Shown here: positions 1 through 64,000 of the stretch, one piece after another
Layout: every line of letters starts with the position of its first letter
Position numbering within the stretch: position 1 is the stretch's first letter
DNA from: Desulforamulus putei DSM 12395
GTDB lineage: Bacteria; Bacillota; Desulfotomaculia; Desulfotomaculales; Desulfotomaculaceae
Direction: 5' to 3'
Assembly (NCBI RefSeq): GCF_900129195.1
Contig: NZ_FQUY01000017.1
Span: 1 to 64,000 of the forward strand
DNA: 64,000 nt
Made by a program: the position numbers and the translations under genes
Notes under the pieces: model-generated
What the model saw: the letters and a program-made list of their open reading frames with translations, nothing else
Told to the model about the DNA's origin: nothing
Databases searched by the model: none

Positions 1-60
1 TCGCTGTATCTTGTCATAGATTTTCCTCCTCCCAATGCTGCTTAAATAACTATAAATGTT

Positions 61-381
61 TTAGAGGTCTATGACAACTATCCTAACACAGGGGGGGGTA
101 TACATATGATACTGTTGTTCGTAGACCTTACGTATGGTATTCAATGTTTCCTGATGCTTTCGGCTTAGTCCATGCCCTTCGCCAGCCAGTGCAAGTAAGT
201 GGTCTACGGCACGCAGGTTTCGCCTCACATAGCGTAGCTGCTGGCCAACGGCTTTGCGGACGGCTTTTTTCCCAGGTTTCTTGTTGCGGACAATGCTGAG
301 ATAGGCTTTACGAGCAATTTGACGATAAGTGCGCGGCCTTTTGCCTGGTTTGCCAAGAGTCTTGTGCACAATGTCATACTT
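61..381 (-). pseudogene. IS5-type transposase remnant
   Basis: The reading frame begins after an in-frame stop at 382-384. It encodes the basic, Arg/Lys-rich middle part of an IS5-family-like DDE transposase, with an AVGQQLRYVRRNL-type helix followed by a KVYEQQYHMY segment. The N-terminal region and the catalytic DDE half are missing. A run of eight G at about 92-99 lies where similarity stops, so a frameshift or internal deletion is likely. The only start is GTG at 369, with no convincing ribosome site. The family is assigned from memory of the conserved middle region. This is a dead fragment. Confidence 0.6.
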
Positions 382-515
382 CTAAATCCTTGATTTATAT
401 GGGGTTGCGATCCATTCAGCAAACCCTAAATATTTTAAAATTAACCAGGATGAAAAACAAAAATTTTGCATAATTAGAATAATATAAATACTAGAAATTT
501 TTCGTCAATATTATA

Positions 516-530
516 TTCGGCTATATCGAA
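516..530. promoter_or_regulatory. Dyad, possible IclR-family operator
   Basis: TTCG-N7-CGAA dyad in the upstream region of the iclR-type gene. Together with the second dyad at 702-716 it may bind the adjacent regulator. IclR proteins usually bind short palindromes near their own promoter. This is inference only. Confidence 0.25.
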
Positions 531-701
531 CACAATTTTAATTAGTCCAAAGGAAAATGAGAGGATGAGGAGAATATATCTATATATAGAAACGCTATTT
601 GACAATATCAAACAAATTGCTTCGAGATATTTAATCCAAGGCCGTCATTAGGGAATTTTCTCATTATTGTGGGATTAAGGAATATTTTTGTAAAATTATT
701 A

Positions 702-716
702 TCGAATTACATTCGA
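702..716. promoter_or_regulatory. Dyad TCGAA-N5-TTCGA, possible IclR operator
   Basis: A perfect 5-bp inverted repeat with a 5-nt centre lies 56 bp upstream of the iclR-type start codon. Its half sites resemble those of the dyad at 516-530, which suggests one protein binding both. Confidence 0.3.
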
Positions 717-771
717 CAATTCAGAACGAGCTATTTGGCTTCTAATATTTAAACGAAGGGGGGAGAACTTT

Positions 772-1611
772 TTGGTAAATACTCAAAAGTATGTTAATAA
801 CATTTTAGAAAGGAATGTCGAAAAGAAAACAGGAGAAACCTCCCAAATACGTTCCGTAGCTAAAGCTTTAATGATCCTCGATTATTTAGCTTCATGCCAG
901 GAAGAAGTGCCTTTGACCAAGATTGCCGGTAAATTTGGAATCGCTAAAAGTACTGTACACGGTTTGTTAGCCACTTTAAGGGATTTCGGATATATCGACC
1001 AGTCGCCCTTTACCGGCAACTATAAATTGGGTGTACGTCTTTTTGAGATTGGCAGTATTGTGGCGGCTTCCTGGGATGTACGTTCGGTGGCGGCCCCGTA
1101 TATTGAACGATTGGTTGGGCAGGTTGGAGAAACGGTTCATCTGGTTGTGTTGGATAAAGGGGAAGTCTTGTATATCGATAAGCGGGAAAGCAATCAATCA
1201 ATACGCATTGTTTCTGCACAAGGGATGCGTTTACCGGCACATTGTACAGGAGTTGGTAAAGCTCTCTTGGCATATCTGCCAGCTAACGAACTTAAGCGAA
1301 TTATTAAAACCAAAGGACTGCCCGGTTATACAAAAAATACCATCACTGACCCGCAGGTATTAGAAAAAGAATTAGAACTGATCAGGGGTCGGGGTTATGC
1401 CTTTGATATTGAAGAGATTATGGATGGTTTATCCTGTGTGGCGGCTCCTATTTTTGATCATTCAGGTAGGGCCTGTGCAGCCATCAGTGTATCAGGACCC
1501 ACTGCCCGGCTTAAAGAAGACCGCTTTGAGGAGATAACCTCAACGGTTTGTCAAACAGCAATGGAAATTTCCCAGGCATTAGGTTACAAACACAATCCCA
1601 GTAGGAGTTGA
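772..1611 (+). CDS. IclR family transcriptional regulator
   Basis: 279 aa. Residues ~25-90 form the winged helix-turn-helix (SVAKALMILDYLASC, KFGIAKSTVHGLLATL). Residues ~105-270 form the IclR effector-binding domain, with the typical LPAHCTGVGKALLAYL and GYAFDIEE stretches. The start is TTG at 772, behind a GGGGGGAG ribosome site at ~759-766. The length is typical plus ~20 extra N-terminal residues. It is the first gene of a co-directional, tightly packed catabolic cluster and overlaps or abuts the next gene, so it probably controls that cluster in response to a substrate or intermediate. IclR proteins often regulate aromatic-acid catabolism, which matches the downstream genes. The effector is unknown. 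Confidence 0.9.
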   Translation: MVNTQKYVNNILERNVEKKTGETSQIRSVAKALMILDYLASCQEEVPLTKIAGKFGIAKSTVHGLLATLRDFGYIDQSPFTGNYKLGVRLFEIGSIVAASWDVRSVAAPYIERLVGQVGETVHLVVLDKGEVLYIDKRESNQSIRIVSAQGMRLPAHCTGVGKALLAYLPANELKRIIKTKGLPGYTKNTITDPQVLEKELELIRGRGYAFDIEEIMDGLSCVAAPIFDHSGRACAAISVSGPTARLKEDRFEEITSTVCQTAMEISQALGYKHNPSRS

Positions 1612-2417
1612 TGAACTTGGAACTCAGGGAATTTCTGTTTTTGCCGCTGAAAGAACAAACATTTACATTTTCCATCAGGGCCAAAGAAGCCGGGCTTTTC
1701 TCCGGTGTAAATTCTCTCAAGCAAATGTTGAGCAATCTTTCTCTTCATGTGGATTGGGTTGCTCCGGAGGGTCACTCCTTAGTAAACGGAACTGTTGTTC
1801 TTACCGGCAGTGGAGAAGCTGAACAGGTAGCCAAGGCGGAAGAAATGTTGCTGGGGTTGATTGGCAAACCATCCGGGGTTGCTACTGCCGCTGCTGAATT
1901 TATCAGAAAGAGTCAGGGAAGAATAAAGGTTGTTTGCGGGGCCTGGAAGAAGGTGGCCCCTGAGGTAAGAGCGGCTTTACGCCAGGCGATTGCTACTGGT
2001 GGGGCTGGCATGCGGATCACCGATGTGCCGTTCATCTATCTTGATAAAAACTATGTGCGCATGTTTGGAGGGGTTGGGGCAGCGGTCAGCAGGGCCAAGG
2101 CCTTTGAAGAGGAAAGACTAGTGGCTGTTCAGCTGAAGGGTGAAACAAAGCCGATCCTTGAGGAAGCGGTGGAAGCGGTTCGGGCAGGGGCAGGCATTTT
2201 AATGATTGACACGGGTGAACTGGATGATTTACACGCTGTAACAAAGGCTTCTGAGAGTGGCGGCTGGCGTGATGAGGTTCAAATTGCTTTTGCCGGTGGC
2301 TTGACACTGGATGAACTGCCGAAAGTAATTGATGCGGGAGCAGATGTTGTTGATGTAGGCCGGTCCATTATTGATGCTCCAATGCTTGACTTCAGTCTCG
2401 ACATAATAAAGGGGTAG
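1611..2417 (+). CDS. Divergent QPRTase-fold protein (NadC/ModD-like)
   Basis: 268 aa. The overall plan is that of type II quinolinate phosphoribosyltransferase. An N-terminal alpha/beta sandwich contains the SIRAKEAGLFSGV and HSLVNGTVVLTGSGEAEQVAKAEE segments. A barrel follows, ending in IAFAGGLTLDELPKVIDAGADVVDVG. The substrate-binding signatures are altered: where NadC has TRKTTPGLR and HR..L.D.vlIKDNH, this protein reads GAWKKVAPEVR and MRITDVPFIYLDKNY. It is therefore unlikely to be an ordinary NadC. ModD, a QPRTase homologue of molybdate operons, is the other named relative. ATG at 1611 or TTG at 1617 could start it. It abuts iclR and the MoCF-domain gene and is probably translationally coupled to both. 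The reaction is unknown. Confidence 0.65.
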   Translation: MNLELREFLFLPLKEQTFTFSIRAKEAGLFSGVNSLKQMLSNLSLHVDWVAPEGHSLVNGTVVLTGSGEAEQVAKAEEMLLGLIGKPSGVATAAAEFIRKSQGRIKVVCGAWKKVAPEVRAALRQAIATGGAGMRITDVPFIYLDKNYVRMFGGVGAAVSRAKAFEEERLVAVQLKGETKPILEEAVEAVRAGAGILMIDTGELDDLHAVTKASESGGWRDEVQIAFAGGLTLDELPKVIDAGADVVDVGRSIIDAPMLDFSLDIIKG

Positions 2418-2422
2418 TGGAT

Positions 2423-3331
2423 ATGAAATGGGATCTCCTGGAGAAAACAACCTTTTGGATTGAGGGAATTGAGTTAAAGGACGTCAATCTTGGGCAAGTG
2501 GCCGCCACCACCGCTGCAGCCTTAGGGATGCAGTCAGACGAAATAATGGTGGTTGATGTACGTCCGGGAATGATTGCCTTTGATGTTCTGACACGTCAGG
2601 TGGAAGCCGCCGCCATTGCCGGTAAACAACAAGAAATTCTGCAGCAGTTGCAAAGGATACCCGGTGTAGAGCTGGCGTCTAACGCTATGGTACATTCCGA
2701 AGGCGTACTGGGTTTAATCGCCTTGGGAGAAAAGGAAGCGTCCCAAGTACTGGTTGATTCAGCGCGTTTGGCGGGTAATATCGGGAAGGCTGTTGCCCGC
2801 CGGGCCGTTGTCTTTGCTTCCGGCAGTGAAGTGATTGCCGGTAAAATTGAGGACACCAATTCACCCTACATTTTAGGGGCGTTGGAGAAAGCCGGGTTTA
2901 AAACAAAATTTGGCGGTATTTTAGAGGATGATGTTCAAATGGCTGCTTCCTATCTGGAGGCAGCTGTAGAACAGGGTTATGGTTTAATTATTACCACCGG
3001 CGGGGTGGGTGCAGAGGATAAAGACTTCAGCGTTGAGGCCATCTGCCGCCTGGACCCGGGTGCGGCTACACCGTGGATCCTTAAGTTTACACCGGATTAT
3101 CACCGTCACCATAAAGAAGGCGTCAGAATTGCTGTAGGTGAGGTGGGAATTGCCAGACTGGTGGCTTTGCCGGGCCCCCACGAGGAGGCCAAATTAGGGT
3201 GTCAACGGTTAATAGAGGGTATACAAGCCGGTTTTGACAAACCAAAACTGGCAGAATATATCGCCGCAGCGATCAGAGAGCGGTGGCAAAATATGATGAA
3301 AAAAGGAGGCAATAAACATGGATATTCGTAG
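2423..3331 (+). CDS. MoCF (MoaB/MogA/CinA-like) domain protein
   Basis: 302 aa. The C-terminal half (~residues 130-290) matches the molybdopterin-binding MoCF_biosynth fold: SGSEVIAGKIEDTNSPYI, then IITTGGVGAEDKDFSVEAI, the TGGxG...D signature seen in MogA, MoaB and CinA. The N-terminal ~125 residues are not recognised. ATG at 2423 is chosen because AAAGGGG at 2409-2415 is well spaced; a GTG at 2417 lies too close. The gene sits between a QPRTase-like gene and the hydratase gene and overlaps the latter by 14 bp. The family binds pterin-type or nucleotide ligands. A role in cofactor handling for a neighbouring enzyme is inference. Confidence 0.7.
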   Translation: MKWDLLEKTTFWIEGIELKDVNLGQVAATTAAALGMQSDEIMVVDVRPGMIAFDVLTRQVEAAAIAGKQQEILQQLQRIPGVELASNAMVHSEGVLGLIALGEKEASQVLVDSARLAGNIGKAVARRAVVFASGSEVIAGKIEDTNSPYILGALEKAGFKTKFGGILEDDVQMAASYLEAAVEQGYGLIITTGGVGAEDKDFSVEAICRLDPGAATPWILKFTPDYHRHHKEGVRIAVGEVGIARLVALPGPHEEAKLGCQRLIEGIQAGFDKPKLAEYIAAAIRERWQNMMKKGGNKHGYS

Positions 3332-4091
3332 CATAGCGGTTGAGCTGTTAAAGGCGGAAGCAACCCAAACACCCATCGATACGCTGACCGATAGGTATCC
3401 TGGTTTATGTGTTGAGGAAGCATACCGCATCCAGCTCGCTCAGGTTGACTTACAGCTTGAGAAAGGTCATAAGGTCGTCGGTAAAAAGATTGGCCTTACC
3501 AGTAAGGGGATGCAGCAACTTCTGGGTGTAAATGAGCCTGACTATGGCCATTTGTACGAGCATATGCTACTGCTGGAAGGTCAGCCCTGCCGGAGGGACG
3601 AATTGATTTGGCCCCGTATTGAGGGTGAGCTTGCCTTTATTTTAAAAGACAGGCTCAAGGGCCCCGGGGTAACTATCGCCGATGTTTACCGGGCTACCGC
3701 CGGTATCATGCCGGCCATTGAAATTGTCGACAGCCGCATCCGAGATTGGAAAATTAAGCTGCCGGATACCGTTGCCGATAACGGATCCAGCGCGCGCTTT
3801 GTTCTGGGCAGCCGCATGGTACCCATTGAAGAGCTGGATTTGCGCCATATCGGTATGGTACTGGAGAAGAACGGCGAGATGATCAATAACGGGGCGGGCG
3901 CAGCTGTCTGGGGGCACCCGGCTGCGGCAGTAGCCTGGCTAGCTAACAAGTTGGCCGCTTTTGATATCGCCCTGGAACCTGGTGAAATTATTCTTTCCGG
4001 TGCTATCACCGCCGCCGTGGAAGCTGCCGCAGGGGATGTTTTTACACTTTCCTTCCATACCCTGGGGACCTTAAATCTTAAATTTATTTAG
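3318..4091 (+). CDS. 2-oxopent-4-enoate hydratase (MhpD family)
   Basis: 257 aa, typical for the family. It should hydrate 2-hydroxypenta-2,4-dienoate (2-oxopent-4-enoate) to 4-hydroxy-2-oxovalerate in the cytoplasm. Recognisable segments are [22 protein letters not shown] near residue 55, the acidic metal-binding [10 protein letters not shown] near 97 and the C-terminal [17 protein letters not shown]. The ATG at 3318 lies behind AAAGGAGG. The next two genes encode the enzymes that use its product, so the assignment is well supported. The related decarboxylase (4-oxalocrotonate decarboxylase) has the same fold and cannot be excluded from sequence alone. Confidence 0.85.
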
Positions 4092-4110
4092 CAACAAAGG
4101 AGCTGAGAAT

Positions 4111-4986
4111 GTGGAAAAGGTAAAAGTAGCAGTGATAGGTCCTGGTAATATCGGTTCAGACCTCATGTACAAAATTTTTCGCAGTGAGCATTTAGAAATG
4201 GCTTTAATGACAGGTATCGTGGAATCCGAAGGCATTAAACGGGCCCGCAACCTGGGCATTAAAACTTCCACAGAGGGCGTACAGGCTGTATTGGCGGATG
4301 AAGAAATTAAAATTGTTTTTGATGCCACCGGTGCTAAGCCCCACCTGCAGCATGCCCCGTTGCTGAAAGCTGCAGGTAAAATCGCCATCGACTTGACGCC
4401 GGCGGCAGTAGGGCCCTATGTAGTACCCTGTGTAAACCTGGATCAAGTAGAGACTGAACCCAATTTAAACATGGTTACCTGCGGCGGGCAAGCTACGGTG
4501 CCAATTGTTTACGCCATTAACCAGGTGAGCAAAGTTAAGTATGCAGAAATTGTCGCTTGTATCTCCAGCAAAAGCGCCGGGCCGGGTACCAGACAAAATA
4601 TCGATGAATTTACGCAAACCACAGCCAAGGCTTTAACTGTTGTGGGCGGCGCTGAGAAAGCTAAAGCATTGATCGTACTAAACCCTGCCGATCCGCCGCT
4701 GATGATGACAGATACTGTTTACGTTGAGGTGGAAAACCCGGATGAACAGGCCATTCTGGCATCAGTGGAGGCGATGGTAAAACAAGTTCAAAGTTACGTA
4801 CCGGGCTACCGTTTACGTGTACCACCCATCATTGAGGGCAATAGAGTAACTGCAATTATTGAGATTGAAGGTGCCGGTGACTTCCTGCCCAAGTACTCAG
4901 GCAACCTTGACATCATAACTTCCGCAGCCATCGCTGTTGCTGAAAAATTGGCATCTAAAATATTGAAAAAGGGAGAGGTAGCATGA
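4111..4986 (+). CDS. mhpF: Acetaldehyde dehydrogenase (acylating), MhpF/DmpF type
   Basis: 291 aa. Converts acetaldehyde, NAD+ and CoA to acetyl-CoA. The N-terminal Rossmann motif [14 protein letters not shown] is at residues 5-18, and the catalytic cysteine lies in [17 protein letters not shown] near 126. The GTG start at 4111 follows AAAGGAG. It overlaps the aldolase start by 4 bp, matching the DmpG-DmpF partnership in which acetaldehyde is channelled from aldolase to dehydrogenase. The length equals that of the small DmpF/BphJ class, not of AdhE. Confidence 0.92.
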
Positions 4987-5999
4987 GCGGTACAAAATCT
5001 ATTCATTTAGTCGATACAACTTTACGGGACGGTAGCCATGCCATCAGCCACCAGTATACCGCGGAACAAATTGCCACCATAGCGGCCGGTCTGGATGCGG
5101 CCGGGGTGGAATACATTGAAGTTTCCCATGGTGATGGTTTAGCCGGCTCGTCAATTAACTACGGTAGGTCCGCCATCAGCGAAGAGGAAATGCTAAAGGC
5201 TGCCAGCAGTGTAATTAAAAAAGGTACTCTGACAGTTTTGTTATTGCCTGGTATTGGTACCCAGGAAGACCTGGAAATGGCCATCCACTACGGTGCCAAG
5301 GCCGTACGGGTTGCGACCCATGTTACCGAGGCTGATATTGCCCAGCAGCATATCGCCATGGCGAAAAAAATGGGCTTAAAAACCTTTGGCTTTTTAATGT
5401 TATCCCACATGGCATCACCGGAAAAAATTGTGGAACAGGCCAAACTGTTTGAATCCTACGGGGCTGATGTTATCTATGTAGCTGATTCTGCAGGAGCCAT
5501 GCTGCCGGAAGATGTAAAGGCCCGAATTGGCGCCGTAGTAAACACCGTTAGTGTGCCGGTAGGTTTCCACGCCCATAATAATTTGACCCTGGCAACTGCC
5601 AACTCACTGGCTGCCATCGAAGCAGGGGCTAGCTATATAGACGGAACCTGCCGGGGCCTGGGAGCCGGAGCGGGCAACTGTCAGATTGAAGCCCTGGTTG
5701 GTGTTCTGAATAAAAAAGGTTACCAGACAGGCGTTGACCTCTACAAAATTATGGACGTGGCGGAAGGGTTGGTAGAACCCATCATGCATCGGCCTCAGGT
5801 GGTTCGTAATTCAGCCTTTATGCTGGGATATGCCGGTGTTTACAGTAGTTTCTTGTTACATGCTGACCGGGCTGCTGCTAAATTTAATCTGGATCCAAGG
5901 GATATCCTGGTTGAGTTGGGTAACAAAAAGATGGTCGGTGGTCAAGAAGATATGATCATTGATGTAGCTTACCAGTTAGCCAAGAAAAGAGGTGCGTAA
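4983..5999 (+). CDS. mhpE: 4-hydroxy-2-oxovalerate aldolase
   Basis: 338 aa. Splits 4-hydroxy-2-oxovalerate into pyruvate and acetaldehyde. The HMGL-like TIM barrel shows [17 protein letters not shown] at residues 10-26 (metal-binding Asp, catalytic Arg and His) and the second metal site [11 protein letters not shown] near 195. The C-terminal communication domain (~residues 275-338) that docks on the dehydrogenase is present. The ATG at 4983 overlaps the upstream stop codon, giving strict coupling with mhpF. The family is unambiguous; the native acyl chain length is not certain. Confidence 0.92.
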
Positions 6000-6000
6000 C

Positions 6001-6621
6001 ATGAAAGTTGTAAACCAACTGGCGGTGGTGGATGCTGAAAAGTGCCGGGGCTGTAAGACCTGTGAAAGAATCTGCCCGGTGTTGGCCATCAAAATGGAAA
6101 ACCGTAAAGCCGTAGTGGATAACGAGCGCTGCCGCGGTTGTGCCAATTGCGAGCAGCGGTGCCCGGACTATGCTATTAAAATGGTAAAACTCGAGCAGCC
6201 CGTACTGGTAAAGGTTGATGTCAGCGCAGTAGATTACGCCCTGGTTGAAGACCTTTGCCGCAGGGCCAAATTTAATCCAGAGCAGCTCATTTGCTACTGT
6301 ACTGCCACCAGGGCCGAGGAAGTAGCGGCAGCCATCTTACAGGGAGCACGTTCGCCGGAAGAAATTTCCTTTTTAACCGGGGTGCGGACCGGGTGCAAAG
6401 TGGAATGCATCCAGCCGGTACTAAGGCTGTTGGAAGCTGCCGGTATTAAACCGGAACCTCCCAAAGGGGGCTGGCAGTGGTACGGCCGCACCGTAACCGT
6501 GTGGGAGATTCCGGAAGAAGTTAAAAAGAAATATGCCAGCCGCGGCTTCTACTTTGACGAAGATATTAAAATTTTAGACCGTGTAGCCAATGCACCTGTA
6601 CAAGAAAGGAGTGATTCTTAA
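6001..6621 (+). CDS. Ferredoxin fused to BFD-like [2Fe-2S] domain
   Basis: 206 aa. Residues 1-62 carry two [4Fe-4S] motifs, CRGCKTCERICPV and CRGCANCEQRCPD. Residues ~95-145 carry a BFD-type [2Fe-2S] site, ICYCTATRAEEV ... TGCKVECIQPVL (CxC followed by CxxxC). A ~60-residue tail is unrecognised. ATG at 6001, seven bases after GAGGTG, is preferred over an upstream in-frame GTG at 5992. The gene ends on the start of the LarA-like gene. The protein should be a soluble electron carrier or redox subunit for the enzyme next door. No oxidoreductase of the cluster is an obvious partner, which is odd. Confidence 0.8.
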   Translation: MKVVNQLAVVDAEKCRGCKTCERICPVLAIKMENRKAVVDNERCRGCANCEQRCPDYAIKMVKLEQPVLVKVDVSAVDYALVEDLCRRAKFNPEQLICYCTATRAEEVAAAILQGARSPEEISFLTGVRTGCKVECIQPVLRLLEAAGIKPEPPKGGWQWYGRTVTVWEIPEEVKKKYASRGFYFDEDIKILDRVANAPVQERSDS

Positions 6622-8042
6622 TGCGTCCCCCGATCACACCTTTAGCACCCCGGCCATCCCAATACGGTATTGACCCGTCACTGGTGAAAACACGGGCAGC
6701 GGATCTGCCGGGTATGACATCTGTCATGCTTAAAGAACTGTTCCCGGACCTGCCGGAGGTAATCTTCCCCTGTGAAGAAGGGGTGGCCGCTATTCGTAAA
6801 GCCACTGAGGAGAGCCTGAAAAATGTTGACATGAGCATGATCAGGCCTGAACACTCAGTCAATATCCTGGCTGCACACCACGGGTTTACCCTGTTGGGCG
6901 GCGAGCCCTACGCGGAGATGTTAAAAACCATTAAAGATGTTATCGAAGCACGGACAGGTTGTAAAAATATTCGCCTGCGTGCCGGTGTAGGCTTGCGTTT
7001 CCGTGAGACGGAAGAATATATCAAACGGTACGGCCTGGATCAACACTTTAATGGTAAAGCCATTGGTGTGGCTCCTGTGGACCAGGGTATCCCCATTGAA
7101 ACTGAAGTGGGTACACTGTACGGGATTAAGAAAATCTATGATGCGGACTGGATTGTGCACGCCCATAACAGTGACGTGCGGGAAGTGCATTTCCACCGCC
7201 AGGTAGACAGGGCCGTTAAACCCTTCGGCATGGCCTACGCACGTATTGAAACCCGTTCCACCTATCACCAAAACTTGGGGCCCCGGGCCGCGAATTTTAC
7301 CGCCAGAGCGATTTTTGACTCTCCTTTTGTACAGAGCAAATTTGCCTTCGCTTCTTTCCTAACGGTAGCTCCCAACGGCATCATTAACGTGGATGCGGAC
7401 AACGATCTTTATGCCTTGAATGACCGGATCACCCAAAGTGGCCTGCGATATTATGGCAAAATAATGACATTATTCGGGGAAATCGACGAGTGCATTGCTG
7501 TCCTTGACTTCCCCTGCCCGGTGGTTTATGTTTTTGCGGCCGGTGTCATTTATGCCAACTTTGCCGGGGCCAATACCGATCTTTATGACCTGGATACGGC
7601 GTTGCCGGCCTATACCTGGTATACCGAATCCTTCTACGGCAAGCGGGGCAAGCCGCTGCTGGATGACATCCCACGGGTCAATTCAGCTATCAAAATGTGT
7701 GTGCACAACTATGCTTGGACCGGCTATCCCAGCGCTTTCTTTAGTGAACACATCCCCACCGTCGTAGTGGGGCAGGAACAAGCTGACCACTTTAACATGG
7801 ATCCGCAAAACCTTACCTATATGAAGCATGCAATGGTTGCCGAAGACCTGAAAGCCGCCATGGAGTTTGCTTATAAGGTCACCGGCACCGACAAAGTTGT
7901 GATTTTCGACGGCGCCATGGGCGGCATTAACGTCAGTGAACCCCTGGCTGAATTTTTACTGAAGAAGGCGCCTGAAGTAAGCAAGCGGGTAGACGAAGAA
8001 TTACTGCCAAAATGGTTACGCCAGCGGGGAGTTATCTTATAA
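6621..8042 (+). CDS. LarA-like (DUF2088-type) protein, tentative
   Basis: 473 aa. Not confidently recognised. Residues ~95-215 follow the N-terminal half of nickel-dependent lactate racemase LarA: IRLRAGVGLRFRETEEYI corresponds to the TGLHRPxTxEE stretch, and GIPIETEVGTLYGIKKIYDAD to the GTPVEVN...ADLVI stretch. A His-rich VHAHNSDVREVHFHRQ follows. The C-terminal part (GEIDECIAVLDFPCPVVYVFAAGVIYA) is unfamiliar, and the protein is ~45 residues longer than LarA. LarA family members use a nickel-pincer nucleotide and catalyse proton/hydride transfer at alpha-hydroxy acids. A NiCoT transporter lies in the same cluster. LarB, LarC and LarE are not in the window. The function here is unknown. Confidence 0.5.
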   Translation: MRPPITPLAPRPSQYGIDPSLVKTRAADLPGMTSVMLKELFPDLPEVIFPCEEGVAAIRKATEESLKNVDMSMIRPEHSVNILAAHHGFTLLGGEPYAEMLKTIKDVIEARTGCKNIRLRAGVGLRFRETEEYIKRYGLDQHFNGKAIGVAPVDQGIPIETEVGTLYGIKKIYDADWIVHAHNSDVREVHFHRQVDRAVKPFGMAYARIETRSTYHQNLGPRAANFTARAIFDSPFVQSKFAFASFLTVAPNGIINVDADNDLYALNDRITQSGLRYYGKIMTLFGEIDECIAVLDFPCPVVYVFAAGVIYANFAGANTDLYDLDTALPAYTWYTESFYGKRGKPLLDDIPRVNSAIKMCVHNYAWTGYPSAFFSEHIPTVVVGQEQADHFNMDPQNLTYMKHAMVAEDLKAAMEFAYKVTGTDKVVIFDGAMGGINVSEPLAEFLLKKAPEVSKRVDEELLPKWLRQRGVIL

Positions 8043-8090
8043 AGCATCGTCGCCTGGTAGATATATTCGGATAGGTATTTACGATGGGAG

Positions 8091-8141
8091 CCAGATGTAC
8101 CTTGAATTTCCGCAAATTCAATGGATTTTTCATACATCTGG
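8091..8141. repeat. Nested inverted repeat between larA-like and permease genes
   Basis: Outer arms of 9 bp (8091-8099 and 8133-8141, CCAGATGTA/TACATCTGG) enclose inner arms of 8 bp (8102-8109 and 8114-8121, TTGAATTT/AAATTCAA). There is no T-tract, so it looks more like a regulatory hairpin or protein site in the 179-bp gap than a terminator. Confidence 0.5.
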
Positions 8142-8221
8142 TTTCTTCGTGTACCTTTGTAGTTATAGATAATTATTTTTTCTGACATCTTAGTTAAATC
8201 ATAAGGAGGCTAAAGGCCTAT

Positions 8222-9502
8222 ATGAAAAACGAACTAATGGAAAAGGGATATAATATTTTCGACAGCCTTAAGTTGGTCTTTGCCAATCTTAATTTTCCCC
8301 GCCTGACCACCGGCTTAATCGGGGCATTGTTCAGCAGCATGGGTCCCGGTATGATTGTTATGAGTGCAGCCAAGGATGGCCAACTTACTGAAAGTATGGC
8401 AATTTCCTGGATTTTTGCAATTTTCTTTTTTGCCGGCATTGCTACCATGTTTATGTCCCTTTACTACCGGACACCGGTCGTTATTGCCTTCAGTATTCCC
8501 GGGGCGGTTCTGATCGGTAAATATCTGCAGTCTGGCGGTGACATTTATTCCGCTGTCGGTGTTTATTTTGCCATTTCAATTTTGGTACTGGTCTTAACTG
8601 CAACAGGCGTCATTAAAGTACTAATTGAACATATTCCCATATCCATTATGTTAGGCATGGTAGCCGGAGTACTGCTTAGCTTTGGTATCAACGCGTTTAC
8701 CAGTGCCTTGAAAATGCCTGCCATTTACGGCGTAATGGTAGCGGTATTCTTTATTTGGCATTTCTTTAAAAGGATTTCCGGTAAGGTTCCTGGTGTTGTG
8801 GTTTCCATGTTGATCGGTGTTATTCTCTTAAAAGCTTTCGGTCTCCTGAAGAGTGTACCTATTGCCTGGGAAATTGCCAAACCAGTCGTTGTCACACCTG
8901 CCTTTGATTTTAGAAGTTTAATTGCTTTAGGCGTGCCTCTCTTCTTCATGGTGGTGGGTGTACAAAACATTCAGGCGGTAGGAGTATTGCTTTCCCGGGG
9001 CTATACCCCACCGATTAACGCGATGTATACCATACCCTCCATTATGACATTCTTCAACGGTCTCTTTGCCGGTCATACAGCAGTTACCGCCGGTCCCAGC
9101 ACTGCCATCTGCTCCAGTGATATGGCCGGTACCAAAGAATATCGCTGGATTGCCTCCTTTTTTGAAGGTGTTTTCTGGTTGGTCATCGGTCTCTTGGCAA
9201 AGGTGGCTGTTGAAAGCGCCAAACTGGCACCCAAAGAATTTATGCAGGTAGTAGCAGGTTTGGCCATGTTTGAAGTGTTCATCAGTGCCTTTGAAGGAGC
9301 CTTCAGTCAAAAGTTCCGTAAAGGGGCTATGGTGGCCTTCCTGGTGGCCGCTTCCAACGTTTCTTTAATGCAAGTCGGCGCACCTTTCTGGGCCATTGTA
9401 TTTGGCGTTCTGGCATCCTTGATTGCCGAAAGACAGGACTTTAAACAAGATGAAAAAGAACCGGCGGTAAATATGAAGCCTGGGGTAGCGGTAAGCAAAT
9501 AA
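8222..9502 (+). CDS. BenE-type (benzoate/H+ symporter family) permease
   Basis: 426 aa, strongly hydrophobic, about 12 membrane segments. The N-terminal part (GLIGALFSSMGPGMIVM, ESMAISWIFAIFFFAGI, SLYYRTPVVIAFSIPGAVLIG) matches the BenE family pattern with the R-x-P-V-V and S-x-P-G-A motifs. TAGPSTAICSSDMAGTKEYRW is the equivalent of the conserved loop in the second half. The ATG at 8222 follows AAGGAGG. It is probably the uptake system for the substrate of the cluster, most likely an organic or aromatic acid. The substrate cannot be read from sequence. Confidence 0.8.
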   Translation: MKNELMEKGYNIFDSLKLVFANLNFPRLTTGLIGALFSSMGPGMIVMSAAKDGQLTESMAISWIFAIFFFAGIATMFMSLYYRTPVVIAFSIPGAVLIGKYLQSGGDIYSAVGVYFAISILVLVLTATGVIKVLIEHIPISIMLGMVAGVLLSFGINAFTSALKMPAIYGVMVAVFFIWHFFKRISGKVPGVVVSMLIGVILLKAFGLLKSVPIAWEIAKPVVVTPAFDFRSLIALGVPLFFMVVGVQNIQAVGVLLSRGYTPPINAMYTIPSIMTFFNGLFAGHTAVTAGPSTAICSSDMAGTKEYRWIASFFEGVFWLVIGLLAKVAVESAKLAPKEFMQVVAGLAMFEVFISAFEGAFSQKFRKGAMVAFLVAASNVSLMQVGAPFWAIVFGVLASLIAERQDFKQDEKEPAVNMKPGVAVSK

Positions 9503-9522
9503 AGGTTTTTACATGCATCCCT

Positions 9523-9569
9523 GACTGGCCCTTTACCTATTTATCAGGGGTAAGAGGCCAGTCCTTTTT
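9523..9569 (+). terminator. Rho-independent terminator
   Basis: GACTGGCC (9523-9530) pairs with GGCCAGTC (9556-9563), with further partial pairing inside, followed by TTTTT. It ends the transcript of the permease and upstream genes. Confidence 0.85.
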
Positions 9570-9598
9570 GTCTAGTTTTACTTAAGTAGGTGAGAGAA

Positions 9599-10696
9599 TT
9601 GATCCTGAAGAATAGGATTCGTCGTACACAGGAAGCTATGACACAGAGGGAGCTGGATTTACTCCTTGTTGTGGGTAGAGAAAATCTCATTTATTTTACG
9701 GGATTAACCCAGATTGAATGCATGGCCGTATTGATCCCCAAAGAGGGAGAGGCCTGTGCTGTTACCCTTTGGTTGGATGCCGCTTACGTCCAGCAAGAAA
9801 CCGGTTTAATAACCTATGGTTATCTATTTCCCAAAGAAACGGTAGCCAGTAAGGTTGTCCAGTGTATACAGAAATATGGTTATGACAGGCCAAGAATTGG
9901 CTTTGAACGCTACTATGTGGATTTCGCCATGTATGATGCCTTGAGACAGGCCTTTGACGAGTCCAATTTTTATGGTGCCGGAGATCTTTTTTATAAGGTG
10001 CGCTCAATAAAAGATGAACAGGAAATTTCATATATTAAAGAGGCCGCTGCCATCGTCTGCCGTGGTGTGGATGCTGCCATAAAAGCCGTTCGACCGGGCG
10101 TAACTGAACTGGATTTATTGGCTGAAGCAGAATATGCCATGCTAAAAGCAGGTTCAACCGGGTCTCCTTTTCGGCCGCAAGTCATATCCGGTGAACGAAC
10201 GCTGTTAACCCACCCGTGCAGCAGTAATAAGCAAATAAATTCCGGGGAGATCGTAATTATTCACCTGGGTGCAAATTACCAGGGTTATTGTGCCAAAATG
10301 TGTCGTACTGTGGCACTGGGTAAGGTGCCGGAGGAACAGGTAAAGGTTTATCAATTGTTACTGGAAGCCCAGCAACGGGCCATTGATGCTTTAAGACCGG
10401 GTGTAACGGCCGGCAGTGTAGATAAAGCTGCCCGTGAAATCATCGAGGCTGCCGGTTACCAACACCATTATCTTGATTATGTGGGCTATGGTGTAGGGAT
10501 ACGGCAATCCGAGTTTTATCCTATTATCGGTAAAGGTAGAACGGAAATCATTCAGGCCGGTATGGTGGTTGACTTGCTATTACCGACAATTTATCGGCCA
10601 GGCATTGGTGGCCCAAGGGTAACTGATGTGATTCTGGTGGGAGATCGAAGCAATGAAATCTTAACCAATTACCCGCGGCAATTGATTCAATTATAG
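9599..10696 (+). CDS. M24 (pita-bread) family protein lacking metal ligands
   Basis: 365 aa. An N-terminal creatinase/prolidase-N domain (~1-125) is followed by a C-terminal pita-bread domain (~130-365). The five metal ligands of Xaa-Pro aminopeptidases are replaced. The DFGA motif reads IHLGA, SDxTRT reads AKMCRTV, GHGIG reads GYGVG, the ExP glutamate reads LLLP, and the final ExxxxV reads VTDVILV. Creatinase is a known metal-free member, so a C-N hydrolase or other non-peptidase role is more likely than peptidase. TTG at 9599 is chosen because AGGTGAG lies 5 nt upstream; GTG at 9590 is the alternative. It stands between the permease and nickel transporter genes on the same strand. Confidence 0.75.
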   Translation: MILKNRIRRTQEAMTQRELDLLLVVGRENLIYFTGLTQIECMAVLIPKEGEACAVTLWLDAAYVQQETGLITYGYLFPKETVASKVVQCIQKYGYDRPRIGFERYYVDFAMYDALRQAFDESNFYGAGDLFYKVRSIKDEQEISYIKEAAAIVCRGVDAAIKAVRPGVTELDLLAEAEYAMLKAGSTGSPFRPQVISGERTLLTHPCSSNKQINSGEIVIIHLGANYQGYCAKMCRTVALGKVPEEQVKVYQLLLEAQQRAIDALRPGVTAGSVDKAAREIIEAAGYQHHYLDYVGYGVGIRQSEFYPIIGKGRTEIIQAGMVVDLLLPTIYRPGIGGPRVTDVILVGDRSNEILTNYPRQLIQL

Positions 10697-10764
10697 TGTC
10701 TAATTATTTTGGCGGTATCTAAAAAAAGAAAGAAGCAGTGCCTAAGTAAAGGAGATATTTGCAG

Positions 10765-11793
10765 ATGAACCATAACGACATTAACAGGTTAAGAATGGGT
10801 CGCCCGAAGTGGCTGGGTTATGGCATTGCTGTTGTAGGGATGCACATTCTCGGCTTAGCTTTTTTGATGCTGGGCAGCAGTGACCACCCGGAACTGCTGG
10901 GGATGGGATTTCTAACATACACGCTGGGATTACGTCATGCCTTTGATATCGACCATATCGCAGCCATCGACAATACCGTCCGAAAGTTGCTGCATCAAAA
11001 AAAGGACGCAACGGGGATAGGATTTTTCTTTTCCCTGGGACACTCCTCTGTGGTTTTTCTTATGACACTGTTTACCATTGTTGCGATGAATTTTGTGCAG
11101 CACAAGCTTCCCCAGTTTCAAGAGGTGGGGGGCATTATTGGAACAACCGTTTCGGGTGTATTTCTTCTTTTTATCGGTTTGATTAATCTTTATATATGGT
11201 ACGATATTTACCAGGTTTTCATCCGGATGCGTCGTGGGGTTTACAACCCTGAAACACTCGAGCAGCTTCTTGTGTCGCGGGGTCTGATTGCCCGTTTCGC
11301 CAACCCGTTGTACCGGTTCATTAACCGGAGTTGGCATGTTTTCCCCTTGGGGTTTCTTTTTGGTCTAGGTTTTGATACGGCCAGTGAGGTGGCTTTGCTG
11401 GCTATCTCCGCAGGGGCGGTAAGGGAAACCATCCCCTTGACCGGTATCCTGTCTCTCCCAATCTTATTTGCTGCAGGAATGAGTTTATTGGATACCCTCG
11501 ACGGGGTCTTTATGTCCAATGCTTACAGTTGGGCTTTTGCTACTCCCTTACGTAAAATCTATTACAATTTAACCATTACCGGTATATCGGTTGTGGCGGC
11601 GCTATTTATCGGTCTGGTTGAAATTACCCAAGTTCTTTCACCAAAGATAGGAATGGACGGGCGGTTCTGGAACTGGGTACACAGTCTGGACTTAAATGGA
11701 TTTGGGTATTTGCTGGTATTCTTATTTGTCTTAATATGGACCATCTCCTTTGGTGTGTGGAAATATCTGGGTCTTGAGAAACAGGGGACCTGA
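10765..11793 (+). CDS. NiCoT family nickel/cobalt transporter
   Basis: 342 aa membrane protein with about eight helices. The NiCoT signature GLRHAFDIDHIAAIDN lies near residues 53-68. Other family motifs are FFFSLGHSSVVFLMT and LFGLGFDTASEVALL. It imports Ni2+ or Co2+ with high affinity. ATG at 10765, ten bases after AAGGAG, is preferred to the TTG at 10759. Its place beside a LarA-like gene suggests nickel supply for that enzyme; this link is inferred. Confidence 0.92.
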   Translation: MNHNDINRLRMGRPKWLGYGIAVVGMHILGLAFLMLGSSDHPELLGMGFLTYTLGLRHAFDIDHIAAIDNTVRKLLHQKKDATGIGFFFSLGHSSVVFLMTLFTIVAMNFVQHKLPQFQEVGGIIGTTVSGVFLLFIGLINLYIWYDIYQVFIRMRRGVYNPETLEQLLVSRGLIARFANPLYRFINRSWHVFPLGFLFGLGFDTASEVALLAISAGAVRETIPLTGILSLPILFAAGMSLLDTLDGVFMSNAYSWAFATPLRKIYYNLTITGISVVAALFIGLVEITQVLSPKIGMDGRFWNWVHSLDLNGFGYLLVFLFVLIWTISFGVWKYLGLEKQGT

Positions 11794-11940
11794 TGTTCAT
11801 GCTAAAACCAAAAGGTAACTCCACCGTCTACATTTTTGATAACCTTTAAAAAGTGGGGCTTTTGTATAGATAATAAGTGGAGGGGGGGTTCCTGAGAATA
11901 TGGTATAAATGGTTACTATCTATGGACTAACAATTAGTTT

Positions 11941-12123
11941 CAGGCTGTAGACAAACCACAAATAGTAAGCAGGCAGCCTGGCTATTCCAAAAGCGAAGCG
12001 GGCAAGTAAGAGGTGAGATGTGAGAAGTTAGAGGTGGGAGGTCTTTCTCACTTCCAACATCTAACTTCTAACCTCTAACCTCTCAATTGCCAGGCTGCCT
12101 GCGCGGACTTTGTCAACACTCTG
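11941..12123 (+). repeat. ~180-bp palindromic repeat, copy 1
   Basis: The outer arms GCAGGCAGCCTGGC (from ~11970) and GCCAGGCTGCCTGC (to ~12102) enclose purine-rich GAGGTGAGATGTGAGAAG and pyrimidine-rich CTAACTTCTAACCTCT halves that can pair. A reverse-complemented copy is at 15311-15487, and truncated relatives are at 32221 and ~26684. No transposase is present; it is a non-coding, MITE-like or REP-like element. The rest of the 11794-12351 gap shows nothing recognisable. The short ORF that starts inside this repeat is not credible. Confidence 0.85.
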
Positions 12124-12351
12124 GCCATTCCCTAAAATACGGAATGGTTTTTTTGTTGAGATATGACTTGAATATTTTCACCCTTTACCTAGGAAATTTA
12201 AGAATAAAGTTTTTAATTGATAAAACGCAATTAACTGATTTTGAAATTTTTGCCATTTTGGCCAAATAATAGCACAAAACTCATATGGGTATACTTGACT
12301 TAACGTACTTATAACATTAGAATGAAAGTTGGTAAGGTGGTGATTTGTCTA

Positions 12352-13473
12352 GTGAATATTAAAGCAATCGCCCGAGTAGATAAAAGAACGAAAGATTTAG
12401 CAAAAAGAATTCACTCTAACGAGATTGCGGTAATATGTCATCATGAGCTTGATAAAGTAGCCGCTGATTCGCTGATTGCCGCGAAAGTAAAGGCGGTAAT
12501 AAATGCGCTACCTTCGCTAAGCGATGATTATCCCAACCAGGGTCCCATCACTTTGTTGGAAGCCGGTATTCCCATCCTTGATAATGTTGGCAAGGACATT
12601 ATGGAGAGGGTCGTCGAAGGGGATGAACTGGAGATACGGGATAATGTTGTTTTACGGAATGGCGTAGTCCTGGCAGAAGGAACTCTATTAACCTTAAAAC
12701 GGGTTAAAGAGCATATGGAGCAATCCCGGAGCCGTATGGATCGGGTGTTATCCCGTTTTATCCATAATACACTTGACTACGCCCGCAACGAAGTGGATTT
12801 TGTTTGCGGGGGACTGAGCATACCTGAAGTAAACACTTCCTTTAAGGGTAAACATACCTTGATTGTGGTACGGGGTCATAATTATAAACAGGACCTGAGT
12901 GCCATAAAGTCTTATATTGATGAAGTACATCCCATACTCATCGGAGTGGACGGGGGGGCCGACGCGCTGCTGGAATTTGGCTATACCCCGGATCTTATTA
13001 TCGGTGATATGGACAGCACCACCGACAAGGCCCTTTGCAGTGGTGCGGAACTGGTGGTTCACGCCTATCCCGACGGCAGGGCGCCGGGCATGGAAAGAAT
13101 CAAAGCCCTTGGTTTAAATGCAAAGGTCTTTCCGGCCCCCGGCACAAGTGAAGACATTGCCATGATGTTGGCCTATGAAAAGGGTACCGAACTGATTGTA
13201 GCAGTAGGTACCCACTCCAATATGTTGGATTTTTTGGAGAAGGGCCGTAAGGGGATGGCCAGTACTTTCCTTGTCCGCCTAAAGGTTGGAGATATCCTGG
13301 TGGATGCCAAGGGTGTCAGCCAGCTCTATAAAAATCGTATCAAAATGAAATATGTAGGCCAGATACTGCTTGCTGGCCTGGTTCCGCTTGCGGTTGTGAT
13401 TGCCATGGCGCCCCCCACCAGGGAATTATTCAGGTTGCTGGTTTTAAACGTAAGATTAATCTTTGGTATTTAG
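12352..13473 (+). CDS. steA: SteA-like cytokinetic ring protein
   Basis: 373 aa. The central region has a thiamin-pyrophosphokinase-like catalytic fold: ILIGVDGGADALLEFG, then DLIIGDMDSTTD near residues 198-235. A helix near the C-terminus (ILLAGLVPLAVVIAMA) anchors it to the membrane. SteA and its partner SteB were described in Actinobacteria as division-associated proteins. GTG at 12352, eight bases after AAGGTGGTGAT, is chosen over ATG at 12322 because the protein then begins NIKAIARVDKRTK like relatives. It precedes steB by 11 bp. It lies between inverted copies of a 180-bp repeat. Confidence 0.8.
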   Translation: MNIKAIARVDKRTKDLAKRIHSNEIAVICHHELDKVAADSLIAAKVKAVINALPSLSDDYPNQGPITLLEAGIPILDNVGKDIMERVVEGDELEIRDNVVLRNGVVLAEGTLLTLKRVKEHMEQSRSRMDRVLSRFIHNTLDYARNEVDFVCGGLSIPEVNTSFKGKHTLIVVRGHNYKQDLSAIKSYIDEVHPILIGVDGGADALLEFGYTPDLIIGDMDSTTDKALCSGAELVVHAYPDGRAPGMERIKALGLNAKVFPAPGTSEDIAMMLAYEKGTELIVAVGTHSNMLDFLEKGRKGMASTFLVRLKVGDILVDAKGVSQLYKNRIKMKYVGQILLAGLVPLAVVIAMAPPTRELFRLLVLNVRLIFGI

Positions 13474-13484
13474 GAGGAAGTTTT

Positions 13485-14417
13485 GTGATCATTGATTATC
13501 GCTACCACATTGCCTCTCTGGTGGCTGTTTTTATTGCCCTTGGCATAGGCATTTTAGTTGGTAGTGCAGTGCTGGGAAATGAGGTTATTGTAAAAAGGCA
13601 GCAGCAATTGGCCGACAGATTGGAAATTCAATTGGAAGAATTACGGCAAAAAAATGAAGCTGTACAAGCCAGGGCCAATAACCTGGAAATTGACAACAAC
13701 ATTCAGAAGCAGTTTGAAAAGCAAGTTTTACCGCCGCTGGTGGCCGGAAAGCTGGCCGGTAAACGGTTGGCCATTGTGGAAACCAATAGTTACGGGTTCC
13801 GGGATGACCTGGTCAACACGTTAACTATGGCCGGGGCCACTGTCCAATCTGTTACAACTGTCCTGGACGGGTTTGATTTAACCGATCGCAAGGACAAGCT
13901 GGTCACTGAGTTAAACCTCAAGGTGAGTGATGACAACGCCATTGTAAAGCATCTTGCCTCAGAAACTGCCAGGGGCATTTTAACGGGCGAGAAGCAGGCC
14001 CTTTTGAACACATTGGCCCAGGCTGAACTGCTTAAGTTATCCGGTGATTATGGTGTGCCAATTGACGGGGTAATATTCATTGGAGGCAGTCAGGATCAAA
14101 CTCTGGTAAAAACGGAAATACTGGATTATCCCATGATTGATTATTTCCTGCAGCAAAAACTTCCCGTTTTCGGGGTTGAAGAGACAGACGTTACTTATTC
14201 CTATATGAAGGCCTATCAAAAGAAAAGGGTTAGCACGGTGGACAATGTGGAAACACCTCCAGGTCAACTGGCGTTGGTGATGGCCATTGCCGGAAAACCC
14301 GGGCATTACGGGGTAAAACCCACTGCCAAACAATTACTGCCACCTTTTGATACCGCCACTGGAGGTGTGGGTAATGGCAAACCGGGCCAAAGTGTCAGTG
14401 GTAATCCCCGCACATAA
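13485..14417 (+). CDS. steB: SteB/MctB-like membrane protein (copper transporter MctB family)
   Basis: 310 aa. One N-terminal transmembrane helix (~8-30, HIASLVAVFIALGIGILVGSAVL) is followed by a coiled coil (~37-78) and an extracytoplasmic domain. IDYRYHIASLVAVFIALGIGI is diagnostic of the MctB/DUF3186 family. Despite the family name, position next to steA points to cell-envelope or division work. GTG at 13485 follows AGGAGG. Its 3' end overlaps the glycosyltransferase gene by 44 bp. Confidence 0.8.
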   Translation: MIIDYRYHIASLVAVFIALGIGILVGSAVLGNEVIVKRQQQLADRLEIQLEELRQKNEAVQARANNLEIDNNIQKQFEKQVLPPLVAGKLAGKRLAIVETNSYGFRDDLVNTLTMAGATVQSVTTVLDGFDLTDRKDKLVTELNLKVSDDNAIVKHLASETARGILTGEKQALLNTLAQAELLKLSGDYGVPIDGVIFIGGSQDQTLVKTEILDYPMIDYFLQQKLPVFGVEETDVTYSYMKAYQKKRVSTVDNVETPPGQLALVMAIAGKPGHYGVKPTAKQLLPPFDTATGGVGNGKPGQSVSGNPRT

Positions 14418-15078
14418 TGAAGCGGAACGCATTTCCGATACCGTGAAAGGGGTCGTGGCCATTCCTGAGGTATCGGAAATTATCGTGGTTGATGACGCAT
14501 CCTCGGATGAAACTGCAGAACTGGCCAGGCAGGCCGGGGCCATTGTAATCTCGCTGCCTAACAATATGGGGAAGGGCGGAGCCCTCAATACCGGAGTGGC
14601 CAGAGCCACCGGTGATATTGTGGCCCTTTTGGACGGCGACCTGGGCAGCAGCTCCGTGGAGGCCAGGGCGCTTATTTTGCCGGTTCTCAATAACAAAGCC
14701 GACATGACCATCGCACAGTTCCCCAGGGCCAAAAAGAAAGGCGGCTTTGGCCTGGTGAAAAACCTGGCCCGGGCAGGTATCCGACACTTTGCCGGTTTAG
14801 ACAGCAATGCCCCTTTATCCGGACAAAGGGTCATGACTCGCAAGGTTCTGGAAAAGGTGGTCCCCTTTGCTTCCGGTTACGGTGTAGAAGTAGCGCTTAC
14901 CATCAAAGTGGCAAAGGAAGGTTTCCGTGTGCTGGAGGTTCCTACCCGAATGTCCCACGCTGAGACCGGCAGGGATCTGAGGGGTTTCATGCACAGAGGC
15001 AAACAATTTGTGCACGTGGCCCGAGTCCTGGCCGGCTGTTTCCTAAAATACGGTTTCACACGGGCACGAAACCGGTAA
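14374..15078 (+). CDS. Family 2 glycosyltransferase
   Basis: 234 aa. GT-A fold motifs are VVIPAHNEAERI at residues ~7-18, IVVDDASSDET at ~38-48 and ALLDGDLG (DxD-like) at ~85-92. There is no membrane segment. ATG at 14374 lies eight bases after GGAGGTG and is preferred to an in-frame ATG at 14347. It overlaps steB, so the two are co-translated. With steA, steB and the MraY-like gene it forms a conserved envelope cluster in Clostridia (from memory). Donor and acceptor are unknown; a polyprenyl-phosphate sugar transferase is one option. Confidence 0.85.
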   Translation: MANRAKVSVVIPAHNEAERISDTVKGVVAIPEVSEIIVVDDASSDETAELARQAGAIVISLPNNMGKGGALNTGVARATGDIVALLDGDLGSSSVEARALILPVLNNKADMTIAQFPRAKKKGGFGLVKNLARAGIRHFAGLDSNAPLSGQRVMTRKVLEKVVPFASGYGVEVALTIKVAKEGFRVLEVPTRMSHAETGRDLRGFMHRGKQFVHVARVLAGCFLKYGFTRARNR

Positions 15079-15110
15079 CCCAACGATGTGAATAAAATGC
15101 AAAGAAAACA

Positions 15111-15153
15111 AGGTGCCAGGACACTTTAGAGATAACTAAAGGCCCTGGCACCT
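15111..15153. repeat. Inverted repeat after the glycosyltransferase gene
   Basis: AGGTGCCAGG (15111-15120) pairs with CCTGGCACCT (15144-15153), and an inner TTTAG/CTAAA pair also forms. No T-tract follows, so it is a weak terminator at best. The remainder of 15079-15310 shows nothing clear. Confidence 0.5.
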
Positions 15154-15310
15154 GTAGGTTTGGGGAGTAACCTATCACTAATTTTTGGTAATAATAGTGT
15201 TGCACGGTCTTGCATATAAAAAACTAGCCGGCCTCAATAAAGGTTTACATAAAATAACTTTCTTAAGTCAATGCAGGCTAAGTCATTAAGGGTAAAAATA
15301 TATTTTTACC

Positions 15311-15487
15311 ACAGAGTGCTGACAAAATTCGCGCAGGCAGCCTGGCAATTGAGAGGTTAGAAGTGAGATGTTGGAAGTGAGAAAGACCTCCCACCTCTAA
15401 CTTCTCACATCTCACCTCTTACTTGCCCGCTTCGCTTTTGGAATAGCCAGGCTGCCCGCTTACTATTAGGTTTGTCTACAGTCTGGG
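15311..15487 (-). repeat. ~180-bp palindromic repeat, copy 2 (inverted)
   Basis: Reverse complement of copy 1 at 11941-12123: it starts AGAGTGCTGACAAAATTC and ends GGTTTGTCTACAGTCTGG. Near-identity covers the whole length including ends. It separates the glycosyltransferase gene from the MraY-like gene, which are otherwise expected to be adjacent. Confidence 0.85.
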
Positions 15488-15604
15488 TAAAAATATATTT
15501 TTACCAATTATCCCCTTGACTTACACATACATCTGTCCTAAAATTGGCTGATGGCTATAAAACTCCTGACGTTTGACGACCGACGTCCGATGCGAGGTGT
15601 TCCC

Positions 15605-16438
15605 ATGTTCCAAAAGGATTACTGGCTCCTGTTTCCTGCCGCACTTGTGGCCTTCGGAGTGGCAAGGTTTATCCTGTCCAGCGTGTTAAAATTAATTACC
15701 GAGGCAGGATTTGTCAGGCCCAACTTCCGGGGTGACAACATACCCGTAGGGGCGGGGTTTTTATTTTTCCTGAGTGCCCTTTTGCCCACCAGCCTGCTTA
15801 TATTCATAGCACCGGAGCATTATCGTACAATGGGGTTCATTTATCTCTTTGCCCTTGGTTCTATGACCTTGCTGGGGATGGCCGATGATGTCTTTGGTTC
15901 CCGGGCGGACAGCGGGCTAAAGGGGCATATTAAAAAAATGATGCGTGGGGAATTAACCACCGGGGGACTGAAGCTGACGGCAGGAGGATTTATGTCCTTG
16001 GCAGTGGCCGGCGCCATTAGCCATGGCTGGCAGGAGGTTGTCATCAATACTCTGGTCATTGCCCTGTCGGTAAACGCCATTAATTTGCTGGACCTCCGGC
16101 CGGGCAGGGCCGGTAAAGGGTTTTTACTGGGGGTCCTGCTGTTATTTTTTGGGGGCTGGCCCTCCGGCAATTTGATTTGGGCTGCCATTACGGCAGGGGC
16201 ATTGCTGGCCTACTTACCCACTGACCTGCGGGCCGAGGCCATGATGGGGGATACCGGTTCCAATGCCCTGGGGGCAACCATCGGGATTACTTCCGTGTTG
16301 GTTTTGCCGGAGGCAGCTAAAATCGGTTACCTGGTATTTTTAATCGGGTTCCACTTATTCACTGAGAAATACAGTCTCACCAGGATCATCGAGAAAAACA
16401 AAATGCTGAATTACCTGGACCGGTTGGGACGGAATTAA
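15605..16438 (+). CDS. MraY/WecA-like glycosyl-1-phosphate transferase
   Basis: 277 aa, about eight to ten membrane helices. The family motifs are LLGMADDVFGSRADSGLKGH (DDxxG-type magnesium site), NAINLLDLRPGRAGKG and MMGDTGSNALG. The protein should transfer a sugar-1-phosphate to a polyprenyl phosphate at the cytoplasmic face. It is shorter than MraY (~320 aa) and belongs to the divergent group that accompanies steA/steB. ATG at 15605, five bases after GAGGTG, is preferred to ATG at 15551 or 15590. Confidence 0.8.
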   Translation: MFQKDYWLLFPAALVAFGVARFILSSVLKLITEAGFVRPNFRGDNIPVGAGFLFFLSALLPTSLLIFIAPEHYRTMGFIYLFALGSMTLLGMADDVFGSRADSGLKGHIKKMMRGELTTGGLKLTAGGFMSLAVAGAISHGWQEVVINTLVIALSVNAINLLDLRPGRAGKGFLLGVLLLFFGGWPSGNLIWAAITAGALLAYLPTDLRAEAMMGDTGSNALGATIGITSVLVLPEAAKIGYLVFLIGFHLFTEKYSLTRIIEKNKMLNYLDRLGRN

Positions 16439-16484
16439 CCTAAATCCGGTAAGATACCAACAAACAGAAGACTCATCATTAACC

Positions 16485-16508
16485 TACCCGGCTGTTTTCA
16501 TCCGGGTA
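16485..16508. repeat. Short hairpin
   Basis: TACCCGG (16485-16491) pairs with CCGGGTA (16502-16508). It lies 47 bp after the MraY-like gene without a direct T-run. A possible weak terminator. Confidence 0.4.
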
Positions 16509-16561
16509 ATTGAATAGAAAAAGTGCCTTGACGGTGCTTTTTTGGGTGCTTTGCTACTGAT

Positions 16562-16601
16562 TTGACAATATTTTTTATCATTTGATAAAAAATATTGTCA
16601 A
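16562..16601. promoter_or_regulatory. 19-bp-arm perfect palindrome, probable activator site
   Basis: TTGACAATATTTTTTATCA (16562-16580) and its exact reverse complement (16583-16601) are separated by TT. It lies ~110-150 bp upstream of a sigma-54-type promoter, the usual place for the upstream activating site of a bacterial enhancer-binding protein. A terminator reading is less likely because there is no GC-rich stem. Confidence 0.6.
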
Positions 16602-16711
16602 TTTTATTTATCAGCAGGTCTATAACCTAGAGTTCCGGGATGTAAGTAATGTAAAACACTATCGTGTAGACTGTATACAGTTCTAGAAAAAATTCATAAT
16701 TTTTAAACACC

Positions 16712-16726
16712 TGGCATGTTATTTGC
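16712..16726 (+). promoter_or_regulatory. Sigma-54 (-24/-12) promoter
   Basis: TGGCAT-GTTAT-TTGC fits the sigma-54 consensus TGGCAY-N5-TTGC, with GG at 16713-16714 and GC at 16725-16726 correctly 12 bp apart. It lies 51 bp upstream of the leucine dehydrogenase start. Branched-chain keto-acid operons in Firmicutes are commonly activated this way by BkdR-like proteins. No such regulator gene is in the window. Confidence 0.7.
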
Positions 16727-16777
16727 GATATACAACAATAAAATAAATATTTATCTAGTCTGGGGAGGGTAAAACTT

Positions 16778-17881
16778 ATGTCTAATCATGAAAAACAGAA
16801 AAACTTTAGTATCTTTGAAGAAATGGAAAAGTACGGCCACGAACAAATTATCTTTAATTATGACAAAGCCACCGGTTTAAAATCTATTATCGCGATTCAT
16901 GATACCACACTGGGTCCTGCTCTGGGTGGCTGCAGAATGTGGAACTATGACACCGAAGAGGATGCCATTGTGGACGCGCTGCGTCTCTCCCGTGGCATGA
17001 CCTATAAATGTGCTGTTTCGGGTGCTACCCTTGGCGGTGGCAAGACAGTTGTTATAGGCAACCCCAGAAAAGATAAGTCCGATGAGTTTTTCCAGGCCTT
17101 GGGTACCTTTGTGGAAACTTTAAAGGGTCGTTACATCACCAGCACAGATGTAGGTACCACATCGATGGACTTTGTTTGTGCGGGCAAGCAAACTAAGTAT
17201 GTGGTAGGTTTGCCCGAAGAATACGGTGGCAGCGGCAATACCGCCATTACCACTGCCTATGGCATTTGGAAAGCAATGAAAGCCACTGCCAGGGAGGCCT
17301 TCGGCACCGATTCCTTGGAGGGACTGACTGTAGCGGTACAGGGACTTGGCAAGGTCGGTCAACTGCTAGTAGGACACCTGCATGACGAAAAAGTTAGAAA
17401 AGTGATTGTCACCGATATCTTTGAAGAAAATGTCAATAAAGTAAAGGAAATGTTCCCGGATGTAGAGATTGTTAAACCTGAGGAGATTTACGGCGTAGAG
17501 TGCGACATCTTTTCCCCTAATGCCCTGGGTGCTGTGGTTAACGATCATACCATCAAAGAGTTCAAATGCAAAGCCATTGTGGGTGCAGCCAATAACCAGC
17601 TAGCCGAAGATCGTCACGGTGATATGTTGCAGGAAAAGGGAATTGTCTATGCCCCGGACTACGTAGCCAACGCCGGCGGGTTGATTCAGGTGGCAGATGA
17701 ACTGCAGGGCTTCAACAAGGAACGTTGCCTGAAAAAGGCCGACTTAATCTATGATACCCTTCTTCAAATTTTTGAAATGTCCCGGGAACAAAAAATTCCC
17801 ACCTATAAAGCTGCAGACATACTGGTAGAAAGTAAAATTGAAAAAATTGGCAAATTACAGAATAAATTTATTGGCAACTAG
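16778..17881 (+). CDS. Leucine/valine dehydrogenase (Glu/Leu/Phe/Val family)
   Basis: 367 aa, typical of Bacillus LeuDH/BcdH. Reversible NAD-dependent oxidative deamination of branched-chain amino acids to 2-oxoacids. The catalytic lysine region is GGCRMWNY ... GATLGGGKTVV near residues 45-90. The Rossmann nucleotide site is AVQGLGKVGQLLVGH near 188-202. GAANNQLAEDRHGDML is also family-typical. It starts the cluster that feeds Ptb and the 2-oxoacid:ferredoxin oxidoreductase, and is probably under sigma-54 control. Confidence 0.92.
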   Translation: MSNHEKQKNFSIFEEMEKYGHEQIIFNYDKATGLKSIIAIHDTTLGPALGGCRMWNYDTEEDAIVDALRLSRGMTYKCAVSGATLGGGKTVVIGNPRKDKSDEFFQALGTFVETLKGRYITSTDVGTTSMDFVCAGKQTKYVVGLPEEYGGSGNTAITTAYGIWKAMKATAREAFGTDSLEGLTVAVQGLGKVGQLLVGHLHDEKVRKVIVTDIFEENVNKVKEMFPDVEIVKPEEIYGVECDIFSPNALGAVVNDHTIKEFKCKAIVGAANNQLAEDRHGDMLQEKGIVYAPDYVANAGGLIQVADELQGFNKERCLKKADLIYDTLLQIFEMSREQKIPTYKAADILVESKIEKIGKLQNKFIGN

Positions 17882-18146
17882 GTTGGGTACCCCTGTGGAG
17901 GCCCTTAGCTAGTAGAAGAAACAAGTTTGCTTAAAATGGAGTAAGTTCAGAATATATAGAAATTAAACTGGTTGTGGCCACCTGGGGGCGTATCGCTTTA
18001 ACAGGCGGGATTGCCCGTTATTGCTCCCACGGTGGTACTCCCGGGTTAAGAAGATGGAATCTCTGGTTCTGGGTGCGCAGCGGGTATTAACGGGCGAAGA
18101 ACCCGGCCCTAACCTACCGTTCTTAAAAATGGAGTGATTTAGCAGA
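17882..18146 (+). promoter_or_regulatory. Structured 265-nt leader, T-box-like core (tentative)
   Basis: No ORF. The stretch contains GGTGGTAC at 18031-18038, which resembles the T-box core that reads the tRNA acceptor end. A 7-bp pairing CCGGGTT (18041-18047) with AACCCGG (18100-18106) follows. No terminator T-run is present, so control would be translational. A ribosome-site region is partly duplicated: TTAAAATGGAGTAAG at 17931-17945 resembles the one just before ptb at ~18122-18136. It could also be the trace of an insertion. Assignment is weak. Confidence 0.3.
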
Positions 18147-19088
18147 ATGTTTAAGAATTTCGCCCAGGTTTTTGAGGAGCTAAATAAGATTCCCAAACTG
18201 AAGGTTAGTGTGGCCAACGCCCAGGACAAGAGGGTACTGTTGGCTTTGAAAAAAGCTATGCAACACGGCTTTGTGGAGCCCGTATTGGTAGGACCCCGGA
18301 GCGAAATCGAACGCGTTGCCTGGGATGTGGGCTTTAACCTAAATGATGTGGAAATTTACCAGGCAGACGGCCTGGCAGCACCGGACCTTGCCGTTAAGCT
18401 GGTAAGCAGCGGCAGGTGCCAGGTATTGATGAAAGGATTGGTAAACAGCAGCACCTTCTTAAAGGCTGTATTAAATCGGGATTGGGGTCTGCGTACCGAC
18501 AAAATTCTTAGCCATGTGGCAGTTTTCCAGATCAATGGCTATGACCGGTTGATATTCATGTCTGACGCAGGGTTAAACATTGCCCCTGATATTGAACAAA
18601 AGAAACAAATTTGCCAAAACACCGTTGATTTTTGCCATTCCCTTGGCCTAACCCTGCCTAAGGTGGCCTTGTTGTCGGCTAATGAACAGGTAAGCCCTAA
18701 AATGCCTGTAACCATTGAAGCACAGCACCTAGCCCAGATGGCTAAGAAAGGCGAAATTACCGGTGCCATCGTGGATGGCCCCTTAGCCCTGGATATTGCT
18801 GTCAATGAGAATTCAGCCAAATCTAAAGGGATCAAGAGCTTAGTGGCTGGCCATGCGGATATTCTGCTAGTGCCGGATATTGAGGCTGGCAATCTGCTGG
18901 CGAAGTCCATCATGTATTTCGCCGGTGGGCTAATGGCCGGATTGGTGTTAGGTGCCTCAGCCCCCATTGTAATGCCTTCCCGGGCAGATACACCTGAGGG
19001 GAAGCTTATGTCACTTGCTTTAGCTTGCCTGGCTGGTTACGGACTTAGTAATAAAGGAAATGATTCTGGATTTAAAAAAATAGGTTAG
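18147..19088 (+). CDS. ptb: Phosphate butyryltransferase (Pta/Ptb family)
   Basis: 313 aa. Exchanges CoA for phosphate on branched or straight short acyl-CoA, giving acyl-phosphate for substrate-level phosphorylation. Family segments are VEPVLVGPRSEIER near residue 40, VLMKGLVNSSTFLKAVLN near 95 and IVMPSRADTPEGKLMSLALA near the C-terminus. The length fits Ptb (~300) and the single-domain Pta. Placement after leucine dehydrogenase and before a 2-oxoacid oxidoreductase argues for isobutyryl/isovaleryl-CoA as substrate. The expected butyrate kinase gene is missing from the next position. Confidence 0.88.
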   Translation: MFKNFAQVFEELNKIPKLKVSVANAQDKRVLLALKKAMQHGFVEPVLVGPRSEIERVAWDVGFNLNDVEIYQADGLAAPDLAVKLVSSGRCQVLMKGLVNSSTFLKAVLNRDWGLRTDKILSHVAVFQINGYDRLIFMSDAGLNIAPDIEQKKQICQNTVDFCHSLGLTLPKVALLSANEQVSPKMPVTIEAQHLAQMAKKGEITGAIVDGPLALDIAVNENSAKSKGIKSLVAGHADILLVPDIEAGNLLAKSIMYFAGGLMAGLVLGASAPIVMPSRADTPEGKLMSLALACLAGYGLSNKGNDSGFKKIG

Positions 19089-19229
19089 CAAGATTCCGGG
19101 CATTCCTTGATGTTTAGGTTTATTTATATCAATTAAAGATGTATTAACTGGGGTATTTTTTAAGCCCGCCGGGGAAGGTATTTTGTAAGATGAAAGCGAA
19201 ATAGTAAGTAAAAGGCGGAGGTTTGCAAA

Positions 19230-19925
19230 ATGCAAGTTAACATAAAACCTATTACTATTTTTACTGCTAACCTCGGCAGCGGCAAAACTGAGATTTCCAT
19301 TAATTTTGCCCGCATGCTGCACCGGCGGGGGGAAAAGGTCTCCCTGGTGGATCTGGATATTATCAATCCCTATTTTCGAACCCGCCTGGCCAAGGATAAC
19401 CTGGCCAGCCAGGGATTGCAAGTGGTATGCCCGCCCGGGCACCTGGTCAATGCCGATGTGCCGGCCCTTACCCCTGCCATCCGGGGAGCCCTGCAGGCGG
19501 CGGAAGGTTATTGCGTTTGTGACGTGGGTGGCGACGATGTGGGAGCCGTTGCTCTGGGGGCCTATAAGCCTTTCTTGCCGGAGGGCCGCTTCGATCTTTA
19601 TTTTGTTGTCAACACCTGTCGTCCCTTTACCAGGGATTTTGACGGGGTGGTTAAAATCATGCGCAGCATTGAGACCAACTCCCGTCTTAAGGTGACGGGA
19701 CTTGTCAGCAATACCAATCTGGGCCGTCAGACCGACGCTCAGGTGATGGTGGAAGGCTACGGCAAAGTCTCGGAGATGGCCGAAAAACTCGGCCTGCCGG
19801 TGGCTTTTATGGCATCCCCCGGTTCCCTGGTAAAGGAAGTTGCAGCACGGTTACCGGGAGTTCCCATTCTGCCCCTGGAATTTTATATGAAGACTCCCTG
19901 GGAGGAGGTCTGCGGAGAAGGTTAG
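19230..19925 (+). CDS. P-loop NTPase of the kor cluster
   Basis: 231 aa. A modified Walker A, FTANLGSGKTEISINFA, lies at residues ~10-26 and VSLVDLDIINPYFRTR at ~37-52, as in MinD/ParA/CobB-type ATPases. A central CDVGGDDVGAVALG can act as the switch. There is no membrane or metal-binding segment. Proteins of this type recur next to ferredoxin-dependent 2-oxoacid oxidoreductase genes in Firmicutes (from memory). An assembly or maturation role is a guess. The ATG at 19230 follows AGGCGGAGG. Confidence 0.65.
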   Translation: MQVNIKPITIFTANLGSGKTEISINFARMLHRRGEKVSLVDLDIINPYFRTRLAKDNLASQGLQVVCPPGHLVNADVPALTPAIRGALQAAEGYCVCDVGGDDVGAVALGAYKPFLPEGRFDLYFVVNTCRPFTRDFDGVVKIMRSIETNSRLKVTGLVSNTNLGRQTDAQVMVEGYGKVSEMAEKLGLPVAFMASPGSLVKEVAARLPGVPILPLEFYMKTPWEEVCGEG

Positions 19926-20022
19926 GGGTCAAACCCCGGAAAAGATTATATATAATGGGGGCAAATACTGGATTATTTTTTATACCAATATATCAATTAA
20001 CCAATCAAGGAGGGAATAAAAT

Positions 20023-20241
20023 TTGGCCACAGTATCATTCCGGGAAGAACGTTGCAAAGGATGCGAATTGTGCATTACGGTTTGTCCCGAAAAGATTATA
20101 GTCCTGGCCGATCACTTCAATGCCATGGGTTTTCACCCGGCTACGGTGGTGGAAATGGATAAATGCAAGGGCTGCGCTATGTGCGCCCGCATGTGTCCGG
20201 ACGTAGTCATTGAAGTTGTAAAGGAGGAGAAGCAGGCTTGA
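20023..20241 (+). CDS. korD: 2-oxoacid:ferredoxin oxidoreductase, delta (ferredoxin) subunit
   Basis: 72 aa with two [4Fe-4S] motifs, CKGCELCITVCPEK and CKGCAMCARMCPD. It carries electrons from the TPP subunit to soluble ferredoxin. The TTG start at 20023 lies behind AAGGAGGG. It overlaps the alpha-subunit start by 4 bp, so the subunits are coupled. Confidence 0.9.
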   Translation: MATVSFREERCKGCELCITVCPEKIIVLADHFNAMGFHPATVVEMDKCKGCAMCARMCPDVVIEVVKEEKQA

Positions 20242-21305
20242 GCAAGGTACTGATGAAAGGGAACGAGGCCATCGGCGAAGGAGCCATCCGGGCCGGCTGC
20301 CGTCATTTCTTTGGTTATCCCATTACCCCCCAGAGTGAGTTACCCCACTACCTGGCAAAACGTATGCCGGAGGTGGGCGGCGTTTTTTTACAGGCGGAGA
20401 GTGAAACGTCCTCCATTAATATGGTGTATGGGGCTGCCGGCGCCGGTTTCAGAGTGATGACTTCCTCCTCCAGCCCGGGATTGAGTCTTATGCAGGAGGG
20501 AATTTCTTACCTGGTAGGGGCTGAGCTTCCCTGTGTCATCGTCAATGTTATGCGCGGGGGGCCCGGCCTTGGCAACATCGCCCCGGCCCAGTCCGACTAT
20601 TTCCAGGCTGTCAAGGGCGGCGGCCACGGGGATTATAAGTTAATCGTACTGGCGCCCGCCTCTGTGCAGGAAATTATCGATCTGATGCAGGTGGCCTTTG
20701 ACCTGGGCGACAAGTACCGGACCCCGGTCATGCTGGTTGGGGACGGTATCCTCGGGCAAATGATGGAACCGGTGGAACTGGCCGATGAGGTGACAGTGCC
20801 CGAGATTGCTGCCAAACCCTGGGCCGCCGGTGGCTTACAGGGCAGAGAAAAACCCAATATTATCAATTCCTTATACATCGTGCCCGAGGACTGTGAAGAA
20901 CTGAATAAAAAACTGTTTGCCAAGTATGATGTGATTGCCGCCGAAGAAACCCGCTGGGAGGAATACCGGTTGGACGATGCCGAAATCGTGTTAACCGGGT
21001 TTGGCACTGCGGCCCGTATTGCCAAATCCGTGGTGGATAAAGCCCGGGCGGAAGGCATTAAAGCCGGTTTGATCCGACCCATTACCCTGTGGCCTTTCCC
21101 GTCCGAGGTTTATGCCAGAGCTGCGGAGCATGCCCAAAAGTTTCTATGTATTGAAATGAGCATGGGACAAATGCTTGAAGACGTAAGGCTGGCTGTCAAC
21201 GGCAAGAAGCCTGTTCACTTCTATGGCCGCAGCGGCGGCATGGTACCCCTGGCCAAGGATGTTCTGGCAGAGGTTAAAAAAATCATGGCAGGGGGTGCTG
21301 AATAA
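20238..21305 (+). CDS. korA: 2-oxoacid:ferredoxin oxidoreductase, alpha subunit
   Basis: 355 aa. [28 protein letters not shown] at residues ~7-34 is the alpha/pyrimidine-binding domain signature. It is followed by [17 protein letters not shown] and the C-terminal transketolase-like domain ([23 protein letters not shown]). TTG start at 20238. The neighbouring leucine dehydrogenase and Ptb genes favour branched-chain 2-oxoacids (VOR activity) over 2-oxoglutarate, but the family does not decide this. It overlaps korB by 1 bp. Confidence 0.9.
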
Positions 21306-22054
21306 TGGCAAAGGTTATATTTAAGCGTCCGGAGGCCCTGACAGATAAGCAGTTTCACTATTGCCCCGGCTGTACCCATGGCATTATCCACCGCCTGGTG
21401 GCTGAAGTGATTGACGAGATGGGGATTCGGGACAACACTGTGGGCGTATGCCCCGTCGGCTGTTCCGTATTCGCTTATGATTATTTTAACGTTGACATGT
21501 TCCAGGCCGCCCATGGTCGTGCTCCTGCCGTGGCCACCGGCATCAAGCGCACATTGCCCGACCGCATGGTGTTCACCTACCAGGGGGACGGTGACCTGGC
21601 TTCCATCGGAACCGCGGAAATCGTTCATGCCGCTGCCCGTGGCGAAAAGATTACCACCATCTTTGTCAATAACGCCGTTTACGGCATGACCGGCGGTCAG
21701 ATGGCGCCCACCACCCTGCCGGGCCAAAAGACCACCACCACCCCCAAGGGACGGGAAAAGGATGCTGCCGGCCTGCCCGTAAAGGTTTCCGAAATGCTGT
21801 CCACCCTGGACGGGGCGGCTTATATTGCCCGGGTTTCGGTACATGACCCCAAGCATATCTTGCAGGCCAAGAAAGCCATTCGGAAGGCCTTTGAAGTGCA
21901 GCAGGCCGGCCTGGGCTTTGCCCTGGTGGAAGTGCTCTCCACCTGTCCCACCAACTGGGGCCTGTCACCCAAAGAGGCCCTAAAGTGGCTGGCGGAAAAC
22001 ATGATTCCGTACTATCCTCTCGGTGTGTACAAAGAACCGGCGGAGGTGAAGTAA
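21305..22054 (+). CDS. korB: 2-oxoacid:ferredoxin oxidoreductase, beta (TPP) subunit
   Basis: 249 aa. It carries the TPP/magnesium site: [19 protein letters not shown] (GDGD) near residues 96-114, followed by [29 protein letters not shown] motif lies at residue 20. It catalyses oxidative decarboxylation of the 2-oxoacid together with korA. The ATG at 21305 overlaps the korA stop codon. Confidence 0.92.
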
Positions 22055-22603
22055 ATGCTGCAGGAAATTTTAATCGCAGGCTTTGGCGGACAGGGGGTTC
22101 TCTCCACCGGCCAATTGCTGGCCTACGCGGGGATGATTGAAAATAAACAGGTGGCCTGGATTCCTTCTTACGGTCCGGAAATGCGCGGCGGTACCGCCAA
22201 CTGTGGTGTTACCATTTCCGACGAACCCATCAGTTCACCCCTGGTCACCGAACCCACCACACTGATCGTAATGAACCGTCCCTCCCTGGATAAGTTTGAA
22301 AAAGCCGTGGTGCCCGGAGGGTACATTTTAATCAATTCTTCACTGGTCGACCAAAAGGTAAAACGGGACGATGTTCAGGTGATGGAAATTCCGGCCAACC
22401 AAATTGCCGAGGAACTGGGCAATACCAAGGTGGCAAACAACGTGATCCTTGGCGCCTTAATTGAATTAACCGGCATTGTCTCCATTGAGTCTGTGGTAGA
22501 ATCCTTAAAGAAAGTTCTGCCTCCCAGGCGCCACAACATGATCCCGGTTAACCAGCAGGCACTGGAAAAGGGCGCTCAATTGGCCAGGGAAATGAAAAAA
22601 TAA
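22055..22603 (+). CDS. korC: 2-oxoacid:ferredoxin oxidoreductase, gamma subunit
   Basis: 182 aa. The gamma-domain signature [20 protein letters not shown] is at residues ~7-26, followed by [19 protein letters not shown] near 48. It is the CoA-binding/structural subunit that completes KorDABC. The start follows the korB stop directly, and a strong terminator after the gene closes the operon. Confidence 0.92.
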
Positions 22604-22618
22604 AAAAGAATACGCTCC

Positions 22619-22670
22619 GTCAAGCCGGCAGCATATAAATGAATGTATGCTTCCGGCTTGACTTTCTTTT
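22619..22670 (+). terminator. Rho-independent terminator after korC
   Basis: GTCAAGCCGG (22619-22628) pairs with CCGGCTTGAC (22653-22662). A CATA/TATG pair lies inside, and TTTCTTTT follows. Confidence 0.9.
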
Positions 22671-22723
22671 GTCCATGTATTAAGTTGGTGGACAACAGGT
22701 AGAAAAATCTGGAGGTGACCCCT

Positions 22724-23857
22724 TTGGTTAACACAGAAAGATTAATTCAGGAGTTTATGGAACTGGTCCAGGTGGACAGTGAGTCCGGCGCAGAGCGGCA
22801 GTTGGCCGACCTGCTCAAGGAGAGACTGGCAGCCCTGGGCCTTGAAGTATTTGAGGACAATGCCAGTGGTTTTGTAGAGGTAGGCCGGGGAACCGGCAAT
22901 GTCATTGCCACCCTGCCGGGAAACGGAGGAGAAGGGCCCCCTTTGCTGCTCTCCGCCCATATGGATACCGTAAAACCCGGTCAAGGAGTCAGACCCCGGC
23001 GGGAAAACGGTATGATCACCTCCTCCGGAGATACCATTTTGGGTTCCGATGATAAAGCAGGCATTGTGGCCATATTAGAATGCCTGCGGGTTATTAAGGA
23101 GGAGAATATTACCCACGGCGGCGTCCAGGTGGTCTTTACCGTGGCGGAGGAAATCGGCCTGGTGGGCGCCAAAAATTTGGACTACAGCCGTATTAAAGCC
23201 AGGGTCGGTTTTGTTCTTGACAGCGGTGGACCTCCGGGTGAAATCATCATTAAAGCCCCTACCCAGTACAGCTTAACCGCCACCATCAAAGGGAAAGCAG
23301 CCCATGCGGGAATTGCTCCGGAACAGGGCATTAACGCCATTGTGGTGGCATCCCATGCCATTGCCAACATGAAGGTAGGCCGTATTGACGAAGAAACCAC
23401 TTCTAATATCGGCTTGATTTCCGGCGGTGTAGCCACCAATATTGTACCGGAACAAACCACCGTCAAAGGGGAAGCCCGCAGCATCAACCCCACCAAAGCA
23501 AAGGACCAAATCGACCACATGGTGGACGAAATTAACAAGGCGGCGGAGAAATTCGGAGCCACAGCGGCAATTGATGTGGTAAAAGAATACGACCCCATCA
23601 ATTTAGCCCCGGAATCCCTGCCGGTCCGTATTGCCATGCAGGCAGCAGCAAACATTGGGGTAAAACCATTCCTGGGGCAAACCGGCGGTGGCAGTGACGC
23701 CAATATTTTCAACGGCCAGGGCATTGCCTGTGCCAATTTAGGCATAGGCATGTCCAAGGTTCACACCACAGAGGAATTTATTACTGAAGAAAACCTGGTG
23801 GCAAACGCACAATTCATGGTTGAGATCATCAAGGCGGCCCAGGGAATAAAGGAGTAG
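22724..23857 (+). CDS. PepT-like M20 family metallopeptidase
   Basis: 377 aa. Two-zinc M20 motifs in order: SAHMDTVKPG (~75), GSDDKAGIVAILE (~107), VAEEIGLVGAKNLD (~143), VLDSGGPPG (~170) and the C-terminal GGGSDANIFN (~330) with a later His. The dimerisation domain carries AAHAGIAPEQGINAI. It is closest to the peptidase T-like group: a cytoplasmic aminotri-/dipeptidase or related amidohydrolase. TTG at 22724 is chosen because GGAGG lies eight bases before it; GTG at 22715 overlaps the ribosome site. It is followed after 6 bp by a small membrane-protein gene. Confidence 0.85.
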   Translation: MVNTERLIQEFMELVQVDSESGAERQLADLLKERLAALGLEVFEDNASGFVEVGRGTGNVIATLPGNGGEGPPLLLSAHMDTVKPGQGVRPRRENGMITSSGDTILGSDDKAGIVAILECLRVIKEENITHGGVQVVFTVAEEIGLVGAKNLDYSRIKARVGFVLDSGGPPGEIIIKAPTQYSLTATIKGKAAHAGIAPEQGINAIVVASHAIANMKVGRIDEETTSNIGLISGGVATNIVPEQTTVKGEARSINPTKAKDQIDHMVDEINKAAEKFGATAAIDVVKEYDPINLAPESLPVRIAMQAAANIGVKPFLGQTGGGSDANIFNGQGIACANLGIGMSKVHTTEEFITEENLVANAQFMVEIIKAAQGIKE

Positions 23858-23863
23858 TGTGCC

Positions 23864-24073
23864 ATGGAAGGTCTGGGTCTTAACGCTACCCTGCTGGCCC
23901 AACTCTTCAACTTTATTGTTCTCGTGCTGATCATGGCAGTGTTCGGTCGTTTGGTCTATGTTCTATTAACAGGCCGTACTTCTAGGAAACAGTTCGGGAA
24001 AATGGAAGAGGAGTTGCGTGAAATAAAAACCCGCCTGGGCGAGATTGAGAAGAAGTTGGATAAGAAGGGGTAG
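23864..24073 (+). CDS. Small membrane protein with C-terminal coiled coil
   Basis: 69 aa. One transmembrane helix at ~10-33 (LLAQLFNFIVLVLIMAVFG) is followed by a charged heptad-type segment (~43-67, EEELREIKTRLGEIEKKLD). No family recognised. The ATG at 23864 lies behind AAAGGAG. It could be a membrane-anchored scaffold; ATP synthase b-like topology is a superficial likeness only. The sequence right after its stop encodes a similar coiled-coil segment in another frame. Confidence 0.6.
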   Translation: MEGLGLNATLLAQLFNFIVLVLIMAVFGRLVYVLLTGRTSRKQFGKMEEELREIKTRLGEIEKKLDKKG

Positions 24074-24189
24074 CAGTTTCCACCATTCCCAGGCTGGAGA
24101 AAACTATAGAGGAGCTAACCCGCCGGCTGAATGAACTTGAAAAGAAGCTGGAGCGAAAAGAATCTTTGCCGTTAGACAAAGAAGGTTAG
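24070..24189 (+). pseudogene. Frame-shifted coiled-coil extension
   Basis: From the last codons of the preceding gene, another frame stays open for 39 codons. It encodes KTIEELTRRLNELEKKLERK, similar to EEELREIKTRLGEIEKKLDK just upstream. It has no ATG, GTG or TTG start. It looks like the second unit of a duplicated coiled coil lost from the protein by a frameshift, or read by frameshifting near the GGGG at 24067-24070. Confidence 0.35.
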
Positions 24190-24425
24190 GGTATTTTTTT
24201 CACCATGCTAAACAATTATACCGAGTTAATAATTCTTGGTGAAAAGCCGGGTTTGGATTAAGGAAGGCAGTAACGGTTTAGTGAAGGGCAATTATGTAAA
24301 TAATTTCCACAGAGGGTTTTATTTAGTTTACATAACAATCCTGTTTTACTTAATACAGAGAAAAGCTGACTAAAGATAAACCCTTATATGTACAGCTTGA
24401 TTACCAAAACCAAGGGGGCTTTATT

Positions 24426-25505
24426 TTGATTCGTACTCGTTTGGGGGTCGTAAGGGAAGTCATCGTAAGCAGGCCGGGAATTACGGAATGCCTGGTGGAG
24501 GTGGAGGGCGAGAGCCGGCGGGCCGTCAATTATGACGGCCTCACGGGATCGCTGCGGCCGGGAGACCGGGTGATTTTAAATACCACCGCTGTTTATAAAA
24601 AGTTGGGCACCGGAGGTGCTCATTTTGTTATGGCAAACCTGTCCAACCCGGAAAAAGAACTTTCAGAAGAAGGACATATCATGAAGTTGCGGTACAGCCC
24701 CTGCCAGGTCAAAGTCCTTGCTGTGGAGGAGCCGGACAGTCTCTACGCGGAAATCATGCAGCAAACCGATTCCCTGGCAGGAACCCCGGTGATTGTTGGA
24801 ACCCTTCACAGCATGATTGCTCCGGTGGCGGCCGTTATTAAAAAACTGGGGGGCGACAGGTTGAAGGTAGCTTACCTGATGACCGACGGCGCAGCCTTAC
24901 CCATGGCTCTCTCCAGAGTGGTATTTGAGCTTAAGGAAAAGGGACTTATTCACCAAACCGTCACCTGTGGCCATGCCTTTGGGGGTGACCTGGAGGCCAT
25001 CAATATCTACACGGGATTGCTGGCCTGCAAAGCCGTGGCCGGGGTGGACGTGATCATCGCCGCCATGGGACCGGGCATTGTGGGCAGTGGTTCCTGCTAT
25101 GGATTTACCGGGGTGGAGCAGGGTGAAATAATCAATGCCGTCAATATCCTGGGAGGCAAACCCGTTGCCATTCCCCGTATCAGCTTTGCGGATGCCCGGG
25201 CAAGGCACCAAGGCATCAGCCACCATACCCGTACCGCCCTGGGGAAGATCGCCTTAACAAAAGCCACGGTGACTTTGCCGAAACTGGAGCCGGCAAAGAT
25301 GGAGCTGTTGCTGCAGCAGGCAGAACAAAGCGGCATCAGCCAGAAACATGACATTGCCATTATAGATGCCCAACCGACACTGGAGGCCCTGCAGGAATAC
25401 AACTTGCAAGTCACCACCATGGGCCGGACCGTTGAGCAGGACCGTGAATTTTTCCTGGCCGCCGGTGCTGCCGGTGTTTATGTCACGGATATCTTAATAT
25501 CCTAG
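24426..25505 (+). CDS. DUF3866 family protein
   Basis: 359 aa. Recognised as DUF3866 from the N-terminal half (TRLGVVREVI, NYDGLTGSLRPGDRVILNTTAVYKKLGTGG) and the Gly-rich AAMGPGIVGSGSCYGFTGVEQG. No membrane segment, no known active site. TTG start at 24426 after AAGGGGG. The 236-bp gap before it holds an inverted TTATGTAAA/TTTACATAA pair (~24292 and ~24329) and no ORF. The function of the family is not known to me. Confidence 0.8.
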   Translation: MIRTRLGVVREVIVSRPGITECLVEVEGESRRAVNYDGLTGSLRPGDRVILNTTAVYKKLGTGGAHFVMANLSNPEKELSEEGHIMKLRYSPCQVKVLAVEEPDSLYAEIMQQTDSLAGTPVIVGTLHSMIAPVAAVIKKLGGDRLKVAYLMTDGAALPMALSRVVFELKEKGLIHQTVTCGHAFGGDLEAINIYTGLLACKAVAGVDVIIAAMGPGIVGSGSCYGFTGVEQGEIINAVNILGGKPVAIPRISFADARARHQGISHHTRTALGKIALTKATVTLPKLEPAKMELLLQQAEQSGISQKHDIAIIDAQPTLEALQEYNLQVTTMGRTVEQDREFFLAAGAAGVYVTDILIS

Positions 25506-25934
25506 GTGCCGGACATCTTTTAATTATTTCTTTAAATAGCCGCATACTATTCCATTTTATGCGAAAGGAACATAACCAACGGTCTTGCCAAATAGAACTG
25601 TAAACAACTTGTGTTATATCAACCAGGATCTGCTTAGCTTAGTGTAGCTTTGATTAAATCTTGCACAGTATTGTACCGACCTGCATATTCCCGTATAAGT
25701 CTACATAAATCCTTTGCTTTACAGAAGAAATAGACTTTGTCGGCATAAACGCCTGGGTCACGGTTGTCCCTCCTTACTGGTTATGGGACAGTATATGAGG
25801 AGGGGATAGACATTATGTATGAGAAGATCAGTTTATGAAAGATAAAGCAGATAGGCTTAGCAGACGCGGCGGGATCTTACAATTTTATGGACTTGATATT
25901 TTCATCGGATAAGCCTTGGGAGGGAGTTAGCAGG
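25506..25934. other. Intergenic region with a possible gene remnant
   Basis: No intact gene. On the minus strand, ~25634-25770 stays open and encodes VYADKVYFFCKAKDLCRLIREY and VQDLIKATLS, protein-like in composition, but no start codon precedes it and a stop lies just upstream. It may be the 3' end of a decayed gene. The in-frame ATG at 25887 for the next gene has no ribosome site and is rejected. Confidence 0.3.
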
Positions 25935-26609
25935 ATGAAATTTGTTACCCTTACAGCCAATGCCAGCGGGGCCGCCCGGGCTGCCCGGGAGGGGTTGGTG
26001 GTGATGGTGGTGGACGTTATCGACATGTCCACCACTCTGGAAGCTGCCCTGGATGCCGGGGCTCTGGCTGTTTTAGGAGCCAGCCCGGACGGAGCGTCCC
26101 CGCCGGTGGAGCTGAATCCCGCAGCCATTGGCAGACGGGCGGCGGAAATGGCCCTGGCGGCGGGAACCGGCGTGGTCCTGGTAACGGAACCCCGGGTGGG
26201 CACTGACCGGGAAAGGGCCGAGAATGCTTCCAGGCTGCTGGCGGGGGTGTGCCAGGCTGGAGCAGAAGTAACCGCCATTATCCCCAACTTGGGGGCCGAG
26301 ACCCCCAAGATCTGTGACCTGGCCGGTAAAGTTGTGGTGGCTGCCACCGGAACCGGCGGTGTTGCTTACGATGCCGCCTTTACCGCCGGCGCCCCGGCAA
26401 TAATCACCGGCACGGTGGCCAGAACCCTTAAAAAGAAAGGTTCCGCCCCGGCCAGGGCCGCCGCCCGGAGAGCCATAGAAGCGGCTCATCAATACAACAC
26501 CGGCATCTGTGTGGTGGCAGCCAGCGCCAACTCTCTGGAGGACCTGCTGGCGGCTGAATACATTATGAAGGCGATCATCGAAGAGGGTTTTTTAACTGTG
26601 AAAAAGTAG
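25935..26609 (+). CDS. ComB-like (2-phosphosulfolactate phosphatase family) protein
   Basis: 224 aa, Ala/Gly-rich. VVMVVDVIDMSTTLEAALDAGALAVLGASPDG corresponds to the N-terminal nucleophile region of ComB, where VVVDVLRASTT is usual. Later segments are PNLGAETPKICDLAGKVVVAATGTGG and AASANSLEDLLAAEYI. ComB dephosphorylates 2-phosphosulfolactate in coenzyme M and sulfolactate pathways. The divergence seen here makes the substrate doubtful. ATG at 25935 after GGGAGGGAG is chosen. It stands alone, upstream of spoIIM. Confidence 0.55.
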   Translation: MKFVTLTANASGAARAAREGLVVMVVDVIDMSTTLEAALDAGALAVLGASPDGASPPVELNPAAIGRRAAEMALAAGTGVVLVTEPRVGTDRERAENASRLLAGVCQAGAEVTAIIPNLGAETPKICDLAGKVVVAATGTGGVAYDAAFTAGAPAIITGTVARTLKKKGSAPARAAARRAIEAAHQYNTGICVVAASANSLEDLLAAEYIMKAIIEEGFLTVKK

Positions 26610-26683
26610 GTCCCCTGCACTGCCCCCCTCACCCCAGGTTTAGGCCGGGATCTGCGGGGATAATGGAATCACCCACCCCCGGG

Positions 26684-26701
26684 TTTGTCTACACCCTGAG
26701 A
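26684..26701 (-). repeat. Relic end of the ~180-bp repeat
   Basis: GGTTTGTCTACACCCTGAG matches the end of copy 2 (GGTTTGTCTACAGTCTGG) over most positions, but the rest of the element is absent. It suggests an old, mostly deleted copy. Confidence 0.35.
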
Positions 26702-26812
26702 CCCGATCAAGCGGTCCGGGGCTTTCTTGATTCCCGGTACTATTTGGCCTGACCCCTAGCATAAATATGTACAGGAGTTGTCAACAGTTCCTGGACATGG
26801 CGGGGTGATGGC

Positions 26813-27445
26813 TTGGCAAAAAGTTTTAAAAAAATGTGGAAATCCTCCTTGCGTGAGAGCTGGCCCATTTATTTGTTAGCGCTGGTAACCCTCATTGCCG
26901 GGATTTGCTTCGGCAGTTGGGGTGCCCACAACCTGGACAGTTCTCAAGCCGGTCAGCTTTCAGTGGTTTTGGACAGCTTTGTCAACCAGGCAGGCAGTAT
27001 CATGGTGGACCGCCCCCAGGTGGTGAAAAGCGCCATTACCAATAATCTTTTTTTTATCGGTCTCGTTTATTTTCTGGGGCTTACCGTCATTGGGATGCCG
27101 GCCATCCTGGCCCTGCTGTTTGCCAGAGGGTTTTCCCTGGGATTTACCGTGAGTTTTCTGACCAGGGATAAGGTCGGTGAAGGGATGGTCATTGCCTTGA
27201 CCTCGGTGGTGCCACAGAATATCCTGCTTATTCCGGCCATCTATATGGCCGGTGTGGTGGCTTTGTCCTTTTCCTGGCTTCTCATCAGAAGGTTTCTTAA
27301 TTCCAGACATCCTGTGCTGCCGGGGCTAATCGGGTACCATGTGCTGATTCTGGTTGTCTGCTGTATTGCCGCAGCGGCGGGTCTGGTGGAAGCCTTTATC
27401 ACACCGGACTTAACCAAAGCAGCAGTGAATTTATTAATTAAATGA
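26813..27445 (+). CDS. spoIIM: Stage II sporulation protein M
   Basis: 210 aa, about five membrane helices. SpoIIM works with SpoIID and SpoIIP in septal peptidoglycan dissolution and engulfment. The family pattern includes an N-terminal helix (IYLLALVTLIAGICFG), NNLFFIGLVYFLGLTVIGMPAILALLFARGFSLGFTV and VPQNILLIPAIY. TTG at 26813 follows GGGGTGA. As in Bacillus, it lies upstream of yqzK-xerD-deoB; here two minus-strand genes intervene. Confidence 0.9.
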   Translation: MAKSFKKMWKSSLRESWPIYLLALVTLIAGICFGSWGAHNLDSSQAGQLSVVLDSFVNQAGSIMVDRPQVVKSAITNNLFFIGLVYFLGLTVIGMPAILALLFARGFSLGFTVSFLTRDKVGEGMVIALTSVVPQNILLIPAIYMAGVVALSFSWLLIRRFLNSRHPVLPGLIGYHVLILVVCCIAAAAGLVEAFITPDLTKAAVNLLIK

Positions 27446-27462
27446 CCTGATAACGGAATAAA

Positions 27463-27500
27463 AAACAGGCTCCGGCGCTTACACAGGCAGGAGCCTGTTT
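27463..27500. terminator. Bidirectional terminator
   Basis: AAACAGGCTCC (27463-27473) pairs with GGAGCCTGTTT (27490-27500), with A- and T-rich flanks on both strands. It serves spoIIM and the convergent DUF441 gene. Confidence 0.85.
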
Positions 27501-27954
27501 ATTTAAACCAGTAAATCACTTCCAAAAATAGGGCTGTCAAACCTGCAGCCATTAACGGTCCAATGGGAATGCCTCCCAAAAAAACGATGCCGATAATGGA
27601 ACCAATCACCATGCCAAAAATTAACTGGGGGTCCAGTTTTAGCAGTTTGAGACCTTCGCCATTCATATGGGTGGCCAGCGCTCCGCCAATTAATGCCAGA
27701 ATGCCCTGGGGTGAGAGGGTTGCTTTCAACAAATCCCAATAAACCAGATTATCATGGGCCAGAGGGACGAGAACGGATAACATCAAAAAGATCAAACCCG
27801 CCTCAAGGCCTCGTCGTTCTAAAATATTGATAAAGCGGTTTAGCTTGCTTAATTTCAGAATTAATAAAATACAGGCTGAAGTGGCCAGCAAAGTAGAGTC
27901 GGCAGCAAAACCCATTAATAATAAAGCCAGTAAAAATATGTTCCCCTTTTGCAA
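27499..27954 (-). CDS. DUF441 family membrane protein
   Basis: 151 aa, four to five hydrophobic helices. The DUF441 pattern is clear: GLEAGLIFLMLSVLVPLAHD, LIGGALATHMNGEGLKLLK and GMVIGSIIGIVFLGGIPIGPLMAAGLTA. Function unknown. TTG at 27954 has GGGAGG correctly spaced; a GTG three codons earlier overlaps the ribosome site. It is convergent with spoIIM. Confidence 0.82.
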   Translation of the reverse strand: MQKGNIFLLALLLMGFAADSTLLATSACILLILKLSKLNRFINILERRGLEAGLIFLMLSVLVPLAHDNLVYWDLLKATLSPQGILALIGGALATHMNGEGLKLLKLDPQLIFGMVIGSIIGIVFLGGIPIGPLMAAGLTALFLEVIYWFK

Positions 27955-28019
27955 CCAATCCACCTCCCAACTTCTACCACCCTCAACTCATCCTATGCTT
28001 GGTAAAGAAAACAATATAC

Positions 28020-28046
28020 CAAAAAAAAGACCCTGCATTGAGGGTC
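28020..28046 (-). terminator. Terminator of the small minus-strand gene
   Basis: GACCCT (28029-28034) and AGGGTC (28041-28046) form a stem. On the minus strand it is followed by an eight-to-nine-base T run (28020-28028). Confidence 0.75.
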
Positions 28047-28055
28047 GGCTTGAAA

Positions 28056-28292
28056 CTATTTTTTTTGTTGTAATTCCATAAGATGACTATGGAAGGACAG
28101 CATGTTGGCATGCATATTTTCAAATCCTCCCCGGATGCTTTCCAGCGAACGTTTGGTTTCTAAAATAAAAGTTTTTGCGTTGTCAAAGTAACGTTCTACT
28201 TCTTGTTCTGTGCCTAATATTAATAAAATTAAGATTAAAAAAAGAGTGAAGGGACTTTGACTGTCTAGTGCACGAAAATGATTTTGATCCAT
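28056..28292 (-). CDS. Small single-pass membrane protein, unknown
   Basis: 78 aa. One hydrophobic helix near residues 16-28 (TLFLILILLILG) is followed by a charged, probably helical tail with EVERYFDNAKTFILETKRSLESI. No family recognised. The ATG has GGAGGTG upstream and a good terminator follows, so it is likely a real single-gene transcript. It is divergent from the yqzK-like gene, with a perfect 9-bp-arm palindrome in the space between. Confidence 0.6.
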   Translation of the reverse strand: MDQNHFRALDSQSPFTLFLILILLILGTEQEVERYFDNAKTFILETKRSLESIRGGFENMHANMLSFHSHLMELQQKK

Positions 28293-28313
28293 AGGGGCAC
28301 CTCCGTGATATTT

Positions 28314-28334
28314 ATATCCTTACTGTAAGGATAT
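28314..28334. promoter_or_regulatory. Perfect palindrome between divergent genes
   Basis: ATATCCTTA-CTG-TAAGGATAT, 9-bp arms. It lies 22 bp upstream of the minus-strand small gene and ~96 bp upstream of the yqzK-like gene. It is a candidate operator for a dimeric repressor; the regulator is unknown. Confidence 0.45.
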
Positions 28335-28429
28335 GGGTATATTTCTATTTTTGTGATAGTCCATCTTTTTTGATTTCGGATTTGGTCAGGTATATTTATT
28401 TATAAAGTGAAATAAAAGGAGGGTATCGT

Positions 28430-28696
28430 GTGCTGGTCGTTTTCATTACCAGGATTAAGCATAAGATCTTAAAAGGATTGAGGTTTGCGCTGGTCCTTAT
28501 GATACTGGCTATTTTATTGTCGCAGCTGGCGGGTCTGTTGAAGGCTGCCGGGTTTTACACAGAGGAGAAAATCCCCAGCGGCAACCCGATGAAAGTAATG
28601 GCGCCGGTCTCCGAGGCCTGTGACGATGAAAACGAGTATGGTATTTTGGAACATTTAATAGAACAATTACTAAAATATAAACATGGGGAAAAATAA
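28430..28696 (+). CDS. YqzK-like (DUF4227-type) small membrane protein
   Basis: 88 aa. An N-terminal basic stretch and one helix (~17-38, LRFALVLMILAILLSQLAGLL) precede an acidic tail (EACDDENEYGILEHLIEQLL). Sequence evidence is slim. Size, topology and position directly upstream of xerD match yqzK in Bacillus, but the fur gene found there is absent. GTG at 28430 follows AGGAGGG. Confidence 0.5.
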   Translation: MLVVFITRIKHKILKGLRFALVLMILAILLSQLAGLLKAAGFYTEEKIPSGNPMKVMAPVSEACDDENEYGILEHLIEQLLKYKHGEK

Positions 28697-28722
28697 AAAA
28701 AGGAAATCTATGGATTTTGTTG

Positions 28723-28752
28723 AAGTAGTCCAAAAAATTTGGACTACTTTTT
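28723..28752 (+). terminator. Rho-independent terminator before xerD
   Basis: AAGTAGTCCAAA (28723-28734) pairs with TTTGGACTACTT (28738-28749) around a 3-nt loop, and a T run follows. Twelve base pairs; it insulates xerD from the upstream gene. Confidence 0.85.
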
Positions 28753-28770
28753 ATGTTAAGGAGGAGGGAA

Positions 28771-29661
28771 ATGGAACGCTGGTTGGAAGAATTCATCCAC
28801 TACCTGGCAGTTGAGAGGGGTCTGGCCCAAAATACATTAGCCTCCTACCGAATAGACCTCAATCAGTATCTGACTCATTTAAGAGGACAAGGGGTTACTT
28901 CCCCGGGACAGACGGACCGGAACCATATTTTGTCGCATCTTTATAAATTACAAAAGGAAGGGAAGGCGCCTGCCACCGTCTCCCGGCATTTGGCAGCCCT
29001 AAAGCATTTTTACCGTTTTTTACTGGCCGACGGGGTGATCTCGGAAGACCCTACCGCCAGCCTGGAATCCCCCAAACTGGCCCAGCGACTTCCAAAGGTG
29101 CTTTCCACCACGGAAGTGGAAACCCTGTTAAGCCAACCGCAATTGGCAGATCCTGCAGGAATCAGGGATAAAGCGATGCTGGAACTGATTTATGCCACCG
29201 GCATCCGGGTTTCTGAACTGGTGTCCTTGAACCTGCAGGATGTTGAACTGGACATGGGTTATATCCGGTGCTTTGGCAAAGGGTCCAAGGAACGCATTAT
29301 CCCCCTGGGTTCAGTGGCAATCCACTACGTGCGGGAATACCTGTCCAGATCGAGGGTCAAACTAACCAGGGGAAAAGCAGAACACCCGGCGCTTTTTGTC
29401 AATGTGCAGGGGAAGCGATTAACCCGGCAGGGTTTTTGGAAGATTATCAAGAAATATGCCCGGGAAGGGAAAATTGATAAGCCCATCACACCCCACACGT
29501 TAAGACACTCCTTTGCCACTCACCTGTTGGAAAACGGAGCGGACCTGCGGGCGGTGCAGGAAATGTTGGGCCATGCGGATATTTCCACCACTCAGATTTA
29601 TACCCACCTCACAAAAGTCCGGCTGCGCGAGGTTTACACCAACGCCCACCCGAGAGCTTAA
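28771..29661 (+). CDS. xerD: Site-specific tyrosine recombinase XerD
   Basis: 296 aa, exactly the usual length. The N-terminal SAM-like core-binding domain (~1-85) is followed by the catalytic domain with ATGIRVSELVSL (Arg), HTLRHSFATHLLENG (H-x-x-R) and LGHADISTTQIYTHL (His and nucleophilic Tyr). It resolves chromosome dimers with XerC. ATG at 28771 after AAGGAGGAGGG is chosen over an upstream ATG at 28753. As in Bacillus, it is followed by deoB. Confidence 0.92.
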   Translation: MERWLEEFIHYLAVERGLAQNTLASYRIDLNQYLTHLRGQGVTSPGQTDRNHILSHLYKLQKEGKAPATVSRHLAALKHFYRFLLADGVISEDPTASLESPKLAQRLPKVLSTTEVETLLSQPQLADPAGIRDKAMLELIYATGIRVSELVSLNLQDVELDMGYIRCFGKGSKERIIPLGSVAIHYVREYLSRSRVKLTRGKAEHPALFVNVQGKRLTRQGFWKIIKKYAREGKIDKPITPHTLRHSFATHLLENGADLRAVQEMLGHADISTTQIYTHLTKVRLREVYTNAHPRA

Positions 29662-29688
29662 GAAACCATTGCATAAGGAGTGATTCCT

Positions 29689-30870
29689 TTGGGTCAAAGA
29701 AAAGTGAACAAAGTAACGTTAATTGTTTTGGACAGTGTGGGAATCGGAGAACTGCCGGACGCCGGTGACTATGGGGATCAAGGAAGCAACACACTGGCCA
29801 ATGTGGCCAGGGCAGTGCAGGGATTAAAGCTACCCAACCTGGGCCGGTTAGGGCTGGGCAACATTCATCCCATTAAAGGGGTTCCGGCAACTGCCGAACC
29901 CTTGGGAGCCTACGGCAAAATGGCTGAAAAATCAAAGGGGAAGGATACCACCACAGGACACTGGGAACTGGCCGGTATTATTTTGGAAAAGCCCTTTCCC
30001 ACCTATCCCCAGGGTTTTCCCCCGGAAATTATTACGGAGTATGAAAAAAGAATCGGCCGCAGGGTGCTGGGCAATGTGGTGGCCTCCGGCACGCAAATTA
30101 TCGAGGAACTGGGACAGGAACACATGGCCACCGGTTCCCCCATTGTTTACACCTCGGCGGACAGTGTGTTCCAGGTGGCGGCCCATGAAGAAATTATTCC
30201 CCTGGAGGAACTCTACCGGATATGTGAAATTGCCCGGGAAATGTTAGACGGTGAGCACAGGGTGGGCCGGGTCATTGCCCGTCCCTTTGTGGGACAGCCC
30301 GGTTCCTTCAAACGGACCGCCAACCGGCATGACTATGCTGTGCCCCCGCCAACTCCCAATATTCTTACGCTTCTGCAAGAGGCCGGTATTAAGACAATGG
30401 GTGTGGGCAAAATTTATGATATTTTTGCCGGCGTGGGGATTTCCGAAACGGTTAAAGTCAAAGACAATATGGATGGCGTAGACCAAACCATAAAATTCAT
30501 GAAAAACTCCCGGGAGGGCCTCATCTTTGCCAACCTGGTGGAATATGATTCGGTTTACGGGCACCGTAACGACCCGGTGGGTTACGCCAGGGCGTTAGAG
30601 CAATTTGACCAAAGGTTGCCTCAAATTATGGATGCCATGCTGCCGGACGAGGTTTTAATCCTCACTGCGGATCATGGCTGCGACCCCACCACCGACAGTA
30701 CCGACCACAGCCGGGAGTATGTTCCCCTGCTGGTATACGGCAAACCGGTGAAGGGAGGCGTCAATCTGGGCACCCGGGCGTCCTTCAGTGACGTGGCTGC
30801 CACCCTGGCGGATTTCTTCGGCCTGCCCTTTAAGATGGGGTCAAGCTTTGCGGCCCAGGTTTTACTTTAA
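29689..30870 (+). CDS. deoB: Phosphopentomutase
   Basis: 393 aa. Interconverts (deoxy)ribose 1- and 5-phosphate. Alkaline-phosphatase-fold metal motifs are [24 protein letters not shown] (residues ~10-33), [11 protein letters not shown] (phosphorylated Thr region, ~83-93) and [22 protein letters not shown] near 330. TTG at 29689 has AAGGAG eight bases upstream; GTG at 29680 overlaps that site. It works with the adjacent nucleoside phosphorylase in nucleoside salvage. Confidence 0.95.
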
Positions 30871-30896
30871 AAAGGGAGAAAAGAGGGATTTATACC

Positions 30897-32222
30897 ATGC
30901 GCATGGTGGACATCATTCTTAAAAAAAGACGGGGACAAGAACTGAGCACCGAAGAAATAAACTTCTTTATCGAGGGCTATACCAGGGAAAATATACCGGA
31001 TTACCAGGCCGCTGCCTTCCTGATGGCGGCCTTTTTTCAGGGCTTAACTCCCAGGGAAACCGGGGATTTAACCCTGGCCATGGCCCGTTCCGGGGACCAG
31101 GCAGATTTATCTTCCATACCCGGTCGTAAGGTAGATAAACATTCCACCGGCGGCGTGGGAGATAAAACCACACTGGTACTGGGACCGCTGGTGGCAGCCG
31201 CGGGGGTGCCGGTGGCCAAAATGTCCGGCCGGGGGTTGGGTCATACCGGCGGCACCATTGACAAGCTGGAATCCGTTCCGGGCTTTCAGGTAGCCATGGA
31301 CAACAGGAGCTTTCTGGACCAGGTGAACCGGGTAAAGCTGGCGGTGGTGGCCCAAACAGGGCACCTGGCCCCGGCAGATAAAAAACTTTATGCCCTGCGG
31401 GATGTTACCGCCACTGTAGACAGCATCCCCCTGATTGCAGCTTCGGTTATGAGCAAAAAGATTGCTGCCGGAGCGGATGCCATTGTGCTGGACGTCAAGG
31501 TAGGCAGCGGGGCCTTTATGAAAAGCCCCGGGGAGGCCTTTACCCTTGCCGGGACCATGGTGGACATCGGGACCCGGGTGGGGCGGCAAACCGTGGCCCT
31601 GGTTACCGACATGGACCAACCCCTGGGTAATGCCGTAGGCAATGCTCTGGAAGTCAAGGAGGCCATTGATACCCTCAAGGGCAAAGGTCCCCGGGACTTG
31701 CGTGAGTTATGTCTAACATTAGGCAGTGAGATGATCCTGCTGGCCGGGCTTGCAAGGGACCTGGAAACTGCCCGCAGCCGCCTGGAGCAGATCCTGGACA
31801 GCGGTCTGGCCCTGGATAAGTTTAGAGAGTTCATCACTGCCCAGGGTGGCAATGCGCAGATCATTGAAAGATATGAACTGTTGCCCCATGCTCCCATTGC
31901 CCAAACCGTATTTGCTGATGTTGAAGGTTATGTTAGAGAAATTCAGGCTGAACAAGTGGGCCTGGCGGCCATGACCCTCGGGGCCGGACGTGCCACAAAG
32001 GATTCGGCCATTGATTTGTCCGTTGGCGTGGTGCTTCATAAAAAAGTTGGAGACAAGGTTAATGCCGGAGATCCAATGTTTGAGATATATGCCACGAATA
32101 GAGAAAATGCAGTCCTGGCGGAGAAGATTATCCGCCAGGCTTACAGCATCGGCAAGGAACCACCGGTCAGAAGAAATCTTATACTGGGGAAAGTAACAAA
32201 AGAAGGAGTATCAGAGTGTTGA
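30897..32222 (+). CDS. pdp: Pyrimidine-nucleoside phosphorylase
   Basis: 441 aa. Cleaves uridine, thymidine and deoxyuridine with phosphate. The family signature [20 protein letters not shown] is at residues ~109-128, and [23 protein letters not shown] (phosphate site) is at ~79-101. The start [17 protein letters not shown] is typical. The TGA stop at 32220-32222 coincides with the left edge of a truncated 180-bp-type repeat. Bacillus has a purine nucleoside phosphorylase at this position; the replacement is common in other Firmicutes. Confidence 0.95.
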
Positions 32223-32272
32223 CAAACCACTTCCGGTAAGCAGGTAGACTGGCTATTCCAAAAGCGAGTGGA
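32221..32272 (+). repeat. Truncated copy of the ~180-bp repeat
   Basis: GACAAACC then GGTAAGCAGG, and GGCTATTCCAAAAGCGA, match the left ~50 nt of copy 1 in the same orientation. The long palindromic core is missing. It begins inside the pdp stop codon. Confidence 0.75.
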
Positions 32273-32396
32273 GCGTTCGGCTGCGTTGCTTTAAATTTTT
32301 TCCAAAAACTCCCTCCCTTTTTTACAGCATATAACATCGCCAAAAGATAACAATAATAGGAGCAGATGAAAAGAGAACCTTGGAGGGGGAAAGTCA

Positions 32397-33650
32397 ATGA
32401 AACGAAAGTTTAAATTTATCCTAATCAGTTTAGTCTGTCTACTCTTATCCTTAACGCTTTGTTTATCTTCCGCCATGGCAGTGCCAGCAGCTCAAAACCC
32501 GGCGAAAACTCGGCAAAGTGAGGGAAGCCAGGGGCCAAAGCCTGCTCCCAAGGACAGCGTGGGAAGCAAGTCTTCCTCTTCATCCCAGCTGGAAACCACT
32601 GCTGAGACGGCTGTTTTGATGGATTACAGTTCAGGGCAAATTTTACTTGATAAAAACATGCACCAGTCCCGGCCCATGGCCAGTGTCACCAAGTTAATGA
32701 CCATGCTGCTGATCTGCGAAGCAGAGGCCCAGGGCAAAATTAAAATGACGGACAAAGTGGTAATCAGTGAACATGCCGCCAGCATGGGTGGTTCCCAAAT
32801 TTTCCTGGAGCCCGGCGAAGAAATGACCGCAAAGGAATTGTTAATTTCTATTGCCACCGGCTCCGCCAACGATGCCAGTGTGGCCATGGCCGAACAGGTT
32901 GCCGGTTCAGAAGAGGCCTTTGTGGCTATGATGAATGACAAGGTTAAGGAAATGGGGTTAAAGAATACTCATTTTTCCAATCCCACCGGTTTGCCAGTAG
33001 ACAATCACTATACATCCGCCTATGATATGGCCCAGATACTGCGTGAATGTCTGAGGTATCCTTTATTCCGGGAAGTTTCTTCCATTTACGAATATGACCT
33101 CCGGGGTGGGGAGTTCAAGCTGTGGAATACCAATAAGCTCTTGAAATGGTATCCCGGAGCCGATGCCGGTAAAACCGGTTGGACCAATGAAGCCAGTTAT
33201 TGCCTGGCTGCATCGGCAAAACGGGACGGTTTGCGTCTTGTTTCGGTGGTACTGGGCTGTCCCATGCCGCGTACTCATTTCCAGGAAACCATCAAACTGT
33301 TCAACTATGGTTTTGCTAGGTACAAGGCAGTGAACCTGGCCGAAGCAGGACAGGTGGTCAAGGAAATTGCGGTTGGCAAAGGGGAAATTGACAAGGTTAA
33401 AGTGATTACCAAAGATCCCGTTGGTCTGGTGGTCCCCAAAGGGCAGGAGAAAACCGTACAGGGCAAAATGAACCTGCCGGACATGCTGGATGCCCCCGTC
33501 AAAAAGGGACAGGTAATTGGCAACTATGTCTTAACCAAAGACGGCCGGGAAGTCCTCAAAGTGGATCTGGTGGCAGCCCGGGACGTCAAGAAAGCTTCAC
33601 CTGTGCAACTGTTAAATGATATGCTGGACAGAGTTTACAGCCTGGATTAA
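32397..33650 (+). CDS. dacF: D-alanyl-D-alanine carboxypeptidase DacF
   Basis: 417 aa. Penicillin-binding protein of the S11 class. A signal peptide (~1-28, KFILISLVCLLLSLTLCLSS) ends at AMA, and a Pro/Ser-rich linker follows to ~60. Active-site motifs are SVTK (~98), SAN (~160) and KTG (~257). The C-terminal PBP5-type domain (~300-400) is present. It trims spore peptidoglycan in the forespore. It is followed by a strong terminator and then spoIIAA, as in Bacillus. Confidence 0.92.
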   Translation: MKRKFKFILISLVCLLLSLTLCLSSAMAVPAAQNPAKTRQSEGSQGPKPAPKDSVGSKSSSSSQLETTAETAVLMDYSSGQILLDKNMHQSRPMASVTKLMTMLLICEAEAQGKIKMTDKVVISEHAASMGGSQIFLEPGEEMTAKELLISIATGSANDASVAMAEQVAGSEEAFVAMMNDKVKEMGLKNTHFSNPTGLPVDNHYTSAYDMAQILRECLRYPLFREVSSIYEYDLRGGEFKLWNTNKLLKWYPGADAGKTGWTNEASYCLAASAKRDGLRLVSVVLGCPMPRTHFQETIKLFNYGFARYKAVNLAEAGQVVKEIAVGKGEIDKVKVITKDPVGLVVPKGQEKTVQGKMNLPDMLDAPVKKGQVIGNYVLTKDGREVLKVDLVAARDVKKASPVQLLNDMLDRVYSLD

Positions 33651-33654
33651 TTTG

Positions 33655-33686
33655 AAAAGCAGCCGTTCACCATACGGCTGCTTTTT
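33655..33686 (+). terminator. Terminator between dacF and spoIIAA
   Basis: AAAAGCAGCCG (33655-33665) pairs exactly with CGGCTGCTTTT (33675-33685), with T at 33681-33686. Confidence 0.85.
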
Positions 33687-33712
33687 CGACATTCATTTTG
33701 GAAAAATTTAGA

Positions 33713-33738
33713 AGGAATTACCCGGACTAAAGTAGAAC
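33713..33738 (+). promoter_or_regulatory. Probable sigma-H promoter of the spoIIA operon
   Basis: AGGAATTA, 11 nt, then GTAGAAC fits the sigma-H pattern RnAGGAWWW-N11/12-RnnGAAT except for the last base. It lies just upstream of spoIIAA, whose operon is sigma-H dependent in Bacillus. Confidence 0.5.
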
Positions 33739-33780
33739 TTGCCACCAGTAACAAGATATTAGGAAGGAGAGACTGGCGGG

Positions 33781-34119
33781 ATGCACTTGGACATGGAATA
33801 TCAACAGGATACCTTGCTGGCTCGCCTGGGAGGAGAATTGGACCTGGGTGTGGCGGATCAATTGCGTAAAGCTTTAGATAATCAATTAACGGAAAAGAAA
33901 ATCAAATACTTAATCTTAAACTTATCCCGGGTCACCTTTATTGACAGTTCCGGGTTAGGCGTCATCTTAGGTCGTTACAAGCGTCTGGTCCATTCCGGGG
34001 GTAAAGTCATTCTGGTGGGGGCACAGCCGCAGGTGAAAAGAATCCTGGAGCTCTCGGGCCTCCTGCAAATCATGGAAGATTATCCGGATGAAAACCAAGC
34101 CCTGAGCAAGATTGTTTAA
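33781..34119 (+). CDS. spoIIAA: Anti-sigma F factor antagonist
   Basis: 112 aa STAS-domain protein. The phosphorylatable serine lies in FIDSSGLGVILGRYKRL near residue 58. Unphosphorylated SpoIIAA releases sigma F from SpoIIAB in the forespore. The ATG at 33781 follows AGGAAGGAG. First gene of the spoIIAA-spoIIAB-sigF operon. Confidence 0.95.
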   Translation: MHLDMEYQQDTLLARLGGELDLGVADQLRKALDNQLTEKKIKYLILNLSRVTFIDSSGLGVILGRYKRLVHSGGKVILVGAQPQVKRILELSGLLQIMEDYPDENQALSKIV

Positions 34120-34130
34120 AAGGAGTGGTT

Positions 34131-34580
34131 ATGGTGAAGATTCTCAACCGGTGTACCCTGGAGTTTACCAGCATTCCGGAAAATGTGGCTTTTGCCCGGG
34201 TGGCTGTGGCAGCCTTCGCCTCACAGTTGGACTGTACCTTGCCGGAGTTGGAAGAAATTAAGGTGGCTGTTTCCGAAGCGGTGGGCAATGCCATCATTCA
34301 CGGCTACCGCAATAGACAGGATAAAACTGTGCGCGTGAACGTTACTATTTATAAGGAAGGTTTAGAAATACGGGTGGAAGACAGCGGTGCCGGCATTGCC
34401 GATATCGACCTGGCCATGCAGCCGGCTTATTCCACCGACCCTGAACGAATGGGATTGGGATTTGTTTTTATGCAGTCTTTCAGTGATCGCCTGCAGGTGG
34501 ATTCATCTCCGGGGAAGGGTACCACGGTGACCATGTTTAAACAAATCGGGCAGCGTGGAGCTAAAGCACGGGCAAATTAA
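34131..34580 (+). CDS. spoIIAB: Anti-sigma F factor (serine kinase)
   Basis: 149 aa. GHKL ATPase/kinase boxes: AVSEAVGNAIIHGYRN (N box, ~45), VEDSGAGIADI (G1, ~83) and MGLGFVFMQSF (G2, ~107). It holds sigma F inactive and phosphorylates SpoIIAA. ATG at 34131 is chosen; GTG at 34125 overlaps the ribosome site AAAGGAG and GTG at 34134 is also possible. Confidence 0.95.
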   Translation: MVKILNRCTLEFTSIPENVAFARVAVAAFASQLDCTLPELEEIKVAVSEAVGNAIIHGYRNRQDKTVRVNVTIYKEGLEIRVEDSGAGIADIDLAMQPAYSTDPERMGLGFVFMQSFSDRLQVDSSPGKGTTVTMFKQIGQRGAKARAN

Positions 34581-34597
34581 GAAAAGGCGGGCTGCCC

Positions 34598-35380
34598 ATG
34601 AGTTCAACCAAGCTTTTAGAAATGAACCTTCCCCGCTTCCCCCTGCTTGGCGACAAGGAAATGAGGGATCTGCTGAAAAAGGCCCAGGCCGGGGACACGG
34701 AAGCCCGGGAAAGATTGGTAAACTGTAATTTAAAATTGGTCTTTAACCTGGTACAGAGGTTTAACAACCGGGGTTACGAACTGGAGGACCTGTTTCAAAT
34801 TGGCTGTATCGGATTAATGAAGGCCATTGACAAGTTTGACCTGTCCTATGATGTAAAGTTTTCTACCTATGCAGTACCCATGATAGTAGGTGAAATAAGA
34901 CGTTTTCTCAGGGACGACAGCCCGGTAAAAGTAAGCCGTTCCCTGAAGGAAACCGCCTATAAAATTCAACAGACCCGGGACCGCCTGACGGCCAGGTTGG
35001 GACGGGAACCCTCCATCAACGAAATCGCCGATGAACTGGGCTTTGGCCGGGAAGAAGTGGTTAATGCCCTGGAAGCTGCTCAAACGCCAACCTCTATTTA
35101 CGAAACACTGCATCAGGACGACGGCGATCCCATTTATATTCTGGACCAGTTAAGGGGGGAAGAGGACGGGGACTCCCCCTGGCTGGAGAAACTGGCGGTC
35201 AAGCAGTTGCTGATTGAACTTCCCGAAAGGGACAGGCAGATCCTGCTGTGGAGATTTTTTGAAGACAAGACACAGTCCGAGGTAGCCCTCCGCCTGGGAC
35301 TTTCCCAGGTCCAGGTATCCCGGTTGGAGCGTCAGGCCTTAAGAAAATTAAAGAAACTAATTATGGAAACCGGCAGCTGA
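34598..35380 (+). CDS. sigF: RNA polymerase sporulation sigma factor F
   Basis: 260 aa. Region 2 (LFQIGCIGLMKAIDKFDLSYDVKFSTYAVPMIVGEIRR) lies at ~67-105. Region 3 has SLKETAYKIQ, and region 4 ends in the helix-turn-helix TQSEVALRLGLSQVQVSRLERQALRKL (~225-251). First forespore-specific sigma factor. Expected ATG and position after spoIIAB. Confidence 0.95.
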   Translation: MSSTKLLEMNLPRFPLLGDKEMRDLLKKAQAGDTEARERLVNCNLKLVFNLVQRFNNRGYELEDLFQIGCIGLMKAIDKFDLSYDVKFSTYAVPMIVGEIRRFLRDDSPVKVSRSLKETAYKIQQTRDRLTARLGREPSINEIADELGFGREEVVNALEAAQTPTSIYETLHQDDGDPIYILDQLRGEEDGDSPWLEKLAVKQLLIELPERDRQILLWRFFEDKTQSEVALRLGLSQVQVSRLERQALRKLKKLIMETGS

Positions 35381-35410
35381 AAAAATTCGGTCAAAGCGGC
35401 CGGATTTTTT
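35380..35410 (+). terminator. Terminator after sigF
   Basis: AAAAAATTCGG (35380-35390) pairs with CCGGATTTTTT (35400-35410) with one G-T pair. It separates sigF from the spoVA operon. Confidence 0.75.
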
Positions 35411-35434
35411 ATTGTTTTGCATTCACCGGCCCAA

Positions 35435-35463
35435 GCATAAAAGACGGCATAAGACACATAATA
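35435..35463 (+). promoter_or_regulatory. Sigma-G/F-type promoter of the spoVA operon
   Basis: GCATA (35435-35439), 17 nt, CATAATA (35457-35463). The -10 fits the sigma-G consensus CATNMTA fully. The spoVA operon is sigma-G controlled in Bacillus. Confidence 0.55.
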
Positions 35464-35488
35464 CCATTAAGTTTGTAATTTAAAACCA

Positions 35489-35510
35489 GGGACACCGGTA
35501 CAGGTGTCCC
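35489..35510 (+). other. Hairpin in the spoVA mRNA leader
   Basis: GGGACACC (35489-35496) pairs with GGTGTCCC (35503-35510) around a 6-nt loop. It lies between the predicted transcription start and the ribosome site. No T run, so not a terminator; possibly stabilises the mRNA. Confidence 0.5.
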
Positions 35511-35535
35511 TAAAACTATCAAAAGGTGGTGTGGA

Positions 35536-35550
35536 ATGACTGTAAAATGA
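35536..35550 (+). CDS. Possible 4-residue leader peptide MTVK upstream of spoVAC
   Basis: ATG ACT GTA AAA TGA has AAAGGTGG ending about six bases upstream. Its stop codon overlaps the spoVAC start as ATGA (35547-35550). The spoVAC ATG itself lies ~17 bases from that ribosome site, so translation may reach spoVAC by re-initiation after this mini-ORF. Confidence 0.35.
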   Translation: MTVK

Positions 35551-36005
35551 ATTCCTCCGATCCTTTCGAGCTGCAGAAGAGAGAATATAAAAAAATGGTC
35601 CAGCAGGTTAAACCCAAACCCACGGTGATAAAAAACGGTATCATGGCCTTTCTGGTGGGCGGGACTATCTGTGCCGCCGGGCAACTGTTGATGAATTTTT
35701 TTAAGGCCAGGGAATTGGGAACCCAGGATGCCGGGTTGGCCACCGCTGCTGTGCTGGTTTTCCTGGCAGCCTTTTTAACGGGTCTAGGCATCTATGATGA
35801 GATCGCCAAATACGCCGGAGCGGGTACCATTGTTCCCATTACGGGTTTTGCCAACTCTATGGTTGCTCCGGCCATGGAATTTCGCAGTGAAGGAATGGTC
35901 TTCGGGGTGGGAGCCAGGTTATTTACCATCGCCGGTCCGGTGCTGGTCTTTGGTATTGTAACTGCCTGGTTGGCGGGATTAATTACTTTGGTCCTTTCAC
36001 TATAA
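35547..36005 (+). CDS. spoVAC: Stage V sporulation protein AC
   Basis: 152 aa with about four membrane helices. SpoVAC forms part of the inner-membrane channel that moves dipicolinic acid into the forespore and out at germination. Typical segments are YKKMVQQVKPKPTVIKNGIMAFLVGG, YAGAGTIVPITGFANSMVAPAMEF and GARLFTIAGPVLVFG. ATG at 35547 is preferred; an in-frame GTG at 35526 lies inside the ribosome site. It continues directly into spoVAD. Confidence 0.93.
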   Translation: MNSSDPFELQKREYKKMVQQVKPKPTVIKNGIMAFLVGGTICAAGQLLMNFFKARELGTQDAGLATAAVLVFLAAFLTGLGIYDEIAKYAGAGTIVPITGFANSMVAPAMEFRSEGMVFGVGARLFTIAGPVLVFGIVTAWLAGLITLVLSL

Positions 36006-36025
36006 CAAAGGGGAGGGTTTCAGCC

Positions 36026-37039
36026 ATTAAAGCAGTAAAAAAAATCGGGCTGCAAACCGTCACTTTTACCAACCCCCCGGTTATTGCAGCTTCTGCCTGT
36101 ATTGTAGGTCCAAAGGAAGGCGAAGGACCGCTGCAAGGTTCTTTTGATAAAGTCCTGGAGGACATGTACTACGGGGAAAAGACCTGGGAAAAGGCAGAAC
36201 AAAGAATCTTTCAGGAAACTATGGAGCTGGCCTTACACAAGGCCAATCTAAAAACAGGCGATATTGATTTTATGCTGGCCGGTGACCTGACCAATCAAAT
36301 CATCGCCGCCAATTTTACCGCCAGGGGCCTGGCCATTCCCTTTATCGGGCTTTACGGAGCATGTTCCACCATGTACGAAGGGTTGGCTCTGGGCAGTATG
36401 CTCATTGACGGGGGATTTGCCCGGTATGTCCTGGTGGGGGCCTCCAGCCATTATGCCACAGCCGAGAGGCAGTTCCGGTTCCCCACCGAACAGGGGGTCC
36501 AGAGGGCGATGTCCGCACAATGGACCGTAACCGGTGCCGGGGCCATTGTATTGGGATCACAGGGCCAAGGGCCCAGGATTACCCATGCCACTGTCGGCAA
36601 GGTCACGGACTTTGGTGAAATGGACGCCAGTGATATGGGGGCGGCCATGGCCCCGGCTGCCGCAGACACTCTGTTACAGCATTTGAAAGATACGGGCAGA
36701 TCCCCCGGGGATTATGATCTCATCGCCACCGGAGATTTGGGCAAATATGGCCGGCAACTGGTGGTTAAGCTGGCAGAGCAAAATGCAGTGGCCCTTTCCG
36801 ACAGTTATACCGACTGCGGTACGCTGATCTTTGATGAAAGCCAGGACACCCATGCCGGGGGCAGCGGCTGTGCCTGTTCAGCGGTGGTCACCTGCGGTCA
36901 CATACTGGATCAAATGAAGCAGGGAAGGATAAAAAGGTTTCTGGGCATCGGCACAGGAGCGTTGCTCTCTCCCTGCAGCTGCCAGCAGGGGGAATCCATT
37001 CCCGGCATTGGACATGCTGTTGTCATAGATGCAGGCTAA
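36026..37039 (+). CDS. spoVAD: Stage V sporulation protein AD, apparent ATT start
   Basis: 337 aa if initiated at ATT 36026, equal to the usual SpoVAD length (~338). Thiolase-fold dipicolinic-acid-binding protein. The N-terminal KKIGLQTVTFTNPPVIAA and CIVGPKEGEGPLQGSFDKVL are conserved SpoVAD sequence and lie upstream of the first ATG (36164). A strong AAGGGGAGGG (36008-36017) sits eight bases before ATT, and no ATG, GTG or TTG is available in frame. Later motifs are GLYGACSTMYEGLALGSMLI and DTHAGGSGCACSAVV. Confidence 0.88.
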   Translation: MKAVKKIGLQTVTFTNPPVIAASACIVGPKEGEGPLQGSFDKVLEDMYYGEKTWEKAEQRIFQETMELALHKANLKTGDIDFMLAGDLTNQIIAANFTARGLAIPFIGLYGACSTMYEGLALGSMLIDGGFARYVLVGASSHYATAERQFRFPTEQGVQRAMSAQWTVTGAGAIVLGSQGQGPRITHATVGKVTDFGEMDASDMGAAMAPAAADTLLQHLKDTGRSPGDYDLIATGDLGKYGRQLVVKLAEQNAVALSDSYTDCGTLIFDESQDTHAGGSGCACSAVVTCGHILDQMKQGRIKRFLGIGTGALLSPCSCQQGESIPGIGHAVVIDAG

Positions 37040-37051
37040 GGAGGGGAAAGG

Positions 37052-37405
37052 ATGCTGCTGAAGGCTTTCCTGGTGGGAGGGAGTATCTGTTTAATCGGGC
37101 AGCTTCTTATGGACTTGACCAACTATAAAGTCACCCCTGGACATATCCTGGTTGGTTTTGTGACTGCCGGGGTCATCATCAGCGCCCTGGGTTTTTACCA
37201 GCCTCTGGTGGATTATGCCGGAGCCGGCGCCACCGTACCCCTGACCGGTTTTGGGCACCTGCTGGCCCAGGGAGCCATTGAAGAAGCCCGCAGGACCGGG
37301 ATTTTAGGTGTTTTCAAGGGGGCTTTAAGCGCCGCAGCGGGTGGCATTACGGCAGCGGTGGTATTTGGCTACCTGGCTGCCCTGGTGTTTAAACCGAAGG
37401 GGTAG
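37052..37405 (+). CDS. spoVAEB: Stage V sporulation protein AEb
   Basis: 117 aa, three to four membrane helices, similar in plan to SpoVAC: FLVGGSICLIGQLLMDLTNYKVTPGHILVGFV, then YAGAGATVPLTGFGHLLAQGAIEEA. Essential channel component for dipicolinic acid in Bacillus. ATG at 37052 with GGAGGGG. Confidence 0.92.
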   Translation: MLLKAFLVGGSICLIGQLLMDLTNYKVTPGHILVGFVTAGVIISALGFYQPLVDYAGAGATVPLTGFGHLLAQGAIEEARRTGILGVFKGALSAAAGGITAAVVFGYLAALVFKPKG

Positions 37406-37414
37406 GTGACCTGG

Positions 37415-37757
37415 GTGACAAAAAAAAGAAATGTGATCTTTGTAACCGACGGCGACCCGGTGGCCCGCCGCACCCTGGAGGTTGCTGCCAGAAATATCGG
37501 AGCCAGGTGTATTTCCATGTCCGCGGGAAACCCGTCCCGTATGAACGGTCAGCAGTTGGTGGAACTCATTAAGACGGCTGGTGGTGGGCATTGGAGACAT
37601 CGGCAAAATGAACGGGGCGGATGATTATCATTACGGGGCGTCCGTAACCACCCGGGCTTTACAGGAAATCATAGAAAGGAGTGGTTTTAAATGGGAGCAG
37701 AAGCAAAAGAAGCGCCAAAGGTATCTGCCAACCTGGAGAGAAACATCGCTTACTTAA
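37415..37757 (+). pseudogene. spoVAEA: spoVAEA with internal deletion and frameshift
   Basis: The N-terminal part (GTG at 37415; NVIFVTDGDPVARRTLEVAARNIGARCISMSAGNP ... LVELIKTAG) and the C-terminal part in a second frame (37578-37757; LVVGIGDIGKMNGADDYHYG, TTRALQEIIERSG) are both clear SpoVAEa sequence. The central ~80-100 residues expected between them are absent. The frames join near AAGACGGCTGG (37571-37581). Read in frame one the product ends after ~69 residues. SpoVAEa is a soluble, non-essential member of the operon in Bacillus, so loss is tolerable. An assembly error cannot be excluded. Confidence 0.75.
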
Positions 37758-39217
37758 ACAGTACCCTGGGCTATGGTAAAAGCTTTGACATTGTGTTGAG
37801 GCGCTTTAATGTTGCCGGCAAAGAAATTGCCATGTATTTTATCAACGGGTTTGTAAAAGATGATGTGATGGCACTGATTTTACGCAACCTGGATGAACTA
37901 AAAAGGGGCGATGTGAGTCCCAACAGCTTAAAGAAGCTGTTCAATGAGCATATCAACCATATCCAGGTGGAAGCGGTGGACGAACTGGAAAAGGTCATTG
38001 ACCAGGTCTTAAGTGGTCCCCTGGCGTTGTTGATCGAAGGGGAGGAGCAGGCGTTAATTATTGATTTGCGGATGTATCCTTCCCGTTCACCCCAGGAACC
38101 GGACCTGGAAAAGGTCGTGCGGGGTCCCAGGGACGGGTTTGTGGAAACTTTGTTAATGAATACACTGCTCATCAGGAGGCGGTTAAGAGATCCCCGGCTG
38201 CGCAATGAAGTGATGCAAGTGGGTACCCGGTCTAAAACGGACATTGTTATTTCTTACATTGAAGATGTTGCCAATCCTGAATTGGTTAAAAAGATTAAAG
38301 AGAACTTGCAAAAGGTTAAAATCGATGGTATTCCAATGGCGGAGAAGGCCATTGAGGAACTGATTCAACCGGGCAAATACGGACACCTGTTTCCCAAAGT
38401 CCGCTTCACCGAGCGCCCGGATGTGGCTGTTTCGCACCTGCTGGAAGGGCGGGTTTTAGTGATGGTGGACACTTCCCCCAGCATTATTATTGCCCCCTGT
38501 ACCCTTTGGGATCATTTGCAAGCTGCGGAAGAATACCGGCAGGGTCCGCCGGTAGGGGTATACATTCGCTGGGTCCGCTACATTGGTATCCTGGCAGCCC
38601 TATTCTTGTTGCCGCTGTGGTTCCTGTTTGCCATACAACCGGAACTGCTTCCACCGGCCTTGAAGTTTATAGGTCCCAATGAACCGGGGAAGATTCCCCT
38701 CATCGGGCAGTTCCTGTTAGCGGAACTGGCCATCGACATGATCCGGTTGGCTACGGTACATACCCCGTCCCCTCTGGCAACCTCAACGGGTATCATTGCC
38801 GCCTTACTGGTGGGGGATGTAGCCATTTCGGTGGGACTGTTCAATGCTGAAGTGGTCATGTACACGGCCATTGCCGCAGTGGCATCCTTTATGATTCCCA
38901 GTTATGAAATGAGCTGGGCTGTAAGGATTGTCAGGCTGTTCCTTTTACTTGCCACCGCTGCCTTCCGACTGCCCGGATTGATCATTGCAACCCTGCTGGT
39001 ACTGGCTTATTTGGTCCGTACCAAATCCCTGGGTGTTCCTTACATGTGGCCATTAATTCCCTTCAACGCCAAAGAAATGTTTGCGGTACTGGTCCGCCCG
39101 CCGGTATCTGTCAGGAACACCAGACCGGCCATATTCCACCCGCGGGATGTCATGAGGCAGGCTACACCGGAACCCGCCCGTAAACCGGAGAACGTAAAAA
39201 AAGATCGGGGTAAGTAG
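37691..39217 (+). CDS. spoVAF: Stage V sporulation protein AF (GerA family)
   Basis: 508 aa. N-terminal soluble GerA-type domain (~1-285, NIAYLNSTLGYGKSFDIVLRRF; VGTRSKTDIVISYIEDVANPELV), then about five membrane helices (~300-465), including GVYIRWVRYIGILAALFLLPLWF. It has a charged tail (ATPEPARKPENVKKDRGK). A germinant-receptor A-subunit homologue, last gene of the spoVA operon. ATG at 37691 after AAAGGAGTGG. Confidence 0.92.
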   Translation: MGAEAKEAPKVSANLERNIAYLNSTLGYGKSFDIVLRRFNVAGKEIAMYFINGFVKDDVMALILRNLDELKRGDVSPNSLKKLFNEHINHIQVEAVDELEKVIDQVLSGPLALLIEGEEQALIIDLRMYPSRSPQEPDLEKVVRGPRDGFVETLLMNTLLIRRRLRDPRLRNEVMQVGTRSKTDIVISYIEDVANPELVKKIKENLQKVKIDGIPMAEKAIEELIQPGKYGHLFPKVRFTERPDVAVSHLLEGRVLVMVDTSPSIIIAPCTLWDHLQAAEEYRQGPPVGVYIRWVRYIGILAALFLLPLWFLFAIQPELLPPALKFIGPNEPGKIPLIGQFLLAELAIDMIRLATVHTPSPLATSTGIIAALLVGDVAISVGLFNAEVVMYTAIAAVASFMIPSYEMSWAVRIVRLFLLLATAAFRLPGLIIATLLVLAYLVRTKSLGVPYMWPLIPFNAKEMFAVLVRPPVSVRNTRPAIFHPRDVMRQATPEPARKPENVKKDRGK

Positions 39218-39289
39218 GAACATCCCTTTAACCCTGCCCGGTGAAAATAGGCAAAGAGAAAGCAAGTTGCTTTATTTTTTTTGAACAGG

Positions 39290-39321
39290 AAAAGTCCTGC
39301 ACCGATGGACGCAGGACTTTT
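39290..39321. terminator. Bidirectional terminator between spoVAF and mobA
   Basis: AAAAGTCCTGC (39290-39300) pairs exactly with GCAGGACTTTT (39311-39321). A second small hairpin with a T run lies at ~39260-39281. Confidence 0.85.
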
Positions 39322-39332
39322 CTCGCCGTGTT

Positions 39333-39926
39333 TTACCCTTCCATATTCAGAACCAGTTGATAATCTTCCGGGGTGTTGACATTGAAGAAAACCCGATCCC
39401 ACTGGTATTCCGGGTATTGGTCAAAATCAAAATATTTTATATTAACCAAGTCGTAGAAAGACATGATTTTTGGGTTTTCCTTCTGCAGGGCATTTTCCAC
39501 CGCAGGCAAACAGTCTTTTCTGTAGGAAGCGTGAAGGGGCTGAAAAAAACGGCCCAGCCGGGGCACTACAGCTTGATAAACATGCAGGTCGGTTGTCAAT
39601 TGCCTGGCCAACCGGGGGTCCACAAAGGGCATGTCACAGGCCACAAAAAAGGCTCCTCGGGAAGCGATGTGTGTAAGGCCGCTGTGAATTCCCGCCAGAG
39701 GACCCCGATTGAGAAAAATATCACCATAAATGGGTAAGCCAAAATGAGAATAATGTTCGGGTTGATTGCTAATAATCAGTATTTCTTTAAAATGCGGAAT
39801 CAGACGGTCGATAATGATCTGTATGAGGGTCTTACCGTTAATTTTTAGCATGGCTTTGTTTGTTTTCATACGACTGCTGCTGCCGCCAGCGAGAATAACA
39901 GCAGAAAAAGGGCTTTTATTATCCAA
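39333..39926 (-). CDS. mobA: Molybdenum cofactor guanylyltransferase
   Basis: 197 aa. The nucleotidyltransferase motif VILAGGSSSRMKTNKAMLKINGKTLI is at residues ~9-34. FVACDMPFVDPRLARQL (metal-binding Asp) is near 95-110. It converts Mo-molybdopterin and GTP to the MGD form needed by the two formate dehydrogenases downstream. It is divergent from the tat-fdh operon and convergent with spoVAF. Confidence 0.92.
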   Translation of the reverse strand: MDNKSPFSAVILAGGSSSRMKTNKAMLKINGKTLIQIIIDRLIPHFKEILIISNQPEHYSHFGLPIYGDIFLNRGPLAGIHSGLTHIASRGAFFVACDMPFVDPRLARQLTTDLHVYQAVVPRLGRFFQPLHASYRKDCLPAVENALQKENPKIMSFYDLVNIKYFDFDQYPEYQWDRVFFNVNTPEDYQLVLNMEG

Positions 39927-40351
39927 TTTCTATCACAACTTTCTAATTCTTATTTACATCCAACCCACAAAGATTACTAACTAAATTACTTCGCTAGTGA
40001 AAAAATTCCCCAATAGTATAAAGATTAAGATAATAGAAGAACAGGCTTGACAATAGAAATATTTAAGCCCATATACTTGGCTATAGTTCAACCAGTATTT
40101 TTTAATTGTTCCGAAAATATACTATTATTATACTTGTATAATAAAGTTTTGGAAAGGAGGGTCTAAGTACAAGCGTTTTTCCAATTTTAGAGGCTGTTCA
40201 CGAACCCGTTCTTTGAAAGTTTATGAAATTTTCAGACATCGTTTTATATTCATGTTGCCAAGCACCTTGATTGTTGGCATAATGAATACAAGCATAACTT
40301 AATATTTGTGGCATCTTGACATTATTTTATCGATGCCCAAAAACACAAAAA
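39927..40351. other. AT-rich promoter/leader region of the tat-fdh operon
   Basis: No gene. It contains the sigma-A-type promoter given separately, an isolated strong Shine-Dalgarno GGAAAGGAGGG (40151-40161) with no start codon in range, and a 6-bp hairpin TGCCAA/TTGGCA (40256-40261, 40274-40279). The predicted mRNA leader is ~210 nt, long enough for regulation. Confidence 0.45.
40106..40134 (+). promoter_or_regulatory. Sigma-A-type promoter of the tat-fdh operon
   Basis: TTGTTC (40106-40111), 17 nt, TATACT (40129-40134), in an AT-rich context upstream of tatA. Confidence 0.5.
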
Positions 40352-40582
40352 ATGGAAAGGGGAGTGAACGTCTTCTTCGAGGGAATTTTTCAACCAACTC
40401 ACCTCATTCTCATCTTAATTGTGGTCTTGATTATCTTCGGACCCGGTAAGCTGCCTGAGGTGGGTAAAGCCATGGGCAAGACCGTAAGTGAGTTCAGACG
40501 GGCCACATCGGCCAGCTTTGAGCAGGAAGAGAAGAAAGAAAAAGAAAAATCTGCTCAGGCAAAAGAAGAATCCGACAAATAG
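40352..40582 (+). CDS. tatA: Sec-independent protein translocase TatA
   Basis: 76 aa from ATG 40352. One helix ([33 protein letters not shown]) carries the diagnostic FGPGKLP hinge, followed by the amphipathic helix and a charged tail. The start is uncertain: GTG at 40364 is nearer the expected N-terminus, but the best ribosome site AAAGGGGA almost touches it. It forms the Tat pore with TatC, whose gene closes this operon. The first cargo is presumably the Tat-signal-bearing FdhA encoded next. Confidence 0.88.
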
Positions 40583-40630
40583 CAACCCATACAAAAGAAT
40601 CCCGGTTAAACCGAGGGGGTTAAAGGTTAC

Positions 40631-43600
40631 ATGAGAAAAATAAGCAGGCGCGATTTTTTAAAAAATCTTGGACTGGGGACTGCAGGGCTGACTTTAGTGG
40701 CGAGTCCCGCCCTGGCCTCTGAGTCCCACAGTAAAATTACCGGAGAGAAATTACCCGCTAAAATCAGAAAAGTAAAAGAAACCTACACAGTCTGTGCTTT
40801 CTGCGGCTGTGGTTGCGGCATCATTCTTTATACCAACAACGACAATAAAATTGTTTTCTGTGAAGGGGATCCGGATCACCCCATCAATGAAGGTTCCGTC
40901 TGTTCCAAGGGCAATGCCATTATTGATACTTATAACACAATTGAAAAAAAAGGGAACCGCGTCATCAACAAACTGCGGGTTACCAAACCTCTTTACAGGG
41001 CCCCCGGCAGCACCAAGTGGGAAGAAAAAAGCTGGGAATGGGCCCTATCTGAGATTGCCAAGCGAATTAAGTCCACCCGGGATGCCACTTTCGAAGAGAA
41101 AGATGACAAGGGTGTAACGGTCAACAGGACCACCGCCATCGCCACCTTTGGCAGCGCTTCCCTGGATAATGAAGAAAACTACCTGCTCCACAAGATGTTC
41201 AGATCGTGGGGGCTCCTGAATATTGAGCACCACGCCCGCCTCTGACACTCCTCCACGGTAGCCGGTCTGGCTGCTTCTTTCGGACGGGGTGTTATGACCA
41301 ACCACTTTATTGATTTCATTAACACAGACGTGTTTATGATGATTGGCTCCAACTCGGCAGAAAACCACCCGCAGGCCATGAAATGGATTGTCAAGGCCAA
41401 GGACAAGGGTGCCAAGTTAATTGTGGTTGATCCAAGATTGACCAAATCCGCCGGCTTGGCAGACGTCCATGTACGCCTGCGTCCCGGTACCGACATTGCT
41501 TTTATAAACGGAATGGTCAACTATATAATTGAAAACAATCTGTATTTTAAAGATTATGTTCTGCATTACACCAATGCCAGCTTTTTGGTAAATCCCGAGT
41601 ACAAGTTTGAGGACGGTGTGTTCTCCGGGCTTACTGAAAAAGACGGTAAGAAGACCTATGATACCAAAACCTGGCAGTACCAGATGGATGGCGACCCGGC
41701 TAAAGACGGCATTCGGGAAGAGGCCATCAAGAAGGATCTCACTCTGCAGGATCCCAACTGTGTTTTCCAAATCTTAAAGAAACACGTAAGCCGTTATGAT
41801 CTGAAGACGGTTTCTTCAATTACCGGTACACCGAAGGAGACCCTGAAAAAGGTTTACGACTTGTTCGCTTCCACCGGAAAACCGGACAAGGCCGGTAACG
41901 TGATTTATGCCATGGGAATTACCCAGCACACTTATGGTTCCCAAAACTGCCGGGCTCTCGCTGTCTTACAATTACTTTTGGGCAATATCGGCATTGCCGG
42001 CGGCGGTGTAAACGCCCAGCGGGGTGAATCCAACGTGCAGGGCTCCACCGACTTTGCCATGCTGAACCACTACCTGCCCGGTTACAACCCCATGATTTAT
42101 GCCTATAAGCACAGCAAACTGCAGGACTATTTGGACAAAGACGTGCCCAAGACCAGTTACTGGTCCAACCGGGGCAAATTCTTAATCAGCATGTTAAAGG
42201 CCTGGTATGGTGACAAGGCCACCAAGGAAAACGACTTCTGCTTTGACTGGATACCCAAGCACGATAACAAGAACCGCAGTCACATGGGTATTTTTTCCGA
42301 TATGGCCGAGGGCAAAATTAAGGGCATGATCGCCTGGGGTCAAAACCCCGCCGTGGGCGGACCTTCCTCCTTCCAGGGACGCAAGGCCATGGAGAAGTTG
42401 GAGTGGCTGGTAGCAGTTGATTTATTTGAAACCGAAACAGCTGCCTTCTGGCACCGGCCGGAAGCCGACCCCAGCAAGATCAAAACCGAAGTATTCTTCC
42501 TGCCCGCTGCCATGTCTTACGAAAAAGAAGGTACTGTAACCAACAGCGGCCGCTGGCTGCAGTTCCGCTACAAGGCCGTCGACCCGCCGGGTGAGGCCAA
42601 GAGCGACCTGTGGATTGCCGACCGGCTGTTCAAGGCTGTGAAGAAAGAATACCAAAGCGGCGGCAAGTTCCCGGATCCCATTTTGAATATGGTCTGGAAC
42701 TACGACAAGCCCGGCGAAGAGGAGCCTAATATTGACCAGGTGGCCATTGAAATCAACGGTTACAATGTAACCACCAAGGAAGTATTGCCAGGCTTTGCCC
42801 AATTGAAGGATGACGGCTCCACCGCCTGCGGCTGCTGGATTCACAGCGGCTACTGGGCAATGGACAAGGAAGCCGGTACCGTTGCTGCCAAGCGTAAACT
42901 GCTCAAAGACAAGTCCGGTCTGGGCCTGTTCCCGCAGTTTGCCTTCGCCTGGCCCGCCAACCGCCGTATCGTCTATAACCGCTGTTCCGCCGACCCTGCC
43001 GGCAACCCCTGGAACCCCAAAAAGGCCCTTGTGAAATGGGATGCTGTGGCAGGCAAGTGGGTTACCGCGGATGTACCGGACTTTAAAGCGGCCGATCCGC
43101 CAAAGGACCCCAAGGATCCTAACGCCAAGCCGACCCCTGTACCGCCGGACAAAACCGTTCCTTTCTTCATGCAGGAGGAAGGTCGGGGACGTCTGTTTGC
43201 GGTGAAGGGCGTCAATGACGGCCCGCTGCCGGAACATTACGAACCTATTGAGAGTCCGGTGAAGAATATCCTGTCCAAACAGCAGAATATGCCTTTGGCA
43301 ACCAGATTCAAGGGTGACTTCAGCAAGTTGGCTGAAACCGCCAGTGAAAAATATCCCTATGTGGGCACTACCCACAGGGTAATTGAGCACTACCAGAGCG
43401 GCGCTGTCACTCGAAACTGCCCGACCTTAGCAGAAATTTCCGCTCATATGTTTGCCAACATTTCGCCGACACTGGCCCAGAAGATCGGTGTCAAGACCGG
43501 TGATGATGTGGTGATTGAAACCGTCCGCGGTCAAATCACCTGCAAGGTTTCCGTCTCCGGCGTATGTGTGCCCCTTATCGTCGACGGTAAAGAGGTTGAG

Positions 43601-43750
43601 GTGATCGGTATGCCCTGGTGCTTTGGCTATCAAGGCATTGCCAAGGGGGCTTCGGCCAACGACCTGACACCCAGTGTAGGCGATCCGAACACCAATATTC
43701 CGGAATACAAGGCCTTCTTGTGCAACATCAAGAAAGCCGGCAAACATTAA
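40631..43750 (+). CDS. fdhA: Formate dehydrogenase alpha subunit, selenocysteine, Tat-exported
   Basis: 1039 aa including selenocysteine encoded by TGA at 41243-41245 (residue 205, context HHARL-U-HSSTVAGL). An N-terminal Tat signal (KISRRDFLKNLGLGTAGLTLVASPALA) precedes the [4Fe-4S] motif CAFCGCGCGI (~56) and the bis-MGD domains. The C-terminal dinucleotide-binding domain has AHMFANISPTLAQKIGVKTGDDV. This is the FdnG/FdoG-type membrane-associated enzyme oxidising formate on the outer face. A GGTCT-loop hairpin just after the TGA serves as SECIS. A standard translation would split it into two ORFs. Subunits B and C follow. Confidence 0.93.
41243..41275 (+). promoter_or_regulatory. Selenocysteine UGA and bacterial SECIS hairpin (fdhA)
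   Basis: TGA at 41243-41245. The stem GTAGCC (41258-41263) pairs with GGCTGC (41269-41274) and the loop GGTCT (41264-41268) is the SelB-recognised apical sequence known from E. coli fdhF. The loop starts 19 nt after the TGA. Confidence 0.85.
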
Positions 43751-43778
43751 AAGAGCAGTGCTAATGGGGGTGTAAAAA

Positions 43779-44591
43779 GTGCCAAAAGGCGTACTCGTTG
43801 ATATAACAAGATGTATGGGCTGTAAGGCATGCCAGGTGGCCTGCAAGCAGTGGAACGACCTGCCGTCAAGCAACCCAGAGTTTAAGGAAGGCCTTACCAG
43901 CCCGCCGGATATGAACGGCTATACTTACACCACGGTCCAGATCGAAGTGGTGAAAAAGGATAACGATTATACAATAAGGTCTGCCAAAAGGCAGTGCATG
44001 CACTGCGAGCACCCGGCCTGTGCCTCGGCCTGCTTTGCCAAGGCTCTGCAAAGGGATCCTAAAACCGGTGCGGTCCATTACTATCCTCACCTCTGCGTGG
44101 GTTGCCGCTACTGTATGCTGGCCTGTCCCTTTGATGTCCCCAAATACCAGTGGGATAAACAGTTCCCCCTGGTGGCCAAATGCCAGTTTTGCTTTGATCC
44201 CGAGGGCAAGTATGACCGCCTGGGTTATGGTCTGAGGCCTGCCTGCGTGGATACCTGCCCCACCGGCGCATTAAAGTTCGGTGAGCGGGATGAACTGCTC
44301 CAAGAGGCCCGTAACCGCATTAACAGCGATCCTAAATATATCAAGAAGATCATGGGTGAGAAAGAAGCCGGCGGCACATCCTGGCTGTATATCTCCGACG
44401 TGCCCTTTGAAACCTTTGGCTTCCGTCCAAACTTGGGTACCAGACCGTTGCCGGAGTACTCCCACAACTTCCTCAAATGGACACCGATCATTGCTGTGGG
44501 CTGGGGTACCTTGCTAACCGTCTTGTACCACTATACCAAGCGCCGTGAGCAGGTCGCTTCCGAGAGCGGCAAGAAAGATGTTCACATGTAG
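43779..44591 (+). CDS. fdhB: Formate dehydrogenase iron-sulfur subunit
   Basis: 270 aa. Four [4Fe-4S] cysteine clusters: CMGCKACQVACKQWN, CMHCEHPACASACFA, CVGCRYCMLACPFDVPKYQW and CQFC ... ACVDTCPTGAL. One C-terminal helix (WTPIIAVGWGTLLTVLYHY) anchors it. It passes electrons from FdhA to the membrane subunit. It has no Tat signal of its own and probably travels with FdhA. GTG at 43779. Confidence 0.92.
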   Translation: MPKGVLVDITRCMGCKACQVACKQWNDLPSSNPEFKEGLTSPPDMNGYTYTTVQIEVVKKDNDYTIRSAKRQCMHCEHPACASACFAKALQRDPKTGAVHYYPHLCVGCRYCMLACPFDVPKYQWDKQFPLVAKCQFCFDPEGKYDRLGYGLRPACVDTCPTGALKFGERDELLQEARNRINSDPKYIKKIMGEKEAGGTSWLYISDVPFETFGFRPNLGTRPLPEYSHNFLKWTPIIAVGWGTLLTVLYHYTKRREQVASESGKKDVHM

Positions 44592-44636
44592 GCAGCGGAA
44601 AAAAGACGAACCAAATGGTTATTGGGGGGAAAAATA

Positions 44637-45803
44637 ATGTCGGCAAATAAAGGATTGCTAAAGGAAATTGCGGAGTATAAGTGGAAGTTTACCATGACTC
44701 CCACCCGCAAAGTATTACTCCTGCTGGCCGGCCTTGCCATCGTCGTGATGGGCTACCGTCTGGCCACAGGATTGGGAGCCACCACCAACTTGAATGACAA
44801 GTGGCCCTGGGGCCTTTGGATCGGCTTCGACGTGCTGACCGGTGTTGCCCTGGCCGGCGGTGGTTACGGTACAGCAATTATCGTTCATGTGCTGCACAGA
44901 AACAAGTATCATGCCATTGCCCGCAGTGCCATGCTGACTTCCTTGCTGGGTTACCTGCTGGTAATGGCCGGGCTGTTTATGGATATCGGCCAGTGGTTTA
45001 ACTTCTGGCGCCCCTTTGTATCCTGGGGTCATGCTTCTGTACTGTTTGAAGTGTTCTGGTGTGTGTCCTGCTACACCACCGTCCAGGTGCTGGAGTTCGG
45101 CGAAATCCTCACTGAAAAGGTTGGCACCAAGTACCACAGCATGTTCAAAAAGGCTTTGCCCGTATTGATGATTGTGGGTATTGTTTTCCCCACCCTGCAC
45201 CAGTCCTCACTGGGCGGGCTGTACCTTATTATGGTGGATAAACTTTACCCGCTGTGGTGGTCACCATACATCGGCTTGCTTTTCCTGATGTCTTCCTTCT
45301 TTGTGGGACCCGCCATGATCTGCGTTGAAACCACCCTGGCCGGCAGGGCATTTAACCATGAGGTTCCCATCCCTGTTTTACGGGGGCTGGTCCGCATTTC
45401 CGGTGTGTTCATGATTCTTTACCTGGCTCTCAAGCTGTATGATCTGGCAGCTCGGGGCGTATTCGGTCTGATGTTCAAGGGGAATTTGGAAGGTAATTTG
45501 TTCCTTCTGGAAGTGATTCTGGGTGTGGTGATTCCCATCTTTATTGCCTTCAGCGGCATGAGCAACACCCGCAGGGGTCTCATTACCTTTGGTGTTCTGG
45601 TGAGCGGGGGTCTCGTTTTCAACCGTATGAACGTTGTGTTTACCGGTATGTCCGCGGCCCTGGGCGGCTGGTACTTCCCCTCCGTCATGGAATGGGCCGT
45701 CAGTATTGGCCTTGTGGCCATCGGCTGCCTGGCTTACTGCTTTATCGTAGAGAATTTCAATATTTTGGAACATGAGGAACACCACCACAAGGCAACAGCC
45801 TAA
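44637..45803 (+). CDS. NrfD/HybB-type membrane subunit of formate dehydrogenase
   Basis: 388 aa with about ten helices. It has the NrfD/PsrC/HybB pattern (WPWGLWIGFDVLTGVALAGGGY near residue 52, SLGGLYLIMVDKLYPLWWSP near 190) rather than the cytochrome b556 FdnI type; no haem-binding His pair is evident. It should connect FdhB to the menaquinone pool. ATG at 44637, eight bases after GGGGGG. Confidence 0.9.
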   Translation: MSANKGLLKEIAEYKWKFTMTPTRKVLLLLAGLAIVVMGYRLATGLGATTNLNDKWPWGLWIGFDVLTGVALAGGGYGTAIIVHVLHRNKYHAIARSAMLTSLLGYLLVMAGLFMDIGQWFNFWRPFVSWGHASVLFEVFWCVSCYTTVQVLEFGEILTEKVGTKYHSMFKKALPVLMIVGIVFPTLHQSSLGGLYLIMVDKLYPLWWSPYIGLLFLMSSFFVGPAMICVETTLAGRAFNHEVPIPVLRGLVRISGVFMILYLALKLYDLAARGVFGLMFKGNLEGNLFLLEVILGVVIPIFIAFSGMSNTRRGLITFGVLVSGGLVFNRMNVVFTGMSAALGGWYFPSVMEWAVSIGLVAIGCLAYCFIVENFNILEHEEHHHKATA

Positions 45804-45827
45804 AAGAAACTCAAAGGAGTTGCTCTA

Positions 45828-46640
45828 ATGGAAATAAAGAACAATACAGAAAAACTGGCCAACTTTTATCTGGAAGTAATGGAACTGGAAAATGACACGG
45901 AGACATTAGAGTGGAAGGTGGTTTTGGATCCTCAACAAATAAAACAGTGGGAACAGGGGGAAGCCGCCCTGGCGGTGGCCCCTCCGGAAATTGAGTGGGA
46001 AAAGGTATTTGAACGTTTCTTTTCTGTGGCCCGGTCCTGCCAGAAATGGCAGGCGGGCCCACAGCCTGTTTCAGATGCCTTTTTGAAATCCTTGGAGGAA
46101 CTGGCTGAATCCCAAAGGAAGGAATTCATCACCTCTCTCTTCAAGGTGGACGGTCAAATAGGTAAGTGGGCCAGGCTATTGGGTGCTCCCGTTGACCTTT
46201 TGGATTTTATCGCCCTGGTTACCTTCAGGCCGTTTTTCAAAACCTACGGACAGGCCGTTTTGGGACAAGTTCAGCTTAATGACTGGATGCAAAGCCATTG
46301 CCCCGTTTGCGGTGATCAGCCCACCATGGCCAAGCTGGCCGGCAAGGAAGGCTACCGCAAGTTATACTGCGGGCGTTGCGAAACCGAATGGCGTTACAGA
46401 AGAATTGGGTGCCCCTATTGTAAGGATGAAAATGCTTCCCAGGCATCGTTTATTACCCTGGAGGACAGTAAACAATACCGTATATATCTTTGTGAACGCT
46501 GCAAAAGTTATTTGAAAACCGTCGATGAGCGGGTGTGCGGGGAAGTGGATCTGTTTTGTGAGGACCTAGCCACTGTTGAATTGGATCGTTTGGCCCAGGC
46601 TGAGGGATACCAGCGGGGAGACAGAAGACAGCAGGTTTAA
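45828..46640 (+). CDS. fdhE: Formate dehydrogenase accessory protein FdhE
   Basis: 270 aa. The C-terminal rubredoxin-like region has paired CxxC motifs: CPVCGDQPTMAKL (~160), LYCGRCETEW (~182), CPYCKDEN (~198) and CERCKSYLK (~221). FdhE binds the formate dehydrogenase catalytic subunit and is needed for its maturation before export. It lies between fdh and tatC, fitting a quality-control step for Tat cargo. Confidence 0.92.
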   Translation: MEIKNNTEKLANFYLEVMELENDTETLEWKVVLDPQQIKQWEQGEAALAVAPPEIEWEKVFERFFSVARSCQKWQAGPQPVSDAFLKSLEELAESQRKEFITSLFKVDGQIGKWARLLGAPVDLLDFIALVTFRPFFKTYGQAVLGQVQLNDWMQSHCPVCGDQPTMAKLAGKEGYRKLYCGRCETEWRYRRIGCPYCKDENASQASFITLEDSKQYRIYLCERCKSYLKTVDERVCGEVDLFCEDLATVELDRLAQAEGYQRGDRRQQV

Positions 46641-46676
46641 CAGGGGTAACTTGCAGAGCAGAAGGGGGTATCTGTT

Positions 46677-47483
46677 TTGTTCGAAGATCAAGACCAGACG
46701 ATGATGGAGCACCTGGAGGAACTCCGCCGGGTGCTGATCATCTCTTTAGTGGCCACCTTCATTATGGCCGGTGTATGCTGGTTCTTTAGTGACCGTATAT
46801 TGGAAATCATTCTCAAACCGGTTCTTGCCACCGGAAATAAGATGCATTATATCGGCATCATGGAAGCCCTGATGACCAAAATAAAGCTCTCCTTTTTTCT
46901 GGGCTTTCTGGCAGCCCTGCCTGTGACCCTGTGGCAATTTTGGGCCTTTATTATGCCGGCTCTGCGCAAGATGGAAAGGGTTTATTTCACCGTCTTTGTG
47001 GTGGTTTCCTACGTGTTTTTTATCGGCGGTATTCTGTTTGCTTTTTATACGGTGTTCAACATGGGGGTAAAGTTCCTGCTGCACTTTGGCGGTGAGGAGC
47101 TTTTGCCCATGCTGACCATTGGCAATTATGTATCCTTTGCCATGATGTTTATCTTGCCCTTTGGTGTTATTTTTGAACTTCCCCTGGCAGTATTTCTTTT
47201 AGCCCAGCTGGGTGTTATCAATTACCAGTGGATGGTGAAAAAACGGAAAATGGCCATCCTCATTTCGGTGGTGGCCGGCGCCGTGCTGGTTCCTTCACCG
47301 GACATTATTACTCCCTTGATGATGGCTACTCCCATGTACCTGCTCTTTGAGCTCAGCGCTTCCATTGTAAAACTGGTGGACTGGCTGAAAAAGCGAAAGG
47401 CTAAAAGGAAAGCAGAAGAGGAGGAAGCGCTGGCAGAGGATCAAGGTGAAAATAACGTTACCGGTACGGAGGGTAACGATTAA
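46677..47483 (+). CDS. tatC: Sec-independent protein translocase TatC
   Basis: 268 aa, six helices. MMEHLEELRRVLIISLVATF is the conserved TatC N-terminus with the signal-peptide-binding acidic residues. FWAFIMPALRKMERVY and VLVPSPDIITPLMMATPMYLLFEL are typical. The tail is highly charged. TTG at 46677 after AAGGGGG. Last gene of the operon. Confidence 0.94.
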   Translation: MFEDQDQTMMEHLEELRRVLIISLVATFIMAGVCWFFSDRILEIILKPVLATGNKMHYIGIMEALMTKIKLSFFLGFLAALPVTLWQFWAFIMPALRKMERVYFTVFVVVSYVFFIGGILFAFYTVFNMGVKFLLHFGGEELLPMLTIGNYVSFAMMFILPFGVIFELPLAVFLLAQLGVINYQWMVKKRKMAILISVVAGAVLVPSPDIITPLMMATPMYLLFELSASIVKLVDWLKKRKAKRKAEEEEALAEDQGENNVTGTEGND

Positions 47484-47500
47484 ATTTCATAGCGCCACAC

Positions 47501-47527
47501 AAAGGTCGGTTTTTACCGGCCTTTTAA
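47501..47527 (+). terminator. Terminator after tatC
   Basis: AAAGGTCGGT (47501-47510) pairs with ACCGGCCTTT (47515-47524) with one G-T pair, followed by T-rich sequence. Confidence 0.75.
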
Positions 47528-47792
47528 TTTTATTGAAAAATAGGGGTCAGCTCCAATATACCCCTCAATACATAAACTGTGTCAGATAATTAAACATAGA
47601 AAAAAAGACATTTTAAATAATGTCAGTAATCTGTACATGTGATTTAAAAGGTATTTTTAAAAAAGTGTCGTAATTTAAAAGTGCAAGCAACTGTTCAATA
47701 AATAAAACATATGTTTAGAAAGGGGGAATGTCCCTTTATCATAAATATGGTTTTTTCTTTAAATAATTGCATTTATTTAGGAGGTATGAAAG
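47528..47792 (+). other. Leader region of the NSS transporter gene
   Basis: AT-rich and without a substantial gene. A 12-codon ORF at 47728-47766 (MSLYHKYGFFFK) is rich in Phe and Tyr, preceded at very short distance by AAAGGGGG. It could be an attenuator-type leader peptide; no terminator/antiterminator pair is obvious. Confidence 0.3.
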
Positions 47793-49301
47793 TTGGGACA
47801 ACGTGAACAATGGGGAACCAGGTTTGGTTTCATCATGGCAGCAGTGGGGTCTGCCGTAGGCCTGGGTAATATTTGGAGATTTCCCTACATGGCCGCGGAT
47901 AACGGTGGGGGGATCTTCTTCCTTTGCTATTTATTTGCTTTGTTAACCGCGGGAATTCCCATTATGATTTTGGAGTTTGGTATTGGTCATAAGTTCCGGG
48001 GCGGGGCTCCTCTCACATTTGCCCGCATGAACCGTAACTGGGAATGGCTTGGCTGGTGGCAGGTACTGGTTTGTTTCTTTATCGCTGTGTATTACGTGGT
48101 TGTCATTGCCTGGGCAATATCCTATGTTGGCTTCTCCATAACCCAGGCCTGGGGGGATGCTCCGAAGGACTTTTTCTTTGGCAAATTCTTAAAACTCACC
48201 GGCGGCCCCTTTGAACTGGGTGGCATCAATACACAAATTTTATTACCTCTGATATTAGCATGGGCAGTAACTTTCATTTCCATCTACACCGGCGTCAAAG
48301 CGGGAATTGAAAGGGTAGCAAAGGTTTTAATTCCGGTTCTGTTCTTTATGGTGGTATTCATCGCCATCCGCGGCGTGACATTGCCCGGCGCTGCAGCAGG
48401 TTTAAACTTCTTATTTGAACCTGATTTCAGCAGGCTCTTGGACTACAAGGTTTGGACCGCTGCATACGGACAAATATTCTTTGACTTAAGTATTTGTTTT
48501 GCCATTATGATTACTTATGCCAGTTATCTACCCAAGAAATCTGACATTGTTAATAACGCCTTTACAACCTGTCTTACCAACTGCAGCTTCAGTTTGCTGG
48601 CTGGTATGGCGGTGTTCAGTATCCTGGGTCATATGGCATTTACCCAGGGAGTAGCCGTAAAAGAGGTTGCCAGTGCGGGTGTAGGCCTGGCCTTCATTAC
48701 CTTCCCGGCGGCCATCAGTACCCTTGGTAGTGCGGCCCCGCTCTTTGGAGTTCTGTTCTTCCTGGCCCTGACCTTTGCAGGGATTACTTCTTTGATTTCC
48801 ATCAATGAAGCGGCCATTGCAGCCTTCATGGATAAGTTTAATATGGAGCGGAAGAAAGCAACCGTAATCTATACCGGTACCGCCGCTGCCTGCAGCCTGT
48901 TGTTTGCCACCGGCGCCGGTTTGTATATTTTGGATATCGTAGACCACTTTACCAATAACTTTGGCATTGTGTTCGGCGGCCTGCTGGAGGTCCTGTTGAT
49001 CGGCTGGTTATTCAACCTGAAATCCATTAAGGATCACGTCAATCCCATTTCTGATTTCAAGGTTGGCAACTGGTGGTTATTCTCCATTAAAGTTGTTACA
49101 CCCCTGGTGGCCGGTTACACTGGCATCATGACATTAATCAGTGACTTGAAAAAGCCCTATGAGGGGTACCCGCCGGACGCCCTGTTCTGGATGGGTTGGT
49201 TTGTATTAATCGTGATCATGGTTGGCGGGATTTTGATGGCTTCCGTGAAATGGAAAGACGAGCAGTCTCTGGTTAAAGGGGGCGTGACACTTGACAGGTA
49301 G
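47793..49301 (+). CDS. Sodium:neurotransmitter (NSS) family amino acid symporter
   Basis: 502 aa, about 12 helices. The NSS signature RFGFIMAAVGSAVGLGNIWRFPYMAADNGGG (TM1, sodium/substrate site) is at residues ~9-39. LPLILAWAVTFISIYTGVKAGIERVAKVLIP (TM5 region) is also conserved. Sodium-driven uptake of an amino acid, as in LeuT, TnaT or MhsT. TTG at 47793 after AGGAGGT. It overlaps a MetS-like small-protein gene at its 3' end, as seen in MetP-MetS pairs. Confidence 0.92.
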   Translation: MGQREQWGTRFGFIMAAVGSAVGLGNIWRFPYMAADNGGGIFFLCYLFALLTAGIPIMILEFGIGHKFRGGAPLTFARMNRNWEWLGWWQVLVCFFIAVYYVVVIAWAISYVGFSITQAWGDAPKDFFFGKFLKLTGGPFELGGINTQILLPLILAWAVTFISIYTGVKAGIERVAKVLIPVLFFMVVFIAIRGVTLPGAAAGLNFLFEPDFSRLLDYKVWTAAYGQIFFDLSICFAIMITYASYLPKKSDIVNNAFTTCLTNCSFSLLAGMAVFSILGHMAFTQGVAVKEVASAGVGLAFITFPAAISTLGSAAPLFGVLFFLALTFAGITSLISINEAAIAAFMDKFNMERKKATVIYTGTAAACSLLFATGAGLYILDIVDHFTNNFGIVFGGLLEVLLIGWLFNLKSIKDHVNPISDFKVGNWWLFSIKVVTPLVAGYTGIMTLISDLKKPYEGYPPDALFWMGWFVLIVIMVGGILMASVKWKDEQSLVKGGVTLDR

Positions 49302-49389
49302 CGCTATTTTTATGATGGTTTTAGCCATGATTCTGTTATGGGGCGGCGCCGGCTATTGCCTTGCCACCGCTATGAAAAAGAAATTCTAG
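49291..49389 (+). CDS. MetS-like small subunit of the NSS transporter
   Basis: 32 aa: one helix (SAIFMMVLAMILLWGGAGYC) ending in a basic MKKKF tail. TTG at 49291 lies eight bases after AAAGGGGG and overlaps the transporter stop by 11 bp in another frame. MetS in Corynebacterium is a comparable ~60-residue single-helix subunit needed by MetP. Shorter forms of this shape accompany NSS genes in Firmicutes (from memory). A terminator follows directly. Confidence 0.7.
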   Translation: MTGSAIFMMVLAMILLWGGAGYCLATAMKKKF

Positions 49390-49410
49390 CTGGTTGATAG
49401 GTTAAAGAGA

Positions 49411-49444
49411 GACCCTGATTACTCTTATCAGGGTCTTCTTTTTT
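49411..49444 (+). terminator. Terminator after the NSS transporter pair
   Basis: GACCCTGAT (49411-49419) pairs with ATCAGGGTC (49427-49435), then TTCTTTTTT. Confidence 0.88.
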
Positions 49445-49529
49445 CGACAGCGTAGTACATTGGTAATAGAACTTTGTACATAAAAATAGTACAATAATCA
49501 CTGTAAAAATAACATCGGGGGGCGGATTG

Positions 49530-50003
49530 ATGCAGGAATGCCATTGTGAGGACAAGCAAATGAAGCTTGCGCAGTTGCTTTTAAAATATAAAGATACACC
49601 GGGGGCGTTAATACCTGTCCTGCAGCAGGCCCAGGAGATATTCGGCTACCTTTCTCCGGAACTGTTGAGGGAGATCTCCGCCGGACTAAGAATACCGTTA
49701 TCCAGAACCTATGGCGTAGCCACCTTTTACTCCCAGTTTCACTTAAAGCCAAGGGGGCGCAACATCATAAAAGTGTGCCAGGGAACCGCTTGCCATGTCA
49801 GGGGCGGCAGCAAGGTGCTGGAGGCCATTAAAAGATATGTGGGGGTAGAAACCGGAGAAACCTCTGAGGATTTGCGTTTTACGTTAGAAACTGTGGCCTG
49901 CCTGGGAGCCTGTGGACTGGCGCCGGTCATGATGGTTAATGAAGAGACCGAGGGTCAATTAACGCCTGACAAGGCTGTAAAAAAGATTGCTGACTGTGAA
50001 TAG
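49530..50003 (+). CDS. NuoE-like [2Fe-2S] subunit of soluble formate dehydrogenase
   Basis: 157 aa thioredoxin-like ferredoxin. The cluster ligands are CQGTACHVRGG (~85-95) and CLGACGLAPVMMV (~125-137), the CxxxxC...CxxxC pattern of NuoE/HndA/HydC. SRTYGVATFYSQF is also typical. ATG at 49530 after GGGGGGCGG. First of three genes (NuoE, NuoF, FdhA-like) forming an NAD(P)-linked, possibly electron-bifurcating, formate dehydrogenase. Confidence 0.9.
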   Translation: MQECHCEDKQMKLAQLLLKYKDTPGALIPVLQQAQEIFGYLSPELLREISAGLRIPLSRTYGVATFYSQFHLKPRGRNIIKVCQGTACHVRGGSKVLEAIKRYVGVETGETSEDLRFTLETVACLGACGLAPVMMVNEETEGQLTPDKAVKKIADCE

Positions 50004-50016
50004 GGGGACGTAACCA

Positions 50017-51963
50017 ATGATCAATTTAATGGACAACTGCTGTTCTAAATGCACCCATTCCCCGGCTACACCCTGTTCAAACTATGTTCTTTGCCGCACG
50101 GCAGGTCCCTTTTGCCATACCGATAAGGGCTGTGAGGAAAAGAGAAAGAACCATATCAACAATGTCAGGGTTCCCTCCGGCGGAAATTACCAACAGATCA
50201 TTGTCTGCGGCGGGACAGGCTGTACATCCTCCGGGTCTGCCCGGCTGGTTGATTCATTAAAAGAAGCCGTTAACGAGGCAGGCCTCTCGGACCGTGTGGC
50301 GGTGAAAAGAACTGGCTGCCATGGTTTTTGCGAGAATGGGCCCATTGTGCATATCAAACCGGAAGGCATTTTTTATACCCGGGTAAAACCGGCGGATGCT
50401 CGGGATATTGTTAATCACCTGGCTGATGGGCAAATAGTGGAGCGGTTAGTTTACCGGGATGCGGCTGGCAATTCCTATCCCCATTTCCACGAAATCCCCT
50501 TTTATGCCGGGCAAACCTTGATTTTGCTAACTAACTGCGGGCACATCGATCCCGAGCAAATTTCTGATTACGTAGCGGTGGGAGGTTACCGGAGTCTGGT
50601 CAAGGTGTTGCAGCATATGACCCCTGAACAAGTCATTGAAGAAATCCAGCTATCCGGACTCAGGGGCAGAGGGGGAGCCGGGTTCCCTACGGGCAAAAAA
50701 TGGGCCGCCGCCCGCAGGGCAGCAAGGGAAATCAAATACATCATCTGCAATGCCGACGAAGGAGACCCCGGGGCCTTTATGGACCGTTCACTGTTAGAAG
50801 GCGACCCCCACTCGGTGCTGGAAGGAATGATCATCGCGGGCTTTGCCGTGGGTTCCCATCAAGGATACATTTATTGCCGGGCAGAATATCCCCTGGCCAT
50901 TAAGAGGTTAAAATCAGCCATCCAACAGGCCAGACAATGGGGCCTGCTGGGTAAAAACATTTTAAATTCCGGGTTTGATTTTGACATTGACTTGAAAGAA
51001 GGGGCGGGGGCTTTTGTATGTGGCGAGGGTACCGCCTTACAAGCATCCATTGAAGGGCTGCGCGGCATGCCCAGGGTCAAGCCCCCCCGCTCCACGGAAA
51101 AAGGCCTGTGGGAGAAACCTACGGTTCTCAACAACGTGGAAACCCTGGCCAATGTGCCGCTGATTATTCAAATGGGGGCAGAGGAATACCGCAAGCTGGG
51201 TACGGAACAATCCCCCGGTACAAAAATATTCGCTTTAAGTGGTTCCCTTGTCAATCCTGGGCTGGTGGAAGTCCCCATGGGAAAAACCTTACGGGAGATT
51301 ATCTTTGGCACCGGCGGGGGGATCCGGGACGGCAAGGCCTTTAAAGCGGTACAGTTGGGAGGGCCCTCCGGCGGCTGCCTGGCGGAACAACACCTGGACC
51401 TGCCGGTGGACTTTGATTCCTTATCCTCGGTGGGGGCCACCATTGGCTCCGGTGGCATGGTGGTCATGGACGAGGGCGCCTGCATGGTGGATGTGGCCCG
51501 CTTCTTTCTGGCCTTTACCCAGAAGGAATCCTGCGGCAAATGTACTCCCTGCCGGGAAGGCACCAAGCGCATGCTGGAAATCCTGGAACGAATGTGCCGG
51601 GGTGAGGCCACGCTGGATGATCTGGCTGACCTGGAGAGGCTGTGCCGGGTGGTTAAAAATACTTCTCTCTGCGGGCTGGGACAGGCCTGTCCCAATCCTG
51701 TATTATCCACTTTGCAGTATTTTAGGGAAGAATACATGGCCCACATCGTGGAAAAACGTTGCCCTGCCGGAGTGTGTGCTGAACTTGTTCGTTACCGCAT
51801 TGATGAGAACCTGTGCCGGGGCTGCGGTCTTTGCCTTAAGAACTGCCCGGTTCAGGCCATCCGGGGCCAGCGGAAGCAGCCCCATGCCATCGATGACAGC
51901 CGCTGCATAAAATGCGGCGTCTGCCTGAGTAAATGCAAATTTAAGGCTGTTGTAAGGTCCTGA
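50017..51963 (+). CDS. NuoF-like FMN/NAD(P)H subunit of formate dehydrogenase
   Basis: 648 aa. Domains in order: a Cys-rich N-terminal module (Cys at 8, 9, 12, 20, 26, 33, 39); a thioredoxin-like [2Fe-2S] domain (~55-140; CGGTGCTSSG, RTGCHGFCENGP); the NuoF flavin/NAD core (LRGRGGAGFPTGKKW, CNADEGDPGAFMDRS); the [4Fe-4S] site ESCGKCTPCREGTKRM (~507); and a C-terminal 2[4Fe-4S] ferredoxin (CRGCGLCLKNCPV, CIKCGVCLSKCKF). This is the HydB/HndC plan of electron-bifurcating hydrogenases and formate dehydrogenases. ATG at 50017. Confidence 0.92.
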   Translation: MINLMDNCCSKCTHSPATPCSNYVLCRTAGPFCHTDKGCEEKRKNHINNVRVPSGGNYQQIIVCGGTGCTSSGSARLVDSLKEAVNEAGLSDRVAVKRTGCHGFCENGPIVHIKPEGIFYTRVKPADARDIVNHLADGQIVERLVYRDAAGNSYPHFHEIPFYAGQTLILLTNCGHIDPEQISDYVAVGGYRSLVKVLQHMTPEQVIEEIQLSGLRGRGGAGFPTGKKWAAARRAAREIKYIICNADEGDPGAFMDRSLLEGDPHSVLEGMIIAGFAVGSHQGYIYCRAEYPLAIKRLKSAIQQARQWGLLGKNILNSGFDFDIDLKEGAGAFVCGEGTALQASIEGLRGMPRVKPPRSTEKGLWEKPTVLNNVETLANVPLIIQMGAEEYRKLGTEQSPGTKIFALSGSLVNPGLVEVPMGKTLREIIFGTGGGIRDGKAFKAVQLGGPSGGCLAEQHLDLPVDFDSLSSVGATIGSGGMVVMDEGACMVDVARFFLAFTQKESCGKCTPCREGTKRMLEILERMCRGEATLDDLADLERLCRVVKNTSLCGLGQACPNPVLSTLQYFREEYMAHIVEKRCPAGVCAELVRYRIDENLCRGCGLCLKNCPVQAIRGQRKQPHAIDDSRCIKCGVCLSKCKFKAVVRS

Positions 51964-51977
51964 GGAGGTGAACCGGG

Positions 51978-54656
51978 GTGTCTGATATTACATGTACCAT
52001 CAATGATAAATCCGTAACGGTTCCCAGGGGAACCACCATTTTGACAGCTGCAGCCATGTTGGGAATAGATATCCCGACCTTCTGCCATGACCCGGAGTTA
52101 AGCCGCTATGGAGGCTGCCGGATTTGTGTGGTGGAGGTGAAGGGCTGGGGGCAGTTGCCGGCCTCCTGTGTAACCGAAGTCCGGGAAGGGATGGAAGTTT
52201 ATACCGAGTCGGAGAAAGTCCTGGAAGCCAGGCGCACCATCCTGGAATTATTGCTGGCCAATCACCCGGATGATTGTTTGACCTGTGAGAAAACCGGAGC
52301 CTGCCGCCTGCAGGAATATGCTTATCGATACGGGGTAAGAAAGGGTGCCTTCCCGGGGGCCTGTCATGCCTACCCCGTGGAAGCAGACAATCCTTTTATT
52401 ATGCGGGATATGAATAAATGTATTCTCTGCGGCAAGTGTGTAAGGGTCTGTTCCGAGGTGGTGGGACGCAGTGTCATTGATTTCAGTTTCCGGGGCTTTC
52501 ATGCCAAGGTTGCCACCCCCCTGGACAGCGGACTGCTGAACGCCGGCTGTGTCTTTTGCGGCTCCTGCGTCGAGGTCTGCCCGGTGGGGGCCTTAACCGA
52601 AAAACAAAGGATTGGCAAAGGACGTCCCTGGGAACTGGATTCCGTAACCACCACCTGTCCCTACTGCGGCGTGGGCTGCCAGATTAACCTGCTGGTGAAA
52701 GAGGGCAGGGTTGTGGGGGCCAATGCCGCGGGCCACGGGGTGAACGGACGCCACCTGTGTGTTAAGGGACGGTATGGGCACGGGTTTATTCACCATCCCG
52801 AACGTCTTACCAACCCACTGGTGAGGAAAAACGGTCAACTGCATGAAGTGACCTGGGAAGAGGCCATCCAGGAGGTGGTCCGTCGCTTTGGCCGGATCAA
52901 GCAGGAATATGGCGGCCAGGCCATCGGGGTGCTGGCCTCCGCCCGCATCACCAATGAGGAGAATTATCTGCTGAACAAATTGGCCAGATTGGTCCTGGGA
53001 ACCAATCATATCGACCACTGCGCCCGTCTCTGACACGCTCCCACAGTCGCCGGTCTGGCGGCTGCCACAGGGAGCGGGGCCATGACTAACTCCATTGATG
53101 AAATTGCCGGGGCCGACCTGATCCTGGCCATCGGCACCAACACCACCGAAGCCCACCCGGTCATTTCCCTGCGCATACGCAGGGCCATCCAAAGGGGGGC
53201 TGTGCTGGTGGTGGTGGACCCAAGAAAAACCGAGCTGGCGGAATTGGCCCACATACACCTGCAAATCAAACCGGGATCGGACATTGCTTTGTTAAACAGC
53301 ATGGCCAAAGTGATTCTTGATGAAAACCTCTGGGACAAGGAGTTTGTAGAGAGCCGGTGCGAGGGCTTTGAGGAACTGGTGGAGGCTGTCCAGGGCTATA
53401 CCCCGGAATTGGCCGAAGAATTGACAGGGATTCCTGCGGACAGCATCAGACAGGCGGCCCGGGCCTACGCCACTGTCGGCAAGGCCACCCTTTTATACAC
53501 CATGGGACTGACCCAGCATGTCTGCGGCACCGACAACGTTCTGGCGGCCGCCAACCTGGCCCTGCTCTGCGGTCAGATAGGAAGAGAATCCACCGGCATC
53601 AATCCTCTGCGGGGGCAAAACAATGTCCAGGGTGCCTGCGATATGGGCGCACTGCCCCAGTTCCTGGCCGGCTACCAGCCGGTGGCGGACGAGACCTGCC
53701 GGAAGAAGTTTAGTGAAGCCTGGGGAGGCCCTATCCCTGATCAACCGGGCTTGACCGTCGGGGAAATGATGCAGGCCGCCATCCGGGGCAGCATCAAAGG
53801 CATGTACATTGTAGGGGAAAACCCTGTCATCTCCGACGCCGACGCCAATCATGTGGAAAAGGCCTTAAACAATCTGGATTTTCTGGTGGTGCAGGATATC
53901 TTCCTCACTGAAACAGCCAAATTGGCAGACGTGGTGCTGCCGGCGGCCAGCTTTGCCGAAAAGGACGGCACCTTCACCAATACCGAGCGCAGGGTGCAGC
54001 GGGTGCGGCAGGCTGTCCAACCGATAGGCAACAGCAAAGCCGACTGGCAGATCATTTGCGCCCTTGCCGAGGCTCTTGGCCTCCCTATGAGATACCAAAA
54101 CCCAGAAGAAATATTTAATGAAATGGCTGCCCTAACGCCTTCCTATGCCGGTATTCGTTATGAAAGATTGGAGAAGGAGGGCATCCAGTGGCCCTGCCCG
54201 GCAGCAGACCACCCGGGCACGAGCATCCTGCATCAGGAGAAATTTGTCCGCGGCAAGGGAAAGTTCCATGCAGTGGCTTACCTGCCGCCTGATGAACTGC
54301 CGGACCGGCAATTCCCGCTGGTATTAAACACCGGCCGGCGTCTGTTCCATTACCACACCGGCAGCATGACCCTGCGCACGGACTTAAGGGAAATCTGCCC
54401 CACCGAGCAATTGGATGTTAGTGTTCATGATGCCCAATGCCTGGGTCTTAACCAGGGGGATCGGGTAAAGGTGATTTCCCGGCGGGGAGAAGTAGAAATG
54501 ACCGTGAGGATATCCGAAACGGTACCCAGGGGAATGGTGTTCGCCTCCTTCCATTTTCCGGAGGCGGCCATTAATAAGCTGACCAACCATGCCCGCTGTC
54601 CGAAGTCAAATATCCCCGAATTAAAGGTGTGTGCGGTGAGAATTGAAAAAGTCTAA
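51978..54656 (+). CDS. fdhA2: Soluble formate dehydrogenase catalytic subunit, selenocysteine
   Basis: 892 aa including selenocysteine at TGA 53031-53033 (residue 352; DHCARL-U-HAPTVAGL-like context). The N-terminal HydA-like part has a [2Fe-2S] domain (GGCRICVVEVKG, ~46), a His-Cys region, and two [4Fe-4S] motifs (CILCGKCVRVCSE, CVFCGSCVEVCPV). The molybdopterin part starts at CPYCGVGCQINLL (~227) and ends in the dinucleotide-binding domain (NTGRRLFHYHTGSMTLR). No Tat signal: cytoplasmic. It should couple formate/CO2 to NAD(P)H, perhaps with ferredoxin. GTG at 51978 after GAGGAGGTGA. Confidence 0.93.
53031..53064 (+). promoter_or_regulatory. Selenocysteine UGA and bacterial SECIS hairpin (fdhA2)
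   Basis: TGA at 53031-53033. CAGTCGCC (53044-53051) pairs with GGCGGCTG (53057-53064) through 8 bp including one G-T. The loop is GGTCT (53052-53056), identical to that in fdhA and at the same distance (19 nt) from the TGA. Confidence 0.88.
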
Positions 54657-54698
54657 AACACAAGCGTCTACCAATTAGGTAGGCGCTTGTGTTTTAGA
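54655..54698 (+). terminator. Strong terminator after fdhA2
   Basis: An 18-bp arm (54655-54672) pairs with 54678-54695 around a 5-nt loop (ACACAAGCGTCTACC/GGTAGGCGCTTGTGT core), flanked by A4 and T4, so it can work both ways. Confidence 0.9.
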
Positions 54699-54699
54699 G

Positions 54700-54964
54700 A
54701 TAAAACGGTTTAGATATGACACAACGGGAATAGATAGCCGAAAAAATATGAATAAAGTCGCGTTGCCGTAAACCTATGAAGACAGGTTACGACTTTGATG
54801 TTTCAGGGAATTTTATAAGAGTAAGTAGTATGATTCGGAGTTTTATAGTTCTCTTCGACATACTTTTTGCTTTTTTGACTCAATGTTTTGATAGAATGAA
54901 TTTAGCAAATGATTTTTTGCAACATTAATAGAATCATTTGAACTTTACAAAAACAATAATAAAT
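54700..54964. other. AT-rich gap between fdh and cas loci
   Basis: No gene. It has a 9-bp hairpin CAAATGATT/AATCATTTG (54906-54914, 54932-54940) and an imperfect AAAGTCG...CGACTTT dyad (~54755-54795). Base composition shifts to AT-rich here and stays so through the cas genes. Confidence 0.5.
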
Positions 54965-55048
54965 TTTCAAATAATCCTTATAGGTAGACTTTAAGCTTGC
55001 TTAAATCAATAAGCATATGTTTCAAACCCTATTAGTTATACTACTTAT
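54965..55048 (-). CRISPR. Two degenerate CRISPR-repeat-like sequences (possible crRNA-like regulator)
   Basis: TCCTTATAGGTAGACT (54975-54990) resembles the core of the common clostridial type I-B repeat, read on the strand GTTTCAATTCC...GGTAGGCT, with 18 of 22 bases agreeing over 54975-54996. A second unit, GTTTCAAACCCTATTAG, starts at 55019 (about 19 of 30). They are 22 nt apart, in the same orientation, directly upstream of the cas6 promoter. The repeat consensus is recalled, since no array lies in the window. Minus-strand transcription would give the 8-nt handle TTTGAAAC, close to ATTGAAAC. This is not a functional array: the units are too degenerate and the spacer is short. Confidence 0.45.
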
Positions 55049-55098
55049 TATGCTGCTATTAAGCATAATTAATTCTTTCCTGTTTTTCAAGATTTTTC

Positions 55099-55125
55099 TT
55101 GACTCGGAAAAAGTATTCTGATAAT
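55099..55125 (+). promoter_or_regulatory. Putative cas operon promoter
   Basis: TTGACT (55099-55104), 15 nt, GATAAT (55120-55125), about 55 bp upstream of the chosen cas6 start. The spacer is short for sigma-A, so moderate support only. Confidence 0.4.
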
Positions 55126-55179
55126 TTAATAACCAAAGAATATGCTAAATTAATAAACATATTAAAAAGGATAATGATC

Positions 55180-55968
55180 ATGAGATTAAAACTATCTTTT
55201 TACTCCCATAAGCCTATTATTGTACCGACCAATTATCATCAGCAAATACAGGGCCTGATTTATAGACTTATGACAAATGAAGCAATGCAAAAGTTTCTTC
55301 ATGACCGTGGGTTTAATTATGGGAAGCGGACTTTTAAGATGTTTTGCTTCTCCAGATTGCTTGGGCGTAGCAGTTACGACAAAAATACCAGGCAAATTAT
55401 TTTTAAATCACCGGTATACCTGTTTATATCAAGTCCCTGGATAGAATTCCTGCAAAACCTGCTCTTTGGTCTCATGACTCAGAAATCAATACTTCTTGGC
55501 TCCAATCCATTGGAAATTACGGAAGTGAAAATGGAAAACCCCCCTGATTTTGACGAAAGCCAGACCTATAATATTAAAATGCTCTCCCCGGTAACTATTT
55601 ACAGCACCCTCATCAATAAAGAAGGTGGTAAAAAGACCTATTATTACTCTCCGACGGAAAGGGAATTTGAGTCACTTATCCGACAAAATTTAGTTAAAAA
55701 AGCCCAGGCTTTTTATAATGAAGACTGGTCCCAACTGTCATTTTCCATAAAACTTTTAGGATGCTTAGAGCCCGGCCAGCAAAAAATTATAATTTATAAA
55801 GGTAGCGTTATCAAAGGTTGGATGAGTCGGTTTGTCCTACAGGGACACCCCAGGATGCTTAAACTAGCTTATGGGGCAGGATTGGGTGGTAAAAATTCCC
55901 AGGGGCTAGGGATGTTTTGTTTAGATAATAAAATAACAGGAGGTGAAAAAAGTGATTTCCGCAGTTAG
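55180..55968 (+). CDS. cas6: CRISPR-associated endoribonuclease Cas6
   Basis: 262 aa. Two ferredoxin-like folds; the C-terminal glycine-rich loop GAGLGGKNSQGLGMF (~240-254) is the Cas6 signature. The start MRLKLSFYSHKPIIVPTNYHQQIQGLIY is typical. It cuts the CRISPR transcript within repeats. ATG at 55180, nine bases after AAAAAGG, is preferred to ATG at 55099. First gene of the type I-B operon; overlaps cas8b. Confidence 0.9.
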   Translation: MRLKLSFYSHKPIIVPTNYHQQIQGLIYRLMTNEAMQKFLHDRGFNYGKRTFKMFCFSRLLGRSSYDKNTRQIIFKSPVYLFISSPWIEFLQNLLFGLMTQKSILLGSNPLEITEVKMENPPDFDESQTYNIKMLSPVTIYSTLINKEGGKKTYYYSPTEREFESLIRQNLVKKAQAFYNEDWSQLSFSIKLLGCLEPGQQKIIIYKGSVIKGWMSRFVLQGHPRMLKLAYGAGLGGKNSQGLGMFCLDNKITGGEKSDFRS

Positions 55969-57700
55969 AGAACTAGGCTTACTGTCACTAAAAATAACGG
56001 GTAAAGATGTACTAGCCACTTTAACTGAGACCATTAACCCGGACAAATATCCCAACATGGTTGTTATCGAATTACAAAAAGAGAACGAAGACTATTCCTT
56101 TTCCTACCTTAGTTTAGAGGAAACCAACTGTGGAGGAGCCGGGAGTTACCTTTACCGTAAGGGGCCGCCCAATGGGGCAAATTTTTCTCCCACAGCCCTT
56201 ATTACTGAACCAGAAAAGACCTTTCAAGTAAAGATTCTGGGCTGGTTCCGTACCGTCGACAAACTTTCCCTGAGCCAGAAGGATCAAAAAATAATAACAT
56301 CTGTTAAAAAGGCCCTGGAAGCACAGCAACAACAAATTATAGCCTTACTTAAAGGAAAGCTGGCGGATATCAAAGGTTCCGCCGGTCTGACACTAAAGAT
56401 AGACGGATGCTATTTGCGGGATATAACAGCCTTCAGGGACAGTTTTCTGCAACTGGTGGCCGCTAAAGAAGATAGTATCTCAGCCCAAGACAAAATTTGT
56501 TCTGTTTGTGGACAACGAAAAGCAAAAGTTTCTGCGGGTGCGCCGGCCTATAAATTTTACACAATAGACAAGCCCGGTTTTATTACGGGCCATTTTATAA
56601 AAGAAAAAAGCTGGCGTAACTACCCGGTATGCTCCGAGTGTTCTCTGGCTTTGGATGAGGGGAAACGTATTTTAGAAGAAAGATATCGCTTCTCCTTTTA
56701 CGGGTTAAGTTATTATCTGGTTCCCAAATTTATTCTCAAGGAACCATCCAGTTTTATTCTTAATATTCTAACAGGGGAAATGGACAAGAACATTAAACTA
56801 AACGACAACGCAGGTGGTAAGCTTACCACTAATGAAGATGACATACTACACGAATTAGCTTCCGAAAAGGATACCATGACCCTAAATTTCCTGTTCTTAC
56901 GAAAGGAGCAGAGTTCAGAACGGATTTTGCTCCTGGTTGAGGATGTGCTACCTTCCCGGTTACGCGATCTGTTTAAGGCCAAGGCCGCCGTGGATCGGAT
57001 GTTTCCGCAGCAGCCCTTTCACTTTGGCCGTATCAGAACTTTTTTTGCCAAATCCGATGATGCAAAGAGGGACAATGATCTAGATAAATATTTCATGGAA
57101 TTGGTTGATAAGATTTTCAAAGGGCTACCTGTAGCCATGTCCTTTTTGGCCACTCACTTTATGCGAGAAATCCGACGAGATTTCAATACCAGTAATATCA
57201 ATTCTTTCAAATTGTTAGATGCCATAGAAACTGTACTGTTTTTTGCTCACCTGAAAATGCTGGGCAGGAAGGAGGTTACGATGTCAACGACAATTTTTGA
57301 TCCGATCTTTGATCGCTTTGCTAATCAACTAAATACACCTGAAAAACGTGGAGTATTTTTATTAGGTGCTCTGACTCGGATGTTGTTAAATGTTCAGTAT
57401 GCGGAGAGGAAGTCCCAACCGTTTTTAGTTAACCTTATGGGATTAAAAATGGACTCTAGACAAGTTAAAGGACTTTTACCCAAAGTTATTAATAAACTTC
57501 AAGAATACAAACGGTTTGATAAAGGTAAAGCCCAACTGGCTGAAGCTATTTCAGTATTACTTTTGGAATCAGACCAAAATTGGAGGATGACGGTGGACGA
57601 GTTAAACTTCTATTTTGTTTGCGGTATGAACATGTATAATGAAGCAAACCTAATTTTATATGGGAAGAAAGAGGAGGTAGACGATACCGATGCTGAATAA
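55952..57700 (+). CDS. cas8b: Type I-B Cascade large subunit Cas8b (Csh1/TM1802)
   Basis: 582 aa. A Zn-binding CSVCGQRKAKVS ... YPVCSECSLALDEGKRIL pair of CxxC motifs lies near residues 184-240, as in TM1802/Csh1 proteins. The N-terminal ISAVRELGLLSLK is also typical. It recognises the PAM and target in the I-B Cascade. GTG at 55952 has AGGAGG eight bases upstream. The C-terminal third (~400-560) is helical, as expected for a fused small-subunit region. Overlaps cas7 by 11 bp. Confidence 0.88.
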   Translation: MISAVRELGLLSLKITGKDVLATLTETINPDKYPNMVVIELQKENEDYSFSYLSLEETNCGGAGSYLYRKGPPNGANFSPTALITEPEKTFQVKILGWFRTVDKLSLSQKDQKIITSVKKALEAQQQQIIALLKGKLADIKGSAGLTLKIDGCYLRDITAFRDSFLQLVAAKEDSISAQDKICSVCGQRKAKVSAGAPAYKFYTIDKPGFITGHFIKEKSWRNYPVCSECSLALDEGKRILEERYRFSFYGLSYYLVPKFILKEPSSFILNILTGEMDKNIKLNDNAGGKLTTNEDDILHELASEKDTMTLNFLFLRKEQSSERILLLVEDVLPSRLRDLFKAKAAVDRMFPQQPFHFGRIRTFFAKSDDAKRDNDLDKYFMELVDKIFKGLPVAMSFLATHFMREIRRDFNTSNINSFKLLDAIETVLFFAHLKMLGRKEVTMSTTIFDPIFDRFANQLNTPEKRGVFLLGALTRMLLNVQYAERKSQPFLVNLMGLKMDSRQVKGLLPKVINKLQEYKRFDKGKAQLAEAISVLLLESDQNWRMTVDELNFYFVCGMNMYNEANLILYGKKEEVDDTDAE

Positions 57701-58652
57701 CCGTTCAGAAATATTATTCCTTTATGATTGCACTTTTTCAAATCCAAATGGCGATCCTTTGGATGCGAACAAACCAAGAATAGATGAAGAAAGCGGAAAA
57801 AATATTGTCACCGATGTGCGCCTGAAAAGAACTGTAAGAGATTTTCTAAACAAAAACAAAGGGGAGGAAATTTTCGTCCGTGAAATTGCTGATGAGGAAG
57901 GTATTATTCAGGATGCCAAGCTGCGGGCGGAAGACTTCCTCAACCAAGATGGAAAGACCATAAAAAAATCCGACTTAAAAATTAGCGAAATGAAATCAAT
58001 TATTGAAAAAAATATATTGGACAGTTGCATTGACGTGCGACTCTTCGGTGCTACAATTCCTATAGAAAAAAATACTAAGGAAAAGAGTTCAATCACCCTG
58101 ACAGGTCCTGTCCAGTTTAAAATGGGACAGTCCTTACACCGGGTAAAGTTGCAATATATAAAAGGAACGGGTGCCTTTGCCTCCGGCAGTGATCAGACCC
58201 GGAAAACTTTCCGGGAAGAATACATTCTGCCATATTCACTAATAGCTTTTTACGGGGTCGTTAACGAAAATGCGGCGATTCATACGAAATTAACCGAAGA
58301 CGACGTGAACAAGCTTTTGGATGCTCTGTGGAATGGTACAAAAAACCTGCTCTCCCGTTCTAAAGCGGGACAGCAGCCCAGGTTATTATTGCGAGTGTCC
58401 TACCAGGAAAGCTGCTTCCATTTAGGGGAATTAGATAAGCTCGTTTTCTTTAATACGGATAAATATGAAGAAGAGATCAGGGATATTCAAGACGGAATTT
58501 TGAATGTGGACAAATTGGTAGAGGCTTTAGCAAAGAACAAGGACAAAATCGCCTTTGTAGAAGTGGCGGCGGACGACAGGCTAAGGTTAAGCCAAAATTT
58601 ACAAGAGACCTTATCTAAACTGAGTATGGATGTACGTACATTGTCTTTCTAA
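57690..58652 (+). CDS. cas7: Type I-B Cascade backbone protein Cas7 (Csh2)
   Basis: 320 aa. The Csh2/Cst2 N-terminus LFLYDCTFSNPNGDPLDANKPRIDEESGKNIVTDVRLKRTVRDFL and the VRLFGATIPIE and SLIAFYGVVNENAA stretches place it in Cas7. It forms the crRNA-binding filament. ATG at 57690 inside the end of cas8b. Confidence 0.93.
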   Translation: MLNNRSEILFLYDCTFSNPNGDPLDANKPRIDEESGKNIVTDVRLKRTVRDFLNKNKGEEIFVREIADEEGIIQDAKLRAEDFLNQDGKTIKKSDLKISEMKSIIEKNILDSCIDVRLFGATIPIEKNTKEKSSITLTGPVQFKMGQSLHRVKLQYIKGTGAFASGSDQTRKTFREEYILPYSLIAFYGVVNENAAIHTKLTEDDVNKLLDALWNGTKNLLSRSKAGQQPRLLLRVSYQESCFHLGELDKLVFFNTDKYEEEIRDIQDGILNVDKLVEALAKNKDKIAFVEVAADDRLRLSQNLQETLSKLSMDVRTLSF

Positions 58653-58664
58653 GGGATGGCATTT

Positions 58665-59393
58665 ATGAAAAAGAAGGTTTTAATTTTTGATATCTTTGGT
58701 GACCTGGCCCACTTTCGTAAATATTACTCCACATCTTCACCTGTCACATTTTCTATTATTCCACCCGTCACTGTACTGGGGGTTTTAGGGGCAATTTTGG
58801 GATTATCTAAAGAAGAAAACAAATATATAAGGGAACTGAATGAAGCAGGAACTCAAGTGGCTGTTCAAATTCTACGCCCGGTCAAAAAAATTCGCATGGG
58901 TATTAACCTGATCAACACAAAGGGGAATATTTGGGTGCCAAAGCAGAGAAAAGAAGGAGCGCGAACTCAAATAAGATTTGAGTTTTTAAAGGATGTGGCT
59001 TACCGACTATATGTAACCATGGGAAATGAGCAATTGTTTAAACAGCTGAGTGAAATGGTTTATGAGCATAAAAGCTATTACACCGTAAGCCTTGGAATTA
59101 GCGAGTTGCTGGCGGATTTTCGCTACGTAGCTGAGAAGGAGTTCATCTGGTGCGAAGGTAATCAGCATTTTGTGAATATTGTTTCCGCCGTTCCTGTTGA
59201 ATATCTTGCTGCGGACGGCATTAGTATTACTCCTGGGAAAAGGTATTTAAAGGAAAGGGTTCCTTTGCAAATGAATGATGACAGAGAAGTTTTAAACTAT
59301 GGTGACCTTTTAACCGAGACACAGGGACAGGAGCTTAACGTTAAATTAAAAGGTTATTGGGAAAGCCCCCAGGAACGTATCGTCCTAATTTAA
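58665..59393 (+). CDS. cas5: CRISPR-associated protein Cas5 (type I-B)
   Basis: 242 aa. KVLIFDIFGDLAHFRKYYSTSSPVTFSIIPPVTVLGVLGAILGL at residues ~4-47 is the Cas5h RAMP signature. It binds the crRNA 5' handle. ATG at 58665 is chosen over ATG at 58656 for ribosome-site spacing. The coding sequence is followed at once by a hairpin and an IS110-type element, separating it from cas3. Confidence 0.92.
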   Translation: MKKKVLIFDIFGDLAHFRKYYSTSSPVTFSIIPPVTVLGVLGAILGLSKEENKYIRELNEAGTQVAVQILRPVKKIRMGINLINTKGNIWVPKQRKEGARTQIRFEFLKDVAYRLYVTMGNEQLFKQLSEMVYEHKSYYTVSLGISELLADFRYVAEKEFIWCEGNQHFVNIVSAVPVEYLAADGISITPGKRYLKERVPLQMNDDREVLNYGDLLTETQGQELNVKLKGYWESPQERIVLI

Positions 59394-59398
59394 TAATA

Positions 59399-59429
59399 GC
59401 CCCACCTTAAATAAAACCAAAGGTGGGGC
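59399..59429 (+). terminator. Hairpin directly after cas5
   Basis: GCCCCACCTT (59399-59408) pairs with AAGGTGGGGC (59420-59429). The following sequence CCTTTATTA has only a short T run, so termination may be partial. If efficient, it would uncouple cas3 from cas6-cas5. Confidence 0.65.
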
Positions 59430-59576
59430 CCTTTATTAGGGAAGACCCGCGGTAAAATAGCAAGACCCTAAATTGGGAATTTTTTTGGCTGTTATGTAAA
59501 AAAGGCAATAAATATCCCTACCAGCAATCGTAATAGATTCCCAGTTATGAAAGAAAATGTAAAACGTAAAATATTA

Positions 59577-60805
59577 TTAATTCACCCTCCTCTGCTGGTA
59601 GATTTGGCCTTCACTCAGCAGCGCGAAGACCATGCGAACGAGTTTGCGGGCCGTAAGGACTAAAGCACGTTTATGATGGTGATGTCTGGCTTCGGCATAC
59701 TTCCTGCGGTAGAACTCATCATACTCCGGCTCCCACACCCGGACGGAGTTGGCCGCTTCTACAAGGTAATACCGCAGGTAGTAGTTACCTGACCTGGTTA
59801 AGGGAATATCCTGGGCGTTGAACTTGCTTGATTGGTTCTGCCGCCAGGTTAAGCCCGCGAATTTGGCAAGGCTATTGTGATTGTCAAACCTTGAAATATC
59901 GCCGATCTCGGCTATTATGCCAGCTGCGTAAACCGGCCCGATGCCTGGAATAGTTTCCAACGTGTGTGGAATTGCCTTTATCTCTTTGGCGATGGCCTGA
60001 TCGATTTTCTTTTGCTGCTTCTCAAAGAACCGGATGGTCTCAAGGGACATAGCCAGTGTAATGTCCACAGATTCTTGCATTTTCGGGTTTAAACGGTAGG
60101 AGTTAGAGCTGCCCGTTTAAGGGTCTTGGCCATCTCAGGAACATCCTTAAGCCGGTGGTTTCCGTGTTGCAGCATCAGGTCTACCAATTCTTCCACAGGC
60201 AGATTGGCGATTTCATCGGGTGTTAGGTTAGCTATAACTGCTGTGGATGCCTGACCAAACAGGTTTGAGAACGGGCACTCCTTCTGGTATGTGGAGAACT
60301 TAAGGAAAATCAGGTTTAAGGCCCTGTTCTTCTCCCTAGTGAGGTTACTCACCATGTGGTAGCGAAACCGGGTTAGCCGTTGCAAAGGTGCATACCTCAT
60401 GTCGGGAGGTGGTGTTGGACGGACTCGTCCAAACCGCAAGCAATCAGCAATAACCCTGGCATCTAAGGCATCTGTCTTGGCCATATCAGTGTAGATATTC
60501 TTGAACCCGTCAATGACCTTGGGGTTAATCACAGCGATTTCGGTGCCCAGAGCTGTTAATTGAGGGTCATCATGAAGGGCCTGGGACAGATGCCACCAGT
60601 AAAGGTTGGTGGCTTCCATGCCAATCTTGACCTTATCGACAGGCAAAGTATCAGCCACATCAACCACTTTTTCCACAAGTCTTTCGGTTCCAGGGAGGTC
60701 GTTGGAAACAGAGAATCCACAGACATCATCACCGGTGTCATCAATGATTCTGACTACATTGGTGTCGGCTTCTATGTCAATGCCGACAAAAAGAGTACGG
60801 CCCAT
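59577..60805 (-). pseudogene. IS110-family recombinase, frame-shifted
   Basis: Two adjacent frames make one protein. The first (ATG at 60805 after AAAGGAGGTG, stop near 60089; FVGIDIEADTNVVRIIDDTGD) holds the DEDD/RuvC-like N-terminal domain. The second (60080-59577; IPGIGPVYAAGIIAEIGDISRF, LTRSGNYYLRYYLVEAANSV) holds the C-terminal domain with the serine region. They are broken at GTTTAAAC (60087-60094, minus strand) by a shift of +2 or a lost base. The sense strand opposes cas transcription. Probably inactive, unless the break is a sequencing error. Confidence 0.85.
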
Positions 60806-61100
60806 GTTATCAACACCTCCTTTCACGTGAACTTAAAGAAACCAAAATTTTGGGGTATCCCTGGGAACCTGGTGTAACAGCAACCTTGCCGATGAGCACT
60901 CACCCAAAGAGATTGGTGTGATGCTCCTTGCTGAAGGGAGAACCTCTTTGGGCGTGCAACCCGCGCGTAAGCGGTTGCCACCAGGCCCGGGGAGCAGTCT
61001 TTCCAAGCACTTAAAAGTGCAGGGGGCGAAAAACTGCCCCACCATCGGTTCTACCGTGATTGTCCCAGGGTATAACCCAAAGGTCAATTACTTTAAAAAA
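60806..61100 (-). ncRNA. Structured noncoding end of the IS110 element, bridge-RNA candidate
   Basis: About 290 nt upstream of the recombinase start without an ORF. It contains several stem-loops: CCCAAAGAG/CTCTTTGGG (60903-60911, 60944-60952), GCAACC...GGTTGC with CGC/GCG below it (~60956-60978), GCACTT/AAGTGC (~61009-61022) and GGGGC/GCCCC (~61023-61039). IS110-group elements carry their bridge RNA in this left end, before the recombinase gene. The exact limits of the element were not determined, as the family lacks terminal inverted repeats. Confidence 0.5.
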
Positions 61101-61103
61101 TAA

Positions 61104-61138
61104 ATATGACCAACTGGAAATTATTCCGCTGGTCATAT
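61104..61138. repeat. Inverted repeat upstream of cas3
   Basis: ATATGACCA (61104-61112) and TGGTCATAT (61130-61138), 9-bp arms, lie just before the cas3 ribosome site AAGGGGG (61144-61150). It could mark the original cas5-cas3 junction or fold in the cas3 leader. Confidence 0.5.
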
Positions 61139-61159
61139 CATACAAGGGGGTAAAGAATA

Positions 61160-63589
61160 TTGCCATTTTTAAAAAGCCATCCGGATCAGGAACTAAAGGA
61201 CCATTTATTAGGTGTGTGGCAGCTGGCCAGACAACTATGGGGAGACAGAAAGATTTTACCTTGGGATTCCAAGTTGTTAGGAGATTTACTGGCTATTGTT
61301 ACCCTAACTCATGATTTTGCTAAGGCTACCCGTTACTTTCAAAATTACATCACCTCGCCTGAGTTAGGTCAAAAAAAGAGCGGTCCCCTCGAGAGTCATG
61401 CCTTGCTGTCGGCCATTGTGGGATACTTTATGGCAAAAACCTATTTAAAAGACCACCCTGATAACAAAAGGCTTAGCTATATGGTTTTTTTAGCTATTAA
61501 ACGCCATCACGGAAACTTACGGGATATTACCGATGAGTGTGCCGTTTTCGGTGATAAGGAACAAGAATTGTTGCTAAAGCAGGTAGAGGCCATTGATTTT
61601 TCCTTATTAAAGGAAACCTGGCAGTCAATTGACCCTCAGTTGCCGTTAACCACGAGCTTTGGTTCTATATTGACGCAAGAACTGCTAAAAGAATGGGTGT
61701 ATACTTTTAAGGATGAATTAAGACAGGTTCGGCGAGCCTGGCTTAGAAGTGGTAGTAATGACTTCCTTTTAGAGGTTGACCAACTAAGGGTCCCAAATAC
61801 CACGCACCAACAAAGTCAACTGCAGGATTACTTCCGGTTTCTTATTTTATATTCCTTACTACTGGACGCAGATAAATGCCAGGTGGGAGTGAGGGACTAC
61901 CGGTTACATATTGTCAAATTACCGGCCGATTTAGTAGATACCTTTAAGAATAAACAAGACTGGGAGATTCAAGGCCTTAATGCTTTACGTGAGGAAGCGT
62001 ATCAAGAAATAGCGGGTAATCTAGATTTGGCAGATAAAGGGAACATATTTTCCATTACGCTGCCTACCGGTTTGGGCAAGACTTTGGCTGCTTACAACTT
62101 CGCCTTTAAATTAAGGGAAAAGCGTTTACAGGAAAGAGGAACCGCACCGAAAATTATCTATACTCTACCATTTTTGACAGTAATTGATCAAAATTACCAA
62201 ATATTGTCAGATATATTGGAAAATCAGACTGGACATCATATTTTAATCAAGCATCACCATCTTACAGACCCTGTTTATAATATGAGGACAGGGCATGAAG
62301 ATGAAACAAGTTATTCTGCTAACGCAGCAAAACTTCTTATCGAAGGTTGGTCCTCAGAAATCGTTGTTACTACCTTCGTTCAGTTATTTGAAACTTTAAT
62401 CGGCTGGCGCAACAGCACCTTAAGAAAATTTCACCGCTTGGCTCATGCCATCATTATCCTTGACGAAATTCAAGCCCTGCCCATTAAATACTGGCCGCTG
62501 GCTCAGCAGATGTTGGAATTTCTGGCTGGACAAATGAATACAGATATTATTTTGGTGACAGCTACCCAACCGAAAATTTTTTCAGGGTTGAGTAAAGTAA
62601 TAGAACTGGTTCAGCCCCAAAAATATTTTAGCCAGATGGGGCGTGTACGATTGGAAATCAACGTGAACCGCCGCACTATAGATGAGTTTGTGGAAGATGA
62701 ACTCCGGGAACAGCTTTCTGCTAACCCGGAAAAAAGCTTTTTATTTATTTTGAATACTGTAAGTTCAGCCAAGGAGCTTTACCGTCAATTAAAGAACTTA
62801 ACCAGCGAACCTATTGCTTTTTTGTCCACCGGGGTCGTTATGAAGGAAAGGAAAAAGCGTATTGAAGATATCCGCGATAAAAAATACCGTTTGGTAGTGA
62901 GTACACAACTGGTTGAAGCGGGGGTGGATATCGATTTTGATATCGTTTACAGGGACCTGGCTCCTATGGATTCCATCAACCAGGCAGCCGGTCGTTGTAA
63001 CCGTCACGGGTTAGGAAACGGCATTGTCCGTATTATTTCTTTAGTAGCCTCTGACAGGGGACGTTCCTATGCCCATATGATTTATGATGATGTAGCTTTG
63101 GATATAACCAAAAAAATTCTTGAAAACTATAAAGAGGTTGATGAGAAGGAGTTTCTTAATTTAATTGACCTATATTTTACCCAGGCCAAATCCAAAATGC
63201 TATTGAATGAGTCCCACAAAATATTACAGGCAGTCCAAAGACTTTGTTTTTTTGCTGAGGATGAAACCAAGACAAGCGTAAGCGATTTTCAACTGATCAA
63301 GGAAAAAGGTCACCGGGAGAATGTGTTTGTAGAATTGGACAAAGAGGCAGAGGAGGTATGGGCTGAATACGAAAGGATCATTCAAATAAATGGCTTCTAT
63401 GAGAAACAGGAAAAGTTTAATGCCATTAAAAAAATATTTTACGAATATGTAATTTCTATCCCCGTTTCACGATTAACGGACCTGCCGCCAGAGGTCAATC
63501 ATTTTCGTTACGTTTGCAGCTCACAAATAGAATATTATTATGACCGGAACTTGGGTTATGACAGCAAAGGGGCAACCATTATCTTTTAA
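61160..63589 (+). CDS. cas3: CRISPR-associated helicase/nuclease Cas3 (HD + SF2)
   Basis: 809 aa. N-terminal HD nuclease: DHLLGVWQLA (~14), LTHDFAKATRYF (~50, the HD pair), SHALLSAIVGYF and KRHHGNLRD. Helicase: LPTGLGKTLAAYNFAF (Walker A, ~302), IIILDEIQALP (DEIQ, ~433), VTATQPKIF (~463) and QAAGRCNRHG (motif VI, ~611). It degrades the displaced strand after Cascade binding. TTG at 61160. Now preceded by the IS110 element, so its expression may depend on a new promoter. Confidence 0.93.
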   Translation: MPFLKSHPDQELKDHLLGVWQLARQLWGDRKILPWDSKLLGDLLAIVTLTHDFAKATRYFQNYITSPELGQKKSGPLESHALLSAIVGYFMAKTYLKDHPDNKRLSYMVFLAIKRHHGNLRDITDECAVFGDKEQELLLKQVEAIDFSLLKETWQSIDPQLPLTTSFGSILTQELLKEWVYTFKDELRQVRRAWLRSGSNDFLLEVDQLRVPNTTHQQSQLQDYFRFLILYSLLLDADKCQVGVRDYRLHIVKLPADLVDTFKNKQDWEIQGLNALREEAYQEIAGNLDLADKGNIFSITLPTGLGKTLAAYNFAFKLREKRLQERGTAPKIIYTLPFLTVIDQNYQILSDILENQTGHHILIKHHHLTDPVYNMRTGHEDETSYSANAAKLLIEGWSSEIVVTTFVQLFETLIGWRNSTLRKFHRLAHAIIILDEIQALPIKYWPLAQQMLEFLAGQMNTDIILVTATQPKIFSGLSKVIELVQPQKYFSQMGRVRLEINVNRRTIDEFVEDELREQLSANPEKSFLFILNTVSSAKELYRQLKNLTSEPIAFLSTGVVMKERKKRIEDIRDKKYRLVVSTQLVEAGVDIDFDIVYRDLAPMDSINQAAGRCNRHGLGNGIVRIISLVASDRGRSYAHMIYDDVALDITKKILENYKEVDEKEFLNLIDLYFTQAKSKMLLNESHKILQAVQRLCFFAEDETKTSVSDFQLIKEKGHRENVFVELDKEAEEVWAEYERIIQINGFYEKQEKFNAIKKIFYEYVISIPVSRLTDLPPEVNHFRYVCSSQIEYYYDRNLGYDSKGATIIF

Positions 63590-63632
63590 ACGGAAACCTG
63601 TTATAGTAAGGGATTAGTTGGGTGATGCAAAT

Positions 63633-64000
63633 ATGGAGAACAAAGAACTGCATGTCAGCGGAACCCTGGTTTGGTATTACTATATTTGCCAGCGGGAAGT
63701 ATGGCTAATTGGGCACCAAATTGTGGCTGATCAAGACGATGCCAATATATCCTTGGGGCGTTTTATTCAGGAATATTCCTATCCCAAAGAAAGAAAAGAA
63801 CTCGTTTTAGGACATAGCAGAATAGATGTGTTCAGGGCGGGCAACGAACAATTGATTATCGGTGAAGTAAAAAAGAGTTCTAAATACCGTCAAAGTGCTC
63901 GTATGCAGTTGGCCTTTTATCTAAGTGAACTGCGACAACTTGGTGTAGAGGCAAAAGGAGAGCTGCGATTCCCAAAGGAAAAACAAAAGGAAGAAGTTAA
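63633..64000 (+). CDS. cas4: CRISPR-associated exonuclease Cas4 (partial, cut by window end)
   Basis: The first 122 residues are visible. HVSGTLVWYYYICQREVWL (first Fe-S cysteine) is at ~7-25. The RecB-like core RIDVFRAGNEQLIIGEVKKSSK (Asp and E-x-K) is at ~65-87, followed by RQSARMQLAFYL. It takes part in spacer acquisition with Cas1 and Cas2, whose genes probably lie just outside. ATG at 63633. Confidence 0.88.
   Translation, partial: MENKELHVSGTLVWYYYICQREVWLIGHQIVADQDDANISLGRFIQEYSYPKERKELVLGHSRIDVFRAGNEQLIIGEVKKSSKYRQSARMQLAFYLSELRQLGVEAKGELRFPKEKQKEEV

What the first reader, a model, noticed from the sequence alone, without database searches (positions are those of the whole stretch)
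60806..61100. Candidate bridge RNA in the IS110 element
A ~290-nt ORF-free stretch before the IS110 recombinase shows at least four stem-loops. IS110-family recombinases are guided by a bridge RNA encoded in the noncoding end. Here the element sits inside a cas operon, so the target-binding loop should match the cas5-cas3 junction.
Basis: partly seen in the sequence, partly recalled or inferred. Interest (0 to 1): 0.6.

Follow-up and report, generated by a model that had tools for sequence, protein, structure and literature searches.

The report
Bridge RNA of Shine-Dalgarno-targeting IS110 element
The stretch encodes, on the minus strand, the guide ("bridge") RNA of a jumping DNA element that sits just in front of a CRISPR cas3 gene; its guide loops match that site, and its relatives likewise aim at the ribosome-binding sites of genes, as another IS110 element, IS900, was already reported to do.

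Summary
Window 59445-61144 (minus strand) is an IS110-group element with CT core. Its 5' noncoding end (~60853-61134) folds into a structured RNA (z -5.4). The target loop (CGCCCC-CT ... GGAA-AG) matches its own insertion site TTACCCC-CT-TCCC, the antisense of the cas3 Shine-Dalgarno (SD). Across 17 related elements the left target guide tracks each element's own left flank, and across 10 the right guide tracks the right flank (permutation p ~1e-5 and ~1e-4). Donor guides also follow donor ends in two divergent relatives. A covariance model built here finds held-out bridge RNAs beside 44-52%-identical recombinases. The circle junction forms TTGACA-17-TATGAT in relatives (TTGCTA in this copy). 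Empty orthologous sites place a sister insertion precisely 5' of an SD. This copy is probably dead: its recombinase has a 1-nt frameshift. Beyond the finding: the clade targets antisense SDs, and left-end fragments often persist as gene leaders. SD/start targeting has precedent in IS900, so this is a new member of a known kind. No RNA was measured.

The parts
59445..61144 (-). IS110-group element (left end at 61144, right end at 59445)
   Evidence: Junctions defined by 5 full relatives and 3 Moorella copies
61145..61146 (-). core dinucleotide CT, left junction
59443..59444 (-). core dinucleotide CT, right junction
60853..61134 (-). predicted bridge RNA (ends approximate; no transcript data)
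   Evidence: fold z -5.4, consensus structure, covariation
61108..61134 (-). 5' hairpin GACCA...TGGTC
60991..61040 (-). target-binding hairpin: stem GGGGCAGTT/GACTGCTCC with internal loop and apical hairpin 61007-61020
61021..61031 (-). left target guide TTTCGCCCC-CT; matches target CTTTACCCC-CT
60999..61006 (-). right target guide TTGGAA-AG; pairs with CT-TCCC (5 of 6)
60868..60987 (-). donor-binding hairpin
60959..60967 (-). left donor guide CGCGCGGGT; matches right-end donor ACCGCGGGT-CT
60885..60888 (-). right donor guide CAAG; pairs with CT-TG at the left end
   Evidence: short, tentative
61137..61142 (-). -10 box TATGAT at the left end, half of the circle-junction promoter
59458..59463 (-). 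-35 box at the right end, TTGCTA here, TTGACA in most relatives; 17-nt spacing to the -10 in the circle
60089..60805 (-). recombinase N-terminal part (PF01548), frameshifted by a 1-nt deletion near 60105
59577..60080 (-). recombinase C-terminal part (PF02371)
61145..61150 (+). AGGGGG, Shine-Dalgarno of cas3, the target site (left intact)
61160..63589 (+). cas3 (HD + helicase), gene next to the insertion
58656..59393 (+). cas5b, gene on the other side of the insertion

Best explanation
The stretch is the 5' noncoding end of an IS110-group insertion sequence and encodes its bridge RNA on the minus strand. Inferred working: after excision, a circle joins right end-CT-left end, which builds a sigma-70 promoter (TTGACA-17-TATGAT in intact relatives) that drives the RNA; the RNA binds the IS110 recombinase; its first internal loop pairs with both strands of a target centred on CT inside an antisense Shine-Dalgarno, its second loop with the circle junction; recombination then places the element directly upstream of the SD of a gene, antisense to it, with the SD and start codon intact. 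In this window the target was the SD of cas3. Shown here: the ends, core, guide-target and guide-donor agreement across relatives, structure covariation, SD placement. Inferred: transcription, protein binding, recombination. This copy is probably immobile by itself (frameshifted recombinase, weakened -35).
For: Element ends and CT core from full-length relatives. Left guide versus own left flank in 17 elements: 70 of 85 matches at 5 non-core positions versus 56 expected, p ~1e-5; right guide versus own right flank in 10 elements: 25 of 40 versus 13.4, p ~1e-4. Only this element among the 17 has CCCCC in the guide, and its target is CCCCC. Donor changes are followed: relatives with donor CCCCGGGT and CCGTGAGT have left donor guides GCCCGGGT and GCGTGAGC, and a left end starting CG instead of TG has right donor guide CGAG instead of CAAG. 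Fold z -5.4; 8 pairs with changes on both sides versus 1.9 in shuffles, and slid controls collapse. Model finds held-out RNAs in front of 44-52%-identical recombinases, E ~1e-7. 32 of 47 left ends have a start codon 6-19 nt on and an ORF behind it, versus 10.5% of random positions. Empty orthologous site in four congeners.
Against: No RNA or recombination was measured. In this copy the left guide has mismatches at non-core positions -5 and -6, and the right guide one at position 2. The right donor guide is only 4 nt. Permutation assumes independent elements, but they are related. Guide windows were chosen after inspection, though at homologous positions. Targets in two elements (L052, G078) fit poorly. 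The only uninterrupted cas5-cas3 junction examined closely is from a genome with 60%-identical Cas5.
Confidence: 0.93

Rival explanations
1. The structured stretch is only a 5' leader or attenuator of the recombinase mRNA and has no guide function.
For: It lies upstream of the recombinase and has strong hairpins; a TTGACC-17-GACAAT match inside it could start a leader transcript.
Against: A leader would not carry two variable patches that follow each element's own left and right flank, nor donor patches that follow the ends.
Confidence: 0.04
2. The left-end hairpin plus SD is a host regulatory leader of cas3 and other genes, and the element merely lies beside it.
For: 45-70 nt pieces with this hairpin sit before SDs of many genes without a recombinase.
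Against: All full elements carry it at the same end; orthologous sites without insertion have the SD but no hairpin; truncated copies break at different points, some fused to internal or right-end element sequence (L052, L063, L149).
Confidence: 0.02
3. The match to the SD is only shared pyrimidine-rich composition, without guide-target pairing.
For: The targets are all C/T-rich, which inflates chance matching (56 of 85 expected under permutation).
Against: Permutation keeps composition, and the observed match is still beyond it; right flanks are not SD-like and match as well.
Confidence: 0.02

Closest known systems
IS621 and the IS110 group with bridge RNA (Durrant et al. 2024, PMC11208160)
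   Same: DEDD/Transposase_20 recombinase, noncoding left end, 5' hairpin then target loop then donor loop, CT core, promoter formed across the circle junction, variable target loop and conserved donor loop.
   Different: Target is an antisense Shine-Dalgarno; the RNA is longer, with a closing stem; donor right guide appears to be 4 nt; this copy is frameshifted.
IS900 (Mycobacterium avium subsp. paratuberculosis, IS110 family; PMC8141618, citing Doran et al. 1997)
   Same: Targets translation initiation signals; reported motif CATGNNNNNNTCTCCTT reads as an antisense start codon plus antisense SD, as here (CAATATTCTTTACCCCCTT).
   Different: Different host phylum and sequence; the text read gives no guide RNA explanation for the motif. 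Homology of guides was not tested here.
IS1111/IS110 seekRNA elements (Siddiquee et al. 2024, PMC11187229)
   Same: Noncoding RNA with two target-matching stretches.
   Different: IS1111 members carry the RNA downstream of the gene; here it is upstream.

Membership tests
IS110 group of the IS110 family with bridge RNA | recombinase with PF01548 and PF02371 domains | tested here: met
   (NF033542 'IS110 family RNA-guided transposase' on intact relative L017); in the window split by a frameshift
IS110 group of the IS110 family with bridge RNA | long noncoding end upstream of the gene (left end), short right end | tested here: met
   left end 339 nt (60806-61144), right end 132 nt (59445-59576)
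IS110 group of the IS110 family with bridge RNA | short core at both junctions, scarless insertion | tested here: met
   CT at both ends; empty site in congeners for sister insertion
IS110 group of the IS110 family with bridge RNA | RNA with target-binding loop matching both flanks of its own target | tested here: met
IS110 group of the IS110 family with bridge RNA | donor-binding loop matching the element's ends | tested here: met
   left donor guide 7 nt, right donor guide only 4 nt
IS110 group of the IS110 family with bridge RNA | conserved secondary structure with covariation | tested here: met
IS110 group of the IS110 family with bridge RNA | sigma-70 promoter formed across the circle junction | tested here: met
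   TTGACA-17-TATGAT in relatives; TTGCTA-17-TATGAT here; by sequence only
IS110 group of the IS110 family with bridge RNA | RNA is expressed, binds the recombinase and directs recombination | not testable with these tools
   needs RNA-seq and recombination assay
Rfam RNA family | match to a curated model | tested here: not met
   no relevant match in Rfam 15

The most novel reading that the evidence does not exclude
A clade of IS110 elements has evolved a target loop that imitates the anti-Shine-Dalgarno tail of 16S rRNA, so that it can insert harmlessly in front of almost any gene; after the element decays, its left-end hairpin stays behind as the gene's 5' leader and in some genes has become a regulatory hairpin. 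The same loop could also pair with SDs of mRNAs, including that of its own recombinase.
Probability: 0.15. Interest if true: 0.65.

Novelty: new member of a known kind. Interest (0 to 1): 0.45.

Why it matters
It gives a guide-level explanation for why some IS110 elements (IS900 being the old example) land on translation-initiation signals: the bridge RNA's target loop is an anti-SD-like sequence. It supplies four guide segments, core, promoter and natural guide variants that can be tested directly, and shows a mobile element choosing a generic, probably mild site. For the window it also shows that cas3 of a type I-B system is now preceded by a 1.7-kb antisense insertion while keeping its SD.

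Tried and rejected
Rfam search: only chance hits. Viral-contig scan with the recombinase: none. Plasmid records: only distant IS110 genes. Second full copy in the same genome: none, only three left-end fragments. Direct DNA orthologue of the empty cas5-cas3 site in the genus: not available; nearest is a 60%-identical Cas5 genome. An outward promoter for cas3 in the left end: none found by the consensus scan. L020 (HU-like gene) as an empty-site test: flanks not jointly conserved in congeners. The idea that the 45-70-nt hairpin repeats are an independent host repeat was dropped. Distant elements with 700-800-nt left ends (L102, L110, L119) sit at SDs as well, but their guide loops were not worked out.

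Full report
What is there. The recombinase lies on the minus strand as two ORFs, 60826-60089 (PF01548) and 60080-59577 (PF02371). Alignment with the intact 409-aa relative in L017 shows a single 1-nt deletion near 60105 that breaks the frame; the start by homology is ATG 60805 with AAAGGAGG at 60816-60823. The surrounding operon is type I-B: cas6, cas8b (TM1802/Csh1), cas7 (Csh2), cas5b, then the element, then cas3. The own genome (3.1 Mb, 65 contigs) has no other full copy, only three fragments of the left end.

Ends and core. Matches were found in 57 of 298 related genomes (own included), five others of them full length at 79-89% identity, plus Pelotomaculum and Moorella records. All start TGTATGATATGACCA (or a near variant) after a variable flank ending in CT, and all end TTGACATTTTACCGCGGGT-CT (or a near variant) before a variable flank. 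The element is therefore 59445-61144 with CT core at 59443-59444 and 61145-61146 (minus strand). Joined, right end-CT-left end reads TTGACA-17 nt-TATGAT, as a circle-junction promoter should; in this copy the first box is TTGCTA.

The RNA. 60840-61130 of the minus strand folds at -120.8 kcal/mol, shuffles -90.0 +/- 5.7, z -5.4. Eleven homologues give a consensus with a closing stem, a target hairpin with internal loop, and a donor hairpin; the 5' hairpin GACCA...TGGTC is kept in nearly all left ends. On the 172-column alignment of the two guide hairpins, 96% of cells pair; 8 pairs change on both sides versus 1.9 in shuffles; sliding the partner by 1-3 columns drops pairing to 36-54%. The most variable patches inside the target hairpin are the two sides of its internal loop.

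Target guides. The left patch equals the top strand of the left flank plus CT, the right patch is the reverse complement of CT plus the right flank. Own site: CTTTACCCC-CT-TCCCTAA; own guides TTTCGCCCC-CT and TTGGAA-AG. Other cases: ACTCCT guide at ACTCCT site (G098, G034, G070), CAACTCCT at CAACTCCT (G030), ATCTCTCCT at ATCTCTCCT (G109). Permuting flanks among elements: left p ~1e-5 (17 elements), right p ~1e-4 (10 elements). The elements are related, so these are not strict probabilities.

Donor guides. In the family, donor ACCGCGGGT-CT-TG faces CGCGCGGGT and CAAG in the RNA. G078 has donor CACCCCGGGT-CT and guide GCCCGGGT. The 48%-identical element in G073 (L106) has donor ACCGTGAGT-CT-CG, guide GCGTGAGC and CGAG. 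Both donor sides thus change together with the RNA. This part rests on two divergent relatives and was read by eye.

What it aims at. Reading outward from the left end, the flank is an SD: AGGAGG, AGGAGT, AGGGGG. In 32 of 47 left ends, distant relatives included, a start codon lies 6-19 nt on and opens an ORF of at least 60 codons (or one running off the stretch examined), against 10.5% of random positions. Elements at 42-48% recombinase identity in G006, G032 and G040 show the same. In G003 a 48-bp internally deleted copy sits in front of AAGGAGTGATG of a nucleotidyltransferase-like gene; the window's own genome and three other congeners have the uninterrupted site. For the window itself the nearest uninterrupted cas5-cas3 junction is in G043: cas5, terminator-like hairpin, AGGGAGG, cas3.

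Left-end fragments. Exact left ends occur 17 times in the genomes of the order (G000-G112), exact right ends 7 times. The left end lies next to the SD and becomes part of the gene's leader; deletion from the other side would leave it. Whether any has a function is open.

Distribution of the RNA. The covariance model built from 11 members finds the RNA at the expected place in front of held-out recombinases of 44-52% identity (L107, L120, L121, E 2-3e-7) and in L023 and L049, and exactly once in the 64-kb window, at 60880-61045 minus (the window sequence is one of the model's members).

Known or new. Bridge RNAs of IS110 elements are established (PMC11208160; PMC11187229). SD/start targeting by an IS110 element has precedent in IS900: PMC8141618 reports the motif CATGNNNNNNTCTCCTT and cites Doran et al. 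1997 on translation initiation signals. I found no paper in the held library that joins the two, but that library is partial. The finding is a new, well-supported member of a known kind, with a notable target.

Noticed in passing
window 51978-54656 (+): A formate dehydrogenase-like gene is split by one in-frame TGA at codon 352 (HCARL*HAPTV), a position that suggests selenocysteine; reading through gives one 892-residue frame. No SECIS search was done.
   Followed up: partly
window 59399-59437 (+): A terminator-like hairpin (CCCCACC...GGTGGGG, CCCTTTATT) lies between cas5 and cas3, and a different hairpin lies at the same place in G043 (L077), so cas3 may be set apart from the upstream cas genes by read-through in both. 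The terminator scan did not list it.
   Followed up: no
L149 / L155 (G003), own genome C17, C23, C36; L054, L056, L061, L064, L069: Short remnants of the element's left end (45-110 nt, or a 48-bp copy with both ends) sit directly upstream of SDs of unrelated genes and mostly keep the hairpin; one (L144) has a paired change in the stem. Possible leader hairpins or trans-mobile miniature elements.
   Followed up: partly
window 61059-61087 (-): A conserved TTGACC-17-GACAAT stretch inside the left end could be a second, internal promoter active in the integrated state.
   Followed up: no
window 60816-60823 (-): The recombinase's own SD (AAAGGAGG) is complementary to the family's left target guide ACCTCCT, so the RNA might pair with its own mRNA or the element might target itself.
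   Followed up: no
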